A DNA stretch of 64,000 nt, taken from Olivibacter domesticus (lineage in GTDB: Bacteria > Bacteroidota > Bacteroidia > Sphingobacteriales > Sphingobacteriaceae). Within the stretch, counting starts at the first letter, position 1, and the number at the start of each line of letters is the position of its first letter. This document shows, piece by piece, positions 1 through 64,000 of this stretch. Position numbers and translations under genes: made by a program. The DNA is taken from assembly GCF_900109575.1 (NCBI RefSeq), contig NZ_FOAF01000003.1, positions 62,001 through 126,000 of the forward strand, written 5' to 3'. The notes under the pieces were generated by a model. That model was not told the DNA's origin. It did not search any database and saw only the letters and a list, made by a program, of their open reading frames with translations.

Positions 1-272
1 TGAAATCCATTGTCTGTACCCACGACATCGACGTTCGGTACAATTTCCAATGTCACTGCGTCTAAACTAGAGCGTGCTGCATATACGGTAGATGCACCAA
101 AGGCATTTTGCAACCACTCCAACTGAATTAATGGCAGCACAAATGATAGCCCAGTCGTACCTATGAGATAGATTCTATTTAACTGAAAAAATGTTTCTTT
201 CGATAAAAAGAATCTATAAAAACCGTAAAATAGGACTAGGTAAATATTGGCAATAACTAGGTAGTTCATCAT
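1..272 (-). CDS. M56 family (BlaR1-like) metallopeptidase, N-terminal part
   Basis: The gene runs off the left edge, so only about 90 N-terminal residues are visible. It starts with two consecutive ATGs (267-272), 29 nt after the stop of the BlaI-type repressor gene, so the two are probably co-transcribed. The visible part opens with a hydrophobic segment (about residues 4-16), then a charged stretch containing SKETFFQLNRIYL and a second hydrophobic segment. That arrangement is typical of Bacteroidota M56/BlaR1 sensor proteases. In this family the membrane protease cleaves the partner repressor after a signal. The HExxH zinc motif would lie outside the window, so the family call rests on the N-terminal pattern and the neighbouring repressor. 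Confidence 0.8.
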   Translation of the reverse strand, partial: MMNYLVIANIYLVLFYGFYRFFLSKETFFQLNRIYLIGTTGLSFVLPLIQLEWLQNAFGASTVYAARSSLDAVTLEIVPNVDVVGTDNGF

Positions 273-301
273 ATTTACTATTTTTAATCGGTTAGCATCT
301 T

Positions 302-673
302 CTATTTTTTCTTCGCTTTCTCCAAGAGCCTTAATAGTTCGTCTGTCTCCTTTATATTCAACCTATTTTCCTGAATAAAAAAAGAAAGCATCTTTTTAGC
401 TGAATTATCGAAGTAGCCAGAAATAAGTTTTCCAGCAGCGAAATCCTTGTAATCATCCTTACTTACTTTTGGGAAGTATCGATGACTCTTACCAAAGCTC
501 TCATGACCAACAAAACCTTTGGTTTCCAGAATACGGATAATAGTAGAAACTGTATTATAAGCAGGTTTAGGATCTTCCATTTGCTCTATGATTTCCTTCA
601 CAAAGGCTTTCCCTTGTTTCCATAATTCTTGCATAACCTGCTCTTCAGCTCTTGTTAATTCTTTAATATTCAT
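302..673 (-). CDS. BlaI/MecI/CopY family transcriptional repressor
   Basis: This 123-residue protein has the family's usual length. It has an N-terminal winged helix (about residues 5-75; LTRAEEQVMQELWKQGKAF and the recognition region PAYNTVSTIIRILETKGFV) and a C-terminal helical dimerisation part (about 80-120). Members bind dyads as dimers and are inactivated by proteolysis by the partner M56 peptidase, encoded immediately downstream. The promoter region holds three palindromes, one lying exactly between the -33 and -7 elements, which suggests autorepression. What else it controls, such as a beta-lactamase or another envelope gene, cannot be read from this window. Confidence 0.92.
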   Translation of the reverse strand: MNIKELTRAEEQVMQELWKQGKAFVKEIIEQMEDPKPAYNTVSTIIRILETKGFVGHESFGKSHRYFPKVSKDDYKDFAAGKLISGYFDNSAKKMLSFFIQENRLNIKETDELLRLLEKAKKK

Positions 674-702
674 AATTATTAATTTAAATAATTTATGTAA
701 CG

Positions 703-764
703 TTGAGTACTCAATAATACAAACATAAAACTAAAAATTTAGTTTCACAACTATTTTTTTAGTT
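703..764 (-). promoter_or_regulatory. blaI-type gene promoter with three palindromic operators
   Basis: On the minus strand a TTG (-33) is followed after 20 nt by TATGTTTG (plus-strand 720-727), matching the Bacteroidota consensus TTG-N19-21-TAnnTTTG. Three perfect dyads overlap it: AAACTAAA-AA-TTTAGTTT at 728-745, lying between the two elements; AACTA-N6-TAGTT at 749-764, covering the -33 element; and TTGAGTACTCAA at 703-714, just downstream of the expected start site. They are good candidates for the repressor's own operators. Confidence 0.65.
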
Positions 765-779
765 TTGCAAGTAAGAAGC

Positions 780-809
780 AAAAAAAAACGCTCAGTTTAA
801 CTGAACGTT
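780..809 (-). terminator. Rho-independent terminator, leftward
   Basis: The inverted repeat AACGcTCAGTT / AACTGAaCGTT (787-797 and 799-809) is followed, on the minus strand, by a run of nine U (plus-strand A780-788). It would stop leftward transcripts before the blaI-type promoter. That implies a leftward transcript from the 890-1066 region. Confidence 0.6.
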
Positions 810-889
810 CCTACTATTATATATGTGGGGGTAATGTGGGCGATGGTATCTAATCCTTATGACTTAATGAAACGTATTCCATCTTACAT

Positions 890-1066
890 TCAAAATAAAA
901 ATGACCTTACATTTAAAAATTCGGGTATCGTTATAAAAGACGCGTTTAATTCTATTTTTTCATGAACCAACTCTTTATCAACATGCGTACAGACGACTAT
1001 TGCTGCTATAATAATTGGGATAAGTAATAATAAAAATGGTGAGATATTTGATAGATACGTTTTCAT
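890..1066 (-). CDS. Possible small single-pass membrane protein (58 aa)
   Basis: A 58-codon frame starts at ATG 1066 and ends in TGA at 890-892. The product begins MKTYLSNISP, then has a strongly hydrophobic stretch (about residues 11-26, FLLLLIPIIIAAIVV) followed by CTHVDKEL and a polar tail. It would fit a one-helix membrane peptide, or a lipoprotein-like signal ending at Cys27. No clear ribosome binding site is visible, but a leftward terminator lies 80 nt beyond its stop. I do not recognise a family. It may be chance, so confidence is low. Confidence 0.3.
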   Translation of the reverse strand: MKTYLSNISPFLLLLIPIIIAAIVVCTHVDKELVHEKIELNASFITIPEFLNVRSFLF

Positions 1067-1338
1067 TTTTCGAAGGATTATATGTTAAACAATTGTTTTA
1101 ATTATTCACTGTACAAAGAAACGATAGGTTTTCTCTAATTTAAAGTTTTTTAGACTAACGGTTCATATTTCTAGACAAACAGCCAAGTACGAGTCATCGA
1201 CTCCTTTTCTTCGTTCATCGAAGAAAATATCATGTTTGTATATCGTAGCAAATGCTATACGCTATTAAATAATATATTTGCTAAATGAAAAACAAAATAT
1301 GTTCTAATTGACGATTAAAAAATGAAGTGTTTATTAAT
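1067..1338. other. Intergenic region before the LytS-type gene
   Basis: No gene is visible. It contains a 9-bp perfect hairpin, TTTTCTTCG-ttcat-CGAAGAAAA (1205-1227), a dyad TAGCA-aa-TGCTA (1246-1257), and a TATATTTG that fits a -7 box (1273-1280). I see no matching -33 element at the right distance, so the promoter may need an activator. Confidence 0.4.
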
Positions 1339-2346
1339 ATGAAAAGAAGCCATGTTATCTATCACATCTTGGTATGGCTTGTACTTGCAGCTCTATTGCT
1401 TTTAACCAGTGAAAATAAAACAAGTATTCCGCATATCACTTTTTATACCCTGTTCACACTTTCTAACATTACAATCTTTTACACTTCTTATTTTTTTATA
1501 TCCTCTTATTTCATTGGTAACAAACGATACTTAACGGGCTTAATCATTGCCTTTGTATTTACACTTACGATTGCTCTCATTAAACTAGCAATTGCTGTTT
1601 ACAATAGCGATATACTCATGCGCTATGGTGATAACTTGGAAAAAACCTTTACAAAAGGTGAATATTTTTCTTCTGCTATTATCATTACACTGTTCTTTAT
1701 GTTTTTAGGATATGGTTTTAGGCTGGCGTCCAATTCTTATCAGATGGAACAGGCTAGAAAAACGCTGGAAACCGAAAAATTAAATGCTGAGTTAGCTTTT
1801 CTTAAATCGCAGATTAATCCACATTTTCTTTTTAATTCGCTCAATAATATCTATTCATTAGCTTACCAAAAGTCTGATAAAGCGCCAGAAGCAATATTAA
1901 AACTTTCAGAAATCATGCGATATATGTTGTATGAAAGTAATGATGACAAAGTATCGCTAGAGGATGAGATAAACTATTTGGAGAATTACATAGATTTACA
2001 GAAATTAAGAGTTAAGGAACAGGTGTATCTGGAGCTAACCATTCATGTGGATAACTATCAACATCGTATTATGCCCCTTTTGGTAATCTCTTTCCTTGAA
2101 AATGTATTTAAGCATGGTGTTGCAACCGACAAAGAGCATCCTATTCGTATTACAGTAGAGGTACAGAATAACCGATTACATTTTAGAGCTCAGAATAAGA
2201 AGAATAAACTAAATAAAGATAAAACCGGAGGTATAGGATTAACTAACTTAAAAAGACGTCTTGAGCTTGGTTATCCAGACAAGCACACATTTATTGTCCA
2301 GGATAATGAGGATTATTACAGCAGTGAATTATTCGTATATTTATAA
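1339..2346 (+). CDS. LytS-family sensor histidine kinase (His_kinase domain)
   Basis: Four hydrophobic segments fill about residues 5-130. A short coiled linker follows, then the His_kinase core with the phospho-acceptor motif LKSQINPHFLFNSLNN (His near residue 162) and an HATPase domain with the ENVFKHGV N-box and GGIGLTNLKRRL G-box. This is the standard Bacteroidota YehU/LytS layout. The next gene, 20 nt downstream, is its LytTR response regulator, so the two form a two-component pair. I prefer the ATG at 1339; a GTG at 1327 would add four residues. The signal it senses is unknown. Confidence 0.92.
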   Translation: MKRSHVIYHILVWLVLAALLLLTSENKTSIPHITFYTLFTLSNITIFYTSYFFISSYFIGNKRYLTGLIIAFVFTLTIALIKLAIAVYNSDILMRYGDNLEKTFTKGEYFSSAIIITLFFMFLGYGFRLASNSYQMEQARKTLETEKLNAELAFLKSQINPHFLFNSLNNIYSLAYQKSDKAPEAILKLSEIMRYMLYESNDDKVSLEDEINYLENYIDLQKLRVKEQVYLELTIHVDNYQHRIMPLLVISFLENVFKHGVATDKEHPIRITVEVQNNRLHFRAQNKKNKLNKDKTGGIGLTNLKRRLELGYPDKHTFIVQDNEDYYSSELFVYL

Positions 2347-2366
2347 ACCGCAAATTTCTTAAGAAA

Positions 2367-3092
2367 ATGATACGATGTTTAGTAGTAGATGATGAGCCGT
2401 TGGCCTTGGATATCATTACTGATTATATTCAAAAAATACCCGAGCTAACATTATCTGCAAGCACCACCAATGCTATTGAAGGGCTGGGCCTTGTTCAACA
2501 AGGTGCTATTGATTTGGTATTTTTGGATATACAAATGCCTGAACTTACCGGCATTCAGTTTTTGAAGATAATAAACGGTAAATGTGATGTAATTTTAACC
2601 ACTGCCTATCCCCAATATGCCTTAGAAGGCTATGAGCTGAATGTTACAGATTACCTACTTAAGCCTATTGCATTTGATCGATTTTATAAATCTGTACAAA
2701 AGGTAATCAGCCAAAAAAACAACACACATATTCGAAACGTAGTAGCTGAGACACCATTACCTTCGAATAAAGTAGGCGAGTTCATTTTTGTAAAAACAGA
2801 ACACAAAATACAAAGGATTGATTACGATGACATCTATTATATCGAAGGACTAAAAGATTATATCTCTATATTCACCTCTCAGGAGCGAATTATCACCCTT
2901 CAGAATATGAAACGCATGGAAGAGACTCTTCCAGAGGAACGCTTTATAAGAGTCCATAAATCTTATATTGTGGCGCTTGAAAAAATAGAAAGTATTGAAC
3001 GTGGCCGAATATCACTTAAAGAAAAGTTGATCCCCATAGGAGATACTTATAAAGACTCCTTTTTTAAACGGATAGGAGAAAAATACAGTTAA
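2367..3092 (+). CDS. LytTR family DNA-binding response regulator
   Basis: It has a receiver domain (about residues 1-120) with acidic residues VVDDEP, the phospho-acceptor Asp54 in VFLDIQMP and the conserved Lys in YLLKPIAF. A LytTR DNA-binding domain follows (about 140-240; IQRIDYDDIYYIEGLKDYI and ERFIRVHKSYIVAL). The length of 241 is typical. It is coupled to the LytS-type kinase upstream and its stop overlaps that of the convergent S41 protease gene. LytTR regulators bind short direct repeats, and targets often lie near the operon. Confidence 0.93.
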   Translation: MIRCLVVDDEPLALDIITDYIQKIPELTLSASTTNAIEGLGLVQQGAIDLVFLDIQMPELTGIQFLKIINGKCDVILTTAYPQYALEGYELNVTDYLLKPIAFDRFYKSVQKVISQKNNTHIRNVVAETPLPSNKVGEFIFVKTEHKIQRIDYDDIYYIEGLKDYISIFTSQERIITLQNMKRMEETLPEERFIRVHKSYIVALEKIESIERGRISLKEKLIPIGDTYKDSFFKRIGEKYS

Positions 3093-4828
3093 TGTTGAAG
3101 GCTTGCAGCAGCTAAATCCGATTTGGGTTTTCCTATAGTATTATATTCGCCGTTACCCTTGAGCACATTATTATAAACAAGTTTTTTCTCTTCTCTCAAT
3201 ATCTTTTTAGCTGCCCAAATCATCGTGTCCGTTCTATTGGCTAATTCATATACCCCGGTCTGAAAATAGTATCTTGAGACAATCTCCTTTTCTAACAGTC
3301 GTTTAATCTCTTCTTTATTTAACCGTAATTCATCTTTCACATTCTCTTTAATTTTATGCGCTACGTTCCTTATGTCGTTCATGATACCGTCGTTTGTATC
3401 TTTCTTGACAATTTCTGCTTTCAATTCATTTAAAAGGTAAGTTGCTTTCGATTGATAGTTTAAATCTTTCCCTTTTAAATAATCCGAAAAATGCTGATAT
3501 TCTATCTCCGTCAGTTCAAATGTATTTGGCTTTTCTATTTTAGTATGCATATTATAATAAATAGTAGCATAGTCCGAAATATAAAATTTGTTTCTTAATA
3601 CCTTTGCTATTGTACTTATCCTTCTTTCCTTTACCTGCACATCCGGATAGATACCACTTCCATTGTATACTTTTCTTCCATGTTTGGTTGTATATTCCGC
3701 AATTAAACTGTCGTTCAATTTATGTACATGTCCAATGCTATCTTTATGCGAATAATCAAGTGCTTGTATACATCTTCCAGAAGGTGTATAGTATTTTGCT
3801 ACCGTAACCTTTACCATATTGTTATAAGGCAGTCTGTATGTCTGCTGCACAAGTCCTTTTCCAAAACTTTGCTCGCCCAAAACGACGGCGCGATCCATAT
3901 CCTGTAGCGCTCCGGCAACAATCTCAGAAGCTGAAGCGGAATTATTGTTTATTAAAACAACTATTGGTAATGAGGGCAGAAGAGGTGAATTATTAGTAAC
4001 ATAAGAAAATACCTGATTAGCATGGCTACCGCGTTGCACAACAACTTCTTCGCCCTTATTGACAAATAAGTTAACTATTTTTACAGACTCTTGCAATATT
4101 CCCCCGCCATTGTCCCGTAGGTCGAGAACCAACCCTCGCAGTGTTGCTCTTTCTTTAAACCTTAGCAATGCATTCTGCACTTCATTTGCCGCCCCACTTA
4201 AAAATTTATCAAGCTTAATATACCCTATACCGTCTTCTAAATAGGTCGAAAAAGCAACATTGGGCTGAATTATTTGACCTCTCTTCACGTCAACATCCAT
4301 CACTTGCCCGTTTTTACTTTCCCTAATTTTTAATTTTACTTCTGTGCCTGCAATTCCTTTTAGCTTATTACTTATGTCTATCGCTTTCTTTCCTTTCAAG
4401 GGCTCGTTTCCTATTGCGAGGATTTCGTCTCCAACGTGTAAACCTGCCTTAGATGCCGGACTTTGTTCAAACACCTCAGCAATAAAAAAAGTTCCATCGG
4501 TCTTTTCCATAATCCGAGCACCTAACCCACTATATTGCGTACTAACATATCTCAATTTAAAATCTTCAAGCTCAGATTCAGGAATAAATTCTGTATAAGG
4601 GTCAAGGCTCTCCAGCATAGCACCTATCCCCGCCTTCATTAAATCATCTGAATTCACCTCATCAACATAATTCAAACTAACCTGACGGTATAATGCGGAA
4701 AATATTTCTAGGTTTTTCCCTATGTGAAATAGGTCATCTTTTATAAATGTAAAGGCCGTTAGAGAAAGCCCTACCAGCAACCATAATGACACGTTGAACC
4801 ATCGTTTATTTTTGATTAATCGTTTCAT
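3089..4828 (-). CDS. S41 family C-terminal processing peptidase (CtpA-like)
   Basis: An N-terminal membrane anchor (about residues 12-29) is followed by a PDZ domain (about 95-180; SGLGARI and the SPASKAGLHVGDEILAI loop) and the S41 protease core. The Ser/Lys dyad is Ser299 in NNNSASASEI and Lys324 in GEQSFGKGLVQ, 25 residues apart as in E. coli Prc. A helical C-terminal extension runs to residue 579. It probably cleaves exported proteins at their C-termini in the periplasm. A second S41 enzyme lies at 33392-35536. A 14-bp palindrome overlaps its start codon. Confidence 0.93.
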   Translation of the reverse strand: MKRLIKNKRWFNVSLWLLVGLSLTAFTFIKDDLFHIGKNLEIFSALYRQVSLNYVDEVNSDDLMKAGIGAMLESLDPYTEFIPESELEDFKLRYVSTQYSGLGARIMEKTDGTFFIAEVFEQSPASKAGLHVGDEILAIGNEPLKGKKAIDISNKLKGIAGTEVKLKIRESKNGQVMDVDVKRGQIIQPNVAFSTYLEDGIGYIKLDKFLSGAANEVQNALLRFKERATLRGLVLDLRDNGGGILQESVKIVNLFVNKGEEVVVQRGSHANQVFSYVTNNSPLLPSLPIVVLINNNSASASEIVAGALQDMDRAVVLGEQSFGKGLVQQTYRLPYNNMVKVTVAKYYTPSGRCIQALDYSHKDSIGHVHKLNDSLIAEYTTKHGRKVYNGSGIYPDVQVKERRISTIAKVLRNKFYISDYATIYYNMHTKIEKPNTFELTEIEYQHFSDYLKGKDLNYQSKATYLLNELKAEIVKKDTNDGIMNDIRNVAHKIKENVKDELRLNKEEIKRLLEKEIVSRYYFQTGVYELANRTDTMIWAAKKILREEKKLVYNNVLKGNGEYNTIGKPKSDLAAASLQH

Positions 4829-4876
4829 TTACCGGTAAATTTAAAGATGCTCCCTACAAGGCAAACATTAGCTTCA

Positions 4877-5092
4877 TCATAATCTATTACTAGACAAATT
4901 GGCAAGCCCCTTTTTTAGGGTGAACAATATATATTCAGGTTTTCTTTTTACTCTTTCGGCCAATCGGTCAATCAACTCTTGTTCTTTACCTGTCTGATAG
5001 GTAAGATCTTCTTCTGAAAGATGATTGTACTTACGTTTAACTTTTTCTTTAAGAATTTGCCAATCTGCTTCGTTTAAAGTAAGAGCTGTCAT
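4877..5092 (-). CDS. CsbD-like small protein
   Basis: This 71-residue charged, helical protein contains DWQILKEKVKRKYNHLSEED and the GKEQELIDRLAERV segment. That resembles the CsbD fold pattern (W..iKGk.K..yg.lt.dDl....Gk.d.L.g.lq). CsbD-like proteins are often stress-induced, but their biochemical role is unknown. It ends about 50 nt upstream of the S41 gene on the same strand and could share its transcript. The family assignment is from motif resemblance only. Confidence 0.65.
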   Translation of the reverse strand: MTALTLNEADWQILKEKVKRKYNHLSEEDLTYQTGKEQELIDRLAERVKRKPEYILFTLKKGLANLSSNRL

Positions 5093-5327
5093 AAATCATC
5101 GTTTTAAACAAAATAAAACAAAATTTCTTCCAAAACAAAACACCTTAACGATTTAAGTTTTTTTATTTGACTAATTCTACCAAGATATTTTTTGTTCATT
5201 ATCAACTAATTGATTGTTAATAAGTTATATGATTTAAACAATTTAGGCTCGAAATTTGTGGATAGTGTGAGCGGTACTAAAACATTACCCGAACTAAAGA
5301 ATTAACAATTAAAAACTTCGTATTAAT

Positions 5328-5927
5328 ATGAAAAAAACACTTTTATCTATTTGTATATTAATTAGTACAGTGACGTTCGCTTCTGCCCAACTATTACCGA
5401 CCTTTCAATTAGGTATAAAGGGCGGGTTAAATTTTTCTTCTTTGAAGACTGACGACAATTGGTTCGACAAAAGCAGTCGTACGGGCTACCAAGCAGGTCT
5501 ATGGGCTCGTATAGGCGGGGCAGGCTTTCATTTTCAACCGGAGCTCTATGTAACCGGTAAAAATGCAAAAGCGACAGTGAACGAAGGAGATGCTGAAGTA
5601 AAAATGGATTTCACCAGCTTAGATTTACCCCTTTTATTGGGAACAAGAATAGGATTAGGCCCCATCGCTGCCCGTGTGCAAGTAGGTCCGGTAATTTCCT
5701 TTCTAATTGATAAAGACAATTCTATTTTCGACAGATTAGGTGATGTTGGTAGAACTGGCTCTTATAAAAGTCAGGCGATTGCCTTAACAGGCGGTGTAGG
5801 GGTAGATATCATGCGACTTAGAGCTGACCTTCGTTATGAACACGGCTTAAGCAACTTAACTAAGGACGGCGCAGAATCTCAAAAATTAAATTTATGGACA
5901 ATTGGGATTGGCTATAGGTTATTCTAA
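5328..5927 (+). CDS. Outer membrane beta-barrel protein (PorT-like)
   Basis: An N-terminal signal peptide (about residues 1-20, ending ASAQ) is followed by alternating amphipathic strands, beginning LGIKGGLNFSSL and ending with an aromatic C-terminus (IGIGYRLF). This is the layout of the eight-stranded PorT-type barrels (outer membrane beta-barrel domain) common in Bacteroidota. It is 199 residues long and sits alone, followed by a strong terminator. The substrate or function is unknown. Some members act in secretion or gliding, but nothing nearby points to that. Confidence 0.85.
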   Translation: MKKTLLSICILISTVTFASAQLLPTFQLGIKGGLNFSSLKTDDNWFDKSSRTGYQAGLWARIGGAGFHFQPELYVTGKNAKATVNEGDAEVKMDFTSLDLPLLLGTRIGLGPIAARVQVGPVISFLIDKDNSIFDRLGDVGRTGSYKSQAIALTGGVGVDIMRLRADLRYEHGLSNLTKDGAESQKLNLWTIGIGYRLF

Positions 5928-5949
5928 AAATACTTAACTCAAAGAGATT

Positions 5950-5982
5950 AAAGCAGACCATAGAGGTCTGCTTTATTTTTTA
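5950..5982 (+). terminator. Terminator between convergent genes
   Basis: The ten-base stem AAAGCAGACC / GGTCTGCTTT (5950-5959 and 5965-5974) has a five-base loop and is followed by ATTTTTTT. It closes the barrel gene. The stop codon of the convergent haemoglobin gene (5973-5975) lies inside the right arm. Confidence 0.85.
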
Positions 5983-6365
5983 GTATCCTCTTTATAAACG
6001 CCAATTTTCGTTTGCATAATAACGGCAATAGTTCTGGCTCTAAACTTCACCTCTTCTGCATTTACTCCTGCAAATAGCTCATCAACGGTAAGCTCCCATA
6101 TTTCTAGCCATCGATCAAAATGTATGGTCTTAAATGCAGATAGATAATTTAAGTTCATATGTTTATACATCATACCACCACTATATCCACCGGTTTTAAA
6201 TAAAATATTCTCCCAAAATGATACAATAGTCGGGATATGCTCATCCCAATTTATGGGAATAACACTTGTAAAATAATGCCCAATCAGCACATCTTTTGTA
6301 GCTCTTTCGTAAAACGATCCAACCAATCTTTCTATGTCTTCTCGACTGCTAATATCTAACATCAT
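5973..6365 (-). CDS. Group III truncated haemoglobin
   Basis: This 130-residue helical protein matches group III trHb in order: DIERLVGSFYERATKD (A/B helices), HYFTSVIPINWDEH, FWENILFKTGGYSGG, then KHMNL with the likely proximal haem-ligand His69, and FDRWLEIWELTVDELF. It would bind haem in the cytoplasm. Proposed roles of the group are oxygen or NO chemistry. It is a single gene with no obvious redox partner adjacent, and starts after two ATGs. Confidence 0.9.
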   Translation of the reverse strand: MMLDISSREDIERLVGSFYERATKDVLIGHYFTSVIPINWDEHIPTIVSFWENILFKTGGYSGGMMYKHMNLNYLSAFKTIHFDRWLEIWELTVDELFAGVNAEEVKFRARTIAVIMQTKIGVYKEDTKK

Positions 6366-6403
6366 TTTATAATTTTAACGTAGCCCTACAAAGATAAGCA
6401 TAA

Positions 6404-6433
6404 AAAAGGCTACCAAGAGTTTGGTAGCCTTCC
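6404..6433 (-). terminator. Leftward terminator with no protein-coding gene upstream
   Basis: The perfect stem AAGGCTACCAA / TTGGTAGCCTT has a short loop and is followed on the minus strand by six U. No minus-strand protein gene lies to its right before 8837, so it probably ends a non-coding transcript. Confidence 0.7.
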
Positions 6434-6660
6434 GTCAGATACTAAAACAAACAGTACATACTTCTAAAGTACTTTACCGTTATCTTTTGCTTCGCCTTAT
6501 TCTATTTAAGCGAAGCTTTTTCTTTATATTATGAATACCTTTACGGCTTCAACGTTCTTTGTTCCTGCTCACCTCAATAAGATGATTTAGATAGGAGACC
6601 TTGTTGAGAATTTATTTACTACAAACAGCCCTATTGATTCTGCGTGTTAACATAGAAATA
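6405..6660 (-). ncRNA. Candidate non-coding RNA locus ending at the 6404-6433 terminator
   Basis: The 450-nt gap between the haemoglobin gene and the gene at 6818 has no open frame of note, yet it ends on the minus strand in a strong terminator. Within it, on the minus strand, are a 7-bp hairpin GCTTCGC / GCGAAGC (about 6490-6518), flanked by a possible outer CCGT/ACGG pairing, and a CTCAA/TTGAG pairing (about 6574-6608). I checked by eye for tmRNA, RNase P RNA and SRP RNA signatures and found none. A 6S-type RNA remains possible. The 5' end is uncertain. Confidence 0.35.
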
Positions 6661-6803
6661 ACGTGCCAATTTTAAAATATCCCTCAAGACAATAAAAAAG
6701 CCGTTTTAAGAATGTTTCCCCAAATGCACACAGCCACAAACTGTAGAATTATATACACACATAGGGCAACAAAAAAGAGAGCCGGGAATGAATATGATTA
6801 TAT

Positions 6804-6811
6804 TATCTTTG
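6804..6811 (+). promoter_or_regulatory. Candidate -7 box of the 6818 gene
   Basis: TATCTTTG fits TAnnTTTG and ends only six bases before the ATG at 6818. The transcript would be leaderless or nearly so. I see no clear -33 TTG at the expected distance. Confidence 0.4.
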
Positions 6812-6817
6812 TAGACT

Positions 6818-7177
6818 ATGAATGCAGCTGAAATCAACAATCGTTGGCGTGTATTACAAAAGCATACGGCGTCACATTTTGATACCGATACACCCGATAT
6901 AAAAATTCTTCTTTTTTTGATTGGTGTTCAAGAGTTAGGAAAGGGACCCATGACGTTCAGTAAAAGGCAAAAAGAGGAATTGATGCATATAGCAACCTGT
7001 AGGTTATTTAGTGGCATGGGTTTTTATGAACTTGAAGGATTAGACCAAGATGGCTGGCCTCATTGGCGACTTATAAAGCCCATCCCGAATTACACTTTAC
7101 TGGAGCAAGAAATGATTCTTAAATCATTGATCATTGACTATTTTGAAGAACAAATCCCTAATTCAACCACGCTGTAA
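6818..7177 (+). CDS. Conserved Bacteroidota protein of unknown function
   Basis: This 119-residue soluble protein has no signal peptide. Visible features are a DIKILLFLIGVQELG helix, a central LMHIATCRLF segment, and GFYELEGLDQDGWPHWRLI. I recall similar short proteins in this phylum but know of no function. The gene lies directly before the cyclophilin gene (22-nt gap) and may be co-transcribed. The start is the ATG right behind a TATCTTTG box. Confidence 0.75.
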   Translation: MNAAEINNRWRVLQKHTASHFDTDTPDIKILLFLIGVQELGKGPMTFSKRQKEELMHIATCRLFSGMGFYELEGLDQDGWPHWRLIKPIPNYTLLEQEMILKSLIIDYFEEQIPNSTTL

Positions 7178-7199
7178 ACAATTATATCTTTTCTTAAAA

Positions 7200-7952
7200 A
7201 TGAAGAAAATTATTCTCTTATTGCTCTGTATTTTTGTCGGTCTTTTTAGTTATGCGGCGCTTCCCGAACATAGTTATATCCGTATAACCGTAAATAACAA
7301 AGAATGTATTGTACAATTAAGCAATCTGACGCCGAAACATCGCGATAACTTTATTAAACTTGTTAAGGAAAGCATTTATGACAGTACTCTTTTCCATAGA
7401 GTAATAAAAGATTTTATGATTCAGGGCGGGGATCCAGATTCGAAAGGAGCTGCTTCTGGGACGCTTTTAGGTGAGGGTGATTTAGGATATACTATCCCTG
7501 CAGAATTTAACGATAGCCTTTTTCACAAAAAAGGTGCACTTGCCGCTGCTCGAGACAATAATCCTGAAAAAGCCTCAAGCGCAACTCAGTTTTATTTGGT
7601 GCAAGGTAAAAAATATACTGCAAAAGAGCTGGACCGTATGGAAGAACTCAAACTAAAGGGACAAAAAATTCCCGAGACACATCGCAAGGTATATGAAACA
7701 CTGGGTGGCTCACCTTTTTTAGACCATAACTATACCGTGTTTGGTGAAGTTGTTAAAGGTATAGATCTTATTGACAGCATCGCGGCTCTTCCTACGGACA
7801 GTAACGATAGACCCTTGCAAAATCAAATCATAAAAATGGACATCCTTACACCCCTAGCTGTACGAAAACTAGAAGCCGAATTAAAGGGGGAGCCTTATAA
7901 ACCATCCATATTCAGGCGTTTTTTAGATCTATTTGTCAAGGACAATTATTAA
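7200..7952 (+). CDS. Exported cyclophilin-type peptidyl-prolyl isomerase
   Basis: It starts at ATG 7200, giving a signal peptide (MKKIILLLLCIFVGLFSYAA). The cyclophilin fold follows, with FHRVIKDFMIQGGDP, GLGYTIPAEF-like segment GDLGYTIPAEF, SSATQFYLVQG and YTVFGEVVKGID. The insertion around residues 125-160 (KKYTAKELDRMEELKLKG) is usual in Bacteroidota homologues. It would act on exported proteins in the periplasm. An upstream in-frame TTG would remove the signal peptide from the N-terminus, so the ATG is preferred. Confidence 0.93.
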   Translation: MKKIILLLLCIFVGLFSYAALPEHSYIRITVNNKECIVQLSNLTPKHRDNFIKLVKESIYDSTLFHRVIKDFMIQGGDPDSKGAASGTLLGEGDLGYTIPAEFNDSLFHKKGALAAARDNNPEKASSATQFYLVQGKKYTAKELDRMEELKLKGQKIPETHRKVYETLGGSPFLDHNYTVFGEVVKGIDLIDSIAALPTDSNDRPLQNQIIKMDILTPLAVRKLEAELKGEPYKPSIFRRFLDLFVKDNY

Positions 7953-8018
7953 CAGTAACCACGACGGAATGGTCATGACTATATTTATAGCACCCTTTCT
8001 TGATGTTCAGAACAACGG

Positions 8019-8795
8019 ATGACGAAAATTATAACTTACAACGTAAACGGTATAAGGGCCGCCTTGCGCAAAGACCTATTAAGTTGGCTCAAAACAACCA
8101 ACGCTGATATTATTTGCCTGCAAGAAATCAAGGCATCTCCCGATCAATTAATAGATCTTCTACTGCTAGAAGGCTTAGGCTATGAACATTATTGGTTTCC
8201 CGCGGAAAAAAAGGGGTATAGTGGCACTGCCATTTTAACAAAAAAGACGCCTAAACATATTGAATACGGGTGTGGCATTGAACTATATGATAAAGAAGGC
8301 AGAATAATCCGCGCTGATTTTGAAGCCTTTTCTGTTATTAGCGCTTATTTCCCTTCCGGATCTAGCGGAGATTTAAGGCAAGATTTCAAGTATCAATTCT
8401 TGGACGACTTTCAACAGTATAGCGACAAACTTCTTACGGAAATACCCAATCTTGTTATTTCCGGAGATTACAATATCTGTCATAAAGCTATCGATATTCA
8501 CAATCCTAAGGCTAATGCTAACTCATCTGGCTTTTTACCAGAAGAGCGGACGTGGATGGACGGTTTTATAAATAGTGGTTATATCGATTCTTTTAGACAT
8601 CTACACCCCGAACCTCATCATTATACCTGGTGGAGTTATCGAGCCAACGCCCGTGCTAAAAATTTGGGTTGGCGTATTGATTATAACATGGTAAGCAAGG
8701 CCCTTGAGCATAAGATTAGACACGCACAAATTTTACCAGAAGCGGTACATTCAGATCATTGTCCTGTGTTGTTAGAATTGGATGCCTTTCTTTAA
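8019..8795 (+). CDS. xth: Exodeoxyribonuclease III / AP endonuclease
   Basis: This 258-residue protein of the exonuclease-endonuclease-phosphatase superfamily has the ExoIII motifs in order: ITYNVNGIRAA, LQEIKA (metal-binding Glu), GYSGTAILTKK, GDYNICH, YTWWSYR, NLGWRIDYNM and SDHCPVLLEL. It cleaves DNA at abasic sites in base-excision repair. It is complete and starts at the first ATG. It appears monocistronic, convergent with the 8837 gene. Confidence 0.96.
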   Translation: MTKIITYNVNGIRAALRKDLLSWLKTTNADIICLQEIKASPDQLIDLLLLEGLGYEHYWFPAEKKGYSGTAILTKKTPKHIEYGCGIELYDKEGRIIRADFEAFSVISAYFPSGSSGDLRQDFKYQFLDDFQQYSDKLLTEIPNLVISGDYNICHKAIDIHNPKANANSSGFLPEERTWMDGFINSGYIDSFRHLHPEPHHYTWWSYRANARAKNLGWRIDYNMVSKALEHKIRHAQILPEAVHSDHCPVLLELDAFL

Positions 8796-8836
8796 TAAGT
8801 AGTCAATTGCAAGCATAATAACTATACCCTAACAGC

Positions 8837-9271
8837 TTAACTCTGGCTGGTATGATCGGAAATGATAACCCACTTATCGGCTATTTTCTTAAAAAGAAGG
8901 GTAAAAGTTCCACCGATATCACCCTTCTTTCGTGTTAAATGCCACTTACCGAGCACGAAATAGTAATCCTCTGACAAGGGATTAACTTGCAAGAGGTCAA
9001 ACTTAAGTTTTCCCATACTTGCTTGGTCGGGATAGGTTTTAAGGTAACGATCAAAAGCTGCCTGCCAGCCATACACTGGCCCTTGGCTTCCAACAAAAAG
9101 CAAGCTATCGCTTTTCCAGTAAACCTCCATAAAAGCGGCAACGTCCCCTTTGTTCCAAGCCTCCTGCTGTAAACTCATCGCTCCTCTTATATCTTTTTCG
9201 GCATTATTTTGTCCATATACTTGTAATACACCCATTAATAAGATACTGCAACATAAAAAAATTGTCTTCAT
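8837..9271 (-). CDS. Exported SnoaL/DUF4440-like (NTF2-fold) protein
   Basis: A signal peptide (about residues 1-20, ending VYGQ) precedes an NTF2-like domain with IRGAMSLQQEAWNKGDVAAF, SDSLLFVGSQGPVYGW, LGKWHLTRKKGDIGGTFTLL and KWVIISDHTS. These match the DUF4440/SnoaL-like family. Members range from enzymes to binding proteins, so no reaction can be assigned. Length 144 is normal. No operon partner is visible. Confidence 0.85.
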   Translation of the reverse strand: MKTIFLCCSILLMGVLQVYGQNNAEKDIRGAMSLQQEAWNKGDVAAFMEVYWKSDSLLFVGSQGPVYGWQAAFDRYLKTYPDQASMGKLKFDLLQVNPLSEDYYFVLGKWHLTRKKGDIGGTFTLLFKKIADKWVIISDHTSQS

Positions 9272-9415
9272 CTGTTATTTTTTGTTTTTTTGATCAGTAG
9301 AGCCATTGATTATTAAAATCATCAGTTGGAATTACACTTTAAAACCTAAATCCGGCAATTTCATTCAGCGTTCACACATCTTAGGCTCGTAAATGTAATT
9401 CTTTAAAGGGATTAA

Positions 9416-9445
9416 ATTAGTGATTATCTATCATTATTAGTGATT
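9416..9445. repeat. Ten-base direct repeat, 20-bp spacing
   Basis: ATTAGTGATT occurs at 9416-9425 and again at 9436-9445, two helical turns apart, about 80 bp upstream of the thi promoter. It could be a tandem protein-binding site, or chance in AT-rich DNA. Confidence 0.3.
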
Positions 9446-9523
9446 TTTCCTTAAAATCGCCGATAACTCAATCCATATATAAATTTAGTAACAAAAATGC
9501 TATTCAACTTTTAAAATTAAGTA

Positions 9524-9556
9524 TTTGGTAGATTGGTAAAATATTTTATACCTTTG
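9524..9556 (+). promoter_or_regulatory. Promoter of the thiamine operon
   Basis: TTTG (9524-9527), 21 nt, then TACCTTTG (9549-9556) is a full match to the Bacteroidota promoter consensus. Transcription would start a few bases before the riboswitch aptamer. Confidence 0.75.
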
Positions 9557-9565
9557 ACTTAATGC

Positions 9566-9645
9566 TTTAGGGGTGTCCCATTTTTGGGGCTGAGAGTTAC
9601 CCTCACAACCTGCTCAGGATAATGCCTGCGAAGGGAAAAGTAAGA
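9566..9645 (+). promoter_or_regulatory. TPP riboswitch (THI element)
   Basis: The conserved THI-box blocks are present in order: GGGGTG near 9570, GGGGCTGAGAG (9586-9595), ACCC, ACCTG (9608-9612), CAGGATAATGCCTGCG and AGGGAA (9632-9637). The aptamer lies about 60 nt upstream of thiS and will repress the operon when thiamine pyrophosphate is bound. No terminator hairpin is obvious between it and the start codon, so control of translation initiation is likely. Confidence 0.95.
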
Positions 9646-9699
9646 GCCTCATCACTGTTATTTCTTTGGTGACTTCTAAAGCAAAAAATTATTGCAATT

Positions 9700-9900
9700 A
9701 TGGAAGTCATCATCAATCAAAAAACATTTTACGTAAACTCCAATAGTTTAACTGAAGCCTTACAGCTTTATGGCCTTTCGCTAAAAAAGGGTATTGCAAT
9801 CGCTGTAAATAATCGTGTTGTTCCGAAGTCGTCCTGGAATTCCTATTCACTACAACCGTCAGATCAAATAACTGTAATCACGGCCGCTCAAGGTGGTTAA
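9700..9900 (+). CDS. thiS: Sulfur carrier protein ThiS
   Basis: This 66-residue ubiquitin-like protein ends in the required Gly-Gly (TAAQGG). ThiF adenylates that C-terminus and it then becomes a thiocarboxylate, which donates sulfur to ThiG for thiazole synthesis. The core pattern LKKGIAIAVNNRVVPKSSW is typical. It is the first gene behind the TPP riboswitch. Confidence 0.95.
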   Translation: MEVIINQKTFYVNSNSLTEALQLYGLSLKKGIAIAVNNRVVPKSSWNSYSLQPSDQITVITAAQGG

Positions 9901-9923
9901 CGTAATATGATTGTCTAAAATAA

Positions 9924-11810
<1,887 letters not shown>

Positions 11811-11828
11811 TTCGGTGAATAAGCGGCC

Positions 11829-12398
11829 ATGAAAACTGTTGTCATAACGGCGGAAACCTTTTTAAAAGACGAGATCGAGCACATTGAGGAGTTATTTGAT
11901 GCGGGCTTACAATGCTTGCACATAAGGAAGCCCTCAGCGGATTCAAACAGAATAAAACGTTTTATAGGTTCTATCAATAGTTCGTTTCATAATAGAATTA
12001 TCGTTCATAAACACACTGAATTAATACACTATTTTAATTTAGCAGGTGTGCATGTTAACAGGAGTCAATTTAAATCATTAAGAATGCCCTTTGGTATAGT
12101 ATCTACTTCGGTTCATGCACAAGCGGAGCTCGAAGAATTGGATAGACAAGAAGGCCAGCTTTTTATAAGCCCCGTATATGATAGCATATCAAAAAAGGGA
12201 TATTTAGGCAATTGCGAACTGCTTTCCCTTGGCAGACATGCAAGAAAATGTACGTTAATCGCCTTAGGCGGCATTAACGATCAAAACATACAAAAAGTAA
12301 AAGAACATGGATTTGATGGAGCGGCATTACTGGGATATATATGGGAAAGTGACAATCCTTTAAAGCGTTTTCTTCATATCAAAAACTTAATAAATTAG
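11829..12398 (+). CDS. ThiE/TenI-like protein (thiazole tautomerase-like)
   Basis: A TIM-barrel of the thiamine-phosphate synthase/TenI family, 189 residues, shorter than the adjacent ThiE. It has CLHIRKPSA, a divergent phosphate-loop region (AGVHVNRSQF instead of GVHLGxxD), LFISPVYDSISKKGY and LIALGGIN. Loss of the ThiE pyrimidine-binding Asp pattern and the TenI-like SPVYDSISK segment favour a TenI-type thiazole tautomerase or an auxiliary role. Its stop abuts the ATG of thiE, so it is translated within the operon. Function is inferred. Confidence 0.8.
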   Translation: MKTVVITAETFLKDEIEHIEELFDAGLQCLHIRKPSADSNRIKRFIGSINSSFHNRIIVHKHTELIHYFNLAGVHVNRSQFKSLRMPFGIVSTSVHAQAELEELDRQEGQLFISPVYDSISKKGYLGNCELLSLGRHARKCTLIALGGINDQNIQKVKEHGFDGAALLGYIWESDNPLKRFLHIKNLIN

Positions 12399-13061
12399 AT
12401 GAAAGTCATTGCAAAACTTCACTATATTACCCATCCTACGAGCCATTTAAGCACCTTGGAACAGGTAAAAATGGTTACCGCCGCAGGGGTAGAATGGATT
12501 CAATTCCGACGAAAAGATTTGACTGACTCCGCTTTTAGGCAGGAAGCCTCTCTCAGTATGAATCTAGCGAAAGCAAATAAAGCAACCTTTATAATAAATG
12601 ATAGGGTATTTGTTGCCCAAGAGTTGGAAGCAGACGGCGTTCACCTTGGTAATGAAGATATGAACCCTATGAAAGCACGTGAAATCCTTGGAGATGACAA
12701 GATTATCGGATGCACGGCTAATACCTTTGATGACATTCTCCGCCTCAGTTTGTTACCCATTGATTACATCGGACTAGGTCCTTACCGACACACCCCTACA
12801 AAGACAAAACTAAGTCCGATTTTAGGGCTTTCCGGTTATTTGGATATTCTCCAGAAAATGGCTGATCACAATATCTCCATTCCTATTATTGCCATAGGCG
12901 GTATCTTACTGAATGACCTTACTGCCTTGTTTAATACCGGTATACATGGGATAGCACTTTCAGGAGCAATTACCAGTAGCGATTCTCCACAAACTTTATG
13001 TAATAACATATTAAAAGAAATTGAAAGAACGTATGACACAAACATTAAAGATTGCCGATAA
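12399..13061 (+). CDS. thiE: Thiamine-phosphate synthase ThiE
   Basis: It couples hydroxymethylpyrimidine diphosphate with thiazole phosphate. Motifs in the 220-residue TIM barrel are [47 protein letters not shown] and IPIIAIGGI. It starts directly after the stop of the TenI-like gene and overlaps thiG by about 29 nt, which suggests coupled translation. Confidence 0.94.
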
Positions 13062-13812
13062 AATTTTCTCCTCCCGATTATTTACCGGAACTGGAAAATT
13101 TGGATCCACAAAAACAATGGAAGAAGCGCTCTTAGTTTCTGAAAGTGAGTTGGTAACAGTAGCGTTAAAACGTATTGAACACCAGCAAAGGGAACAAGAC
13201 AACTTGTTAGCATGTCTTCATCATGCTCATATAAACCTACTGCCGAACACTTCCGGTGTCCGTACAGCTAAAGAGGCTATTCTTGCAGCAGAATTGGCAA
13301 GGGAGGCATTAGAAACAAATTGGTTAAAACTAGAAATACATCCAGATCCTAAATATTTAATGCCTGATCCCATCGAAACGTTAAAAGCAGCGGAGGAGCT
13401 TGTCAGATTGGGCTTTATAATACTTCCTTACTGTAACGCAGATCCTGTACTTTGTAAACGCTTGGAAGAGGTTGGCGTTGCTGCAGTGATGCCTTTAGGA
13501 GCTCCTATTGGCAGCAACCAGGGACTGAAAACGCTGTCTATGTTGGAGATCATCATTGCACAATCGACAGTGCCCGTAATAATTGATGCAGGTATTGGAA
13601 AACCCAGCCATGCCGCACAGGCAATGGAAATAGGAGCAGATGCAGTGCTAGTAAACACAGCGATTGCTACAGCCGAAAACCCCATTAATATGGCATTGGC
13701 ATTTAAACAGGCGGTCATTGCGGGTCGACTAGCTTATGAATCAGGCTTAAGTCCAATGATCAAAAAAGATGCTTCTGCCTCTAGTCCGCTTACTTCCTTC
13801 TTAACCGTTTAA
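13033..13812 (+). CDS. thiG: Thiazole synthase ThiG
   Basis: ThiG forms the thiazole ring from deoxyxylulose phosphate, dehydroglycine and ThiS thiocarboxylate. The protein shows [22 protein letters not shown], the Schiff-base Lys in [51 protein letters not shown] and [11 protein letters not shown] take the ATG at 13033 ([10 protein letters not shown]) rather than a TTG at 13021. It overlaps thiE, and thiH follows after 3 nt. Confidence 0.95.
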
Positions 13813-13815
13813 AAT

Positions 13816-14928
13816 ATGTTTTCGGAAAGTTTTAATAAATATAGATGGGAAGCGGAACAAATTTCCATCTATGGAAAAAATGCCTTGGATGTTGAAAAAG
13901 CGTTGAGCAATATAAAGCGATCATATGAAGATTTTAAAGCGCTAATTTCACCTGCTGCCACACCGTTCATAGAACAGATGGCCCAAATCAGCCATCGTGA
14001 AACTCAAAAACGTTTTGGTAAAACAATTCAATTATATGCACCTCTCTATTTATCAAATGAATGCCAAAACATATGTACCTATTGCGGTTTCAGTTTGGAT
14101 AACAAAATACCGCGCAAAACATTAACAACCTTCGAGTTATTACAAGAAATTGATGCCATTAAACAGATGGGTTACCAACATATATTATTGGTAACGGGAG
14201 AAGCCCAACAAATGGTTGGCATGGATTATTTTAAAAAAGTACTACCTATCGTTAAATCTCATTTTGCACACGTTGCTATGGAAGTACAGCCTCTAGATGA
14301 ACATGAATACCAAGAATTACACACACTTGGCGTGAATACAATTTTAGTATATCAAGAAACCTATCACCAAGAAGACTATAAAACACACCATCCTAAAGGT
14401 AAAAAATCGAATTTTTATTACCGACTTGAAACACCCGACAGGATTGGGAAGGCAGGTATACATAAAATAGGTTTAGGTGCCCTGTTGGGATTAGATGACT
14501 GGCGTACGGATAGTGCTTTTACGGCTCTTCATCTCCTTTATTTAGAAAAGCATTATTGGAAAAGTAGGTTTTCGGTTTCTTTTCCGCGACTAAGACCACA
14601 TGCTGGTGGATTAGTCCCCAAGTCAATTATAACGGATGCTGAATTAGTTCAGTTGATATGTGCGTGGCGAATTTTTAACAGCGATATAGAACTATCTATG
14701 TCGACACGAGAAAGCTGGACCTTTCGTGATAACATCATAAAATTAGGCATCACCTCCATTAGTGCAGGTTCTAAAACCAATCCGGGAGGTTATGCCGTTG
14801 AACCCGAAAGCCTTGAACAGTTTGAGATTGATGATAGCAGATCTCCGTCACAGATAGCCCGTATTATTAAGGAAGCAGGTTACGACCCTATTTGGAAAGA
14901 TTGGGACGCTATTCTTCAAACTACTTAA
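13816..14928 (+). CDS. thiH: 2-iminoacetate synthase ThiH
   Basis: This radical-SAM tyrosine lyase supplies dehydroglycine to ThiG in the anaerobic-type thiazole pathway. The 370-residue protein has the cluster motif CQNICTYCGF (CxxxCxxC, near residue 92), LLVTGEAQQ and FSVSFPRLRPHAGG. Having thiH rather than thiO indicates the ThiH route for the glycine imine. It sits 3 nt after thiG. Confidence 0.96.
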   Translation: MFSESFNKYRWEAEQISIYGKNALDVEKALSNIKRSYEDFKALISPAATPFIEQMAQISHRETQKRFGKTIQLYAPLYLSNECQNICTYCGFSLDNKIPRKTLTTFELLQEIDAIKQMGYQHILLVTGEAQQMVGMDYFKKVLPIVKSHFAHVAMEVQPLDEHEYQELHTLGVNTILVYQETYHQEDYKTHHPKGKKSNFYYRLETPDRIGKAGIHKIGLGALLGLDDWRTDSAFTALHLLYLEKHYWKSRFSVSFPRLRPHAGGLVPKSIITDAELVQLICAWRIFNSDIELSMSTRESWTFRDNIIKLGITSISAGSKTNPGGYAVEPESLEQFEIDDSRSPSQIARIIKEAGYDPIWKDWDAILQTT

Positions 14929-14939
14929 CAAAATGTAAT

Positions 14940-16016
14940 ATGTTAAAACAAGAAAGACAGTATTTTGACCGCCATATAAAATTAAAGGACTTTGGTGAGG
15001 CCGCTCAGAACAAGCTTTTTAATGCGAGAGTTTTGGTCGTCGGTGTCGGTGGCTTAGGGTGCCCTTTACTTCAATATTTAGTTACCGCAGGGATAAAAAC
15101 ACTTGGAATCGTGGATGGAGACAATATCTCAGCTAGTAATCTGCATAGACAAATTCTTTACACGCTACAGGATGTAGGTTTTCCTAAAGTAGAAATTGCT
15201 TCGAAAAAATTAATGTCTTTACAGCCCTTTGTTCGTATCGAAACCCATAATTTCTATTTAAATAGCCAGAATATTTTAAAAATTTTTAATGAATACGATA
15301 TTATTGTCGACGGTACTGATAATTTCGTTACACGCTTTTTAATAAACGATGCCTGCGTTATACTGGGCAAACCACTGGTATCAGGTGCAATCAATGATTA
15401 TACCGGACAACTCTCTGTATTTAACTATAAAGGAGGCCCCACTTATAGATGTCTCTTCCCCGAAGAGCCATTGGATGAAGATTGTACCTCTTGTTCCGTA
15501 AATGGTGTTTTAAATGTGCTCCCTGGATTGATTGCGCTTTACATGGCCAATGAAGTAATCAAAATAGTTACCGATTATGGAGAAGTTCTTTCCGGCAAAT
15601 TGTTATTGATTGACATACAAAGTAATCATCATCAAATTATATACATTGACGCCATTCCTGAACACCAGCGAATAACTAAACTTCCATTAGCTAAAACCGA
15701 AATACCTTCAGAGGGAGAAAGTGAGGAAACAAACAAAATTTTGTTGAGTCTCCGAGACGTGCAGGAATATTTAGCGAAAAATCCAAAAACACAACTTATT
15801 GATGTTCGTGAAACGTGGGAATTCGATGAATATAATATTGGCGGTCAAAACATTCCCTTATTTGATCTTGTAACAAGAAAAAATGAAATCGACTCGGTTA
15901 ATACGATAGTTTTTTTGTGCCAAACGGGCAAGAGAAGCCTATATGCTGCGCATATGTTGAAAAATGATGTAAAAAGTATCTTGGCTGCTCGTTTAAATGA
16001 TAGCTCGCTATCTTAA
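14940..16016 (+). CDS. thiF: ThiF/MoeB-type adenylyltransferase fused to a rhodanese domain
   Basis: The E1-like domain (about residues 1-250) carries the nucleotide motif VVGVGGLGCP, DGDNISASNLHRQ, DGTDNFVTRFL and CTSCSVNGVLNVLPG. A rhodanese domain (about 275-355) has LIDVRETWEFDEYNIGG and the active Cys in FLCQTGKRS. It adenylates ThiS, and the fused rhodanese can deliver sulfur. The zinc-binding Cys pairs of MoeB look degraded: TYRC replaces CxxC and I see no second CxxC. The C-terminus is short after the rhodanese loop. I chose ATG 14940, 11 nt after thiH. Confidence 0.92.
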   Translation: MLKQERQYFDRHIKLKDFGEAAQNKLFNARVLVVGVGGLGCPLLQYLVTAGIKTLGIVDGDNISASNLHRQILYTLQDVGFPKVEIASKKLMSLQPFVRIETHNFYLNSQNILKIFNEYDIIVDGTDNFVTRFLINDACVILGKPLVSGAINDYTGQLSVFNYKGGPTYRCLFPEEPLDEDCTSCSVNGVLNVLPGLIALYMANEVIKIVTDYGEVLSGKLLLIDIQSNHHQIIYIDAIPEHQRITKLPLAKTEIPSEGESEETNKILLSLRDVQEYLAKNPKTQLIDVRETWEFDEYNIGGQNIPLFDLVTRKNEIDSVNTIVFLCQTGKRSLYAAHMLKNDVKSILAARLNDSSLS

Positions 16017-16334
16017 TTTTTCGTTATTTTGGTGTCGTTCTTTATCTCGTATATTTTTTTTCTCCAAATTTTTTTCCAACGCTTCTGTAAGGTTTATTCC
16101 CGTTTGATTAGCTAAACAGATCAGCACAAATAAAACGTCCGCCATTTCATCCGCGAGGTTTACTTCTTTATCCGATTTTTTGAAAGACTGCTCTCCGTAT
16201 TGCCTTGCCATTATACGAGCAACTTCCCCCACCTCCTCCATGAGCATCGCCGTATTAGTAAGCTCATTAAAATAACGGACACCAATCGTTTTAATCCAAT
16301 TATCTACTGTTTCTTGTGCTTCCTGTATAGTCAT
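16008..16334 (-). CDS. MazG-like nucleotide pyrophosphohydrolase
   Basis: This 108-residue all-helical protein has the MazG metal-site pattern: EEVGEVARIMARQYGEQ (ExxE) and NLADEMADVLFVLICLAN (ExxD). Single-domain members hydrolyse (d)NTPs and act as house-cleaning enzymes. It overlaps the convergent thiF stop by 9 nt and lies 39 nt after dtd on the same strand, so it is probably in that operon. Confidence 0.9.
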   Translation of the reverse strand: MTIQEAQETVDNWIKTIGVRYFNELTNTAMLMEEVGEVARIMARQYGEQSFKKSDKEVNLADEMADVLFVLICLANQTGINLTEALEKNLEKKNIRDKERHQNNEKLR

Positions 16335-16373
16335 TTCTCCGTCGTGATAAGCTCGCTTCTCAGCGCACTTTAG

Positions 16374-16832
16374 TTAATAATTTTCTTTATCTTTTGTATT
16401 CATCATGATAGTAACCGGCCCGTCATTGAGCAAGCTAATTTTCATATCCGCCCCAAATACACCTGTTGCTATCTTCTTATTTAACAGAAATTCCAATTCT
16501 TCAATCATCTTTTCATAGAGCGGTACAGCGACTAACTGTTTTGCTGCCCGGATAAAAGAAGGTCTATTTCCTTTTTTTGTTTGCGCAAATAAGGTAAACT
16601 GTGAAATGAGTAATACATTCCCTTCAATGTCTAAGACGGACCGATTCATTAATCCGTTGTCGTCTCCGAAAATGCGCATATTTACAATTTTTTGGGCTAA
16701 CCATTTCACATCATCCACCACGTCCTCTTGTTCAATGCCTAATAAAACAAGCAATCCATCATCAATCTGGCCGGTTATGTTATTATCTACTTTACAGGAG
16801 GCCTTCGAAACGCGTTGCACAACGGCTCTCAC
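16374..16832 (-). CDS. dtd: D-aminoacyl-tRNA deacylase
   Basis: Dtd hydrolyses D-aminoacyl-tRNAs. The start MRAVVQRVSKASCKV, the SQFTLFAQTKKGNRPSF motif and the C-terminal NDGPVT motif (the cross-subunit Gly-Pro) are all present. The start is GTG at 16832, which overlaps the TGA of pepT as GTGA, a classic coupling arrangement. A longer in-frame ATG at 16856 would add eight unusual residues. Length with GTG is 152, typical of the family. Confidence 0.95.
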   Translation of the reverse strand: MRAVVQRVSKASCKVDNNITGQIDDGLLVLLGIEQEDVVDDVKWLAQKIVNMRIFGDDNGLMNRSVLDIEGNVLLISQFTLFAQTKKGNRPSFIRAAKQLVAVPLYEKMIEELEFLLNKKIATGVFGADMKISLLNDGPVTIMMNTKDKENY

Positions 16833-18097
16833 GATACTTCCCCCCGCTCCGCCCATAGTCGGGCGATATTAATAATGGTTATCGATGCATGCTGCATGTC
16901 TTGAACGGAAACCCATTCTTGTTTACCATGGAAGGCATGTTCTCCAGCAAAGATGTTCGGACAAGGCAATCCCATAAATGATAAACGAGATCCATCGGTT
17001 CCTCCACGTATACTTCTTCTTATAGGTGTCAATCCTGCTTGTTGTATTGCCTTTAATCCGATATTCATTACTTCAGGATACTCATCAAGTACCTGCTTCA
17101 TATTTCTGTATTGTTCTTGAACTTTTAATGAATAGCTGCAATTCGGATATTGATTGATAACGCGCATAACAACCGCTTCAAGCTCCTGTTCGTGCCTTTC
17201 CAGAAGCGCATCTGAAAAATCCCTCACAATGAATTCAATTGTTGCCTGCTCTACAGTGCCAGATATTGATACTGGGTGAATAAAACCTTCTTTACCAGCA
17301 GTCGTTTCGGGAGATAATCTATCTTTTGGAAGCGCTTCGATTATTTCAGCGGCTATCTTGATAGCACTTTTCATCTTCCCTTTAGCAAAACCTGGATGAG
17401 CGCTTACGCCATCAATCGTTACAACTACGCCATCTGCAGAAAAAGTTTCATCTTCAATAGATCCAAGCGTTTCTCCATCAACTGTATAACCGAAATCTGC
17501 TCCTAATTTTTTAAGATCCACCTTATTTACACCACGCCCTATTTCTTCATCTGGCGTAAATAAAAGACGTATTTTACCATGTTTTATTTCAGGATGCTTT
17601 ATAAGCAAGGATATTGCATCCATTATTGCCGCCAATCCGGCTTTATTATCTGCTCCCAATAATGTTGTACCGCTTGCTGTGATAATATCGTTTCCATATT
17701 GATTTGTTAAATCAGGGTGGTTGGATTTCGTGATAACTTGACCGTTATCGTCTGGCAAGATAAGATCCTGTCCTTGATAATTATAATGAACGATCGGTTT
17801 AACGTCCTTTCCACTGCAATCGGGAGAAGTATCCATATGAGAACAAAAGCAAATAACCGGGATATTGTCTTCAGATGTGTTATTTTCAAGCGTTGCATAT
17901 ACATAACCGTATTCGTCCATATGAGCGTCACTTAATCCAAGCACTAATAATTCTTCAACTAAAATTTTCCCTAATTCTTTTTGCTTTTCTGTAGACGGCT
18001 GGGTTAAAGACGATGGGTCACTTTGCGTATCTACCTTAACATAACGTAAAAACCTTTCTATAACCTGATGCTCGTATGACTCTATCAAAATACTCAT
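16829..18097 (-). CDS. pepT: Peptidase T (tripeptidase)
   Basis: This M20-family zinc aminopeptidase removes N-terminal residues from tripeptides in the cytoplasm. Length 422 is normal. Metal-site motifs are CSHMDTSPDCSGKDVKP, TLLGADNKAGLAAIMDAI and LFTPDEEIGRGVNKVDL, with the C-terminal RGGTDGSRLSFMGLPCPN and HGKQEWVSV. It is followed without a gap by dtd. Confidence 0.95.
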   Translation of the reverse strand: MSILIESYEHQVIERFLRYVKVDTQSDPSSLTQPSTEKQKELGKILVEELLVLGLSDAHMDEYGYVYATLENNTSEDNIPVICFCSHMDTSPDCSGKDVKPIVHYNYQGQDLILPDDNGQVITKSNHPDLTNQYGNDIITASGTTLLGADNKAGLAAIMDAISLLIKHPEIKHGKIRLLFTPDEEIGRGVNKVDLKKLGADFGYTVDGETLGSIEDETFSADGVVVTIDGVSAHPGFAKGKMKSAIKIAAEIIEALPKDRLSPETTAGKEGFIHPVSISGTVEQATIEFIVRDFSDALLERHEQELEAVVMRVINQYPNCSYSLKVQEQYRNMKQVLDEYPEVMNIGLKAIQQAGLTPIRRSIRGGTDGSRLSFMGLPCPNIFAGEHAFHGKQEWVSVQDMQHASITIINIARLWAERGEVS

Positions 18098-18115
18098 GCT
18101 GTAAAATTAAGAAAA

Positions 18116-19600
18116 TTAAAATCTTCCCTCTACCCTTTTTAAACCTTCTTTGGCTTTATTTTCTATGCTACTTTCGTAATCATGATTCTTCATGTTAATT
18201 GCTTTATTATAAGAATCAGCGGCTTGTTTATATTGCTTCCTTCGCATATATATATCACCTAAAAGCACAGCCGCATTAGCAGCATAATAATATTTACTGT
18301 GCTCTCCGAAAGCTATCGTATAGTTATAAAATTTAATTGCACCAGCCATTCCTCCAGTTTCATGAAAAACCCGTCCAAATCGATAACAATATTCTATTTT
18401 GTATCGCTTTTCTTTATATGTGTTAGCATTTTCATTGTTTAGGATTTCTTTCGCTTTGTCGTAATATCCACCATCGAATAAAAATCTTGCTCTCAGTAAA
18501 GCTGGATTCGGTTCTCCTTCGCTGGCTTCATTGATAGCCTGTTTGTCTTTTTCATCAAAGGAGGCACCTTCCTTTTTTACCTTCGTTATAAAAGTATTGT
18601 ATTTAACCTCATCTCCCTTTAATATTGCGATGTATGCTAAATGTAAATAGGTATCTTTAATAAGACTTGCTCCCCTTGTTGATTGCAAAAAGTCATGAAG
18701 CTGAACAGCAGCTGACAGGTCTAGTTTATTAAGTTTTGCCATACCCAGTAGATAATCAAGGTAGGGATAATCCGTGTACCCTGATTTAGTAGGTCTGTTC
18801 ATTAAATAACTGATAGCCGCCCCGTTATGTCCCGTTTTATAGGCAGCGTATGCTCGAATATATACTTTTAATAAGCTCGTATCATCTAATCTTTCGGTGG
18901 CAGTTATTATTTTGTCAAATGCATCTTTTTCCTTGGTTATATTTACCCAAACTTGACTCAAGTAAAAAACTGATTCGTCATAAAAAATATCATAAGTAGA
19001 ACCGGGTAAATTATCCACGAGCTCTTCTAGCATTCTTTCGCCCTTCTCGGTACCTCCCCGTACTCCAAGAGTTCCTAGGGCCTTTTGTGCGCCAGAAGGT
19101 AAAGACCCAATAACAGCATTCAACATCCCTAGCCCCTTATAATTTGGCAGGAATTCCGGATATTTTTCCGTATTCTCCTGAAGCATGTTATAAGCACGTT
19201 TGATCTCTAGCGCACTGGTGACGTATTCTTGATATCGTCCGCGTAAGAGCGACCATTGTAAATTAATCTCTGCTTGCGCAAAAAGATAATAGGGCGAATC
19301 TTTACTATCGGCACTTATTTTCGATAAGCGTATTGACTTATTTTTTTTTAGCTTATCAAATTCAATTTTATTATCTGACGCAAGAATATAAAAATAGTCG
19401 ATGTAATTTTCGATCAGATATACCATGCTATTAGCAGGATTCAGCGCTCTTTCTTTTTCTATATATTGTCTGGCCAGATCAAGCCTTAGGTTCATGACCT
19501 CGTAGTAAGCATTTTTACAATTTGTGCTAAACTCGAAAGAGGCTTTGGATATAAATCCAGTCAACATTAATAGGATAAATACGATGAATCTGAGTGCCAT
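18116..19600 (-). CDS. Exported TPR-repeat protein of unknown function
   Basis: The N-terminus is a signal peptide (about residues 1-20, MALRFIVFILLMLTGF). The remaining 470 residues are almost entirely helical with tetratricopeptide-like pairs, clearest near the C-terminus (YAANAAVLLGDIYMRRKQYK). A central FLPNYKGLGMLNAVIGSLP segment is distinctive. It probably acts as a periplasmic or outer-membrane scaffold. It lies 19 nt upstream of pepT on the same strand. Confidence 0.8.
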   Translation of the reverse strand: MALRFIVFILLMLTGFISKASFEFSTNCKNAYYEVMNLRLDLARQYIEKERALNPANSMVYLIENYIDYFYILASDNKIEFDKLKKNKSIRLSKISADSKDSPYYLFAQAEINLQWSLLRGRYQEYVTSALEIKRAYNMLQENTEKYPEFLPNYKGLGMLNAVIGSLPSGAQKALGTLGVRGGTEKGERMLEELVDNLPGSTYDIFYDESVFYLSQVWVNITKEKDAFDKIITATERLDDTSLLKVYIRAYAAYKTGHNGAAISYLMNRPTKSGYTDYPYLDYLLGMAKLNKLDLSAAVQLHDFLQSTRGASLIKDTYLHLAYIAILKGDEVKYNTFITKVKKEGASFDEKDKQAINEASEGEPNPALLRARFLFDGGYYDKAKEILNNENANTYKEKRYKIEYCYRFGRVFHETGGMAGAIKFYNYTIAFGEHSKYYYAANAAVLLGDIYMRRKQYKQAADSYNKAINMKNHDYESSIENKAKEGLKRVEGRF

Positions 19601-19671
19601 TTAAAGGATTGAATAGATGAACCAAATTGAGGTACGAAATAGCATTAACAGTGCCAAAATTCATGGACAAT

Positions 19672-19702
19672 AAAAAAGCCCAGGACATATGACCTGAGCT
19701 TT
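19672..19702 (-). terminator. Terminator after the zinc-ribbon gene
   Basis: Stem AAAGCcCAGG / CCTGaGCTTT (19675-19684 and 19693-19702) with an eight-base loop, followed by six U on the minus strand. It ends the Nif3/zinc-ribbon transcript. Confidence 0.8.
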
Positions 19703-19721
19703 ACAATTCTATAAATGCGTG

Positions 19722-20468
19722 TTATGCTTGAACGATATTGTCTTCAACGAAGGCTTCATCCACCAAAATACGGCCACAGTGCTCACAAACAATAATTTTC
19801 TTACGCTGACGTATATCCAATTGTCTTTGAGGCGGTATTTGGTTATGACATCCTGAACAGGAATCTCTATCTATAGTTACGACAGCAAGTCCATTTTTAG
19901 CATTGTTCCGTAATCTATTATATGCTATAAGTAAGCGTTCTTCAATTTTCGATTCCGCATCGTCCGCCTTTTTTATTAAGGCATCTTCGTCCTTTTGTGT
20001 TTCAGAAGTAATGGTGTCTAATTCCTCTTTTTTAACTGATAAATCTTTTCTCCGTTCTTCTAAATCTCCCTGCGTCTTTTCATAAACATCAGTTTTATTT
20101 TTGATCTCAAATTCATGCTCGCGAATTTTTTTCTCGCAAACTTGAATTTCCAATCCCTGAATCTCAATTTCTTTGGTAATAGCATCGTATTCACGATTGT
20201 TTTTTACCTCATTCAGTTGTGACTCATACTTTTTGATCGCCGCCTGAGCTTCCTTAATCATATTTTTACGATTAACGATAGCATCTTCCAAATCATCCAG
20301 TTCTGTTCTGTTTTTTTCGATACGTGTTTCTAAGCCTGCCACCTCATCCTCAAGGTCTGCTACCTCGATTGGTAATTCGCCACGAACTTGGCGAATCTTG
20401 TCAATTTTAGTATGGATTGTCTGCAGATCCCAAAGGGCCTGCAACTTTTGCTCTACGGTTTGTTCCAT
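19722..20468 (-). CDS. Coiled-coil protein with C4 zinc ribbon
   Basis: About residues 1-195 form a long charged coiled coil. A C4-type zinc ribbon follows (CSGCHNQIPPQRQ ... IVCEHCGRIL, two CxxC pairs). This matches the C4-type zinc-ribbon family (PF02591-like), whose better-known members bind nucleic acid or translation factors. The start abuts the stop of the Nif3-like gene, and that pairing is very common in bacteria. Confidence 0.9.
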   Translation of the reverse strand: MEQTVEQKLQALWDLQTIHTKIDKIRQVRGELPIEVADLEDEVAGLETRIEKNRTELDDLEDAIVNRKNMIKEAQAAIKKYESQLNEVKNNREYDAITKEIEIQGLEIQVCEKKIREHEFEIKNKTDVYEKTQGDLEERRKDLSVKKEELDTITSETQKDEDALIKKADDAESKIEERLLIAYNRLRNNAKNGLAVVTIDRDSCSGCHNQIPPQRQLDIRQRKKIIVCEHCGRILVDEAFVEDNIVQA

Positions 20469-21565
20469 TAAATATAATAATTTATTGGGTTTGTATTTAT
20501 TCCGGTTAAACGGACTGCAAAGTTAGGAAATTTTTTTTGAATTATTTCCAACAATAATTCTTGTGTAAACTGCTCACTTTCAAAATGTCCAACATCCGCA
20601 ATAAGGATTTTTCCTTCGGCATCAAAAAATTCATGATACTTGTAATCTCCTGTTATAAAAGCATCTGCACCCATCCTGATAGCTTGTGGTAATAAAAAGC
20701 CCCCGGCACCACCGCAAACGGCCACACGTTGGATATTTTTCTTTTTTAATTTAGTATATCTTATCACTTGCAAATGAAGATTTTCCTTTATTTGTGCCAA
20801 AAAATCCAGTTCACTTAATGCTATTGGCAACATTCCGATCATTCCGCTTCCAATACTGCTGTAAGCGTTCTGTAACTTATATATATCATAGGCAACCTCT
20901 TCATATGGATGATTTTCGTACATCGCAACTAAAAGCTTCCGCTCTAAATGCTGTGGATATACAACCTCTATCCGTTCTTCCGGTTCTGTGTGTTGTTCAC
21001 CAATCGTTCCGACATAAGGAGTTGAACCCTCCTTTGCCCGAAAAGTTCCTAGACCATCGGTACTGAAACTACATTGATCATAATTTCCGATAGCACCGGC
21101 ACCTATATTAAATAAAGCGTTCCTTAACGACTCAGCGTGAGTTTTAGGAACAAATACAGCCAATTTATTAAGCAGGTTTTCCTTTGGAGATAGTATGGAA
21201 AGATCCTGCAGTTTTAATTTTTCGGCAATCTTTCTATTTACACCGCCGAATATGTTATCAAGATTCGTATGTATCGCGTAAAGAGCTATATCATGTTTAA
21301 TGGCTTTCATTACCGTTCTCTCAACATAGTTACTTCCATTAAATCGCTTGAGTCCTTTAAAAATGATTGGATGATGTGAAATAATTATATCACAGTTTGT
21401 GCTAATAGCTTCTTCAACCACTTCTTCAGTACAGTCTAAAGAAATAAGCGCCTGGTTTATCTCTTTGTTATGATCACCCACCAATAAACCCGAATTATCA
21501 TATGTCTCCTGATAAGGCAGTGGAGCAATGTCTTCTAAATATTTGGCTAATTCTGCTAATCTCAT
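20468..21565 (-). CDS. Nif3-like dinuclear metal centre protein
   Basis: This 365-residue protein is the long form with an inserted PII-like domain (about residues 130-235). Metal-binding motifs are ISHHPIIFKGLKRF, IHTNLDNIFGGVN, and C-terminal GDYKYHEFFDA and DVGHFESEQF. The family is hexameric. It is often called GTP cyclohydrolase I type 2, but its true reaction is unclear. Its stop overlaps the start of the zinc-ribbon gene. Confidence 0.93.
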   Translation of the reverse strand: MRLAELAKYLEDIAPLPYQETYDNSGLLVGDHNKEINQALISLDCTEEVVEEAISTNCDIIISHHPIIFKGLKRFNGSNYVERTVMKAIKHDIALYAIHTNLDNIFGGVNRKIAEKLKLQDLSILSPKENLLNKLAVFVPKTHAESLRNALFNIGAGAIGNYDQCSFSTDGLGTFRAKEGSTPYVGTIGEQHTEPEERIEVVYPQHLERKLLVAMYENHPYEEVAYDIYKLQNAYSSIGSGMIGMLPIALSELDFLAQIKENLHLQVIRYTKLKKKNIQRVAVCGGAGGFLLPQAIRMGADAFITGDYKYHEFFDAEGKILIADVGHFESEQFTQELLLEIIQKKFPNFAVRLTGINTNPINYYI

Positions 21566-21573
21566 GGTCCTAA

Positions 21574-22038
21574 TTATTTTCTGTTTTCTTCTGCTAAAAA
21601 AGCATTATGATCATTTAAAAGAGATCTGAAATTATTCATTTTTACCCAATATGCTATAAAATAGAAAAAATAAACCAAGTTTAGACCAACAAGGAGGTTA
21701 ACAGATAAAGGAAACATTGTCACGACATATAATATACCTACTGTTATTCCTGTTGAACGCCCAGGGGATTCTTCTTCCGCGATCTTCCGATCATAAAATT
21801 CATTTGTCAATGAGTCTGACATCCGTTTTGCTAATTCAAAGTTCCAATAAATATTGAAAATCGGGATCAGAATTAACCATGCTTCCCACGGTTTCATATG
21901 TCTATTAGCGGGGTCGATCAACTTTAATGTTGCTCGAAAGGTGTTGGCATAAAAGGCTTTAATAATTAAACATATTAACGCAAAAACCCCTGCAGCAATT
22001 ATCGTTTCACGGTCTAAATTATTTATATTAAATTCCAT
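21574..22038 (-). CDS. Four-helix membrane protein (DUF4328-like)
   Basis: About 154 residues with hydrophobic segments near 12-30, 50-68, 100-120 and 120-137. The PWEAWLILIPIFNIYWNFELAKRMSD-type segment (seen as WEAWLILIPIFNIYWNFELA) resembles DUF4328 proteins. I prefer ATG 22038; an in-frame GTG two codons upstream is possible. It lies 8 nt before the Nif3-like gene. Function unknown. Confidence 0.7.
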   Translation of the reverse strand: MEFNINNLDRETIIAAGVFALICLIIKAFYANTFRATLKLIDPANRHMKPWEAWLILIPIFNIYWNFELAKRMSDSLTNEFYDRKIAEEESPGRSTGITVGILYVVTMFPLSVNLLVGLNLVYFFYFIAYWVKMNNFRSLLNDHNAFLAEENRK

Positions 22039-22182
22039 TTGCACGAAAGTACATCAAAAACTTAGATATCTTGGATTTTATGTGCAAATAACAAAAACGG
22101 AATATAAACCGCCAAATCATCTGCCACTCATCCACCCTTGAATAGGGTTTACAAATGAAAACATACATAATACAAGTAAATC

Positions 22183-22605
22183 CTAAAGGTTCCTTGGACG
22201 GTTCATAAACCATAGACTTACCGCAAAATTTAACAGAATTCCAACCAAGAGAGCACCTCCAAATCTCCCAATATACTCTTCTGTATAGGGCTGACGTTCA
22301 TATTGTAACAGTATAGCCGTTGCCAGTCCGGCCAAAGCTCCTCCAACCAACAAAATCATGAAACCTTGTACAAAAGCTCGAAAGAAAGAAATATCAGCAT
22401 TGGGTAAGGTATTTTTGTAACTTCGAATCCCAAAATATAAGCCTACAAAAGGGATTAAAACAGATAGATATTCCATCCATGTTATCCCCAGAAAACCATT
22501 TGAAGAAATGGTACTTAAATTATAAGCACCAAATTTTTGTATAACAAAAATCCAGATTCCACTTAGAATTCCGATCAATACACCATATGGCCATGCATGT
22601 TTCAT
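22183..22605 (-). CDS. DUF4199-like membrane protein
   Basis: 140 residues with four predicted membrane helices. The opening YGVLIGILSGIWIF, the GIRSYKN loop and a central FRAFVQGFMILLVGG helix follow the DUF4199 pattern common in Bacteroidota. Function is unknown. A 19-bp sequence shared with the FMN reductase gene lies upstream of its start (22658-22676). Confidence 0.75.
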   Translation of the reverse strand: MKHAWPYGVLIGILSGIWIFVIQKFGAYNLSTISSNGFLGITWMEYLSVLIPFVGLYFGIRSYKNTLPNADISFFRAFVQGFMILLVGGALAGLATAILLQYERQPYTEEYIGRFGGALLVGILLNFAVSLWFMNRPRNL

Positions 22606-22657
22606 AATCAGTTTATTTGATTGTCTTCATATAACAAGGCTTTACTCTAATTGTTTA

Positions 22658-22676
22658 TAACCTGAATTCGATTATT
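22658..22676 (-). repeat. 19-bp element shared with 53382-53400
   Basis: AATAATCGAATTCAGGTTA (minus strand) is found here and, identically, at 53382-53400. Both copies lie in the same orientation just upstream of a leftward gene start, 53 nt here and 18 nt there. Confidence 0.6.
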
Positions 22677-22708
22677 CTTTATGAGCTCAAAATTCAATAA
22701 CCATCCTA

Positions 22709-22791
22709 GGCAAGGTGCTTTTGTGAAGACCTATTGGGATAAGTCAAGCGAAGGTAACGCTACACAGGGTAGCTATTGGATTACCTTTGCC
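22709..22791 (+). promoter_or_regulatory. Candidate leader RNA with two competing pairings before the sigma factor gene
   Basis: ACCTT at 22783-22787 can pair with AAGGT at 22751-22755, as part of an AAGGTAA/TTACCTT stem enclosing the hairpin GCTAC-N5-GTAGC (22759-22773). It can instead pair with AAGGT at 22712-22716, as part of GGCAAGGT / ACCTTTGCC. The region is also open as a 58-codon frame (ATG 22681 to TAA 22857), in frame with the sigma gene. Confidence 0.35.
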
Positions 22792-22860
22792 GAGATTTAT
22801 TTTCGCAGATTGTATATTATATATAATTTCATTACATTAGAAATATCAAAACCTTAAAAA

Positions 22861-23433
22861 TTGGTCTTTAAACGAACGTATAGGCAATCGGAAGCAGATT
22901 TATTAATACAATATAAATCAACGGGAGACCTTAATCTCTTAGGTACTCTTTATGAACCCTACATGCCCCTAATATATGGTTTATGTCTTAGGTATCTTAA
23001 AGAAGAAAGCAAAAGCGAAGATGCCGTTATGCAAATCTTTGAACAGTTAATAAAAAAATTACGCATACATGAAGTAAGCAATTTTAAAAGTTGGCTTTAT
23101 TCTTTCGCCCGAAATTATTGCTTAATGGAACTAAGAGCTTCCGGTAAAAACATTACTATTTCCATTGACGAAAATACTTTTATGGAAAATGAGCTTACCG
23201 AGCATCAATCCTTTGAGCATGATATGCTCGAGACAAAATTGAGTTCAATGGAAAAATGTCTAGAGCATCTGAATAACGAACAAAAAAAGTGCATTAAGTT
23301 GTTTTATCTGGATCAAAAATGTTATAAGGACATTTGTGAAATTACTGGTTACGATATCAGTAAGGTAAAAAGTTACATTCAAAACGGAAAGAGAAATTTA
23401 AAAATTTGCATGGAAAAAAATGGAGATGGATAA
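22861..23433 (+). CDS. Sigma-70 family RNA polymerase sigma factor (ECF-like)
   Basis: 190 residues. Region 2 (about 10-90) includes YLKEESKSEDAVMQIFEQL and NFKSWLYSFARNYCLMEL. Region 4 (about 130-185) includes LEHLNNEQKKCIKLFYLDQ and CYKDICEITGYDISKVKSYI. The start appears to be TTG, because a TAA lies in frame just upstream and no ATG is near the domain start. It overlaps the next gene by 14 nt. Such pairs are common in Sphingobacteriaceae. Targets are unknown. Confidence 0.9.
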   Translation: MVFKRTYRQSEADLLIQYKSTGDLNLLGTLYEPYMPLIYGLCLRYLKEESKSEDAVMQIFEQLIKKLRIHEVSNFKSWLYSFARNYCLMELRASGKNITISIDENTFMENELTEHQSFEHDMLETKLSSMEKCLEHLNNEQKKCIKLFYLDQKCYKDICEITGYDISKVKSYIQNGKRNLKICMEKNGDG

Positions 23434-24082
23434 CACTTATAATATAATTAGAATACAACAGTATCTTAGAGGAGAGTTGACTCCAGAAGAAATGAACCAA
23501 CTTGAGCGACAAGCTTTAGAAGACCCTTTTTTAAATGATGCTATTGAAGGTTATGCCGTTAAGGGTGTTAGTCATACCAAACTCACGCTGCTGCAACAAA
23601 GGTTACAGGATAGAATTGCACAACAGCCCCAAGAAAGGAGCCGTATGCTTTTTAATTCACAACGACTTGGAATTGCAGCCGTTGCTTGCTTGCTTTTTAT
23701 CTTATCTTGTGTACTTTTTTGGATGATCAATACAAGAGACGCTAAGAAAAATCAAGGACAAGTTGCGCTCGAATTGAATACATCGGAGCCCATACCGTCT
23801 GGAAATGGTTTATTTATTGCAAGAAAATTGACGAATCAATCTGCTTCGCCAGTAATAGGCTGGGAGGCATTTAATACCTATATTAAAAAGAATACGCGCA
23901 CTGCTATTATAGGAAAAGACGTTGTGGTGCTCTCTTTCGAGGTAAGCGAAAAAGGTCGGCCAATTAACATCACTTCCTCCAAAGGTAAACCGGCGTCTGT
24001 AAAAGAAGCTAAAATCTTATTGGAGAAGGGCCCAACTTGGACGGGAAGTAACCGTGCAGAAATCGAATTTGTTTTTGAATAA
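23420..24082 (+). CDS. Membrane partner of the sigma factor with a TonB-C-like end
   Basis: A cytoplasmic N-terminus (about residues 1-75) holds the pattern IQQYLRGELTPEEMNQLERQ and DPFLNDAIEGYAV, typical of proteins encoded next to this sigma class. One membrane helix follows (about 84-104). The periplasmic C-terminus (about 145-220) resembles a TonB C-terminal fold (VVVLSFEVSEKGRPINI, LLEKGPTWTG). It overlaps the sigma gene and could be an anti-sigma factor or signal transducer. That role is inferred from context. Confidence 0.8.
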   Translation: MEMDNTYNIIRIQQYLRGELTPEEMNQLERQALEDPFLNDAIEGYAVKGVSHTKLTLLQQRLQDRIAQQPQERSRMLFNSQRLGIAAVACLLFILSCVLFWMINTRDAKKNQGQVALELNTSEPIPSGNGLFIARKLTNQSASPVIGWEAFNTYIKKNTRTAIIGKDVVVLSFEVSEKGRPINITSSKGKPASVKEAKILLEKGPTWTGSNRAEIEFVFE

Positions 24083-24124
24083 AAAAGAGCTTTTTACGCA
24101 AAAACAAATGCAAGCTTATGGTAA

Positions 24125-25135
24125 TTATAAAATATAATGCATAATGCCATAGGTAATACCAGCAAGTACTGCCGACACCGGAATTGTGAGCACCCACGCC
24201 CATAGTAAACTAATGGTAACTCCCCAACGTACAGCAGAAACTCGTTTAACAAGTCCGACCCCAATAATAGATCCCGTAATGGTATGTGTGGTGGAGACTG
24301 GTATTCCAAAATGTTCAGTAATGCCTAAAGTTAAAGCACCAGCGGTTTCTGCTCCTACCCCTTCTAAAGCCGTTACTTTTGTGATTTTGGTTCCCATCGT
24401 TTTAACAATTTTCCACCCACCACTCATTGTGCCCAGCGCAATTGCAGAGTAACACGTCAATGGAATCCATTCGGGCATATGGTTTGCGTTTGGTAAATAG
24501 CCCCCAGCGACCATAGCAACCACAATAATCCCCATCACTTTCTGTGCATCATTACCTCCATGAGCAAAACTTAATGCGGCAGAAGAAACCAACTGTAATC
24601 TCTTAAACCATTTTTCTGCAACAGCGGGTTTAGAGTGCTTGGCTAAATGGAGAATAATAAGTGTAATTACAATGGAGATGAGCATACCGATCACCGGCGC
24701 TAATACAATAAATGAGATAATCTTTAAAGTTGGTGCAAGATTTATCGCTTCTAATATTGGGTCTCCTAAAAACAGCGCATGCGCCATTCCTGCTCCAGCA
24801 AAACCTCCAATCAACGTATGAGAGGAGCTAGAAGGTATACCATAATACCAAGTGAAGAGATTCCAGCTAATAGCCGCTATTAATCCTGCTAAAATCACTT
24901 CAAGTGTAATATAATTCTCAACAACAGTTTTTGCTATCGTATTAGCTACTTTGTGGTCTGTGAAATAAAAATATGCTGCAAAATTAAAGGCGGCAGCCCA
25001 CAATACCGCTTGAAAAGGTGATAAAACTTTTGTAGAAACAACGGTTGCTATGGAATTTGCGGCATCATGAAAACCATTGATATAATCAAAGGCGATGGCG
25101 AGGACAATTACAACAACCAATATAGTGGTTAACAT
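24125..25135 (-). CDS. Inorganic phosphate transporter, Pit family
   Basis: 336 residues with about ten membrane segments. The family signatures GFHDAANSIATVVSTKVL (N-terminal) and FAHGGNDAQKVMG (central) are intact, as is the repeated GIPVSTTHTITGSIIGVG. It moves phosphate across the inner membrane by cation symport. It lies 60 nt after the DUF47 gene on the same strand, the usual Pit/DUF47 arrangement, and both probably follow the Pho-box-like repeat at 25883-25904. Confidence 0.95.
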   Translation of the reverse strand: MLTTILVVVIVLAIAFDYINGFHDAANSIATVVSTKVLSPFQAVLWAAAFNFAAYFYFTDHKVANTIAKTVVENYITLEVILAGLIAAISWNLFTWYYGIPSSSSHTLIGGFAGAGMAHALFLGDPILEAINLAPTLKIISFIVLAPVIGMLISIVITLIILHLAKHSKPAVAEKWFKRLQLVSSAALSFAHGGNDAQKVMGIIVVAMVAGGYLPNANHMPEWIPLTCYSAIALGTMSGGWKIVKTMGTKITKVTALEGVGAETAGALTLGITEHFGIPVSTTHTITGSIIGVGLVKRVSAVRWGVTISLLWAWVLTIPVSAVLAGITYGIMHYIL

Positions 25136-25195
25136 AATTTTTTAGTTTTAATTAGCAAATGTGCTGTCTTTTAATCGAAAAAATGCTCTTGATTT

Positions 25196-25843
25196 TTAAG
25201 CATTTTTAACCAAAATACTTTCCAGCACGTTGGCCACATCTTCACACATATCAGTAGCTGTTTCTAAAGTAGCAAGAACCTCTTTGTATTTTATAAGAGC
25301 AATAGCATCTTTCTCATACAAGAAAAGGTCTCCAATGGCTTTGTTATAAACATAGTCAGCCTTATTCTCAACACTATTCACCCGTACACAAGCATCTGCA
25401 ATACTTCTAACATTTTTAAGATTTCTTAACTCGTACATGCCCTTTGAGAGCGCGGTTACTGCCTCGACGATCAAGCTCGCTAGCTCTTTAATAGGCTCTG
25501 TAATCTCGTCTACATGATACAGTTCCATTCTATTGGCAGAGTCAAAAATATAGTCAGCAATATCATCCAGCGCACTGGCAAGCGTATGGATATCTTCACG
25601 ATCAAAAGGCGTTATAAAATTCTTTCCCAGCTCCAGGTGAATTTGGTGCGTAATATCATCACCTTTATGTTCAAGATCTTTAACCTTTTTATAATGCAAT
25701 TTTCGTTGCTCCAAATCTTCCGTATTAACAGCCTCGTTAAGCGCGTTGGCAATGTCAATAAGATTTGTACTGGCCTGTTCAAAAAGAGGAAAAAACTTTT
25801 TGTCTTTTGGAACGAAGTATTGAAATATACTGTTTAACGACAT
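25196..25843 (-). CDS. DUF47 family (PhoU-like) phosphate transport regulator
   Basis: 215 residues, all helical, with the PhoU-like pattern: LEHKGDDITHQIHLELGKNF, TPFDREDIHTLASALDDIAD, YIFDSANR and a C-terminal LATLETATDMCEDVANVLES. DUF47 proteins pair with Pit transporters and are thought to modulate them. It is the first gene after the 11-bp direct repeats and TATACCTTTG box. Confidence 0.94.
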   Translation of the reverse strand: MSLNSIFQYFVPKDKKFFPLFEQASTNLIDIANALNEAVNTEDLEQRKLHYKKVKDLEHKGDDITHQIHLELGKNFITPFDREDIHTLASALDDIADYIFDSANRMELYHVDEITEPIKELASLIVEAVTALSKGMYELRNLKNVRSIADACVRVNSVENKADYVYNKAIGDLFLYEKDAIALIKYKEVLATLETATDMCEDVANVLESILVKNA

Positions 25844-25869
25844 TTTTCTTGTTAATATAATTATGTTGC

Positions 25870-25904
25870 AAAGGTATATCCTTAATGTTAAGTTAATGTT
25901 AAGT
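25870..25904 (-). promoter_or_regulatory. Pho-box-like direct repeats and -7 box upstream of DUF47-pit
   Basis: Read leftward, CTTAACATTAA is repeated head to tail with an exact 11-bp period (25883-25904) and a degenerate third unit follows upstream. Six bases further downstream lies TACCTTTG, a -7 box (plus-strand 25870-25877). There is no -33 TTG at the normal distance, so the repeats occupy its place, as at activator-dependent PhoB promoters. Confidence 0.6.
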
Positions 25905-25965
25905 TTATGCCAACTCTACAATAAACAACATTTATGTAACAGCGTTTAAGAAACTAGAGAAAAAA

Positions 25966-26991
25966 TCAGTCCTTCGCTAAGGTAAAACCGAATGTTGAGC
26001 CGAGCCCTTCAGTGCTTCTTACGGAAATGGTTTGTTGATGCGCTTCCAAGATATGTTTCACAATGGCGAGTCCCAAACCAGATCCACCAATTTGTCTCGA
26101 TCTGCTTTTATCCGCTCTGAAAAATCTTTCAAATAAACGCGGTAAATATTTTTCTTCTATTCCTATTCCATCATCCGTTACTTCTACGAGTACCTGATCA
26201 TGCAATTCATAGATTTTTATGAAGGTATGCCCTCTTTCTTTTCCGTATTTAAGAGAGTTACTGATCAAATTCACCAACACCTGTCTAATCTTCTCTCGGT
26301 CAGCATTTACAAAAATGGGATAGTTATATTTATGTTTAAATATAAGCTCTATTTCGTGTTTCTCTGCCTTTAACTCAAGAGACTCCATTACTTCTTTAAT
26401 TAAAACAGACAAGTCAAAGCGTTGATAATTTATTTTTATCTCGCCACTTTCAAGCTTGGCTATTTCATCTAAATCCTTAATAAGATAACTTAAGCGATCC
26501 AGATTGTTAGACGCCTTCTGAAGAAACACTTTTGCACGATCCGGATCTTCCTCCATTAAATCTTCCTGAACAGCCTCAATATAGCCCTGAATTGCAAACA
26601 ATGGTGTTTTGAATTCATGGGAAATATTCGACAGAAATTCGCGCCTAAATTGCTCTTGATTTTTCAGCGCCTCTATTTCAGTCTTTTTTTCGCGGGCCCA
26701 TGACTTTACTTCTTCCTGAACATCGTTTATGGGGTCATCACTCAGTTGCTCTCCCAGGGCTTCTTTTAAATCCTTTCCTAGTTTTAAGTTATGGATGAGC
26801 TTATAAATCAAGGTGATTTTACGATAAATGTATCGTTCAATTAGGTAGTAGAAAACAAAAAAGCTACAAATAAAGGCTATTACAAAGGTGATGAGAAAAT
26901 AATACCAGCTGTGTTGGAAATAGAAGTTAACAGAACTTAAAGATAACGCTACAATCAGGGCATTAATGGATACCAACAGTTTAAACTGCAT
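25966..26991 (-). CDS. PhoR-like sensor histidine kinase (orphan)
   Basis: Two N-terminal membrane helices (about residues 4-22 and 28-48) with almost no periplasmic loop, then a linker, HisKA with FLSNISHEFKTPLFAIQGY (His near 126) and HATPase_c with an N-box LVNLISNSLKYG, GIGIEEKYLPRLFERFFR and GGSGLGLAIVKHIL. The layout resembles PhoR of Gram-positives and Bacteroidota. No response regulator gene is adjacent. It follows psd by 44 nt, and the Pho-box-like repeat lies just beyond its stop. Confidence 0.9.
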   Translation of the reverse strand: MQFKLLVSINALIVALSLSSVNFYFQHSWYYFLITFVIAFICSFFVFYYLIERYIYRKITLIYKLIHNLKLGKDLKEALGEQLSDDPINDVQEEVKSWAREKKTEIEALKNQEQFRREFLSNISHEFKTPLFAIQGYIEAVQEDLMEEDPDRAKVFLQKASNNLDRLSYLIKDLDEIAKLESGEIKINYQRFDLSVLIKEVMESLELKAEKHEIELIFKHKYNYPIFVNADREKIRQVLVNLISNSLKYGKERGHTFIKIYELHDQVLVEVTDDGIGIEEKYLPRLFERFFRADKSRSRQIGGSGLGLAIVKHILEAHQQTISVRSTEGLGSTFGFTLAKD

Positions 26992-27035
26992 AACACATAC
27001 TTATTTAATATAAGTTTCAAGAAATCTACAGACAA

Positions 27036-27701
27036 TTAAACCGCATCAAACTCCCCCAATACGGTAATTCCTCCTTTAACCTTATCTCCTAGCTTTACAT
27101 TAATTTTAGTCCCTATTGGTAAGAAAACATCTACCCTCGAACCAAATTTTATAAAGCCAAATTCGTCTCCCTGCTTAACCTCTTTGCCTTCATTTACATA
27201 CCATACAATTCTACGGGCCAATGCTCCCGCAATCTGCCGGAATAGCACTTCAACGCCAAAAGAACTTTCAACCACTATCGTTGTACGTTCGTTCAGTGTA
27301 GACGATTTTGGATTCCAAGCCATTAAGTATTTGCCGGGGTGGTACTTGAAAAATTTTACTATTCCAGCAATTGGGCTACGATTACTGTGAACATTAACTG
27401 GAGACATGAATATTGATATTTGCAATCTTTTATCCTTAAAATATTCTGTCTCTTCTACTTCTTCTATCACAACGACCTTTCCATCAGCTGGACATAAAAT
27501 TAACCGTTCGCCTGGGTTAACTTTCCGAATAGGACTTCTAAAAAATTGTATTACGGTTACCAGAAGAACGAAGGATACTATATATACGATCCAGGTCAAC
27601 AACGCATTATCTGAAAAGTAAAAATGCGTGAGCGCATTAATAATAAAAACAACTAAAATAGAAAGAGCTAGCGTTGTATAACCTTCTTTGTGAAATTTCA
27701 T
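27036..27701 (-). CDS. psd: Phosphatidylserine decarboxylase, short form
   Basis: It converts phosphatidylserine to phosphatidylethanolamine at the inner membrane. The 221-residue protein has two N-terminal hydrophobic segments, PADGKVVVIEEV, SPVNVHSNRSPIAG, and near the C-terminus FGSRVDVFLP, where the Ser of GSR (instead of LGST) should be the site of self-cleavage to the pyruvoyl group. It is followed by the histidine kinase gene. Confidence 0.92.
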   Translation of the reverse strand: MKFHKEGYTTLALSILVVFIINALTHFYFSDNALLTWIVYIVSFVLLVTVIQFFRSPIRKVNPGERLILCPADGKVVVIEEVEETEYFKDKRLQISIFMSPVNVHSNRSPIAGIVKFFKYHPGKYLMAWNPKSSTLNERTTIVVESSFGVEVLFRQIAGALARRIVWYVNEGKEVKQGDEFGFIKFGSRVDVFLPIGTKINVKLGDKVKGGITVLGEFDAV

Positions 27702-27774
27702 CCGAAAAATATTGTATTACGATACAAACTTAGCATATTTTTTCCAGTTGATATAAATATCATTTAAAGGGATA

Positions 27775-28308
27775 TCAAATGGCTTTGTAAATATCCTTTA
27801 AGTTTCTTCCTAAACCGTTATAATCCAAACCATACCCTACAACAAATTGGTTTTCAATTTCAAATCCTACATATGCAATTTCATCAAAATCATGTTGTAA
27901 GGCATCTGGCTTTAACAATAAAGTACATACCGCCAAAGAAGATGGTTCAGATTTCTTTACACTATTGATCACTTTTTTAAGTGTATTCCCAGAATCTATG
28001 ATATCTTCAACAATAATAACATCTCGTCCTTTTAAATCAATATTGAGTCCCATCAATTCATCCACCTGTTCACTTCTATTTACGCCACTATACGAAGTCA
28101 TTTTAACAAAACAAACTTCTGAAGAAATGTGTACTTGCTTCATTAGATCCGCCATAAACATAAAACAGCCATTTAAGATCCCCACAAAAACAGGTACCCG
28201 CCTTTCATAAGCAACATTTAACTGAATACCTATCAGCCGCAGTCGCTTTTTTACCTGTTCATGTTCAATCATTAGCTCAAAATCCTTGTGATCTATCTGT
28301 ATTTTCAT
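27775..28308 (-). CDS. hpt: Hypoxanthine phosphoribosyltransferase
   Basis: A type I PRTase for purine salvage. The PRPP-binding motif VIIVEDIIDSGNTL, the VFVGILNGCFMFMADL loop and the flexible-loop segment VKMTSYSGV are all present. The 177-residue length is typical. It lies 15 nt after the transglycosylase gene on the same strand. Confidence 0.95.
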   Translation of the reverse strand: MKIQIDHKDFELMIEHEQVKKRLRLIGIQLNVAYERRVPVFVGILNGCFMFMADLMKQVHISSEVCFVKMTSYSGVNRSEQVDELMGLNIDLKGRDVIIVEDIIDSGNTLKKVINSVKKSEPSSLAVCTLLLKPDALQHDFDEIAYVGFEIENQFVVGYGLDYNGLGRNLKDIYKAI

Positions 28309-28323
28309 GCTTGCCTTTTTGAT

Positions 28324-30366
28324 TTAGTTTTCTTGCTCTTTATCCTTTTTTCCTCCACCAAACAAACGCTCTAAAAAACCTTTCGTTTCTTCCATCTCTT
28401 TTTCAAAATCATAAACTTTAACCGTATCAACCTGCGCAGTATCTGGTCTTGCCGGACGAAGATCCTCTCTCAAGGTAACATTATAGAATCCATAATTACT
28501 GCTATCATCTGCTACCATTCCTCTCCTGGCCATTAATCCTCCAATTAAGCGGAAATAACCACTAAGATAGGACTTCAGATGACCGTCATACTGAAAGGGA
28601 TACAACCCGCTTTTTGGTTTGGGAACAATACTGGCTAAATAAATACTCTCTCCTAAATTTAATTGAGAAGGATGTTTTCCGAAATAAAATCTCGACGCTT
28701 CACCGATACCATAGACATTTCTTCCCCATTCGATGATATTTAAATAAACCTCAAACATCCTTGATTTATTTACAACATTGTTGTTTTCTATTAACCATAC
28801 CATTAAAATCTCTTCAATTTTTCGAGCAAGTGTTTTCTCTCTTCCCAAATATGCATTTTTTACCAGCTGCATAGAAATAGTACTACCGCCCCGCTTAAAG
28901 GCTTTGGCTTTCAGGTTTGCAGTAATAGAAGCCCTAAATGCCTCTTCAACAAATCCTTTGTGGCTAAAGAAAGAGGGATCTTCCGCCGTAAGGATCGCAT
29001 TTTTTAAATTTTGTGAGATCTCATTTATGGGTGTGAAATTAGGGTTACTAGGTCCCACAATAAAACTACGCATGGCCTTGCCATCTTCGTAGGGAGTATA
29101 CGTAAAGGGAGTACTGATCTTTGCTAAGTTAGTTTTTCCCCAAGAGTTGATTCTAAGGCCATCCTTTTGCATTGCTGCGGATAACCGAACACTATCCGGA
29201 TGATCTATATCAACATATAAGTCGAGATTATATTTTAATTTGCCTGAAACCCTAATACCTTCTAAATTATCAAACATGCCTTGAGGAAAAGAATCAAATA
29301 AATCCTGTGCGGCTATTTCGGGCATATGTACTCCTAAAGAAATCGTTTTGTATGGCTTGAAAGTTATTTTACCATAAGGATGAGCCTTTAATTTTTTGAT
29401 ACTTACTTCAGAACTTTTATCTAATCCAATATAATTTTCACCAATCAAAACATCTGCCGCAATACTGCCCTCGGGAATCACAATATTATTTTCGGCAATA
29501 CGCCAATGATGTATAATAAGGTTTTTAGCTGCCCATCCTCCTGACATCTGAAGCTCGCCACCATTCATGGTTACTTTTTTCAAATCTGTCTCCAATGTAT
29601 CAAACCTCAGTGTAAGCCCATATTTTTTCCTTAATATCGGCAGTTCAACGGCCTTTCCATCAGCAAATAGTTTAAGATACAGTTGCTTTTTATCCGGTTT
29701 CAGCTCACCTAAAGCATGCCATACCGCTTCTTTTCCGTTAATCTCAATAGTGGAAGATAAATCTCCATTCGTTATAATGGCCTCCGGTATATTTACTTGT
29801 TGACTAGTGCTATCGTCTTTATATGTTGTTAAAAAATCTTTCAACCTCATATTCTGAGGGATTTTATATAAAACACTATTTATCAATTTATTAGCAAGTT
29901 CTGCAAGATTCATCTTAGCAGAAGTTTTTGTAGTATCCTCTTCCTTACGACGAAAAAGAAAATCATAATTACTCAAAGTATCCTTTTTTACAAAAGAGAG
30001 TTTACCGTCATGTAAATTAATGGCTGCAACTTTTACATCACCCCCAATCAATGGCCATAATTTTACAGCGACTTCTAAGTATTGGATCTTCAGCAGTTCA
30101 GCTCTATCTTTCGGTTGCGCACGAACCTCTTCTAATGTAACTTCATTTAATCCAGAAAAATAAGCCTTTTTAATGGCTAAATTAATATCATACTCTAGCA
30201 GTGCCTTATGCTTGGCACTTTGTATCGCTTTAGCCAAGAGTTCTTCTCTTTTATTGTAAATCACAATAAATGCTATAAATATCATGACAAAAACACCTCC
30301 TAATACTAGAAGTGCTAATTTTAGATACTTAGGATTAATTTTTTTGATATACTCTTTTATCATCAT
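28324..30366 (-). CDS. GT51 peptidoglycan transglycosylase with long AsmA-like N-terminal region
   Basis: A short cytoplasmic tail and one membrane helix (about residues 15-37) precede about 400 residues of beta-rich sequence without a recognisable catalytic motif, somewhat like AsmA-type domains. The GT51 domain then spans about 440-610 with ILTAEDPSFFSHKG (catalytic Glu462), RGGSTISMQLVKNAYL, KIEEILMVWLIE and EVYLNIIEWGRNVYGI. No transpeptidase domain follows. It would polymerise lipid II. The start is ATG 30366. The C-terminus is charged and disordered. Confidence 0.88.
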   Translation of the reverse strand: MMIKEYIKKINPKYLKLALLVLGGVFVMIFIAFIVIYNKREELLAKAIQSAKHKALLEYDINLAIKKAYFSGLNEVTLEEVRAQPKDRAELLKIQYLEVAVKLWPLIGGDVKVAAINLHDGKLSFVKKDTLSNYDFLFRRKEEDTTKTSAKMNLAELANKLINSVLYKIPQNMRLKDFLTTYKDDSTSQQVNIPEAIITNGDLSSTIEINGKEAVWHALGELKPDKKQLYLKLFADGKAVELPILRKKYGLTLRFDTLETDLKKVTMNGGELQMSGGWAAKNLIIHHWRIAENNIVIPEGSIAADVLIGENYIGLDKSSEVSIKKLKAHPYGKITFKPYKTISLGVHMPEIAAQDLFDSFPQGMFDNLEGIRVSGKLKYNLDLYVDIDHPDSVRLSAAMQKDGLRINSWGKTNLAKISTPFTYTPYEDGKAMRSFIVGPSNPNFTPINEISQNLKNAILTAEDPSFFSHKGFVEEAFRASITANLKAKAFKRGGSTISMQLVKNAYLGREKTLARKIEEILMVWLIENNNVVNKSRMFEVYLNIIEWGRNVYGIGEASRFYFGKHPSQLNLGESIYLASIVPKPKSGLYPFQYDGHLKSYLSGYFRLIGGLMARRGMVADDSSNYGFYNVTLREDLRPARPDTAQVDTVKVYDFEKEMEETKGFLERLFGGGKKDKEQEN

Positions 30367-30536
30367 GATTAAAACCGAAAACGAAATCAAAAGTAAACAT
30401 TATTTTTACCATCCTGTTCGTCCCCTCTTATTTGTTTAAATTATGTAGAAATGCATTATATATACAAGTAAAACCGTTTGGATTCCCAACAATGTATTGG
30501 TTAATTGTTACTTTTGTAGAAATTATTGAATTTTAA

Positions 30537-31595
30537 ATGATTACTAAAGAACAGGTACTACACGCTTTAAGCTTTGTTGAGGACCCAGATTTCAAAAAAG
30601 ATCTTGTTACCTTGAACATGATTAAGGATGTTGAAATTACCCCTAATAGAATAAGCTTTACCGTAGAGCTCACAACCCCTGCATGTCCAATGAAAGATCA
30701 CATTGAACACGCTTGCCGAAATGCAATTGCTCATTTTGTTGATAAGGAGATTGGGGTGTCTATTAACATGACGTCAAGAGTAATGTCAAAACCAGACAAG
30801 CAGTTAGACAATATAAAGAACATCATATTAGTAGCCTCCGGCAAAGGAGGTGTCGGAAAATCAACAGTTGCTGCCAATTTAGCATTAGCTCTTCAATTAA
30901 AAGGCGCTAAAACAGGTTTATTGGATGCGGATATTTACGGTCCGTCCTTGCCAATGATGTTTGGTTTGGAAGGAGCTCGTCCAAAAGCATCGAAAACGAG
31001 TGATGGCAAGACAAAAATAGAACCAATAGAAAAGTTTGGCATTAAATTACTTTCAATTGGCTTCTTTACTGATCCGAACCAAGCCATTCCATGGAGAGGC
31101 CCGATGGTAAGTGCAGCTATTAAACAGCTTTTTAATGATGCTGATTGGGGAGACTTGGATTACCTCGTTGTTGATCTTCCTCCGGGAACAGGCGATGTCC
31201 ATATTACTATTGCCCAAAATTATCCGGTAGCAGGCGCCGTTATCGTAACAACTCCACAGAATGTTGCTTTGGCCGATGCTCAAAAAGGAATCGCCATGTT
31301 TATGATGGATACGATAGACATACCGTTGTTAGGTATCGTTGAAAACATGGCTTATTTTACACCAGCGGAACTTCCAGAAAATAAATATTATATTTTCGGA
31401 AAAGATGGCGGAAAACATTTGGCGGAAAAATTTAATGCTCCCTTTTTAGGAGAGCTTCCTCTTATAAAAAGTATAAGTGATGCCGGCGATAATGGATATC
31501 CGATTGTTACAGATGAAGATGAGCCAATTTCAAAAGAATTTTTGATAATTGCAGAGCGGGTTGCCCAACAATTATCGTTGCAGCATGCTAATTAA
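30537..31595 (+). CDS. Mrp/ApbC family P-loop ATPase (Fe-S cluster carrier type)
   Basis: A DUF59/FeS-assembly P domain (about residues 1-85) is fused to a deviant-Walker ATPase (VASGKGGVGKSTVAANLALA; DYLVVDLPPGTGD). Mrp proteins carry Fe-S clusters to apoproteins. The CxxC found near residue 280 in E. coli Mrp is replaced here by ENMAYFTPAELPENKYYIFG, so cluster binding would need other ligands. A NifU-type scaffold gene follows 69 nt downstream and fits the Fe-S role. The TACTTTTG at 30509-30516 could be its -7 box. Confidence 0.9.
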   Translation: MITKEQVLHALSFVEDPDFKKDLVTLNMIKDVEITPNRISFTVELTTPACPMKDHIEHACRNAIAHFVDKEIGVSINMTSRVMSKPDKQLDNIKNIILVASGKGGVGKSTVAANLALALQLKGAKTGLLDADIYGPSLPMMFGLEGARPKASKTSDGKTKIEPIEKFGIKLLSIGFFTDPNQAIPWRGPMVSAAIKQLFNDADWGDLDYLVVDLPPGTGDVHITIAQNYPVAGAVIVTTPQNVALADAQKGIAMFMMDTIDIPLLGIVENMAYFTPAELPENKYYIFGKDGGKHLAEKFNAPFLGELPLIKSISDAGDNGYPIVTDEDEPISKEFLIIAERVAQQLSLQHAN

Positions 31596-31664
31596 GACAA
31601 AGACAGCTGTTTCATACAACAAATAATTTTAGTATCTTTACATCTATTTAAAACCATTAAGGTT

Positions 31665-31943
31665 ATGAGTTTACAGGAGAGAGTAGAAGAAGCGCTAGAA
31701 ACCCTCAGACCGTATTTAGAGGCAGATGGAGGCAATGTTACAATTGAGGAAATTACCCCTGAGAACGTTGTCCGACTAAGACTATTAGGTTCATGCGCAT
31801 CATGTTCAATGAGTATTATGACTTTTAAAGCCGGTTTAGAGCAAGCTATTCAAAAAGCAGTTCCTGAAATAACCGCAGTAGAAGCTATAAACATCACAGA
31901 TGCAGATGATCCTAATGCCACTATGCCTCAAAGGGTTAACTAA
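31665..31943 (+). CDS. NifU C-terminal domain Fe-S scaffold protein
   Basis: 92 residues with LRPYLEADGGNVTIEEI and the cluster-binding CxxC in LLGSCASCSMSIMTFKAGLE. NifU/Nfu-type proteins assemble and transfer Fe-S clusters. The gene follows the Mrp-type ATPase in the same direction, a common pairing. Complete and short, as expected. Confidence 0.94.
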   Translation: MSLQERVEEALETLRPYLEADGGNVTIEEITPENVVRLRLLGSCASCSMSIMTFKAGLEQAIQKAVPEITAVEAINITDADDPNATMPQRVN

Positions 31944-32058
31944 TCGCTTTATCCATTTAACAAAATTTAACTAGAAGCTCTATAGAGTTTTTGGTAGCTT
32001 TATGGCACTGTTGTACTTTCTAAGAACTAGAATGTGCTCATAGTTATAAAATAATCGG

Positions 32059-32712
32059 ATGAGAAGTAAGAGGCTATTAAGTTGTATCTATTTTATTTTA
32101 GGAATGTTCGTCGTAGTTCATGGACAACAATCTCCTGAGAAAAAGCTTGTACAATTCAGTGGGATTATACATAATACCGATACCAGTATTGTTGTTCCTT
32201 ATGTAACCTTAACGAATCTTTCTTTTCAAAAAGAGTTATTCAATGCCAATCACCAAGGTTTTTTTTCCTTCGTTGCGCATGAAGGCGATACAATTCAACT
32301 AAGTGCCGTTGGCTATCGTACCGAAAAACTCATTATACCAAAGTCACCCAATAACAAAGTTACTGTAGATTTATCCATGAAACCGCAGATTGTAGACTTG
32401 CCGGTGGTAACGGTATATCCTTGGGCAAGTATTGACGAATTTAATTATGCCTTTATGAATTTGAAAATTGCCGCGGATGACTATTTGATTGCTCAAAGAA
32501 ACCTTACCTCCGAGTCATTAATGGCCATGGCAAAAGAAGTTCCACGAAATGCCGCTGAAATACAAAACATAGACGCTATTAACCGCCATATCAGCCTTTC
32601 TAACAAGGCTGTAAACCAACGTAACTCTAATCCATTATTTAGTCCGCTTGCTTGGGCGAGCTTTATAAACCAAATAACGCAGGGCAACAAAAGTAGAAGT
32701 AATAACAATTAA
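32059..32712 (+). CDS. Exported carboxypeptidase-regulatory-like domain protein
   Basis: A signal peptide (about residues 1-22, ending VHGQ) is followed by a CarboxypepD_reg-like beta-sandwich (about 30-115; FSGIIHNTDTSIVVPYVTL, SFVAHEGDTIQLSAVGYR). A helical tail of about 100 residues follows with no recognised domain. In Bacteroidota such domains sit on cell-surface proteins. The stop overlaps the read-through end of the convergent nitroreductase frame by 4 nt. Function unknown. Confidence 0.82.
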   Translation: MRSKRLLSCIYFILGMFVVVHGQQSPEKKLVQFSGIIHNTDTSIVVPYVTLTNLSFQKELFNANHQGFFSFVAHEGDTIQLSAVGYRTEKLIIPKSPNNKVTVDLSMKPQIVDLPVVTVYPWASIDEFNYAFMNLKIAADDYLIAQRNLTSESLMAMAKEVPRNAAEIQNIDAINRHISLSNKAVNQRNSNPLFSPLAWASFINQITQGNKSRSNNN

Positions 32713-33284
32713 CTTTCAACCCATTCAACTTTTTCTTCAACTGGATTCCTTACACCTTCTCTTTCATTCTCGTTGTGATATCCAAGGTAAAACAAGCCAA
32801 GGCACTCCTCTCATTCTCCAAGGTTTAAAAAGGGCCCCATCTCACTGATAGTATTCGGTGTACTCCAATACCCACCAATACCTTTAGCTTTAGCAGCTAG
32901 CCAAAGGTTTTGAACTGCGCCGCCAACCGCCGCGATCTCCTCCCATCTAGGTATACTGTCACTGTATTTAATGTGAATAGCGATGACGGCCGCTGATCGA
33001 CGTATTTTGTCTTTAGTAACTTCATATTTTTTTTGCAAAAAGCTTTCTGGGCTCGTCTTTTCTTTATATAAATCGGCCATTTTATTGCCCAACTTTTCCA
33101 GTCCCTTGCCTTTAAATACCGTAAATCTCCAAGGTTGTGTAAGCTTATGATTAGGGGCATAATTTGCACATTCGAGCAATGCCAATATAATTTCGTTTGG
33201 AATCTGCTTCTCGATATAGCTAACAGGAAAAATACTTCGTCTATACTTTATATTATTTAATATAATCTCTTCTACTTTCGTCAT
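32709..33284 (-). pseudogene. Nitroreductase-family gene interrupted by an in-frame TGA
   Basis: The frame reads 157 residues from ATG 33284 to TGA (32811-32813), with RRSIFPVSYIEKQIP, ANYAPNHKLTQPWRFTVF, EIAAVGGAVQNLWLAAKAKG and GYWSTPNTISEMGPFLNLGE. Past the TGA the same frame continues for 33 codons, coding EECLGLFYLGYHNENEREG and VRNPVEEKVEWVES, which is the normal nitroreductase C-terminus. It ends in TAA at 32709-32711. The gene is therefore either a recent nonsense mutant, a sequencing error, or read through. FMN-binding N-terminal motifs are intact. No selenocysteine signal was recognised. Confidence 0.8.
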
Positions 33285-33320
33285 TCATTACTCTCTTTAG
33301 TAATAATAGGATCTTTTATC

Positions 33321-33370
33321 AGAATTGCCACTACAGATTCGCTTTTAGCTTCTAATCTAGTGGCAATTCT
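33321..33370. repeat. 13-bp perfect inverted repeat
   Basis: AGAATTGCCACTA (33321-33333) and TAGTGGCAATTCT (33358-33370) are perfect complements, with a 24-nt loop that can add four more pairs (GATT/AATC). It lies between the nitroreductase start and the Prc-like protease stop. No U-run follows in either direction, so it is not a standard terminator. Confidence 0.7.
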
Positions 33371-33391
33371 AAACAAATTATTAAAAATACA

Positions 33392-35536
33392 TTACGCAGA
33401 GGCTTTAACACCTTCAATAAAATCGCCCATGACATTTAGGCTTTCATCGAGCATAAAATCATTTTCGGTACGAGGAACATGGTCTCCCTTTTTAATTTCG
33501 GGTAATCCCTGTAATTTACGTCTTGCATTAATACGTTCCCTATTTTTAACCTCTTGATCATCTCTCTCCTTTTTCAACTTTGCCTCCTGCAGCGTAATAG
33601 ATGTTTCGCTCTCTTTTTTCTTAAATAAAGCAATATCATCCAATAAGTATTTATATTCTGGAGATGCATCCATTCGTTTTGTATGTTTTTCCTCCAACTG
33701 TGTTTTCAAGGTAGAAAGATTAGCAAACGGAGTGAAAGAAGACGATTTTATTTGATCCCAAGGCAACGCCGCTTTTTCAGAGCTTTCACCAAACTTATCC
33801 GCAGGGAAAACGGTAGGAAATTCCACATCCGGGGTTACACCTTTATGTTGCGTACTGCTTCCATTTACCCTATAAAATTTAAATGTAGTAAAATTAATCT
33901 GTCCAAATTGAGGGGCTCCCTGAGGCATCCCTTCATCAGCACCTGGAGCTCCACCTGATTCAGTTTTTGTTCTTGCTGCAAGTAATAATCTATCGGCTCG
34001 GCTAATGAACTGATCCATCGCAACTGCGCTCTGTACGGTTCCTTTTCCATAAGATTGCGTACCAAGAATAATTCCTCGGCCATAATCTTGTATCGCTGCA
34101 GCAAAAATTTCGGATGCCGAAGCACTAGATCGATCAATCATTACTCCAAGAGGGCCATCCCAACTAATTGAAGGATCTTCATCGTTATTCACTTCAATTC
34201 GGTTATTAGGATCGCGAACCTGCACAACTGGACCAGATTTTATAAACAATCCAGTTAAATCAACTGCCTCTATCAAAGATCCCCCACCATTACCTCTTAA
34301 ATCCATCAATACACCATCAACTTTTTGTTGTTTAAGCGTGTCTAATATTCGTTTTACATCACGTGTAGTGCTCTTATAATCAGGATTACCTGCTTGCATT
34401 TCCTTAAAGTTAATGTAAAATCCAGGTACCTTTATTATGCCTATCTTATAGCTTTTACCATCATCTCCCTTTATCTCTTTTATCTCTTTCTTTGCGGATT
34501 GCTCTTCATCCACAATTTTGTCGCGAACTAAAGAAACAATTTTAGGCGTGGCGGTTAACTCTTGTCCAGCTGAAATGATTTTTAACCGAACGGTGGTTCC
34601 TTTAGGCCCCTTTATTTTTGAAACCACATTACCTAAGCGCCAGCCAATAACATCCACAAACTCGCCATCTCCTTGAGCGACAGCAATAATCCGGTCATCT
34701 TGCTTTAACGTCTTATCTCTAAACGCGGGTCCTCCAGGAACGATCTTCATAACTTTTACCACCTCGTTATCCATCATCAACTGTGCTCCTATACCTTCGA
34801 AAGATCGCGACATACTTTCATTAAACCTTTGCGCGTCCTCTGGTGTAAAATAATTAGTATGAGGATCTATTGAAGCCGTAAAAGCATTCATCATCAGTTG
34901 GAATGCATCGTAATTATTTGATGTATTCTCTTGAGAAATGAGGTTTTGATATCGGTCTTTTAACGTTTTTCTATTTTTCGCCTCTTCTCCTTCTTTGCCA
35001 GTACTGCTTAGTTTTAAATTCAGAAGATCATATTTAATCCTTTTCTTCCAATTCTCATTCGCCTCTGCCTCCGTTTTAAACCAATCTAAATCTTCTCTGT
35101 TATATGTAAAAGATTCTTCTTTAGTAAAGTCATACTTAGCATCTATTTGAGAAACAGCATACTTCATTCGCTCTGCAAAACGTTTCCTATAAACATTATA
35201 GATTTGAAACATCGAACTTAGATCACCATTTTTTAGATCGCTCAATAAAACCTTACGATAAGGCTCAAAACCGTCAATATCTGTTTGAAGAAAATAGTTT
35301 TTTCCCTGATCCAACCCTTTCAAGTAAAGATCAAAGACCACGGTAGACAAAGAATCATTAAATGGGATTTTTTTATAATGGGCTTTTTCAAGTAAGTTCA
35401 CCAAATCTTTAGCAATAACTTCTTGTTTGGCATTGGGCCTCAGCACACCTGCACCTTCATCCAAATTAACACGCGGATTAGCACTGCACGCAACAGTCGC
35501 TACAACAAACAACGCCAGGAACAATTTCTTTAACAT
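33392..35536 (-). CDS. S41 family C-terminal processing peptidase (Prc-like lipoprotein)
   Basis: It starts MLKKLFLALFVVATVACSAN, a lipoprotein signal with lipid-anchored Cys17. An N-terminal helical domain follows (about 35-220), then a PDZ domain (about 240-335) and the S41 core with Ser473 in RSSASASEIF and Lys498 in TQSYGKGTVQ, 25 residues apart. A C-terminal DUF3340-like helical region ends the protein. The architecture matches E. coli Prc. An in-frame ATG at 35560 would add eight residues. Likely role: processing or degradation of envelope proteins. Confidence 0.93.
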   Translation of the reverse strand: MLKKLFLALFVVATVACSANPRVNLDEGAGVLRPNAKQEVIAKDLVNLLEKAHYKKIPFNDSLSTVVFDLYLKGLDQGKNYFLQTDIDGFEPYRKVLLSDLKNGDLSSMFQIYNVYRKRFAERMKYAVSQIDAKYDFTKEESFTYNREDLDWFKTEAEANENWKKRIKYDLLNLKLSSTGKEGEEAKNRKTLKDRYQNLISQENTSNNYDAFQLMMNAFTASIDPHTNYFTPEDAQRFNESMSRSFEGIGAQLMMDNEVVKVMKIVPGGPAFRDKTLKQDDRIIAVAQGDGEFVDVIGWRLGNVVSKIKGPKGTTVRLKIISAGQELTATPKIVSLVRDKIVDEEQSAKKEIKEIKGDDGKSYKIGIIKVPGFYINFKEMQAGNPDYKSTTRDVKRILDTLKQQKVDGVLMDLRGNGGGSLIEAVDLTGLFIKSGPVVQVRDPNNRIEVNNDEDPSISWDGPLGVMIDRSSASASEIFAAAIQDYGRGIILGTQSYGKGTVQSAVAMDQFISRADRLLLAARTKTESGGAPGADEGMPQGAPQFGQINFTTFKFYRVNGSSTQHKGVTPDVEFPTVFPADKFGESSEKAALPWDQIKSSSFTPFANLSTLKTQLEEKHTKRMDASPEYKYLLDDIALFKKKESETSITLQEAKLKKERDDQEVKNRERINARRKLQGLPEIKKGDHVPRTENDFMLDESLNVMGDFIEGVKASA

Positions 35537-35744
35537 CTCTTGGAATGATTTAATATCCATTATTAGTAATACTCGTTTGGGCAGCTAAGCCCTTAAGGTT
35601 TTAAATTTATCAAAAAAAGAACCAAATATTTTATAGCCCTCCGTTAAACCGACAATTATTCAATAATTTAACAAAATTTTACATTTATACGAACGTTAAT
35701 TATTTCGTAATATTCTCTAACGCAAATAAATTGATTCAAATAAT

Positions 35745-36932
35745 TTACTCTAAGGCAAGAATAGGTGAAGTATTACCACTAACAACAACTGCTTCCGATT
35801 TTCTATAATCAGTAGAGGAAATAATTTTATTTTTTATCATGTCATACGCTGCCAAAGAGGCAGAAGCATTTGCATAATCTTTTGTTTGAATGTATATATC
35901 ACCCAAATCGTCATAAATATGCATTCGTAGAATATCATCTCCACCCTCTAACGCATAGGTTGCAGCAACGGTATAATCGTGTATAGCTAATTTGTACTCT
36001 TTTAATATCTTTTTTACCCTAGCCAAACTGTAAAGACTGAAAGACATGTCTTTATTACTATTTCCACTTATGGAAGCTATTTTTACTGCTTGTAAATGAA
36101 ACCACCTTGACTGCGTATATTTTTTTTCAGTCAAATATATTGCAGCTAAATTATTATAGGCACCAACTCTTCCACTAGCATTTTTAGCGCGTTTATAGAG
36201 AGGTAATACTTTTTTAATAATATCTAACTGCGCCTCAAGATATAGTTTTTTCTTTGCTTTTAATATAGCTAATTGCTCCAACGAACTAGCTTGACCATTT
36301 AAGTCTTTTGACTTAATCGCTTTTCTGTTCATTAGATTATAATAGCTTGTAGCCTCTTCATCATTACCGATAAAGTTGTACACCACCGCAATATTGTTAC
36401 TGACTAATACTTGTGAGACAACATCATTTAATTCTTCTTTTAAAGAAAAGGCCCTCTGGAAAAAGCTAATAGCTTGGTCGTATTGTTTTTTCTGTACATA
36501 GAATACCCCTAATCTATTCTGAAGGTTCGAAACCATCTCAAGATTTCCTATTTGTATATAGGATTGCAAAGAGCTCAACAGAGATTGTTCCAAATTTTGC
36601 GTATAAAGCTCGTTATTAGCGGTCATGGTCGGTTGCGAAGGACCTATTTGCTGCAATGCATTCAATAAATGCCTTTCTTCTAAAATCTTTATAATGATTT
36701 CGGCATTTGCATGCTTTTTGTCATACTCTTCTTCTAAAAGCTGTTCTTTTGTTTTTTCAGGAGGTAAATCATAAAACTGAGGCCCTATTCCTACAAATTC
36801 CTTCTTTGCCGAAACAGTATCGACTATTACTTGAGGCCTAGTCCTGCTTTTTCCAAATTGAGGTATTGCAAGCGCAGTCATCAAGCCTATCATCAGATAA
36901 CCGTTCAGGGTGTCTTTGAGCATTTTTTGCAT
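35745..36932 (-). CDS. TPR-repeat protein of unknown function
   Basis: A hydrophobic N-terminus (about residues 8-24) may be a signal or anchor. About residues 95-370 contain at least five TPR-like pairs, for example NRLGVFYVQKKQYDQAISFF, NNLAAIYLTEKKYTQSRWFH and DDLGDIYIQTKDYANASASL. The arrangement resembles the N-terminal sensing part of Bacteroidota TPR-kinases, but no kinase or DNA-binding domain follows. ATG at 36923 (MLKDTL) is an alternative start. Confidence 0.8.
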   Translation of the reverse strand: MQKMLKDTLNGYLMIGLMTALAIPQFGKSRTRPQVIVDTVSAKKEFVGIGPQFYDLPPEKTKEQLLEEEYDKKHANAEIIIKILEERHLLNALQQIGPSQPTMTANNELYTQNLEQSLLSSLQSYIQIGNLEMVSNLQNRLGVFYVQKKQYDQAISFFQRAFSLKEELNDVVSQVLVSNNIAVVYNFIGNDEEATSYYNLMNRKAIKSKDLNGQASSLEQLAILKAKKKLYLEAQLDIIKKVLPLYKRAKNASGRVGAYNNLAAIYLTEKKYTQSRWFHLQAVKIASISGNSNKDMSFSLYSLARVKKILKEYKLAIHDYTVAATYALEGGDDILRMHIYDDLGDIYIQTKDYANASASLAAYDMIKNKIISSTDYRKSEAVVVSGNTSPILALE

Positions 36933-37067
36933 TTACACTTCCAAATTATTTCAGCTAATATACGAATTTTAAAAAAACTTACCTTTTTAAAACTGCTTCA
37001 TCATTTGATATCTAGTGATGTCTACTATTGATATTAGGAATAATTTATGGTAGGTTTGCTAAAAATC

Positions 37068-38348
37068 ATGGCAACGAAAGCTCCTTTAGCTGAGCGCATG
37101 CGCCCAGAAACGATCGATGATTATGTAGGCCAATATCACTTATTGGGTCCAAATGCGGTATTGCGAAAATCAATTGAAAGTAATAATATACCTTCTATGA
37201 TTTTATGGGGACCTCCAGGAGTGGGAAAGACAACCTTGGCGTATATTATCTCCAAACGTCTTCGTAGACCTTTTTATAATTTAAGTGCAATTAATTCTGG
37301 AGTGAAAGACGTAAGAGAAGTAATTGAGAAAGCTAACGTCAGTAAAATGGCCTATCAGGAGCAACCCATTCTTTTCATTGATGAGATTCACCGTTTTTCA
37401 AAATCGCAGCAGGATTCTCTTCTTAATGCAGTAGAAAGAGGTATTATTACCTTAATCGGAGCTACAACAGAAAATCCATCCTTTGAAGTTATTTCTGCAT
37501 TGCTATCAAGGTGCCAGGTGTATACCCTAAAACCCCTCGAAGAAACAGATTTAGTTAAACTAATAAACAAAGCTTTAACCGATGACGACCTTCTGAAGTC
37601 TAAGTCACTTGTTATTGATGAGTATGAAGCGCTCTTTAGACTTTCGGGCGGCGATGCTAGAAAACTATTAAATGTACTTGAGCTCATCGCAAATGCACTG
37701 GAGGGGGGGAGAACCCATATAAATAACGAATTTGTACTCGCGCAGGTTCAGCAAAATATGGCACTTTATGATAAAGCTGGCGAACAACATTACGATATTA
37801 TTTCCGCATTTATAAAATCCATAAGAGGGAGTGATCCTAACGCCGCTGTTTATTGGTTGGCGCGAATGATAGAAGGGGGGGAAGACCCCTTATTTATTGC
37901 CAGACGTCTTGTAATCTTGGCGTCTGAAGATATTGGTAATGCCAATCCGAACGCTTTATTATTAGCAACTAACTGTTTTCAAGCAGTAAATCTAATAGGT
38001 TGGCCGGAATCAAGAATTATTCTGTCTCAGGCTGTTACCTACATGGCTTCTTCCGTAAAAAGTAATGCTGCTTATGAAGCAATTAATAAGGCTCAGACAT
38101 TAGTAAGGCAAACCGGAGACTTGTCGATACCCCTTCACTTGAGAAATGCTCCAACAAAGCTTATGAAGAACATGGATTATGGCAAAGATTACAAGTATGC
38201 ACACATGTACGAAGGCAATTTTGTCGAACAGGAGTTTATGCCCAAGGAACTAAGTGGTCAAATATTATACGATCCAGGAAATAATTCGAGTGAACAGAAA
38301 CTTAGAGAACACTTAAGAAAATTATGGAAAGATAAGTATGGGTATTAA
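37068..38348 (+). CDS. rarA: Replication-associated recombination protein A (AAA ATPase)
   Basis: RarA/MgsA acts at stalled replication forks. The protein has a AAA+ domain with Walker A WGPPGVGKTTLAYII and Walker B LFIDEIHRFSKSQQD, sensor ATTENPSFEV, an arginine-finger region LLSRCQVYTL, then the MgsA C-terminal domain (SIRGSDPNAAVYWLARM; RRLVILASEDIGNANPNAL; DYGKDYKYAH). Family homologues start near APLAERMRPETID, so I chose ATG 37068. An ATG at 37047 adds seven residues. Confidence 0.95.
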   Translation: MATKAPLAERMRPETIDDYVGQYHLLGPNAVLRKSIESNNIPSMILWGPPGVGKTTLAYIISKRLRRPFYNLSAINSGVKDVREVIEKANVSKMAYQEQPILFIDEIHRFSKSQQDSLLNAVERGIITLIGATTENPSFEVISALLSRCQVYTLKPLEETDLVKLINKALTDDDLLKSKSLVIDEYEALFRLSGGDARKLLNVLELIANALEGGRTHINNEFVLAQVQQNMALYDKAGEQHYDIISAFIKSIRGSDPNAAVYWLARMIEGGEDPLFIARRLVILASEDIGNANPNALLLATNCFQAVNLIGWPESRIILSQAVTYMASSVKSNAAYEAINKAQTLVRQTGDLSIPLHLRNAPTKLMKNMDYGKDYKYAHMYEGNFVEQEFMPKELSGQILYDPGNNSSEQKLREHLRKLWKDKYGY

Positions 38349-38374
38349 TTTAAATATTAGCGTTTTTAAAAGCA

Positions 38375-39106
38375 TCAGATTATTCCCAACGCTTCACAAG
38401 CCTTCTCTGCTGCTAGTTTTTCTGCGTTCTTCTTATTGTAATCTCTTCCAGTTCCTTTTACTTCACCGGCAATGATAGCATCTACTGTAAAAAGTTTAGC
38501 ACTTTCGCCTTCTGCATTGTTCGTTACTTCAAAAAGAACTTCACTACCTGTTGACTGGCACCATTCAATTAACCTACTCTTAAAGTTTGTCTCTGTCTGC
38601 TCCAGCAAATGTATGTCAACATGCGGTTTTATGATTCTATTTAGAAGAAAATTCCGAGTGAAAAGATAACCTTTATCAAGATATACAGCCCCTATTAATG
38701 CCTCAAATGCATCTCCTAGTAAGGAGCTTGATTTGCCCGGATAGTTAACCATTTTAGAATCATATTGAATGAGTTCATCAAAGCCCAACTTTCTTGCCAA
38801 TTGATTAAGATTAACACGACTTACAATTTTCGATCGCATTTCAGTCAAAAATCCTTCATCCTTATAGGGGTACATCTTAAAAAGAAGCTCTGCTACGACA
38901 GCACCCAGAATAGCATCTCCTAGAAACTCTAGCCGTTCATTACTATTCTTAGCCCCCTTCTTTACCGCAACAGCCACAGATTTATGCCTGAAGGCCATTT
39001 GATAAAGATATAAATTACCCGGTATGAACCCTAGCAAATTCTTCAGGGCCCTTACGTATCTACGCTTAGACGATATGTAAAGTTTATAAATGCTAAAAAA
39101 AGACAT
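38375..39106 (-). CDS. rnc: Ribonuclease III
   Basis: It cleaves double-stranded RNA in rRNA maturation. An N-terminal RNase III domain carries NERLEFLGDAILGAVVAELL and the second catalytic motif GDAFEALIGAVYLDKG. A double-stranded RNA-binding domain follows (about residues 170-240; FKSRLIEWCQ, KKNAEKLAAEKACEAL). It lies 83 nt after fabF in the acpP-fabF-rnc order that is common in this phylum. Confidence 0.96.
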   Translation of the reverse strand: MSFFSIYKLYISSKRRYVRALKNLLGFIPGNLYLYQMAFRHKSVAVAVKKGAKNSNERLEFLGDAILGAVVAELLFKMYPYKDEGFLTEMRSKIVSRVNLNQLARKLGFDELIQYDSKMVNYPGKSSSLLGDAFEALIGAVYLDKGYLFTRNFLLNRIIKPHVDIHLLEQTETNFKSRLIEWCQSTGSEVLFEVTNNAEGESAKLFTVDAIIAGEVKGTGRDYNKKNAEKLAAEKACEALGII

Positions 39107-39189
39107 TATATTCTTTGGAAAAAAATGCAGAAGCGCATACCATTAACGAAGGAATTAAAGTCATATTAGCACTTAAATCTTCATAGTGG

Positions 39190-40443
39190 CTACTCTTCGT
39201 ACTTCGTAAATATCACAGAAGCATTATGTCCTCCAAAACCAAATGTATTACTTAGAGCATAATTAACCGTTTTATTTTGCGGTTTATTAAACGTAAAATT
39301 AAGCTTGCTGTCTAAGTTTGGGTCGTCAGTAAAGTGATTTATGGTTGGAGGTACAATACCATTTCGGATTGCTAAAATGGAGGCAATAGATTCCACTGCT
39401 CCTGCGGCACCTAATAGGTGTCCAGTCATAGACTTCGTAGAACTTATATTTAAGTCATATGCATGCTCACCAAAATGGTCTAAAATTGCTTTAGATTCAC
39501 TAATATCCCCAACGGGAGTAGAAGTTCCATGCACATTGATATAATCAATATTCTCATTAGAAATTTTAGCATCCTTGATGGCATTTGTCATCGCAAGACG
39601 CGCGCCTAAGCCTTCAGGATGGGAAGCTGTTATATGGTGAGCATCGGCACTCATTCCCCCACCTATCAATTCTGCATATATTTTCGCCCCCCTTGCTTTT
39701 GCATGTTCTAAACTTTCTAAAATGATCGTTCCCGATCCTTCACCCGCAACAAATCCATCGCGATCGTTATCAAAAGGTCTTGATGCCGTTGCTGGATCGT
39801 CGTTACGCGTCGACAATGCATGCATTGCATTGAAACCACCAATACCTGCCTCATTTATAATAGCTTCAGATCCTCCGCTAATAATTATATCAGCATAACC
39901 CGTTCTTATATAATTGAGAGAATCAATTAAGGCATGAGTAGAAGAGGCACATGCAGATACTGTTGAAAAGTTAAGGCCGTGAAGGCCGTACCGCATGGAT
40001 ATGTGCCCAGGACAAATATCCAGTATCATTTTAGGAATAAAGAAAGGGTTATAACGCGGAGTACCATCCCCTTTAGCAAAGTTGCTTACTTCATCTAAAA
40101 ATGTTTTTAACCCACCAATACCTGATCCCCATATTACACCAATGCGATTAGTATCTAATTTTTCAAAGTCTAATCCAGCATCTCTAACAGCTTCTTCAGT
40201 AGAGGCAAGCGCGTAATGAACAAATGGGTCTAATTTGCGCACATCTTTACGATCCATAAATTGTGTTGGATCAAAATTCTTCACTTCACACGCAAATCTT
40301 GTTTTGAATTTTTCTGCGTCAAAATGCGTAATAGGAGCAGCTCCGCTTACCCCGTTGATTAAACCGTTCCAATATTCAGAAACAGTATTACCAATAGGAG
40401 TAAGCGCACCTAATCCTGTTACAACTACTCTTTTAAGCTCCAT
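39190..40443 (-). CDS. fabF: Beta-ketoacyl-ACP synthase II
   Basis: A chain-elongation enzyme of fatty acid synthesis, 417 residues. The thiolase-fold active site is complete: nucleophile Cys in TVSACASSTHALID, His in YINVHGTSTPVGD and His in STKSMTGHLLGAAGAVE. It follows acpP by 24 nt and is surely co-transcribed with it. Confidence 0.97.
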   Translation of the reverse strand: MELKRVVVTGLGALTPIGNTVSEYWNGLINGVSGAAPITHFDAEKFKTRFACEVKNFDPTQFMDRKDVRKLDPFVHYALASTEEAVRDAGLDFEKLDTNRIGVIWGSGIGGLKTFLDEVSNFAKGDGTPRYNPFFIPKMILDICPGHISMRYGLHGLNFSTVSACASSTHALIDSLNYIRTGYADIIISGGSEAIINEAGIGGFNAMHALSTRNDDPATASRPFDNDRDGFVAGEGSGTIILESLEHAKARGAKIYAELIGGGMSADAHHITASHPEGLGARLAMTNAIKDAKISNENIDYINVHGTSTPVGDISESKAILDHFGEHAYDLNISSTKSMTGHLLGAAGAVESIASILAIRNGIVPPTINHFTDDPNLDSKLNFTFNKPQNKTVNYALSNTFGFGGHNASVIFTKYEE

Positions 40444-40467
40444 TTATTCGATTGGCCTAATTTTTAG

Positions 40468-40704
40468 TTAGTTAACGTTTTTTTCTAAGTAAGCGACAGC
40501 TTGTCCAACAGTGCTGATGGTTTCAGCTTGGTCGTCAGGGATAGCTACGTTGAATTCTTTTTCAAATTCCATGATCAATTCTACGGTGTCTAATGAGTCA
40601 GCACCTAAATCATTAGTGAATGAAGCCTCTGGTGTAACTTCACTTTCGTCAACACCTAATTTCTCAACGATAATTGCTTTAACTCTTGAAGCGATATCAG
40701 ACAT
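40468..40704 (-). CDS. acpP: Acyl carrier protein
   Basis: 78 residues, acidic, with the phosphopantetheine attachment serine in [17 protein letters not shown]. It carries acyl chains for FabF. It is the first gene of the acpP-fabF-rnc operon, with a promoter-like pair of elements 34-64 nt upstream of the start. Confidence 0.97.
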
Positions 40705-40737
40705 GATTTTTATGGTTTAATGTTTAATAAATCAGTG

Positions 40738-40768
40738 CAAAGAAAAATAAAATTCAGCAAAATTCAAA
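40738..40768 (-). promoter_or_regulatory. Candidate acpP promoter
   Basis: On the minus strand TTTG (plus-strand 40765-40768), then 19 nt, then TTTCTTTG (40738-40745), one base off the TAnnTTTG consensus. It is close enough to serve acpP-fabF-rnc. Confidence 0.5.
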
Positions 40769-40974
40769 CCTTTTTAAGTTTTACCCAAAATTACTTCCTT
40801 TTTTGTTCATCCTAACGAACAGATAATTTTATTTAATATGCAACTGTATAGACGTTTAGGAGACCTTTAAAAACGATATACGTAGAAGGATACTCCGCCT
40901 AATATTTATATTCGTTTACTTAGTTTCCGAATTTAACGTCCTTACTCCCTCGCAAATTATTATTTTTAACGACT

Positions 40975-41018
40975 AAACTTAGATAAATTGCATTAAAAAA
41001 TCAATTTATCTAAGTTTG
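40975..41018 (+). promoter_or_regulatory. Promoter embedded in a 16-bp perfect inverted repeat
   Basis: AAACTTAGATAAATTG (40975-40990) and CAATTTATCTAAGTTT (41002-41017) are perfect complements around an 11-nt spacer. The left arm ends in the TTG of a -33 element and, 20 nt later, the right arm forms the -7 box TAAGTTTG (41011-41018). A repressor dimer bound to the arms would cover both promoter elements. The gene start at 41038 is 19 nt beyond. The rest of the 333-nt gap (40705-41037) shows nothing else besides the acpP promoter. Confidence 0.7.
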
Positions 41019-41037
41019 CAGTAAAGTACTAAAAAAA

Positions 41038-41457
41038 TTGAACAAACTAACACTAAAATACGAATTAGATATTGATTTTAATTTAATAGCAATTACCTCT
41101 CCCTTAAAGGACTATAGGTTATGCTATTATATTAATAAAGTTACAGGGCTTGACCTATATAAAATTGAGGAACATGAAATTTGGTTTGAGAGCCAGCAGC
41201 CTACTTATTTTGGACGGTACACCTATGAAGACGTAAATAATGACACCTTTTATTTCCTTTTAAACAATAAAGGTGTTGAAGGAGGTGTGTTGATTCCAGA
41301 AATGAAGGTGACCGATTTCTTTCTATTGGTTAAAAATGCCATTGATGAAGAGCTCCTTCTCTGGCAAATAACTCAAATAAACAATCTTGCGGATGTAGTG
41401 GTTGCTTCAGAAATTGACCCACATAAATTGAAATCCAAGGAAAATTTAGTATTTTAG
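41038..41457 (+). CDS. IPExxxDY-type family protein
   Basis: 139 residues, found only in Bacteroidota as far as I recall. The hallmark motif is present in the form LIPEMKVTDFFLLVKN, with Phe in place of the final Tyr. An N-terminal LTLKYELDIDFNLIAI and the central RYTYEDVNNDTFYFLLNN also fit. The start appears to be TTG at 41038, 19 nt after the -7 box, since no ATG is near. Function unknown. The next gene in this direction is pyruvate kinase, another common neighbour. Confidence 0.8.
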   Translation: MNKLTLKYELDIDFNLIAITSPLKDYRLCYYINKVTGLDLYKIEEHEIWFESQQPTYFGRYTYEDVNNDTFYFLLNNKGVEGGVLIPEMKVTDFFLLVKNAIDEELLLWQITQINNLADVVVASEIDPHKLKSKENLVF

Positions 41458-41474
41458 CTTGATAATGATTTTAT

Positions 41475-41482
41475 TACCTTTG
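41475..41482 (+). promoter_or_regulatory. Candidate -7 box for pyruvate kinase
   Basis: TACCTTTG matches TAnnTTTG and would give pyk a leader of about 160 nt. A clear -33 element was not found, so pyk may also be read from the upstream gene. Confidence 0.35.
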
Positions 41483-41649
41483 CGTGTGTATTTTTTACAC
41501 TATAGATGTGCAAATTAAACTGAACGTATCTTCCTTTATGCGGAACATTTACTATAAAAGGCATCAGAATATTAACATTTATTTAAATGGATATGCGTTA
41601 TCAATGTCAGTATAACCTTATTCAAAGCTTTTAAAACAAACTTATTCAA

Positions 41650-43080
41650 ATGAAAAAAGTTCATAAGAGAACTAAAATTGTAGCCACTTTAGGCCCTGCT
41701 TCAGCTCCAAAAGAAATTTTAAGCAGCTTAATTGAAAAAGGCGTGGATGTTTGCCGCCTTAATTTTTCTCATGGTAGTCAAGATGACCACCTCAAAGTGA
41801 TTAATACTATTAAAGAAATTAATGCCGAGAATCATTTAAACGTAGGCATTCTTGCCGATCTTCAGGGCCCAAAAATTAGAATTGGAAAAATGAAGGAGGG
41901 GGGCGCCATATTATTAAATGGTAAAACACTTCGTATCACGACCAAAGAAATGATCGGTAATGAAGAAGAAATTTATATAACTTATCAGGAATTTCCAAAA
42001 GATGTTACTGAAGGTGAAATTATCCTTTTGGATGATGGAAAAATCCAGCTTCGCGTTTTAAATACAAATAATGAGGATACTGTAAATTGTGAAGTGGTAC
42101 ATGGCGGTGTTCTTACCTCTCGCAAAGGAGTTAACCTCCCCAATACAAAGGTCTCAATTCCTAGTTTAACCGAGGAAGACCTTGATAACCTTAATTTCGT
42201 ATTAAATTACGATGTTGAGTGGATCGGGATGTCTTTTGTTCGAACGGCAGAAGATATTATTCAATGCAAAAAAATCATCGCTGAAAAAGGGAAAACAGCT
42301 CGTATTATTGCAAAAATAGAAAAGCCGGAAGCTATTGAAAATATAGATAGTATTATCGATGCTACAGATGGTGTGATGGTTGCACGTGGAGATCTAGGTG
42401 TAGAGATCCCTATGGAGCAAGTTCCCTTATTGCAAAAAATGATTGTACAAAAATGTCGCGATGCGTCTAAGCCCGTAATTATTGCTACGCAAATGCTTGA
42501 AAGTATGATTACTACTCCAAGACCTACTCGGGCTGAGGTAAATGACGTTGCTAACTCTGTGTTAGACGGAGCTGATGCAGTGATGTTGAGCGGAGAAACT
42601 TCTGTAGGTGAATTTCCTGAGATTGTTATTGAAACAATGACTAAGATTATAAAGAATGTTGAAGGTACAGCTTACCCTTACTTCGCTTCTAGAAAATCGA
42701 ATCGTAATCTATCTACTTCGATACCAGATTCGATTTGTGCCTCTTCAGTATATCTTACACAGCAAGTGAGAGCAAAAGCAATCGTAGCAATGACCTCCTC
42801 TGGGTATACTGCCTTCGAAATTTCAAGCCACCGCCCTGATTCGGATATTCACATCTTTACAGGTAATCAATCTCTCTTAAATACATTAAGTTTACTTTGG
42901 GGAGTAAGGGGTTTTTACTACAATGGGGAAGAGAGTACCGACTCTTCTATCGCTGATGTAAATTCACGATTAAAAACGGAAGGATTGGTTGCCGCAGGAG
43001 ATTTAGTAGTAAACACGGCCTCTATTCCTATTAGTGAAAAAGGAAGAACGAATATGATTAAAGTATCAGAGATTAATTAA
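41650..43080 (+). CDS. pyk: Pyruvate kinase
   Basis: The last step of glycolysis, 476 residues. Motifs present are KIVATLGPASAP, NFSHGSQDDH, ADLQGPKIRIGKM, the signature IIAKIEKPEAIENI, VMVARGDLGVEIP and ATQMLESMITTPRPTRAEV. The C-terminal regulatory domain is present from about residue 345. It ends just before a long imperfect hairpin shared with the end of the convergent DUF4407 gene. Confidence 0.97.
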   Translation: MKKVHKRTKIVATLGPASAPKEILSSLIEKGVDVCRLNFSHGSQDDHLKVINTIKEINAENHLNVGILADLQGPKIRIGKMKEGGAILLNGKTLRITTKEMIGNEEEIYITYQEFPKDVTEGEIILLDDGKIQLRVLNTNNEDTVNCEVVHGGVLTSRKGVNLPNTKVSIPSLTEEDLDNLNFVLNYDVEWIGMSFVRTAEDIIQCKKIIAEKGKTARIIAKIEKPEAIENIDSIIDATDGVMVARGDLGVEIPMEQVPLLQKMIVQKCRDASKPVIIATQMLESMITTPRPTRAEVNDVANSVLDGADAVMLSGETSVGEFPEIVIETMTKIIKNVEGTAYPYFASRKSNRNLSTSIPDSICASSVYLTQQVRAKAIVAMTSSGYTAFEISSHRPDSDIHIFTGNQSLLNTLSLLWGVRGFYYNGEESTDSSIADVNSRLKTEGLVAAGDLVVNTASIPISEKGRTNMIKVSEIN

Positions 43081-43095
43081 TTTCTATACCCCCTA

Positions 43096-43154
43096 GGAGC
43101 TCAATAAAGTGTTGTCCTAATAATATTATTTAGAACAATGCTTTATTGAGCTCC
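43096..43154. repeat. Long imperfect inverted repeat spanning the DUF4407 stop
   Basis: GGAGCTCAATAAAG (43096-43109) is a perfect inverted match to CTTTATTGAGCTCC (43141-43154), and pairing continues inward to about 25 positions with three differences. As RNA from pyk, two of those are G-U wobbles. The right arm is the coding end of the DUF4407 gene. There is no U-run, so it may protect or stop transcripts by another route. Confidence 0.75.
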
Positions 43155-44224
43155 ATTTCATTTTGTAACCTTTGTGCTCTTAGCTGAATATTTTTTTCGT
43201 ATACCTGATCTGAGGCTGACATTTCCGCTTGCTTATCTCTATCCGACTGATATATAATAACGTCTTCTTGATCCTTAATAAGGAGATCATAAGCCCCTTG
43301 TCTGCTCATTAATTTTACAAATACAGGCAAACATTCAAAAAAGATAAAAAGTAGTCCTATAAAATTAATTGCCCAATAGGTACTAGGATTGACTTTTCCG
43401 TTCTCTAAATATTTTAATTGCTCCAACGCAGCGTTTCTATCGGCAAAACCGGCTAGCTTAACTAAGCTATCTAACTCTTTTCCTGTAACTAATCGTTCGT
43501 CAAAAAGCCCATCTATTTTCTTTCGTTCGCTAATAAAGCGTTCTTGCGCATCTATCCGCTGCTGCAATCTATTAAAATGCTGTTCTCTATTATCTAAGTC
43601 TTCTTCCTTACGCTTAGCATACGGGCCGTAGCCCATCATTCCTGAAGTTTCCGTCGTTTTTTCTCCAAAAATCTCATAATTCAGCTTTTGTCGATCTGCC
43701 TTTAGTCTATTTTGTAAAGAATCACTTTCTTTTCTTAGTAGATATAATTTATCAAGTTCAATCTTGTACTTATGGTCAAATGTTACATTTAAAGTATCGA
43801 TTTTGGAACGCTGCAATTGAAGGTAATTGGCCTTTAGTTGTTCTGAAATTTCTTTATCGAATATCTTAAGTTCTAAAGGTCTTGAAATTACTATGCCAAT
43901 TAGAATAGCCAAAGCAATTCTAGGTGTTGCTTGTAAAAATTGTTTAGTCGGTGATGTATCCTTATTAATAGAGGAAACAATGTAGCGATCCATATTAAAT
44001 ATCGCAAGCCCCCAAATCAATCCAAAAATTGCGGACGTAAATATCGCGAATGTATTTCCACTAAAAACAAAATACATCGCATAAGCTCCTGCTAAAGCAG
44101 CAAACAATCCTGTAAAAAATATGGTTGCTCCAATGCCGAAATACTTACTGTACTCTGAAGGAGATTTTAATAGTGTGGGTATATGTACGCCACTACAAAA
44201 CCAAAAAAATTTGTTAATTTTCAT
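43130..44224 (-). CDS. DUF4407 membrane protein
   Basis: 364 residues. Two to three helices lie at the N-terminus (about 30-80), one near 95-115 (TPRIALAILIGIVISRPLEL) and one at about 285-305. A long coiled coil separates them (about 125-270). The opening FFWFCSGVHIPTLLKSPSEY-type pattern and FNMDRYIVSS are DUF4407 hallmarks. Function unknown. Its C-terminal codons form one arm of the 43096-43154 hairpin. Confidence 0.87.
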   Translation of the reverse strand: MKINKFFWFCSGVHIPTLLKSPSEYSKYFGIGATIFFTGLFAALAGAYAMYFVFSGNTFAIFTSAIFGLIWGLAIFNMDRYIVSSINKDTSPTKQFLQATPRIALAILIGIVISRPLELKIFDKEISEQLKANYLQLQRSKIDTLNVTFDHKYKIELDKLYLLRKESDSLQNRLKADRQKLNYEIFGEKTTETSGMMGYGPYAKRKEEDLDNREQHFNRLQQRIDAQERFISERKKIDGLFDERLVTGKELDSLVKLAGFADRNAALEQLKYLENGKVNPSTYWAINFIGLLFIFFECLPVFVKLMSRQGAYDLLIKDQEDVIIYQSDRDKQAEMSASDQVYEKNIQLRAQRLQNEMELNKALF

Positions 44225-44391
44225 CAGAACAATTGCTTTTTATTAGATAAAGTTACTATATGCTGGTTTTTATTAGTGCCTTTCTGACACCTATATATCA
44301 TAGTCTCTCTAAATGCATTATGCTAACCTTTGTTGCGGAGCATCATCGATTCTTTTTCTAAATTAAGTTAGCGCAATCGGCTGATTTATCC

Positions 44392-45711
44392 TTACAGGAA
44401 TGCTACCAACTTTTCAAAGGCCATCCCCCGTGAGGCTTTTAGCAAAACAAGCGACCCTTTCAAAGGCATTTTTTTTAACGCTTGAATTGCTTCGTCTGCT
44501 GAATTATAAAATTCCGAATCATCGTGCTCAACATTGTCTCTTTGCTCATAAAATTCGTGTCCAATAAATATTTTCCTATTTAAATGCATGGCATTCACTA
44601 GCTGTACAATCCGATTATGTTCGGTTGCAGACTCTTTCCCAAGCTCAAACATATCCCCCAGTATCACCGCTTTATTATCAGCTGTTAAATTTTCGAGATT
44701 TTCTAAAGCAGCAGACATGCTACTAGCATTTGCATTATAATAATCGCAAATAACCGTATTATTTGCAGTTTCACTAATCTGAGATCGATTATTTGTTGGC
44801 ATATAACTTATTAAGCCTTTATGAACTTCGTCACAATTCAAGCTAAAATGAAGCCCCACAGCTATTGCTGCCAAAACATTCTCCATATTATACGATCCAG
44901 TAAGGTTCGTTTGCACTTTTTCTTCTTTACAACCATTAGCCTTCATGCTACTCCACAATAGCGCGATAGTAGGGTTAGACGAAACAAGATTACCACTAAT
45001 ATGATTTCCCTGATTATAGCCGTATGTAATAATTTCTTTAAATGATCTATTATTGGCCATATTTAATAATAGGTTATTATCCGCTTGTAGAAAAAGTACA
45101 CCACCACTTTTCTCCAACCAATCATATAACTCCCCCTTCGCTCTTTTAACGCCATCAAAACTTCCAAAACCTTCTAAATGTGCTTTCCCTACATTCGTTA
45201 TTAATCCCAATGTTGGCTTTGCTATTTCACACAAAAATGCAATCTCACCTACATGATTCGCGCCCATTTCTATAATTGCGATTTCGATGTCGGACGTGAT
45301 ATCCAAAATGCTTAAGGGCACTCCTATATGATTATTTAAATTTCCTTTTGTCGCATAGGTTTTAAATTTAACGGATAATACGGCATGTAATAATTCTTTA
45401 GTCGTTGTTTTCCCATTGGTCCCGGTTATGCCAATTATTGGAATATTAAGCTTACTTCTATGATGTTCGGCTAGCTGCTGTAGGGCCTCCAATACATTCT
45501 CTACAAGAATATATCGATCGTCCTTTTTATAGGATATATCATCTATAACCGCATGGACAGCCCCGAGCGCTAAGGCTTGCTCCGCGTATTCATTCCCGTT
45601 AAAATTTGCTCCTCTTAGAGCAAAAAAGATCGATCCTGGCACAATCTTTCGCGTGTCAGTAGAAATTTTTGGGCTTTTAACAAAAGCATCATAAAGCGTG
45701 TCAATACTCAT
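44392..45711 (-). CDS. murF: UDP-N-acetylmuramoyl-tripeptide--D-alanyl-D-alanine ligase
   Basis: It adds D-Ala-D-Ala in peptidoglycan precursor synthesis. The three Mur-ligase domains are intact across 439 residues: substrate domain (STDTRKIVPGSIFFAL), ATPase domain with P-loop IIGITGTNGKTTTKELL and AIIEMGANHVGEIAFL, and C-terminal domain with VICDYYNANASSM and ILGDMFELG. It stands alone, with no other mur genes nearby. Confidence 0.95.
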   Translation of the reverse strand: MSIDTLYDAFVKSPKISTDTRKIVPGSIFFALRGANFNGNEYAEQALALGAVHAVIDDISYKKDDRYILVENVLEALQQLAEHHRSKLNIPIIGITGTNGKTTTKELLHAVLSVKFKTYATKGNLNNHIGVPLSILDITSDIEIAIIEMGANHVGEIAFLCEIAKPTLGLITNVGKAHLEGFGSFDGVKRAKGELYDWLEKSGGVLFLQADNNLLLNMANNRSFKEIITYGYNQGNHISGNLVSSNPTIALLWSSMKANGCKEEKVQTNLTGSYNMENVLAAIAVGLHFSLNCDEVHKGLISYMPTNNRSQISETANNTVICDYYNANASSMSAALENLENLTADNKAVILGDMFELGKESATEHNRIVQLVNAMHLNRKIFIGHEFYEQRDNVEHDDSEFYNSADEAIQALKKMPLKGSLVLLKASRGMAFEKLVAFL

Positions 45712-45793
45712 ATAAACATTTTTCCGGCTAATTTACATATTCAGAATTAGAGTATTTAAATATCAATCTTTTTATAAGGGCTTAAAAATGTCG

Positions 45794-47461
45794 CTAATCA
45801 CTGTCTTTTTTAACTTTTACACTGTCCGCATCCAACATGGTGTCTTTATTTTTTTCTTTTTCAAGTTCCTCTCGTTCTATTGCTGTACATTTTAAACCAT
45901 CTTCTGTCATAATCCATTCAGTATACCCGTCTCTTTCGCTTTCAGGATATAGATCTCTACATTGCCATGTCGGAAGGTTTCTTATATATCGATCAGATTC
46001 ATTACTTATGTATAATTTAGAACCTACTGGCAATAACATCTTAATATTTACTTCCTGATCTCGCATGAGCTCGCCTTTGGGAAGTGTTGCGTGGCTATCG
46101 AAAGTTAAATGTTCTTGGTGTTGGTTCATTTCGTAACGCATGCGTTCAGCTCTTCTAGCCGCTACATCAAAATCTCTTCCACTAGCTCTATACTCCTGAA
46201 TAAGCTTTGCCTGCATACCCGTCTCCGCCTTTATTATATTAATGTCAACAGATCGCATATTCTTAAATTTTCCCTTTCTCTTATTCAATCTAATGATGGT
46301 ACTAATAGAATCTAAATCCTTAGACATCGTGTCTACCTTTTTGATCATATTGACATCGTTCACTTCCAAATAATATTGAGGGTAAGGACTTAACGTTCGC
46401 TCTTGAACCACCGTAGCATCCTCAGCAAAATCTTCGGCTGTTTTAACACCATAATAACCTATAAATCCTGCAGCAGTTAACCAAACAATCAATAATGTAA
46501 ATGCTACATAATTCCCAATGAAGCTTCTGTGAAAAATTATTCTGACAGCAAGAGAGATGAGCGCGACAAGCGGAATGGCGACTACCAGGAACGCTGCGAC
46601 TAAACCTCCTGTAAGAAATTGTTCATCGATAAACCAAGTAGGTCCTTCGGGGCCAAAACCTGAAACTCCATCACCCCAAAAGCCAAGCGTTAATATGCAA
46701 AATAACAATGCTACTAGTGAAACACAGAGCATAAAAATAATAAACACCCCCAATATCTTAAAAAATCCTTTAAAGACCCTCCCTATAAAAGACACCAGCT
46801 GCTCTATTCCATCACCCATTCTGTTTAGGCCGGGTTTAATTCTTTCCCCGGCCATAGTAAAATTTCCCCGGAGACCCTCCATTTCCTCCTCAAAATTTCT
46901 TTTAAAATTTTGCAGATTAGGCGCTTCGCCTCGCATCGCCATTCTATCAGCACGCGTTTTCGCTATAGGGACAACAATCCACAATATTATATATATCAAA
47001 AATCCAGTTCCCGCAACGATAAATAACAGCACCATAGCCAAGCGTATCCATAGAGCCTCTATATCCAAATAGTGCCCTAATCCAGCACAAACCCCGCCAA
47101 AAACTTTGTCGTCTGGGTCTCTAAAAAGCTTTCGGGTATCTGCTGATCCTGTTTCATAGAAAGATTCTTTCCTTGCTTGTTCTTCTTGATCCATATCAAC
47201 ATCGAAATCGCTTACTCTTCCCATTTGAGCACAAACTTCATTCACATCCAGCATGGTGATCACCTCTTTCTTGCCGGCTGTAACCCGCTCACTAAACATT
47301 TCTGCAATTCTATTCTCAATATCCCCAACAATCTCATTGCTCCCCTCTGTATTAGCGAAGTGTTTTTTTACATCAATCATATAAGATCGAAGTATTTCAT
47401 AAGCATCTTCTTCTATATGAAAAACAATGCCGTTTATATTGATGATTATTGTTTTATTCAT
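45794..47461 (-). CDS. PspC domain membrane protein, long form
   Basis: 555 residues. An N-terminal cytoplasmic region (about 1-100; INGIVFHIEEDAYEILRSY, FANTEGSNEIVGDIENRIAEM-like) precedes a PspC domain (about 108-170; KLFRDPDDKVFGGVCAGLGH) and several membrane helices. A long C-terminal region (about 360-555) faces the envelope. In Bacteroidota this gene sits behind a PadR-type repressor, as here (14-nt gap). It probably takes part in an envelope stress response, inferred from the family. Confidence 0.9.
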   Translation of the reverse strand: MNKTIIININGIVFHIEEDAYEILRSYMIDVKKHFANTEGSNEIVGDIENRIAEMFSERVTAGKKEVITMLDVNEVCAQMGRVSDFDVDMDQEEQARKESFYETGSADTRKLFRDPDDKVFGGVCAGLGHYLDIEALWIRLAMVLLFIVAGTGFLIYIILWIVVPIAKTRADRMAMRGEAPNLQNFKRNFEEEMEGLRGNFTMAGERIKPGLNRMGDGIEQLVSFIGRVFKGFFKILGVFIIFMLCVSLVALLFCILTLGFWGDGVSGFGPEGPTWFIDEQFLTGGLVAAFLVVAIPLVALISLAVRIIFHRSFIGNYVAFTLLIVWLTAAGFIGYYGVKTAEDFAEDATVVQERTLSPYPQYYLEVNDVNMIKKVDTMSKDLDSISTIIRLNKRKGKFKNMRSVDINIIKAETGMQAKLIQEYRASGRDFDVAARRAERMRYEMNQHQEHLTFDSHATLPKGELMRDQEVNIKMLLPVGSKLYISNESDRYIRNLPTWQCRDLYPESERDGYTEWIMTEDGLKCTAIEREELEKEKNKDTMLDADSVKVKKDSD

Positions 47462-47475
47462 GACTTATTTTTATA

Positions 47476-47838
47476 TTAAAGGTTGATATCTTTTTGTTCT
47501 TCCATTTTCTGCGGATTTGCAGTAGATCGGTTTACCGCAAATACTAATTCATTCCATGTATCGTCTAAGGCTTTTAGCACATCCGTCCCGGCCGGCGTTA
47601 TCTGATAATATTTTCTTGGTGGGCCGGAACTGGATTCCTTCCATATATAACTAAGTAATTCATTATTTTTAAGCCTGGTTAACAGAGGATATAGTGTACC
47701 CTCCACCACCAGTAAGCGTGCTGCTTTCAGCTCACCAATGATATCTGAGGCATAAATCTCCCCTCGGGAAATTATTGAAAGAATACAGTATTCCAGTATT
47801 CCTTTCCTCATTTGGGTCTGTGTATTTTCTACTATCAT
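47476..47838 (-). CDS. PadR family transcriptional regulator
   Basis: 120 residues with the PadR winged helix: LEYCILSIISRGEIYASDII, LLVVEGTLYPLLTRLKNNEL and SGPPRKYYQITPAG. The start MIVENTQTQMRKG is typical of the PspC-linked subgroup. It probably represses its own operon with pspC and is released by an envelope signal or ligand. That role is inferred. Confidence 0.93.
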   Translation of the reverse strand: MIVENTQTQMRKGILEYCILSIISRGEIYASDIIGELKAARLLVVEGTLYPLLTRLKNNELLSYIWKESSSGPPRKYYQITPAGTDVLKALDDTWNELVFAVNRSTANPQKMEEQKDINL

Positions 47839-47842
47839 ATTA

Positions 47843-47874
47843 CAAAGATATATGTTTTGTTAGGTATTATGCAA
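47843..47874 (-). promoter_or_regulatory. padR-pspC promoter
   Basis: On the minus strand TTG (47872-47874), then 21 nt, then TATCTTTG (plus-strand 47843-47850), a full consensus match ending 4 nt before the padR ATG at 47838. The mRNA would have almost no leader. A GTATT-N4-AATAC dyad lies over the -33 element. Confidence 0.6.
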
Positions 47875-48121
47875 TACATAGTAGCTTGCAAAAGACTTAA
47901 CAACACATAACTAACTGACAATGAGATTAATAATTTTATTTAAAATTGTTAGCTTTAGTTTATTTGGAAGATATTTTTACAGTCAAAAGAGTTTTTCTTG
48001 GATACAAAACAATTTCATTATTATAGATTGAGACAGAATAGTGTATTTTTCACACAATTCTATTTGCTTTTTATTATTCCATCCAATACATTTACAAATT
48101 AAAATCTTTATAAACAAAAGC

Positions 48122-49291
48122 ATGACTAAAGCCGTTAACCTCAAGCAATCCTTCTTCGATATATTTCAACATGAACCACTTATTGTTAGATCACCTGGCA
48201 GAGTAAACTTAATAGGTGAGCATACCGATTATAATAATGGCTTAGTATTACCTGCTGCAATTAACAAAAACGTTTTTGTTGCGATCGCAAAAAATAAAAG
48301 CAACAGGATAAGACTACATTCACTTGATTTGAATGACTCATATGAAACATCACTTGATAATATAAAGAAGACGGAAAAATTGTGGCCTGATTATATTCTG
48401 GGGGTAATAGAACAGCTTCAATTAAATAACTACGCAATCACAGAGGGTTTTGACATCGCTTTCACTGGAGACATTCCCCAAGGTGCTGGATTATCTTCTT
48501 CAGCAGCGCTAGAATGTGCTACTGCTTTCGCTCTCAGTGAGTTATTCAATTTAAATATTCCGAAATTGGATATTGCTCTTTTTTCACAAGCTGCTGAAAA
48601 TCAATTTGTAGGTGTAAATTGTGGTCTAATGGATCAATTTGCAAGTGTTTTTGGCAAAGAACAGCATCTTATAAAACTAGATTGTGCTGACTATTCTTAT
48701 GAATATATCCCATTTAATACTACAGATATTAAAATTCTCCTTCTGGACACACAAGTTAAGCACTCTTTAGCTTCATCTGCCTATAATGAACGTAGACAGC
48801 AGTGTGAAGAAGGCGTAAGGCTTATTAGTGCGCATCATCCAGAAGTGAAAAGCTTAAGGGAGGCAACAGAAAGTCAGCTATTAACTTATGTTAAACCGGT
48901 GAGCCAAGTAATCTACAACAGATGCTCTTATATTGTATCTGAAATAGATAGATTAAAACAGGCATGCGAAGACTTGAAAAAAGACGATTTCAGCTCTTTT
49001 GGAAAGCGGATGTTTGAAACACATGAAGGTCTACAACACCTATACGAAGTAAGTTGTAAGGAACTTGACTTATTAGTAGAGCTTGTAAAAGATAATCCGG
49101 ATGTCTTAGGAGCTCGTATGATGGGAGGAGGGTTTGGTGGATGTACCATAAATTTAGTGAAAGCCGATAAAGTAGAAGATATAGCCAAAGAAATAGTTTC
49201 ACTATACAAGAAAAAAACGGGTGTTGATATCCCTTTTTATATTGCTGAAATAAATAAAGGTACTAGCATTGCTAATCAAGGAGAAAATTAA
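48122..49291 (+). CDS. galK: Galactokinase
   Basis: It phosphorylates galactose to galactose-1-phosphate. GHMP-kinase motifs are intact: the galactokinase signature SPGRVNLIGEHTDYNNG, the ATP loop GDIPQGAGLSSSAALE and MGGGFGGCTINLV. I chose ATG 48122 (MTKAVNLKQS); the longer frame from 48041 adds 27 hydrophobic residues that do not match the family. galM follows with the start just after the galK stop. Confidence 0.96.
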   Translation: MTKAVNLKQSFFDIFQHEPLIVRSPGRVNLIGEHTDYNNGLVLPAAINKNVFVAIAKNKSNRIRLHSLDLNDSYETSLDNIKKTEKLWPDYILGVIEQLQLNNYAITEGFDIAFTGDIPQGAGLSSSAALECATAFALSELFNLNIPKLDIALFSQAAENQFVGVNCGLMDQFASVFGKEQHLIKLDCADYSYEYIPFNTTDIKILLLDTQVKHSLASSAYNERRQQCEEGVRLISAHHPEVKSLREATESQLLTYVKPVSQVIYNRCSYIVSEIDRLKQACEDLKKDDFSSFGKRMFETHEGLQHLYEVSCKELDLLVELVKDNPDVLGARMMGGGFGGCTINLVKADKVEDIAKEIVSLYKKKTGVDIPFYIAEINKGTSIANQGEN

Positions 49292-49292
49292 A

Positions 49293-50366
49293 ATGGTTCA
49301 TTATACGCTTCCTATTCTGAACAACTTTAAAAAAAAGCAGAAAAATAAAAGCACTGCACTCATTATATTAAAAAACAATCGGGGAATGCAGGTGGCACTA
49401 ACAAATTATGGTGCACGGATCGTCAGTATCATTGTGCCTGATAAAAATGGTGTTTCAACAGATGTTGTATTAGGTTTTAACTCGATTGACAAATATTTTG
49501 CTGCAGATGAGATTTATCATGGCGCTACAATTGGACGTTATGGTAATCGTATTTCAAACGGCCGTTTTATATTAAATTACACCGCTTACAGCATTGCGCC
49601 CAATAATGGTTGCAATGCTCTTCATGGTGGAAAAACTGGATTCCACAGCCAAATTTGGGACAGGCGTTTAAATAATCCCAATCAAGTCACTTTTTATTAT
49701 GTTTCACCCGATGGTGAAGAGGGATTTCCAGGAACATTAAATACATCTGTTAGTTATCTGTTAACTGACAACAATGAAATCGAGATTAGCTACCAAGCCA
49801 CTACTGACAAGGATACGATTATTAACTTGACCAATCACGCTTACTTTAATCTTGACGGAGAAGGAAAGGGGGATGTGCTCGATCATATAGTAGAGCTAAA
49901 GTCTGATCACTACATTCCAATCAATGATCAACAGATTCCAACCGGACAAATCAGTACGGTCGCTGATACCCCTTTTGATTTTAGAAAGGCAAAAGTAATT
50001 GTTAAAGATATATTTAAAAAAGATACGCAATTGGAAAGTGGGGGGGGAGGATATGATCACACTTTTGTTATTATGCCTAACCTTTGCGATGGTAAACAAG
50101 TTGTTGCCACAGCCTATTCAAATAAAAGTGGTATCAAACTGGAAGTACTCACCACAGAACCGGGTATCCAGTTTTATACGGGCAATGCACTAACCGGAAA
50201 AGATATTGGCAAAACGGGAGCACATTACTTTAAGCAACATGCATTTTGCTTTGAAACACAACATTTTCCCGATTCACCAAACCATCCTAACTTTCCCTCT
50301 ACACATTTAAAAGCTAATGAAACATATAAATCACAAACCACTTATAGGTTTGACGTAATTAAATAA
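49293..50366 (+). CDS. galM: Galactose mutarotase (aldose 1-epimerase)
   Basis: It interconverts alpha and beta galactose for GalK. The beta-sandwich fold shows NYGARIVSIIVPDKNG, GATIGRYGNRISNGRF, the catalytic His in LTNHAYFNLDGEG, YDHTFVIM and the catalytic Glu in LTTEPGIQFYTGN. The start at ATG 49293 has an unusually good ribosome binding site for this genome (AAGGAG, 9 nt upstream), within the end of galK. No signal peptide is visible with this start. Confidence 0.94.
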   Translation: MVHYTLPILNNFKKKQKNKSTALIILKNNRGMQVALTNYGARIVSIIVPDKNGVSTDVVLGFNSIDKYFAADEIYHGATIGRYGNRISNGRFILNYTAYSIAPNNGCNALHGGKTGFHSQIWDRRLNNPNQVTFYYVSPDGEEGFPGTLNTSVSYLLTDNNEIEISYQATTDKDTIINLTNHAYFNLDGEGKGDVLDHIVELKSDHYIPINDQQIPTGQISTVADTPFDFRKAKVIVKDIFKKDTQLESGGGGYDHTFVIMPNLCDGKQVVATAYSNKSGIKLEVLTTEPGIQFYTGNALTGKDIGKTGAHYFKQHAFCFETQHFPDSPNHPNFPSTHLKANETYKSQTTYRFDVIK

Positions 50367-50384
50367 AACAATCATAAAAAACCA

Positions 50385-52055
50385 ATGAAAACCCTACACA
50401 CAACTGACTACATTGTTTTTCTCTTCTACTTTCTAATAGTAGCTGTTTACGGCTATTGGGTGTATAACAAGAAAAAATCACTTACCGCCGATTCTAAGGA
50501 TTACTTTCTTGCTGAAGGATCTCTTACCTGGTGGGCTATCGGAGCATCACTTATAGCTTCTAACATTTCTGCTGAACAATTCATTGGAATGAGCGGTTCT
50601 GGCTTTAAGATGGGCTTAGCGATTGCTGCTTACGAATGGATGGCTGCAATTACACTCATAATTGTGGGCGTATTTTTTATTCCTGTTTATTTAAAGAATA
50701 AAATATATACAATGCCGCAGTTTTTAAATCAACGCTATAATAGTACCGTAAGCATTGTTATGGCAGTTTTTTGGTTACTATTGTATGTTGTCGTTAACTT
50801 AACATCGATTTTATACCTAGGGGCCTTAGCGGTGTCCAGTATATCAGGCATAAATTTTACTTTCTGCATCTATGCTCTCGCTGTCTTCGCCATTATCATC
50901 ACACTTGGAGGGATGAAGGTAATTGGTTTTACAGATGTTATTCAAGTTTTCTTTTTAATACTCGGTGGATTAGCGACAACCTATATCGCTTTAAACCTTG
51001 TTTCAGATCATTTTGGCGCCGAAGGAGCATTAAAGGGGCTTGGTTTGATGTACGATCACGCGCCAGATCATTTTGAGATGATTTTCTCAAAAGATAATGA
51101 AAACTACCTAGATCTTCCCGGCATATCGGTATTAATTGGCGGTTTATGGATAGTAAATTTAAACTATTGGGGTTGTAATCAATATATAACGCAAAGAGCT
51201 CTTGGAGCAGATTTAAAAACCGCACGTGGGGGTCTGCTGTTTGCAGCTGGACTCAAACTATTAATGCCTGTAATTGTTGTACTACCTGGAATAGCGGCGT
51301 ATATTTTATACAAAGAAGGTTATTTCCAAGAAGAAATGCTGCAAGACGGTGGAGTCAATCCAGATCATGCCTATCCCGTGTTATTAAACCTATTACCCAC
51401 TGGGTTGAAAGGTCTATCTTTTGCGGCCTTAACTGCGGCAGTTGTTGCATCCTTAGCAGGAAAAGCCAATAGTATTGCAACGATCTTTTCGCTCGATGTG
51501 TATAAAAAGATCTTTAACACTGAAGCTTCTGAAAAGAAATTAGTAAACGTGGGAAAAGCCACTATCATTATTTCTATGTTCCTAGCTATCCTTATTTCAC
51601 CTCATTTAGGAATTGATAAAAAGGGAGGATTTCAATATATTCAAGAATATACTGGTTTTGTTTCCCCAGGTATCTTTGCCATGTTTATATTGGGCTTTTT
51701 CTGGAAAAAAGCAACATCTTCTGCTGCTATGTTTGCAACAGTAGGAGGCTTCATCCTTTCCGTATTATTTAAATTCTTACCTAATATGGTGAATCTTTCT
51801 TTCTTACATCCCTTTGGATTTGCTGTAAAAAATGCAGAAGGTGTATACGAGATTCCATTTATTGACCGGATGGGTTTTGTCTTTATTATATGTATTTTAG
51901 CAATGTATATCATTTCTATCTTAGAAAACCGTGCAGGTGTCGTACCTAAAGGTTTAGAGGTAGATACTAAAATGTTCAAAGTACATTCAGGTTTCGCCGT
52001 AGGAGCAATTTTGATAATAGGGATAGTTGCTGCCCTTTATTTGTTATTTTGGTAA
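50385..52055 (+). CDS. Sodium/sugar symporter, SSS family (SglT-like)
   Basis: 556 residues and about 14 membrane helices. The sodium:solute symporter fold is shown by DYFLAEGSLTWWAIGASLIA, NISAEQFIGMSGSGF, the NYWGCNQYITQRAL motif and GLSFAALTAAVVASLAGKANSIATIFSLD. It resembles the sodium/glucose-galactose group. Its place 18 nt after galM makes galactose the likely substrate. The final helix is C-terminal. Confidence 0.93.
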   Translation: MKTLHTTDYIVFLFYFLIVAVYGYWVYNKKKSLTADSKDYFLAEGSLTWWAIGASLIASNISAEQFIGMSGSGFKMGLAIAAYEWMAAITLIIVGVFFIPVYLKNKIYTMPQFLNQRYNSTVSIVMAVFWLLLYVVVNLTSILYLGALAVSSISGINFTFCIYALAVFAIIITLGGMKVIGFTDVIQVFFLILGGLATTYIALNLVSDHFGAEGALKGLGLMYDHAPDHFEMIFSKDNENYLDLPGISVLIGGLWIVNLNYWGCNQYITQRALGADLKTARGGLLFAAGLKLLMPVIVVLPGIAAYILYKEGYFQEEMLQDGGVNPDHAYPVLLNLLPTGLKGLSFAALTAAVVASLAGKANSIATIFSLDVYKKIFNTEASEKKLVNVGKATIIISMFLAILISPHLGIDKKGGFQYIQEYTGFVSPGIFAMFILGFFWKKATSSAAMFATVGGFILSVLFKFLPNMVNLSFLHPFGFAVKNAEGVYEIPFIDRMGFVFIICILAMYIISILENRAGVVPKGLEVDTKMFKVHSGFAVGAILIIGIVAALYLLFW

Positions 52056-52072
52056 CACGATGATTTTTAATA

Positions 52073-52103
52073 AGCGCCCTGTCTCAGAAACAGACAGGGC
52101 GCT
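52073..52103 (+). terminator. 12-bp perfect hairpin after the galactose genes
   Basis: AGCGCCCTGTCT (52073-52084) and AGACAGGGCGCT (52092-52103) pair perfectly around a 7-nt loop. It is GC-rich and strong, but there is no U-run. It probably ends or stabilises the galK-galM-symporter mRNA. Confidence 0.6.
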
Positions 52104-52121
52104 CCAACAAATATTACATTG

Positions 52122-52790
52122 ATGCAGATATCACCTTCAACATTTATTTTTCTCAAACAATTAAGAGAGAACAACAATAGAGAATGGTTTCAGGCTAATA
52201 AAGAAGCGTATGATTTAGCTCATGAAAACGTTAAAGCTTTTGTTACAGCATTTATAATTCAGTTAGCAAAAGTTGACCGCTACATAAGCGAGGATATCCC
52301 TACATCCAAATGCCTTTTCAGAATATATAGAGACACAAGATTTAGTAAAGATAAAACGCCATATAAACACTGGTTTGGCGCTGGAATCTCAGTAGCAGGC
52401 AGAAAACTAAATGGACCCGAATACTATTTACACATTGAGCCGGAAAACTCCTTTGTTGCGGGAGGATATTGGAGGCCAGAGAAAGATCACCTGGCTGCCA
52501 TCAGGCAAGAAATTGACTATAATGGTAAACAGTTCAGAGATATTATAAATGCTTCAAATTTTAGAGAGCTTTGCACGTTAAATCAGGAAGATAAGCTGAA
52601 AAAGGCTCCCTCTGGATACGAAGTGGATCATCCTGAAATCGAATTTTTAAAACTAAAGAGCTTTACTGCAAGTCATTCTTTTAGTGATAACGAGTTCATG
52701 TCTAAAAATGCCATTGAATCGATATTGAAGCCCATAACTGCTATGTACGACTTTAAACTTTTTCTCCATCATGCACTAGACGAGGGTTAA
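52122..52790 (+). CDS. DUF2461 family protein
   Basis: About 222 residues, no signal. Family hallmarks are FLKQLRENNNREWFQANKEA, RIYRDTRFSKDKTPYKHWFG, YYLHIEPENSFVAGGYW and a C-terminal LFLHHALDEG. The function of DUF2461 is not known. The start is ATG 52122, directly behind a TTG. Confidence 0.9.
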   Translation: MQISPSTFIFLKQLRENNNREWFQANKEAYDLAHENVKAFVTAFIIQLAKVDRYISEDIPTSKCLFRIYRDTRFSKDKTPYKHWFGAGISVAGRKLNGPEYYLHIEPENSFVAGGYWRPEKDHLAAIRQEIDYNGKQFRDIINASNFRELCTLNQEDKLKKAPSGYEVDHPEIEFLKLKSFTASHSFSDNEFMSKNAIESILKPITAMYDFKLFLHHALDEG

Positions 52791-52806
52791 TTAATGATAA
52801 GGTAGG

Positions 52807-53364
52807 TTATCTTAAGTCTACAAGCGTCTTATGCAGCTTTTCCAGCTGAGCAAACATCAATTCAACTGCCTTTTCATTTCCCTCGGTTGCAGCAAAAATG
52901 CCTTCTTCGTTTATTTGTTTGGTAAAATTCGGTAATAAAAGGCCATCAAAGGGAAACATTTGAAGTACATTAGTAACCTGTTTAAGTTGTTGAATAGAAC
53001 GCGTTCCCCCCACGATCCCTCCATAGCCGACCATGGCTACTGGTTTGAACGCCCATTCTTTAACTAAATAATCTATTGCATTTTTTAGTGGCGCTGGCAT
53101 CCCGTAATTATATTCGGGTGTCACAAAAATAAAAGCATCTGCCCCTTCTATTTTTTTGCTCCAATCTTTTGTATGCTGTTGCGTATATTTTTGGAAACGA
53201 GGGTGTTCTGGCTCATCCATAAAAGGCAAATTTATACTTTTGAGGTCAATAAATTCAGTTTCAAATACAGTACGTTTTTTGGCGGCTTCATATACCCAAT
53301 TAGCAACAGAAATACCTTTTCTACCTTCTCTGGTGCTTCCTAATATTACTTTCAGTTGAATCAT
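52807..53364 (-). CDS. NADPH-dependent FMN reductase family protein
   Basis: A flavodoxin-like fold with the FMN-phosphate loop VILGSTREGRKG and the second flavin loop FVTPEYNYGMPAPLKNAIDYL (seen as TPEYNYGMPAPLKNAIDYL), then MVGYGGIVGGTRSI. Such quinone/FMN reductases reduce flavins, quinones or chromate in the cytoplasm. I chose ATG 53364 (MIQLKVILG), as the longer frame adds 15 unrelated residues. The 19-bp element at 53382-53400 lies 18 nt upstream. Confidence 0.93.
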   Translation of the reverse strand: MIQLKVILGSTREGRKGISVANWVYEAAKKRTVFETEFIDLKSINLPFMDEPEHPRFQKYTQQHTKDWSKKIEGADAFIFVTPEYNYGMPAPLKNAIDYLVKEWAFKPVAMVGYGGIVGGTRSIQQLKQVTNVLQMFPFDGLLLPNFTKQINEEGIFAATEGNEKAVELMFAQLEKLHKTLVDLR

Positions 53365-53381
53365 AGCCTTTCTGTTTGTAT

Positions 53382-53400
53382 TAACCTGAATTCGATTATT
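53382..53400 (-). repeat. 19-bp element shared with 22658-22676
   Basis: An identical copy of AATAATCGAATTCAGGTTA, in the same orientation relative to the downstream leftward gene. The flanks differ, so it is a discrete motif, not part of a longer duplication. Confidence 0.6.
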
Positions 53401-53418
53401 ACATAACAAGTAAAATTT

Positions 53419-53652
53419 CTATTTGTTGGAAGAAAACTTATTTTCTAAAGGTTTTAATAAATATTCTAATCCATTCAATTTAATCTCGTACATCGTGGCT
53501 AATAACCCCCCTAGCTTTCCTTTTGGAAATCCTTTATTATGAAACCAAACCAGATAACTTTCAGGTAGACGATAAATTGGCCAATCTTTATATTTTCCAA
53601 AAGGCATTTTTTGGCTTATAAGTTCACTAAGTGTTTCATTTGCTTGTTCCAT
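53419..53652 (-). CDS. DUF3820 family protein
   Basis: 77 residues with the family pattern KMPFGKYKDWPIYRLPESYL, VWFHNKGFPKGKLGGLLATM and YEIKLNGLEYLL. DUF3820 proteins are small, and some are linked to nucleic-acid enzymes. The role is unknown. It lies 5 nt after mfd and is probably co-transcribed with it. Confidence 0.9.
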   Translation of the reverse strand: MEQANETLSELISQKMPFGKYKDWPIYRLPESYLVWFHNKGFPKGKLGGLLATMYEIKLNGLEYLLKPLENKFSSNK

Positions 53653-53657
53653 ATCAA

Positions 53658-56600
53658 TTAATTAGCTAGCTCTTGTAAAAGTAACACTGCTTCATCAACA
53701 CTTTGAATTCTTTCAAAACCTATCCGTAAGCTGCCTTTCACTTCTTTAAGATTACAAATAGACGGGTTTTGCTGTACAAATTGCAACACGCTCCCAAATT
53801 GTTCACTTTCAAAGTAAGGCGACTTCTTGTTACTAATAAAATAGCCTCTTAATATGTTCTTTTTGTAAGAAATTTTCTCAAAACCAATTTTCTTTCCATA
53901 CCACTGCAATCGTAATGTATTCATCAATTCCTTAACTGGCAGAGGAACAGGTCCGAATCGATCTCTCAATTCTTTCTCAAACACTGCAATTTCATCTTCA
54001 TCTTTCAATTCCGCTAGCTGGTTGTAGAGATTGTATCGTTCTCCAACATTGGTAACATAAGAATCGGGTATGTAGACCTCTAAATCGGTATCAACCTGCG
54101 TAAAATTAACATATGTTCTTACTTTATCATCTTTAAATAAGCCTTCAAACTCGTCATCTTTCAATTCTTGAATAGCCTCATCTAATATTTTATGATACAT
54201 TTCGAAACCAATTTCAGCTATGAAACCACTCTGTTCGGCCCCTAACAAATTGCCACTTCCTCTTATATCCAAATCTCTCATCGCAACGTTAAAACCACTA
54301 CCTAGCTCACTGAACTCTTCTATTGCACTTAATCTCTTACGGGCTTCAGGAGTTAGCGTAGATAGCGGAGGACTCAAGAGATAGCAAAATGCCTTTTTGT
54401 TTGATCGCCCTACCCGACCACGCATTTGATGCAAATCACTCAAACCAAACATATGTGCATGATTGATAATTATTGTATTAGCATTAGGAATATCGAGCCC
54501 CGCTTCGATAATTGTTGTGGCCACTAAAACATCATATTCATTATTAATGAATTTAAGCATTACATCTTCTAGTGCATCCCCCTCCAGTTGGCCATGGGCA
54601 ACACCGCAACGCGCTTGCGGCACCAACTTTGTGATCATGCCCCCGAGTTGCTTAAGGTCTTGGACCCTATTGTGGATAAAGAAGACCTGTCCACCCCTAT
54701 TAATTTCAAACGCAACAGCCTCTTGAATTAATTTCTCATTAAATATATGGAGTTCTGTTTGAACAGGTTGTCTATTTGGCGGAGGAGTACTAATTATACT
54801 TAAATCACGTGCTCCCATTAAAGAAAAATGGAGTGTTCTTGGGATAGGTGTTGCCGTAAGTGTAAGCGTATCTACATTTACTCTAAGCTGTTTTAGCTTC
54901 TCTTTCACGCCAACACCAAATTTTTGTTCCTCGTCTATAACTAGCAGCCCTAGATCCTTAAATTTAATGTCCTTAGATACCAGTCTATGCGTTCCTATGA
55001 TGATGTCAACTTCTCCTCTTGATAAGCGCTGCAATGTTTCTTTAATCTGCTTTGCTGTTTTAAATCTATTTATATAATCGATGTTACAAGGAAAGTTCTT
55101 TAATCGCTCCGAAAATGTTCTGAAATGCTGCGAGGCCAAAATAGTTGTCGGAACTAATACGGCTACCTGTTTACTATCGGCTACCGATTTAAAAGCAGCT
55201 CGGATCGCTACCTCGGTCTTTCCAAAACCTACATCTCCACATACTAACCTATCCATCGGATGGGGCGCCTCCATATCTCGCTTTACATCTGCAGTAGCCT
55301 TCTCCTGATCTGGCGTATCTTCATAGATAAAAGATGCTTCAAGCTCCGTTTGTAAATAGGTATCTGGCAGGAAAGCATTTCCTGTTTGTGCCTTACGTTG
55401 CGCATAGAGCTTTATCAGGTCTCGGGCAATATCTTTAACTTTTTTTTTGGTGGTTTTCTTCAGCTTTTCCCAGGTATCTGTGCCTAATTTATTCATTTTG
55501 GGCACTGTTCCTTCTTTTCCTGAGTATTTACTTATACGATTTAATGAGTTGATATTGACATAGAGTAGATCGTTATCCGCGTAAACTAAACGAATCATTT
55601 CTTGCATCTTCCCGTTAACCTCTACTTTTTCCAAGCCAGCGTATTTCCCTATACCGTGATCTATGTGTGTAATATAGTCACCTGTTTTTAAATCTTTTAG
55701 CTCCTTCAAGGTAATAGCTTGTGAGCGCGCATACCCTTTTTTATGTTTATATTTATAGTACCTATCAAAAATTTGGTGGTCCGTATAGCAAACTAATTTC
55801 AAATTTTCATCCACAAATCCTTCTCGAAGAGCCAAGTTTATTGGCGTAAATTTTACCTGCTTGTCGAGATCATCCAATATCGCAAAAAGTCGTTCGATTT
55901 GTTTAGGAGAATCGCTGAAGATATAATTATGCATTCCTCGTGTGTCGTTCTCCTTTATATTATGTATAAGAAGATTGAAATCTTTATTAAAAGATGGTTG
56001 AGGCCGATATTCAAAGTTTATCTGATGATCTGCTTCATAGAAGAATTGTTTTCCAAATTCCACAACTGGAAAATCCTGTAACATATTCGCCAAGATTTTG
56101 CTGTCACTAAAGCTAAATTTCGGATCAATCCAATCAGGATTATGTTCTTTGTCAGTTGCAGAAAGGGCTGCCCATAATTTAGTGGCCTCTTTATACCCCT
56201 TCTGTATTATATCTATTGTAAATTGAACATCTTTTATCCATATAGCTGCTTCACGATCAATAAATTCCAATAATGAAATATTATTTTCAGTTAAGAACTT
56301 CGCTTGAACATTGGGAACAATTGTTACTGTATGAATTTTGTTTACGGAGAGCTGGTTTTCCGTATCGAAAGTCCGAATACTTTCTACTAAATCGCCAAAA
56401 AACTCAACTCTATAAGGCAAGTCATTTGAAAAGGAAAATATATCAACGATCCCACCTCTTATAGCAAATTGGCCAGGCTCAAACACAAAATCAACCCTTT
56501 CGAAATCATATTCAATTAAAAACTCATTTATGAAATCGATATCCAGTTTTGCATTCTCGAGTATCTCAAGTGTATTTTTAATTAGTTCGTTACGATTAAT

Positions 56601-57005
56601 AACCTTTTCGGCTAATGCCTCCGGATAAGTCACTACCATTTTGGGTAATTCAGAGATATGCGTAAGCGTGTTCAAGGTTTCAGCTCTCTGCAATACATGC
56701 AAGCTATCTGCTTGTGTGAAATCGAATGATTTACGATAAGAAGATGGAAAAAATAAAACCTGTCGATTTAAAAGCCCTTCTAAATCACTTAAAAAAAATG
56801 CCGCCTCTTCATAATCGGGAAGCACAAAAATGAAAGGTCTCTGTTGAAGGTTATAGGAAGAAACAGCGACCATGGCATCTGCTGATCCAATTAAGCCTCG
56901 CAGTTGGATCCGAGTATTTTTATTTTGAAGGGCCTTTGTTAAAGAGTTAACCTGTTGGCTTTCCTTGTATTGTTCTAAAATTTGTTGAATAGTCACCTTA
57001 TACAA
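53658..57005 (-). CDS. mfd: Transcription-repair coupling factor
   Basis: 1115 residues. In order: UvrB-homology/damage-recruitment part (about 1-320), the RNAP-interacting CarD-like domain (about 435-500; GDYITHIDHGIGKYAGLEKV), then RecG-like helicase domains with Walker A VCGDVGFGKTEVAIRAAF, DEEQ box VIDEEQKFGVG, TATPIPRTLHFSLMGARDLS and a TRG-motif region QMRGRVGRSNKKAFCYLL, and a C-terminal TRCF domain. It displaces stalled RNA polymerase and recruits UvrA. Confidence 0.97.
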   Translation of the reverse strand: MYKVTIQQILEQYKESQQVNSLTKALQNKNTRIQLRGLIGSADAMVAVSSYNLQQRPFIFVLPDYEEAAFFLSDLEGLLNRQVLFFPSSYRKSFDFTQADSLHVLQRAETLNTLTHISELPKMVVTYPEALAEKVINRNELIKNTLEILENAKLDIDFINEFLIEYDFERVDFVFEPGQFAIRGGIVDIFSFSNDLPYRVEFFGDLVESIRTFDTENQLSVNKIHTVTIVPNVQAKFLTENNISLLEFIDREAAIWIKDVQFTIDIIQKGYKEATKLWAALSATDKEHNPDWIDPKFSFSDSKILANMLQDFPVVEFGKQFFYEADHQINFEYRPQPSFNKDFNLLIHNIKENDTRGMHNYIFSDSPKQIERLFAILDDLDKQVKFTPINLALREGFVDENLKLVCYTDHQIFDRYYKYKHKKGYARSQAITLKELKDLKTGDYITHIDHGIGKYAGLEKVEVNGKMQEMIRLVYADNDLLYVNINSLNRISKYSGKEGTVPKMNKLGTDTWEKLKKTTKKKVKDIARDLIKLYAQRKAQTGNAFLPDTYLQTELEASFIYEDTPDQEKATADVKRDMEAPHPMDRLVCGDVGFGKTEVAIRAAFKSVADSKQVAVLVPTTILASQHFRTFSERLKNFPCNIDYINRFKTAKQIKETLQRLSRGEVDIIIGTHRLVSKDIKFKDLGLLVIDEEQKFGVGVKEKLKQLRVNVDTLTLTATPIPRTLHFSLMGARDLSIISTPPPNRQPVQTELHIFNEKLIQEAVAFEINRGGQVFFIHNRVQDLKQLGGMITKLVPQARCGVAHGQLEGDALEDVMLKFINNEYDVLVATTIIEAGLDIPNANTIIINHAHMFGLSDLHQMRGRVGRSNKKAFCYLLSPPLSTLTPEARKRLSAIEEFSELGSGFNVAMRDLDIRGSGNLLGAEQSGFIAEIGFEMYHKILDEAIQELKDDEFEGLFKDDKVRTYVNFTQVDTDLEVYIPDSYVTNVGERYNLYNQLAELKDEDEIAVFEKELRDRFGPVPLPVKELMNTLRLQWYGKKIGFEKISYKKNILRGYFISNKKSPYFESEQFGSVLQFVQQNPSICNLKEVKGSLRIGFERIQSVDEAVLLLQELAN

Positions 57006-57031
57006 AGATAGAAATTATTGAGAAAGGGATC

Positions 57032-58258
57032 TCACTCTGCCCCCTTTAATTGTTCCATATTTTTTACACTCAACCGGGAAGAGATCGCTGAAGCAATTCC
57101 AGATACAAGTACAACGGTAAAAAATACAAGTAAAAAATCCGTCAAACGCATTGACACAGGATAAACGTCAGTAATGATGCTTTCTGTACCCATACGAACC
57201 AGACCGAAATGTTGTTGTAGAATGCAAAAAAAACAACCTAACAATAGTCCTCCAATACAGCCAATCATAGAAATAAACATTCCTTCGAAAAAAAAGATTT
57301 GTTTAATTAATCGTTTAGAGGCTCCTAAACTATTGAGAACAGATACATCTTTTTGCTTATCAATAACAAGCATCGTTAAAGAGCCTACAATATTAAACGC
57401 TGCAATAACCAGCACAAAAGCTAAAATAAAAAACACCCCCCATTTCTCTGTATTTAATAGCTTATAAAGCTCTGGATTTTGCTGTACTCTAGTTTTTATT
57501 AAATATTTTTCACCGAGGGTTTCTTCCAAGTCTCGCTTCACCTTATTTAAATTCTTCCGATTTTTTAAATTAATCTCAATAGCAGAAACTTCATCATATT
57601 CGCCTAATACATCTCTCGCGAAATTAATAGGCACCATGATAATATCATCTAGTTGTTGTTGTGCTTTAAACACCGCAGCAGGAGAAATGCTCCGCATCGT
57701 AAATTCTTCTGTTGGGTTCAGTGCATTTGTTACATTTTTATTCGGCGAGAAAATTTCTATTTCAGTCATCACATTATTTAAACTAATCCCGAGATTGCTG
57801 AAGACTGCTGCACCTAATACCGCATAATTTAAGTCGCCTTCTTTTAAGAAAAAGGAGCCATCCCATAATAAACTATCCATATCTTTAGTTATGCCGTAGT
57901 TAACATCCACCCCCTTAAGGGTTCCAATATATTGATAGTCATGGTATTTAACCAGCACTTTTTCTTGAAGTATGTTATTATAATCTAATATGCGGGGGTC
58001 ATCTTTTATTCTTTTAAATACAGGCGTATTTGCATTAAATACTTTTCCTTCCACTGGCTCTATTCTAAGTTCAGAGGTAAAGGAACTGTACATACTTAAC
58101 ACAAGGTTTTCCAATCCGTTATAAGCCGACAGAATGATTATTAGGGCGCCACTCGCAACGAGCACACCGATCATACTGATGCTCGAAATCACATTGATAG
58201 CATTAACTGATTTTTTTGATAATAGGTAACGCCTGGCAATAAAAACAGCAGTATTCAT
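57032..58258 (-). CDS. FtsX/LolC-E-like ABC transporter permease
   Basis: 408 residues. One N-terminal membrane helix follows FIARRYLLSKKSVNAINVIS, then a large periplasmic MacB-like domain (about 50-260), then three helices with LAFVLVIAAFNIVGSLTMLVI and SVLNSLGASKRLIKQIFFFEG. This is the LolC/LolE layout, suggesting lipoprotein release from the inner membrane. The ATPase gene is not nearby. I chose ATG 58258 (MNTAVFIARRYL); the longer frame overlaps the upstream gene. Confidence 0.9.
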   Translation of the reverse strand: MNTAVFIARRYLLSKKSVNAINVISSISMIGVLVASGALIIILSAYNGLENLVLSMYSSFTSELRIEPVEGKVFNANTPVFKRIKDDPRILDYNNILQEKVLVKYHDYQYIGTLKGVDVNYGITKDMDSLLWDGSFFLKEGDLNYAVLGAAVFSNLGISLNNVMTEIEIFSPNKNVTNALNPTEEFTMRSISPAAVFKAQQQLDDIIMVPINFARDVLGEYDEVSAIEINLKNRKNLNKVKRDLEETLGEKYLIKTRVQQNPELYKLLNTEKWGVFFILAFVLVIAAFNIVGSLTMLVIDKQKDVSVLNSLGASKRLIKQIFFFEGMFISMIGCIGGLLLGCFFCILQQHFGLVRMGTESIITDVYPVSMRLTDFLLVFFTVVLVSGIASAISSRLSVKNMEQLKGAE

Positions 58259-58268
58259 ATTTTTACCT

Positions 58269-58910
58269 TTAGCCTCGAACAAAAGGATTACTAAGCTTTT
58301 CTTTTCCAATGGTTGTTTCGGGGCCATGTCCGGGAAACACAATGGTATCATCGGCTAAAGTATATAACTTTTCCTTGATATTCTTTAATAACTGTTGGTG
58401 ATTGCCTCCAGGTAAATCTGTACGGCCGATACTTCCATTAAATAATACATCTCCGCCAATAAGAATATTGTCTTTGGGGCTATGAAAACATAAGTGACCT
58501 GGCGAATGCCCAGGAGCAAAGATTAGCTGTAAAACACTATCGCCAAAACGAATTTCTCCCTCAGCCTTCAGAAAGTCTTCCGGAATAGGGGATTGCTCAT
58601 ATCTTAATCCGAACATAGGCGCACGGACCTGTACATCAGATAGAACCGCAGCCTCATTTTCATGGAAGTACGGTATAAGGCCATAACGTTCATATACAAA
58701 TTTATTTCCTAAAACATGATCTACATGGCAATGCGTATTTAAAAGCAATGTTGGTTTTAACTGCTTTGTTTTAATAAATTCAGCTACTTCCGACTCTTCT
58801 TTCACTGTATACATTCCCGCATCAATAATTACGCACGCACTGCTCTGATCATACAGTACATAAGTGTTTTCGGAAAAGGGATTATTCTCGAACCTTTTTA
58901 TTTGTATCAT
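58269..58910 (-). CDS. MBL-fold metallo-hydrolase (glyoxalase II-like)
   Basis: About 213 residues with the zinc motif LLNTHCHVDHVLG, PGHSPGHLCFHSP, IGGDVLFNGSIGRTDLPGG and FPGHGPETTIG. It resembles YcbL/glyoxalase II-type hydrolases. The substrate is unknown, perhaps thioesters. The start is ATG 58910 (MIQIKRFENNPF). It ends 10 nt before the permease gene. Confidence 0.92.
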   Translation of the reverse strand: MIQIKRFENNPFSENTYVLYDQSSACVIIDAGMYTVKEESEVAEFIKTKQLKPTLLLNTHCHVDHVLGNKFVYERYGLIPYFHENEAAVLSDVQVRAPMFGLRYEQSPIPEDFLKAEGEIRFGDSVLQLIFAPGHSPGHLCFHSPKDNILIGGDVLFNGSIGRTDLPGGNHQQLLKNIKEKLYTLADDTIVFPGHGPETTIGKEKLSNPFVRG

Positions 58911-58946
58911 AATACAAGCAAACTTAGGTAAAATAGTCAAAAAAGT

Positions 58947-59531
58947 CTATTTCCACCTTGCCGATTTAATCATTGCATATATATCCTCTTTCAAAAAATC
59001 TAACACCGGTTGTATCGAGTCTGTTTGAGGTTTCTCATTAAAATAGAGCGCTCCTCTTAGATAATTTCTGGAACTGTCTGTTAAAAAGAATTGTGAAGAT
59101 GATGCACTGTTTCCTTGAATGGAATAAAGAATCCCATACATATGATGATCTGGCATTGATATGAGCGCTTCGTCAATCGCCGTAGCTTTTACAGTATGCT
59201 TAAAGGCAAATGTATGTGCATCTTCCACCAATGCATTAAGGGCTGTTTCGGACGTTATCTTATAGTAACTAAGGTGTAGACGCGCATTAAATGTGGGAAA
59301 GACGATATCCATCCAACATGGCTTGGCATTTGGCGCTGTGTCTATTTCTATTTTTGCATATTTGGGATATTCAAAAGCAAAACTACAAGCTCCATTATAA
59401 ATATTATATTGTTTGGGAGGTAATTTAATGCGGAAATAGCCTCTGGGTTTAGGAGCATAGTCATTCGCGCAAGAAACAGCCAATCCAGTAAGCAATAAAA
59501 AGATAAAGGATCTGTATATGCTGTTAATCAC
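58947..59531 (-). CDS. gldD: Gliding motility lipoprotein GldD
   Basis: A lipoprotein signal (LLTGLAVSC, Cys21) is followed by the GldD pattern YAPKPRGYFRIKLPPKQY, CSFAFEYPKYAKIE, PCWMDIVFPTFNARLHLSY and YSIQGNSASSSQFFLTDS. GldD is needed for gliding and type IX secretion in Flavobacterium, but the gene is widespread in non-gliding Bacteroidota, so gliding is not implied. Its usual partner gldE is not in this window. Confidence 0.93.
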   Translation of the reverse strand: MINSIYRSFIFLLLTGLAVSCANDYAPKPRGYFRIKLPPKQYNIYNGACSFAFEYPKYAKIEIDTAPNAKPCWMDIVFPTFNARLHLSYYKITSETALNALVEDAHTFAFKHTVKATAIDEALISMPDHHMYGILYSIQGNSASSSQFFLTDSSRNYLRGALYFNEKPQTDSIQPVLDFLKEDIYAMIKSARWK

Positions 59532-59564
59532 GTTAATTTCTCTAAAATTTATTTTTATTCCGTA

Positions 59565-60347
59565 TCACGAGTTCCAGATATCCCAATTTTTTTCCGCCTG
59601 CAAATGCAACATTTCCAAACCATTTTTGATTTTAGCCCCTCTTTCTTTTCCTTCTTTTAAAAAGGCCGTTTCTTCTGGATTATATACCAGATCATAAAGC
59701 AAGTGTTTATTACCGATATATTCGTACGGTATTTCGGGCTTTTCCTCGATCTTCGGGTAGGTTCCTAAAGGCGTAGTATTAATAACTAATGTATGTGCCT
59801 CAATAATCTCGCGGTCTAGCTGTTCATATGAAAACTGTTTAGCATTTGCTCTTCTAGAAACAACTTCATAATCAATTCCTAGTTTCTTAAGCACATAAAA
59901 AACAGCTCTAGCAGCACCTCCATTACCCAACACTAATGCCTTTGTATGGTGTTTCTTAAGAAGAGGTTTTAATGATTCTTCAAAACCGTATACATCTGTA
60001 TTATACCCTTCTAGTTGCACCTTTTTCATACACATTTCACCGCTAAAAAAGGATTCTACAGGATTTGACTTGACAATTTTAATACAGTTTACAGCATCAA
60101 TCTCTTTTGCTTCTGGTGATATTTTATCTAAATAAAACATAACACCTATTTTGTGGGGTATAGTAACATTAAGCCCACATAACTCAGGTTGTTGTTTTAA
60201 AAGATCCGGAAGATCACTAATATTTTGAAGAGGAAGCAGTTCATAATGATACTCTTTTAGCCCTTCTTTTTCGAATTTATCATTAAAATATTGCTTGGAA
60301 AATGAGTGCTTAAGCGGATATCCAATCAATCCAAATTTCTTCATCAC
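59565..60347 (-). CDS. aroE: Shikimate dehydrogenase
   Basis: It reduces 3-dehydroshikimate in aromatic amino acid synthesis. The substrate-binding domain has GLIGYPLKHSFSKQYFND and GLNVTIPHKIGVMFYLD (catalytic Lys), then EIDAVNCIK and the NADP loop ALVLGNGGAARAVFYVLKK. The 260-residue length fits. The second Met (MKKFGLIG) is the likely start. It lies 88 nt after the phosphosulfolactate synthase gene. Confidence 0.95.
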   Translation of the reverse strand: MMKKFGLIGYPLKHSFSKQYFNDKFEKEGLKEYHYELLPLQNISDLPDLLKQQPELCGLNVTIPHKIGVMFYLDKISPEAKEIDAVNCIKIVKSNPVESFFSGEMCMKKVQLEGYNTDVYGFEESLKPLLKKHHTKALVLGNGGAARAVFYVLKKLGIDYEVVSRRANAKQFSYEQLDREIIEAHTLVINTTPLGTYPKIEEKPEIPYEYIGNKHLLYDLVYNPEETAFLKEGKERGAKIKNGLEMLHLQAEKNWDIWNS

Positions 60348-60434
60348 TAAAACTAAAATTGTTTAATTTATTAAACATGTCACTACAACAGCTGTGTAAC
60401 AAGCGAAAAATAACTATGTTTTGATTCTCCATAT

Positions 60435-61196
60435 TTAAATAGAGATAAAATGATTAAATGTATCTCCACGCAAACCCAAACGAATTGTTTCTAAAGGAAT
60501 TACCTCCTGAGGAGCAATATTCCCTAAATTAACGTTGCTTCCTATTAACTTTATGAACCAAACCTGTTGTGCCTTTATTGGTGCTTCCCAAATAATAGAT
60601 TCTTGTGGCACTTGTGTCAAAATTTCATCTATTAAGCCCTGCCTCACTTCGCCTGTTTCTCTATAAATCCCTACATTACCACTCTCTCTTGCCTCAGCAA
60701 TCACTTTCCAGGAGCCTGCTTGTATTTCGGCCTTTATCAGTTCAATCCAACGATAAGGTGCAATAATTTTTTTATCATCCTTAGATCCTACCTCCGAAAT
60801 TACGGTTACTTGTTTACTTAAGATATCAATGTATTTGCATTTTTCCTCATGAGGCAATTCTATGGAACCATCCGAAATTTCAGCAAACTCCATTTTAAAT
60901 CTGTCTAGCACTCTTCGATACTCATCAAATTGATTTCTCACCAAAAAAGCTTCAAAAAGGGTTCCTCCAAAATAAAAAGGCATTTGCGCATCACGATAAA
61001 TCTGTAGTTTTTCTTCAAGCTTTGGAGTAACCAAGGATGTTGCCCAACCAAGTTTAACTATATCTGTATGGGGAGCCCCTACCTCGATAAAATCTTGGGC
61101 TTGTCTTGTGCTCATACCTTTATCCATCACCATCGTTATCCCATTATTCCTTGGCTTGAGAGTCCGGATTGGGATGTTGTTTAACTCAAAGTTCAT
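60435..61196 (-). CDS. Phosphosulfolactate synthase (ComA family)
   Basis: A TIM-barrel of 253 residues with MVMDKGMSTRQAQDFIEVG, IVKLGWATSLV, PFYFGGTLFEAFLVRNQ, FAEISDGSIELPHEEKCKYI and VISEVGSKDD. The family adds sulfite to phosphoenolpyruvate to give phosphosulfolactate, the first step of coenzyme M synthesis in methanogens. In Bacteroidota it is found without a coenzyme M pathway, so sulfolactate or sulfonolipid metabolism is a more likely destination. That is inference. Confidence 0.9.
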   Translation of the reverse strand: MNFELNNIPIRTLKPRNNGITMVMDKGMSTRQAQDFIEVGAPHTDIVKLGWATSLVTPKLEEKLQIYRDAQMPFYFGGTLFEAFLVRNQFDEYRRVLDRFKMEFAEISDGSIELPHEEKCKYIDILSKQVTVISEVGSKDDKKIIAPYRWIELIKAEIQAGSWKVIAEARESGNVGIYRETGEVRQGLIDEILTQVPQESIIWEAPIKAQQVWFIKLIGSNVNLGNIAPQEVIPLETIRLGLRGDTFNHFISI

Positions 61197-61259
61197 AGGA
61201 ATGCAAAGGTGAAAAAAAAAATCAACACTGTAATACTTTCGTGTTGATTAATTGTAATG

Positions 61260-62663
61260 TTAGCGTGTAAATTTATTGATAATCTCGAGAATCACCTTAT
61301 TATCTTGCAATTGAGGAAGGTACTCAAACAATATATGATATTTTTCGGGATCAGCGGTAAGGGCTAATTCTAAGTAATTAAGCGCCTCCGTGTATTTTCC
61401 CGAAGCGAACATGTAAGCAACCATTCTGTAATATAGTTCGGCAGCATCCGGATTATTCTTAATAGCTTCAGAAATAACCTCGATTGCTTGACTTAATTTT
61501 TCTTGTTCATATAATATCGACGAGTAGTCCAACCAAGCTTCAATATCCAATGGATTAAGCTCAACAACTCGCTCATAGGCGGCTTCTGCCTCACTTATTT
61601 GTTTTAGTTTATAGCGGGCGTCCGCAATCGCAAACCAATATTCCGGATTTTGATCGTCTATATCGAGTGCTTTCTTATAAAAATGCAAGGATTCAAAGTA
61701 TCGTTCTTCATAATCTAACGTAACACCAATGCCAAACCATCCGTCACCCAGTTTAGGGTCAATTTTAACCGCTTTTTTATAATAGGATCGCGCATCATCC
61801 ATTTGTTCGAGCTTCTCATAACATTCACCAATCGCACAATACGTTTCAGCGCTCGGTGGCTCATATTCAAATGTTTGCTTATAAACATCTATCGCATCCG
61901 AATACCTATCTAGGTTTACCAAAGCATTTCCTTTGTTGAAATAGGCCGATGCAAAGTTTTCCTTTATTAAAATAGCATAATCGTATGCATCAATAGCTTT
62001 TTCGTACAAGCTAAGCTTGTGATAAGCATTTCCTAAATTATACCAAGCAGCGTAAGAGTAAGGTTCATTATCAATATACTGAAGATAGAAACTAATACTT
62101 TCTTCTTGTCTATCCAACACATCATAACAAAAGGCCAGTTCATACAAAGCCTCTTGATTTTCCATATTTACCTGTAAACTCTTTTTTAGGTATTTTACTG
62201 CCTGTTCATAGTCGCCCTTATTTTGAAAAAGCATGGCCATCTGAAGGTAAATTTCATCAGGACTTTCAGTTAGAGACAATGCCTTTTCTAGGTTTTCTAT
62301 TGCTTCTTCGTAACGATCTATACTTCCTAAAATGCCACCGCGAATCAAATAAATATCAGGTTCGGAAGCCTCCAGTAATTCTGCCTTATCTAAAGCCTTC
62401 AAAGCAAGATCTATTTGATTCGTAATTGAATATAATTGAGCCTGTTTAATAAAAAAAACGGCAGCAAACGGATGTTGGTTAACCGCATAATCCACTACCT
62501 GAAGCGCTTTTATGGGATCATTTTTCTCCATATAATAATCAATAATTCCTTCAAAAGCCTGAGCATCGAAAAAATATTGATCTTCGTTACGAATCATCTC
62601 TTCATAACGTTCAACTGAAAACTTAGGGTCTTCAGAAAATTCAAAGTCAAAATCGTCTTCCAT
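61260..62663 (-). CDS. TPR-repeat protein (soluble)
   Basis: About 467 residues, without a signal peptide. After an acidic N-terminus (MEDDFDFEFSEDPKFSVERY) come about ten TPR units, for instance QMAMLFQNKGDYEQAVKYLK, YNLGNAYHKLSLYEKAIDAY and GIGVTLDYEERYFESLHFYK. A protein-interaction scaffold is likely; the partner is unknown. I chose ATG 62663, as the extra 14 residues of the longer frame look unrelated. It heads the long leftward run of genes. Confidence 0.88.
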   Translation of the reverse strand: MEDDFDFEFSEDPKFSVERYEEMIRNEDQYFFDAQAFEGIIDYYMEKNDPIKALQVVDYAVNQHPFAAVFFIKQAQLYSITNQIDLALKALDKAELLEASEPDIYLIRGGILGSIDRYEEAIENLEKALSLTESPDEIYLQMAMLFQNKGDYEQAVKYLKKSLQVNMENQEALYELAFCYDVLDRQEESISFYLQYIDNEPYSYAAWYNLGNAYHKLSLYEKAIDAYDYAILIKENFASAYFNKGNALVNLDRYSDAIDVYKQTFEYEPPSAETYCAIGECYEKLEQMDDARSYYKKAVKIDPKLGDGWFGIGVTLDYEERYFESLHFYKKALDIDDQNPEYWFAIADARYKLKQISEAEAAYERVVELNPLDIEAWLDYSSILYEQEKLSQAIEVISEAIKNNPDAAELYYRMVAYMFASGKYTEALNYLELALTADPEKYHILFEYLPQLQDNKVILEIINKFTR

Positions 62664-62705
62664 CGCATTTAATATTAGTACGTCAGTTACTCTTTTAAGC
62701 TCCAA

Positions 62706-63118
62706 ATCATATCTCTTTATGAATATGAAAGAAACACTATCTGCAATGAATCAAGATTGAATACAATCAACAAAGTGCTCAACTTATTTCACTTGCTGAT
62801 GAATTTATGCCTTCAAATTACTTCTTAAACCATTACTTTAACAATTTAGTTTTCCACAAAAAACCACCTAAACCCCCAAACATCTGTACTTGAGGTGTTT
62901 AAATTGTTGTTTTTTGTTAAGTAATCCTTAATTCTTTTAATTCTCACCAGCAGAGGCCTATTGCAGATATAAAACATCCAACTAATCCTTCCTTACAAAT
63001 TTACGCAAAATTGTTATTATATGCAATTTTCCCCTGGAGCCAACATGACTTCTTATTTCGTAATTTTATCTTTAGGTTTGTATTTCATTCATGAAAACAA
63101 AAAACACCAAATATAAAT
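62706..63118. other. Intergenic region with a terminator-shaped structure
   Basis: No gene is visible. AACAATTTA (62840-62848) and TAAATTGTT (62900-62908) pair perfectly, AAACcACCT (62861-62869) and AGGTGTTT (62893-62900) stack inside, and a T-run follows (62910-62915). No rightward gene precedes it. TAGGTTTG at 63073-63080 fits a -7 box for the dehydrogenase gene, without an evident -33 element. Confidence 0.4.
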
Positions 63119-64000
63119 ATGGCTGTCCTAAATATCTCTCCTATTTTAACACGCTTAAATATCCATACAGGCACCGAAGACAACGCTACATCTATTAAGA
63201 GTTTTTCGCCTGTAGATGGTCAATTCATAGGTTCTGTTCCAATAACAGACGGGGCAAGCTACCATGAACAGGTAAAAAAATCAGCGTTAGCCTTTGAAGA
63301 GTGGAAACAAGTTCCGGCGCCACTGCGAGGTGAAATTGTTAGACAGATAGGGGAGTCCCTAAGGTCACATAAAAAAGACCTTGGCACACTGGTTTCTTAC
63401 GAAATGGGTAAAAGCCTTCAGGAAGGCTATGGTGAAGTACAGGAAATGATTGATATATGCGACTTTGCTGTTGGCCTAAGTAGACAACTTTACGGACTCA
63501 CAACGCAATCAGAAAGACCCAAACATAGAATGTATGAACAATGGCATCCCTTGGGTATAGTTGGCGTTATTTCTGCTTTTAACTTCCCGGTCGCCGTTTG
63601 GAGCTGGAACGCTACAATAGCATGGATCTGCGGCAATGTTTGCATCTGGAAACCTTCGGAAAAGACACCTATCACCGCATTAGCCTGTCAAAATATTGTT
63701 CTAGACGTACTAGCCAAAAATGGCATTTCACAGCATATCTCTACCGTCATCCAAGGAGATGCTCGTCTCGGTAAATCGTTAGCTTCAGACGTCAACATTC
63801 CACTCATTTCTGCAACAGGATCTACGGCAATGGGTAGATCGGTAGCGCAAACCGTTGCTACACGTCTAGGAAAAACTATTTTAGAGCTTGGTGGCAACAA
63901 TGCAATCATAATTACCGAAAACGCAGATTTAGAAACAGCGCTTTTGGCAAGTGTTTTTGGTGCTGTGGGAACTGCAGGGCAGCGATGCACAACTACCAGA
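63119..64000 (+). CDS. ALDH7-type aldehyde dehydrogenase, 5' part
   Basis: The frame starts at ATG 63119 and runs off the right edge (294 codons seen). It shows the ALDH pattern: FSPVDGQFIGSVPITDG, SYEMGKSLQEGYGEVQEMID, GIVGVISAFNFPVAVWSWN, WKPSEKTPITALACQ, ISATGSTAMGRSVA, LELGGNNAIII and the catalytic Cys in GTAGQRCTTTR. The GQRCTTTR end and the MGKSLQEGYGEVQE segment point to the alpha-aminoadipic semialdehyde dehydrogenase group (lysine degradation). The C-terminal third is missing. Confidence 0.9.
   Translation, partial: MAVLNISPILTRLNIHTGTEDNATSIKSFSPVDGQFIGSVPITDGASYHEQVKKSALAFEEWKQVPAPLRGEIVRQIGESLRSHKKDLGTLVSYEMGKSLQEGYGEVQEMIDICDFAVGLSRQLYGLTTQSERPKHRMYEQWHPLGIVGVISAFNFPVAVWSWNATIAWICGNVCIWKPSEKTPITALACQNIVLDVLAKNGISQHISTVIQGDARLGKSLASDVNIPLISATGSTAMGRSVAQTVATRLGKTILELGGNNAIIITENADLETALLASVFGAVGTAGQRCTTTR

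Follow-up and report, generated by a model that had tools for sequence, protein, structure and literature searches.

The window that we analyzed is a 64-kb stretch of DNA from an Olivibacter genome (family Sphingobacteriaceae; 6.78 Mb in 23 contigs). It contains a 333-nt gap between two divergent genes, an acpP-like gene on the reverse strand and a gene for an IPExxxVDY-family protein on the forward strand, and in this gap lies an inverted repeat (40975–41017) whose arms, AAACTTAGATAAATTG and CAATTTATCTAAGTTT, are complementary at 16 of 16 positions and enclose a loop of 11 nt (Table 1). The product of the forward gene was recognized by an NCBIfam model, while a Pfam search at 1e-5 returned no family for it. 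Because the region lies between divergent genes, we rejected a reading of the palindrome as a terminator. The acpP-proximal block of the gap is so well conserved in four other Olivibacter genomes that it probably represents a separate acpP promoter.

Table 1. Features of the window that bear on the palindrome; positions count from the first letter of the window.
Feature	Positions	Strand	Basis or remark
Left arm of palindrome	40975–40990		16/16 pairing; counterpart absent in four other Olivibacter genomes
Right arm of palindrome	41002–41017		with G41018 forms the repeated motif CAATTTATCTAAGTTTG; identical in L003, L004
–33 element TTG, rightward	40988–40990	+	ATTGC kept in L003, L004
–7 element TAAGTTTG, rightward	41011–41018	+	window sequence; motif matches in genome
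Possible leftward –33 TTG	41002–41004	–	geometry only
Possible leftward –7 TAAGTTTA	40974–40981	–	geometry only; absent in relatives
IPExxxVDY-family gene, likely target	41038–41457	+	NCBIfam NF033205, E 1.5e-30; TTG start
acpP-like gene, divergent	40468–40704	–	named from sequence; acyl carrier protein match in relatives
Conserved acpP-proximal block, probably acpP promoter	40705–40796	–	93–96% identity over 71–98 nt, four other Olivibacter genomes
Core copy of dispersed promoter element	40984–41018	+	positions 74–108 of a 108-bp query; 89%, E 7.9e-6
Second candidate copy, diverged, full-length	22057–22168	–	R1 E 0.0014

Read rightward, the palindrome carries TTG, N20 and then TAAGTTTG, and thus the spacing of about 19–21 nt between TTG and TAnnTTTG. 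The latter is the Bacteroidetes promoter motif (PMC10309648). Promoter elements are present on both strands, and the leftward series TTG-N20-TAAGTTTA described in an earlier note on this DNA is indeed there; its –7 element ends in A. The same note had the arms ending with the –33 and –7 elements, which is correct for TTG. However, the final G41018 lies outside the palindrome, so that of the eight letters in the –7 element the right arm holds seven.

The earlier description as a 16-bp palindrome was borne out, and the repeat exceeds what random sequences produce. No other perfect inverted repeat in the window with a loop of up to 30 nt is as long; arms did not exceed 12 nt in ten random sequences of equal length with the first-order composition preserved, or 15 nt when the 333-nt gap was randomized 3000 times. 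Folded as single-stranded DNA, this region has a z-score of –6.3 against shuffles. The repeat had also been called unusually long, which is true within the window and against random sequences but not against the genome itself: 1.2 Mb of it contain 25 perfect repeats with arms of at least 16 nt and loops of 3–25 nt (one shuffled copy of this stretch had no arm above 13 nt). Consequently, the length alone is unremarkable for this genome. Several of the 25 repeats (G000:C10, 1–1200000) are AT-rich and have no obvious terminator look.

The palindrome is real, yet its perfect form was seen in one species only. Allowing up to three mismatches, the two-arm pattern has a single occurrence in its own genome, the palindrome itself. 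In the other four Olivibacter genomes, the orthologous promoters contain neither the left arm (0/4) nor any perfect repeat with arms of at least 9 nt (0/4). In the orthologous promoters L003 and L004, CAATTTATCTAAGTTTGC is identical and ATTGC is kept at –33, and the leftward sequence is not mirrored; L005 and L014 share even less with the window site. The earlier note had proposed that one dimeric protein shuts the promoter, and had suggested looking for the palindrome elsewhere in the genome and at orthologous loci. The single occurrence and the absence of the left arm from all four relatives leave that proposal unsupported; of the two outcomes that the note had named as counting against it, no conservation in relatives is what we found.

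What does recur is the right half. The right arm plus G41018, CAATTTATCTAAGTTTG, occurs with up to two mismatches at 66 places of the genome, 15 of them exact (two of the 66 are the palindrome itself), and the reversed control at none. With up to one mismatch it is present in 37 of 101 family genomes, with 20–38 occurrences in each of five Olivibacter genomes, 2–22 in nine genomes of genus g4, 1–16 in six of g20, and 0–4 elsewhere; the reversed control gave 6 matches altogether in the 101 genomes. A blastn search with the intergenic region found many further matching places in all five Olivibacter genomes. We rejected a generic promoter consensus as the sole explanation: TTG-N20-TAnnTTTG occurs 56 times in 1.2 Mb (21 in the reversed control) and its spacer is not strongly conserved, whereas TATCTAAGTTTG was found 7 times against none in its control, which points to a special promoter class beyond the consensus.

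We fetched 31 own-genome places among the blastn matches listed and, likewise among the matches listed in other genomes, 20 of 23 from G001, 20 of 23 from G004 (the IPExxxVDY locus set aside), 16 of 16 from G091 and 4 of 16 from G100. One locus, L072, matched in blastn without having the motif and was excluded from the site counts. A TTG stands 19–21 nt before TAnnTTTR at 74 of the resulting 90 motif sites: at 30/30 sites of the own genome, a figure biased because the blastn query contained TTG, and at 44/60 sites of other genomes, which had been chosen by the –7 half alone. The absence of the –33 TTG from 16 of the 90 counts against the explanation that we favor. Most TTG-less sites in G001 and G004 have a common alternative upstream half like TTCGCGAATGTCAAG, which replaces TTGCATATAAAAG before CATTTTATCTAAGTTTG (L139, L141, L142 and L146 in G001; L178, L185, L186 and L187 in G004), and at prfA the two types of upstream half swap between orthologues (L187 versus L071 and L143).

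The motif is most likely a promoter, judging from its placement. Counting ORFs of 100 aa or more that begin no farther than 250 nt away, we found a co-oriented one downstream at 79 of 88 sites and a divergent one at 38 of 88 (the short loci L173 and L176 were left out of the 60 other-genome sites), against 78/200 and 83/200 for random points in the same test. Generic TTG-N20-TAnnTTTG sites had a similar, weaker bias (38/50 and 25/50), a further point against the favored explanation. In L066, L140 and L201, a tRNA-Arg starts 11, 11 and 8 nt past the motif, respectively, a spacing consistent with transcription starting a few nucleotides downstream. If the motif is the tRNA promoter, the start must lie in that gap, which would place the hairpins described below outside the transcript; in L201 the tRNA is preceded by a full copy of the element. 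Between species, moreover, the block from TTG to TTTG is kept and the sequence upstream has diverged (for example, L149/L182 and L071/L143). The view of the window site as the promoter of the IPExxxVDY gene, also taken from the earlier note, is thus supported by the conserved right half, by the related sites in the genome and by their placement before genes and tRNAs.

By Pfam, the products encoded downstream include serine hydroxymethyltransferase, TGT, a poly(A) polymerase-type protein, GcvH, glycerol-3-phosphate dehydrogenase and release factor 1, among others; elsewhere they include PheT-like and NuoA-like proteins, a class-V aminotransferase, TilS, tRNA synthetases (class I and His), and members of the sigma-70 and Fur families. 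There is no evident common theme. The idea of a glycine regulon was dropped, as it had rested on by-eye naming of proteins, and an identification of L062 as kbl was wrong, the product being a CofH/MqnC-type radical SAM protein. The motif is found at sigma-70-family and Fur-family genes in both G001 and G004 (L137/L173 and L151/L192, the families having been named for L137 and L151), and these genes may possibly encode regulators linked to the motif.

The longest copies of the motif belong to a dispersed element of about 112 nt, which consists of stem P1 (TTTCCTC/GAGGAGA), stem P2 (GATAAATTGCTTTTATATGCA/TGCATATAAAAGCAATTTATC) and then TAAGTTTG, with TTG-N20-TAnnTTTG at its 3′ edge. L044, L045 and L047 are 97–98% identical to L046 over about 106 bp that end exactly at TTTG, and lie in unrelated places. 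Near-full copies are present in all five Olivibacter genomes, plus one in G091 (L163), and full copies precede genes for tRNA-Arg, release factor 1 and PheT-like, NuoA-like and SufS-like proteins; in many other copies the promoter block is present and the stems are not. Run on 201 genomes from the order, a covariance model of the element, R1, whose E-values are rough, placed it in at least 40 of them and in at least 5 of 15 genera, with up to at least 16 copies per genome, all lower bounds since 18 candidate stretches were scored per genome.

Both stems covary, with the proviso for all such counts that the copies are related, so that changes of pairs are not independent events. An alignment of 23 near-full copies among the 81 distinct ones in the fetched loci (A1) supports P1 and a 21-pair P2, the structure of P2 having been written by hand from the fold of one copy. 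Nine of 28 pairs are changed on both sides, compared with 3.3 ± 1.2 in shuffled alignments (0/500) and 3–5 for slid structures; in P1, a C-G pair is replaced by A-U in four copies and by U-A in another. RNAalifold recovered only P1 from A1 because P2 is shifted by gaps. The arms of full copies pair better with their own partners (31.5) than with swapped ones (28.1 ± 0.6; 0/20,000), and a stem score of at least 13 is reached at 11 of 93 motif sites, against 0.9–1.8 with halves swapped. A second alignment (A2) comprises 20 copies picked among the R1 matches listed, and hence favors good matches to the model; the copies represent three other genera with nine genomes in all. All 20 have TTG-N20-TAnnTTTG, which the selecting model itself contains, and in this alignment, which was fitted to the structure, the covariation score is 0.167 against 0.075 ± 0.007. 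The basal pair of P2 is G-C in 12 of them, A-U in seven and C-G in one; the seven A-U copies have TTTATTTAGGTTTG (six) or TTTGTTTAGGTTTG (one) in place of TTTATCTAAGTTTG.

Rfam covariance scans of 21 loci (20 places), at E up to 1 and at gathering cut-offs, returned no above-chance match over the element: the only matches were to microRNAs (E 0.19–0.66, far below cut-offs), and L263 has a DUF805b match some 1.2 kb from it. We consequently rejected a known Rfam RNA. The set comprises 4227 families and is assumed to include Pedo-repair, listed as RF01715 in PMC2864571. A search of the openly accessible literature gave no account of this element or of similar ones; a description may exist elsewhere.

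Copies of the element are more alike within genomes (identity 0.793) than between them (0.744; 0/2000 label shuffles), also after removal of three near-identical own copies (0.780 versus 0.739), which means recent copying or homogenization within genomes. A pair at the same locus, L046/L205, is 74% identical, or 83% by blastn. Mobility of the element is plausible. In L220, upstream of prfA in G003, a full element directly follows an older core, CATTTTATCTAAGTTT, as if inserted at CTAAGTTT; at prfA, three relatives have one core only. Searches for an empty site matched only the element itself, in three genomes, for L044, and for L047 led to a G003 orthologue that carries a core-like promoter rather than an empty site. 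A REP/RAYT system was rejected, given that the own genome has no Y1 transposase (PF01797), which was present in 2 of 16 genomes (G002, an Olivibacter, and G005). In a check for a phage, plasmid or viral-contig origin, two exact patterns and one blastn query matched nothing.

How, then, does the window site relate to this element? We think it rather probable that it is the promoter of the IPExxxVDY gene and that the DNA carrying it is a derived copy of the dispersed element, shortened to the core. Repetition of the motif, its placement and orientation, the covariation of stems in full copies and the absence of the left arm in relatives are the observations in support. The full two-stem model R1 did not match the site significantly (E 0.11, an unrelated chance-level match having E 0.2), so that descent from the full element, which we favor, is argued from the 35-nt core. 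The second candidate copy in the window lies between two co-oriented genes, the next one being 21574–22044 (–).

According to the core-copy reading, RNA polymerase, presumably with the vegetative sigma factor, would recognize the –33 TTG and the –7 TAAGTTTG and start a few nucleotides downstream. The stretch GATAAATTG...CAATTTATC of the window resembles the base of P2, and the outer AAACTTA/TAAGTTT is new; the left arm may have arisen when mirror copying of TAAGTTT lengthened a P2-like stem base (GATAAATTG/CAATTTATC) on its outer side. We consider template switching at the quasi-palindrome the likeliest route; reverse-complement copying of this kind can generate or mend a perfect stem in a single event (PMC8794818). 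The mirror arm would then be a lineage-specific change that may add a weak leftward promoter, and the site would need no dedicated repressor. The register of the arms varies among copies, the window site being the only one of 11 strong stems with the –7 element inside an arm; L054, L062 and L160 have short stems (score 4–6) that touch it.

A rival reading is an operator, at which a dimeric repressor would bind the palindrome and block the promoter, or another regulator would bind the dyad ATTGC-N9-GCAAT, which a number of copies have between –33 and –7. The palindrome does span –33 and most of –7, and conservation of the spacer in many copies sets them apart from generic promoters; this conserved dyad would fit a bound regulator too, and we count it against the core-copy reading. 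However, no symmetrical site was found to be conserved at orthologues or repeated at co-regulated genes: the perfect form occurs once in the genome and in none of the relatives, the downstream genes share no evident theme, and the arm register differs from copy to copy. We therefore regard an operator as distinctly unlikely. Slightly better odds, though still poor ones, may be given to a bidirectional promoter whose symmetry was selected because the same –33 and –7 elements on both strands add transcripts toward acpP. The leftward letters are present, the divergent neighbor is acpP, and pseudo-symmetrical two-way promoters are described for Escherichia coli (PMC12825309). Two-way firing is possible geometrically, but the layout is confined to the own genome: the leftward half is missing in relatives, its –7 element has that final A, and acpP has a conserved upstream block of its own.

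The covarying stems upstream of genes could also mean a structured RNA leader or a small RNA, with the promoter letters at the edge being incidental. This we hold to be very improbable, as every full copy in A2 keeps those letters, the tRNA-Arg genes begin 8–11 nt past the motif, which in L201 is that of a full copy, and many copies have the promoter block without stems. A bolder extension of the core-copy reading, to which we give little credence, is that self-dispersing hairpin promoters, without a findable Rfam entry, stand before housekeeping genes across five genera or more of a single Bacteroidota order, and that the stem holding –33 and spacer is kept for promoter control (for example, by cruciform extrusion under supercoiling), with the window palindrome as an extreme version.

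Taken by itself, the window site illustrates that a perfect palindrome need not be an operator when it covers a promoter. The dispersed two-hairpin DNA element precedes many ordinary genes of one bacterial family, and its motif occurs dozens of times per genome in Olivibacter. If the element spreads, repeat copies whose covarying hairpins hold part of the promoter would be replacing the promoters of genes both ordinary and essential. It becomes testable what moves or homogenizes the copies, and whether DNA hairpins in promoter stems are functional or by-products of template switching.

Bacteroidota vegetative promoters have a TTG at –33, and the window site resembles them in both elements and their spacing. 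The motif subclass differs from them by its long conserved spacer (TTGCATATAAAAGGCAATTTATC), to which full copies add upstream hairpins. A second point of comparison is offered by mobile promoters and by small repeats dispersed in bacterial genomes (REP/REPIN, MITE-like): like these, the element forms many short palindromic copies, which resemble each other more within one genome than across genomes. It differs in that its copies mostly point at the downstream gene and carry its promoter, and the own Olivibacter genome has no Y1 transposase. With the bidirectional promoters of Escherichia coli (PMC12825309), the site shares pseudo-symmetrical DNA in which both strands carry promoter letters; here, a perfect palindrome of 16 bp, seen in one species, provides the symmetry, and two-way activity would be putative. 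Finally, mirror copying is the likeness to template-switch hairpins (PMC8794818), by analogy with which we propose such an origin for a palindrome over a promoter.
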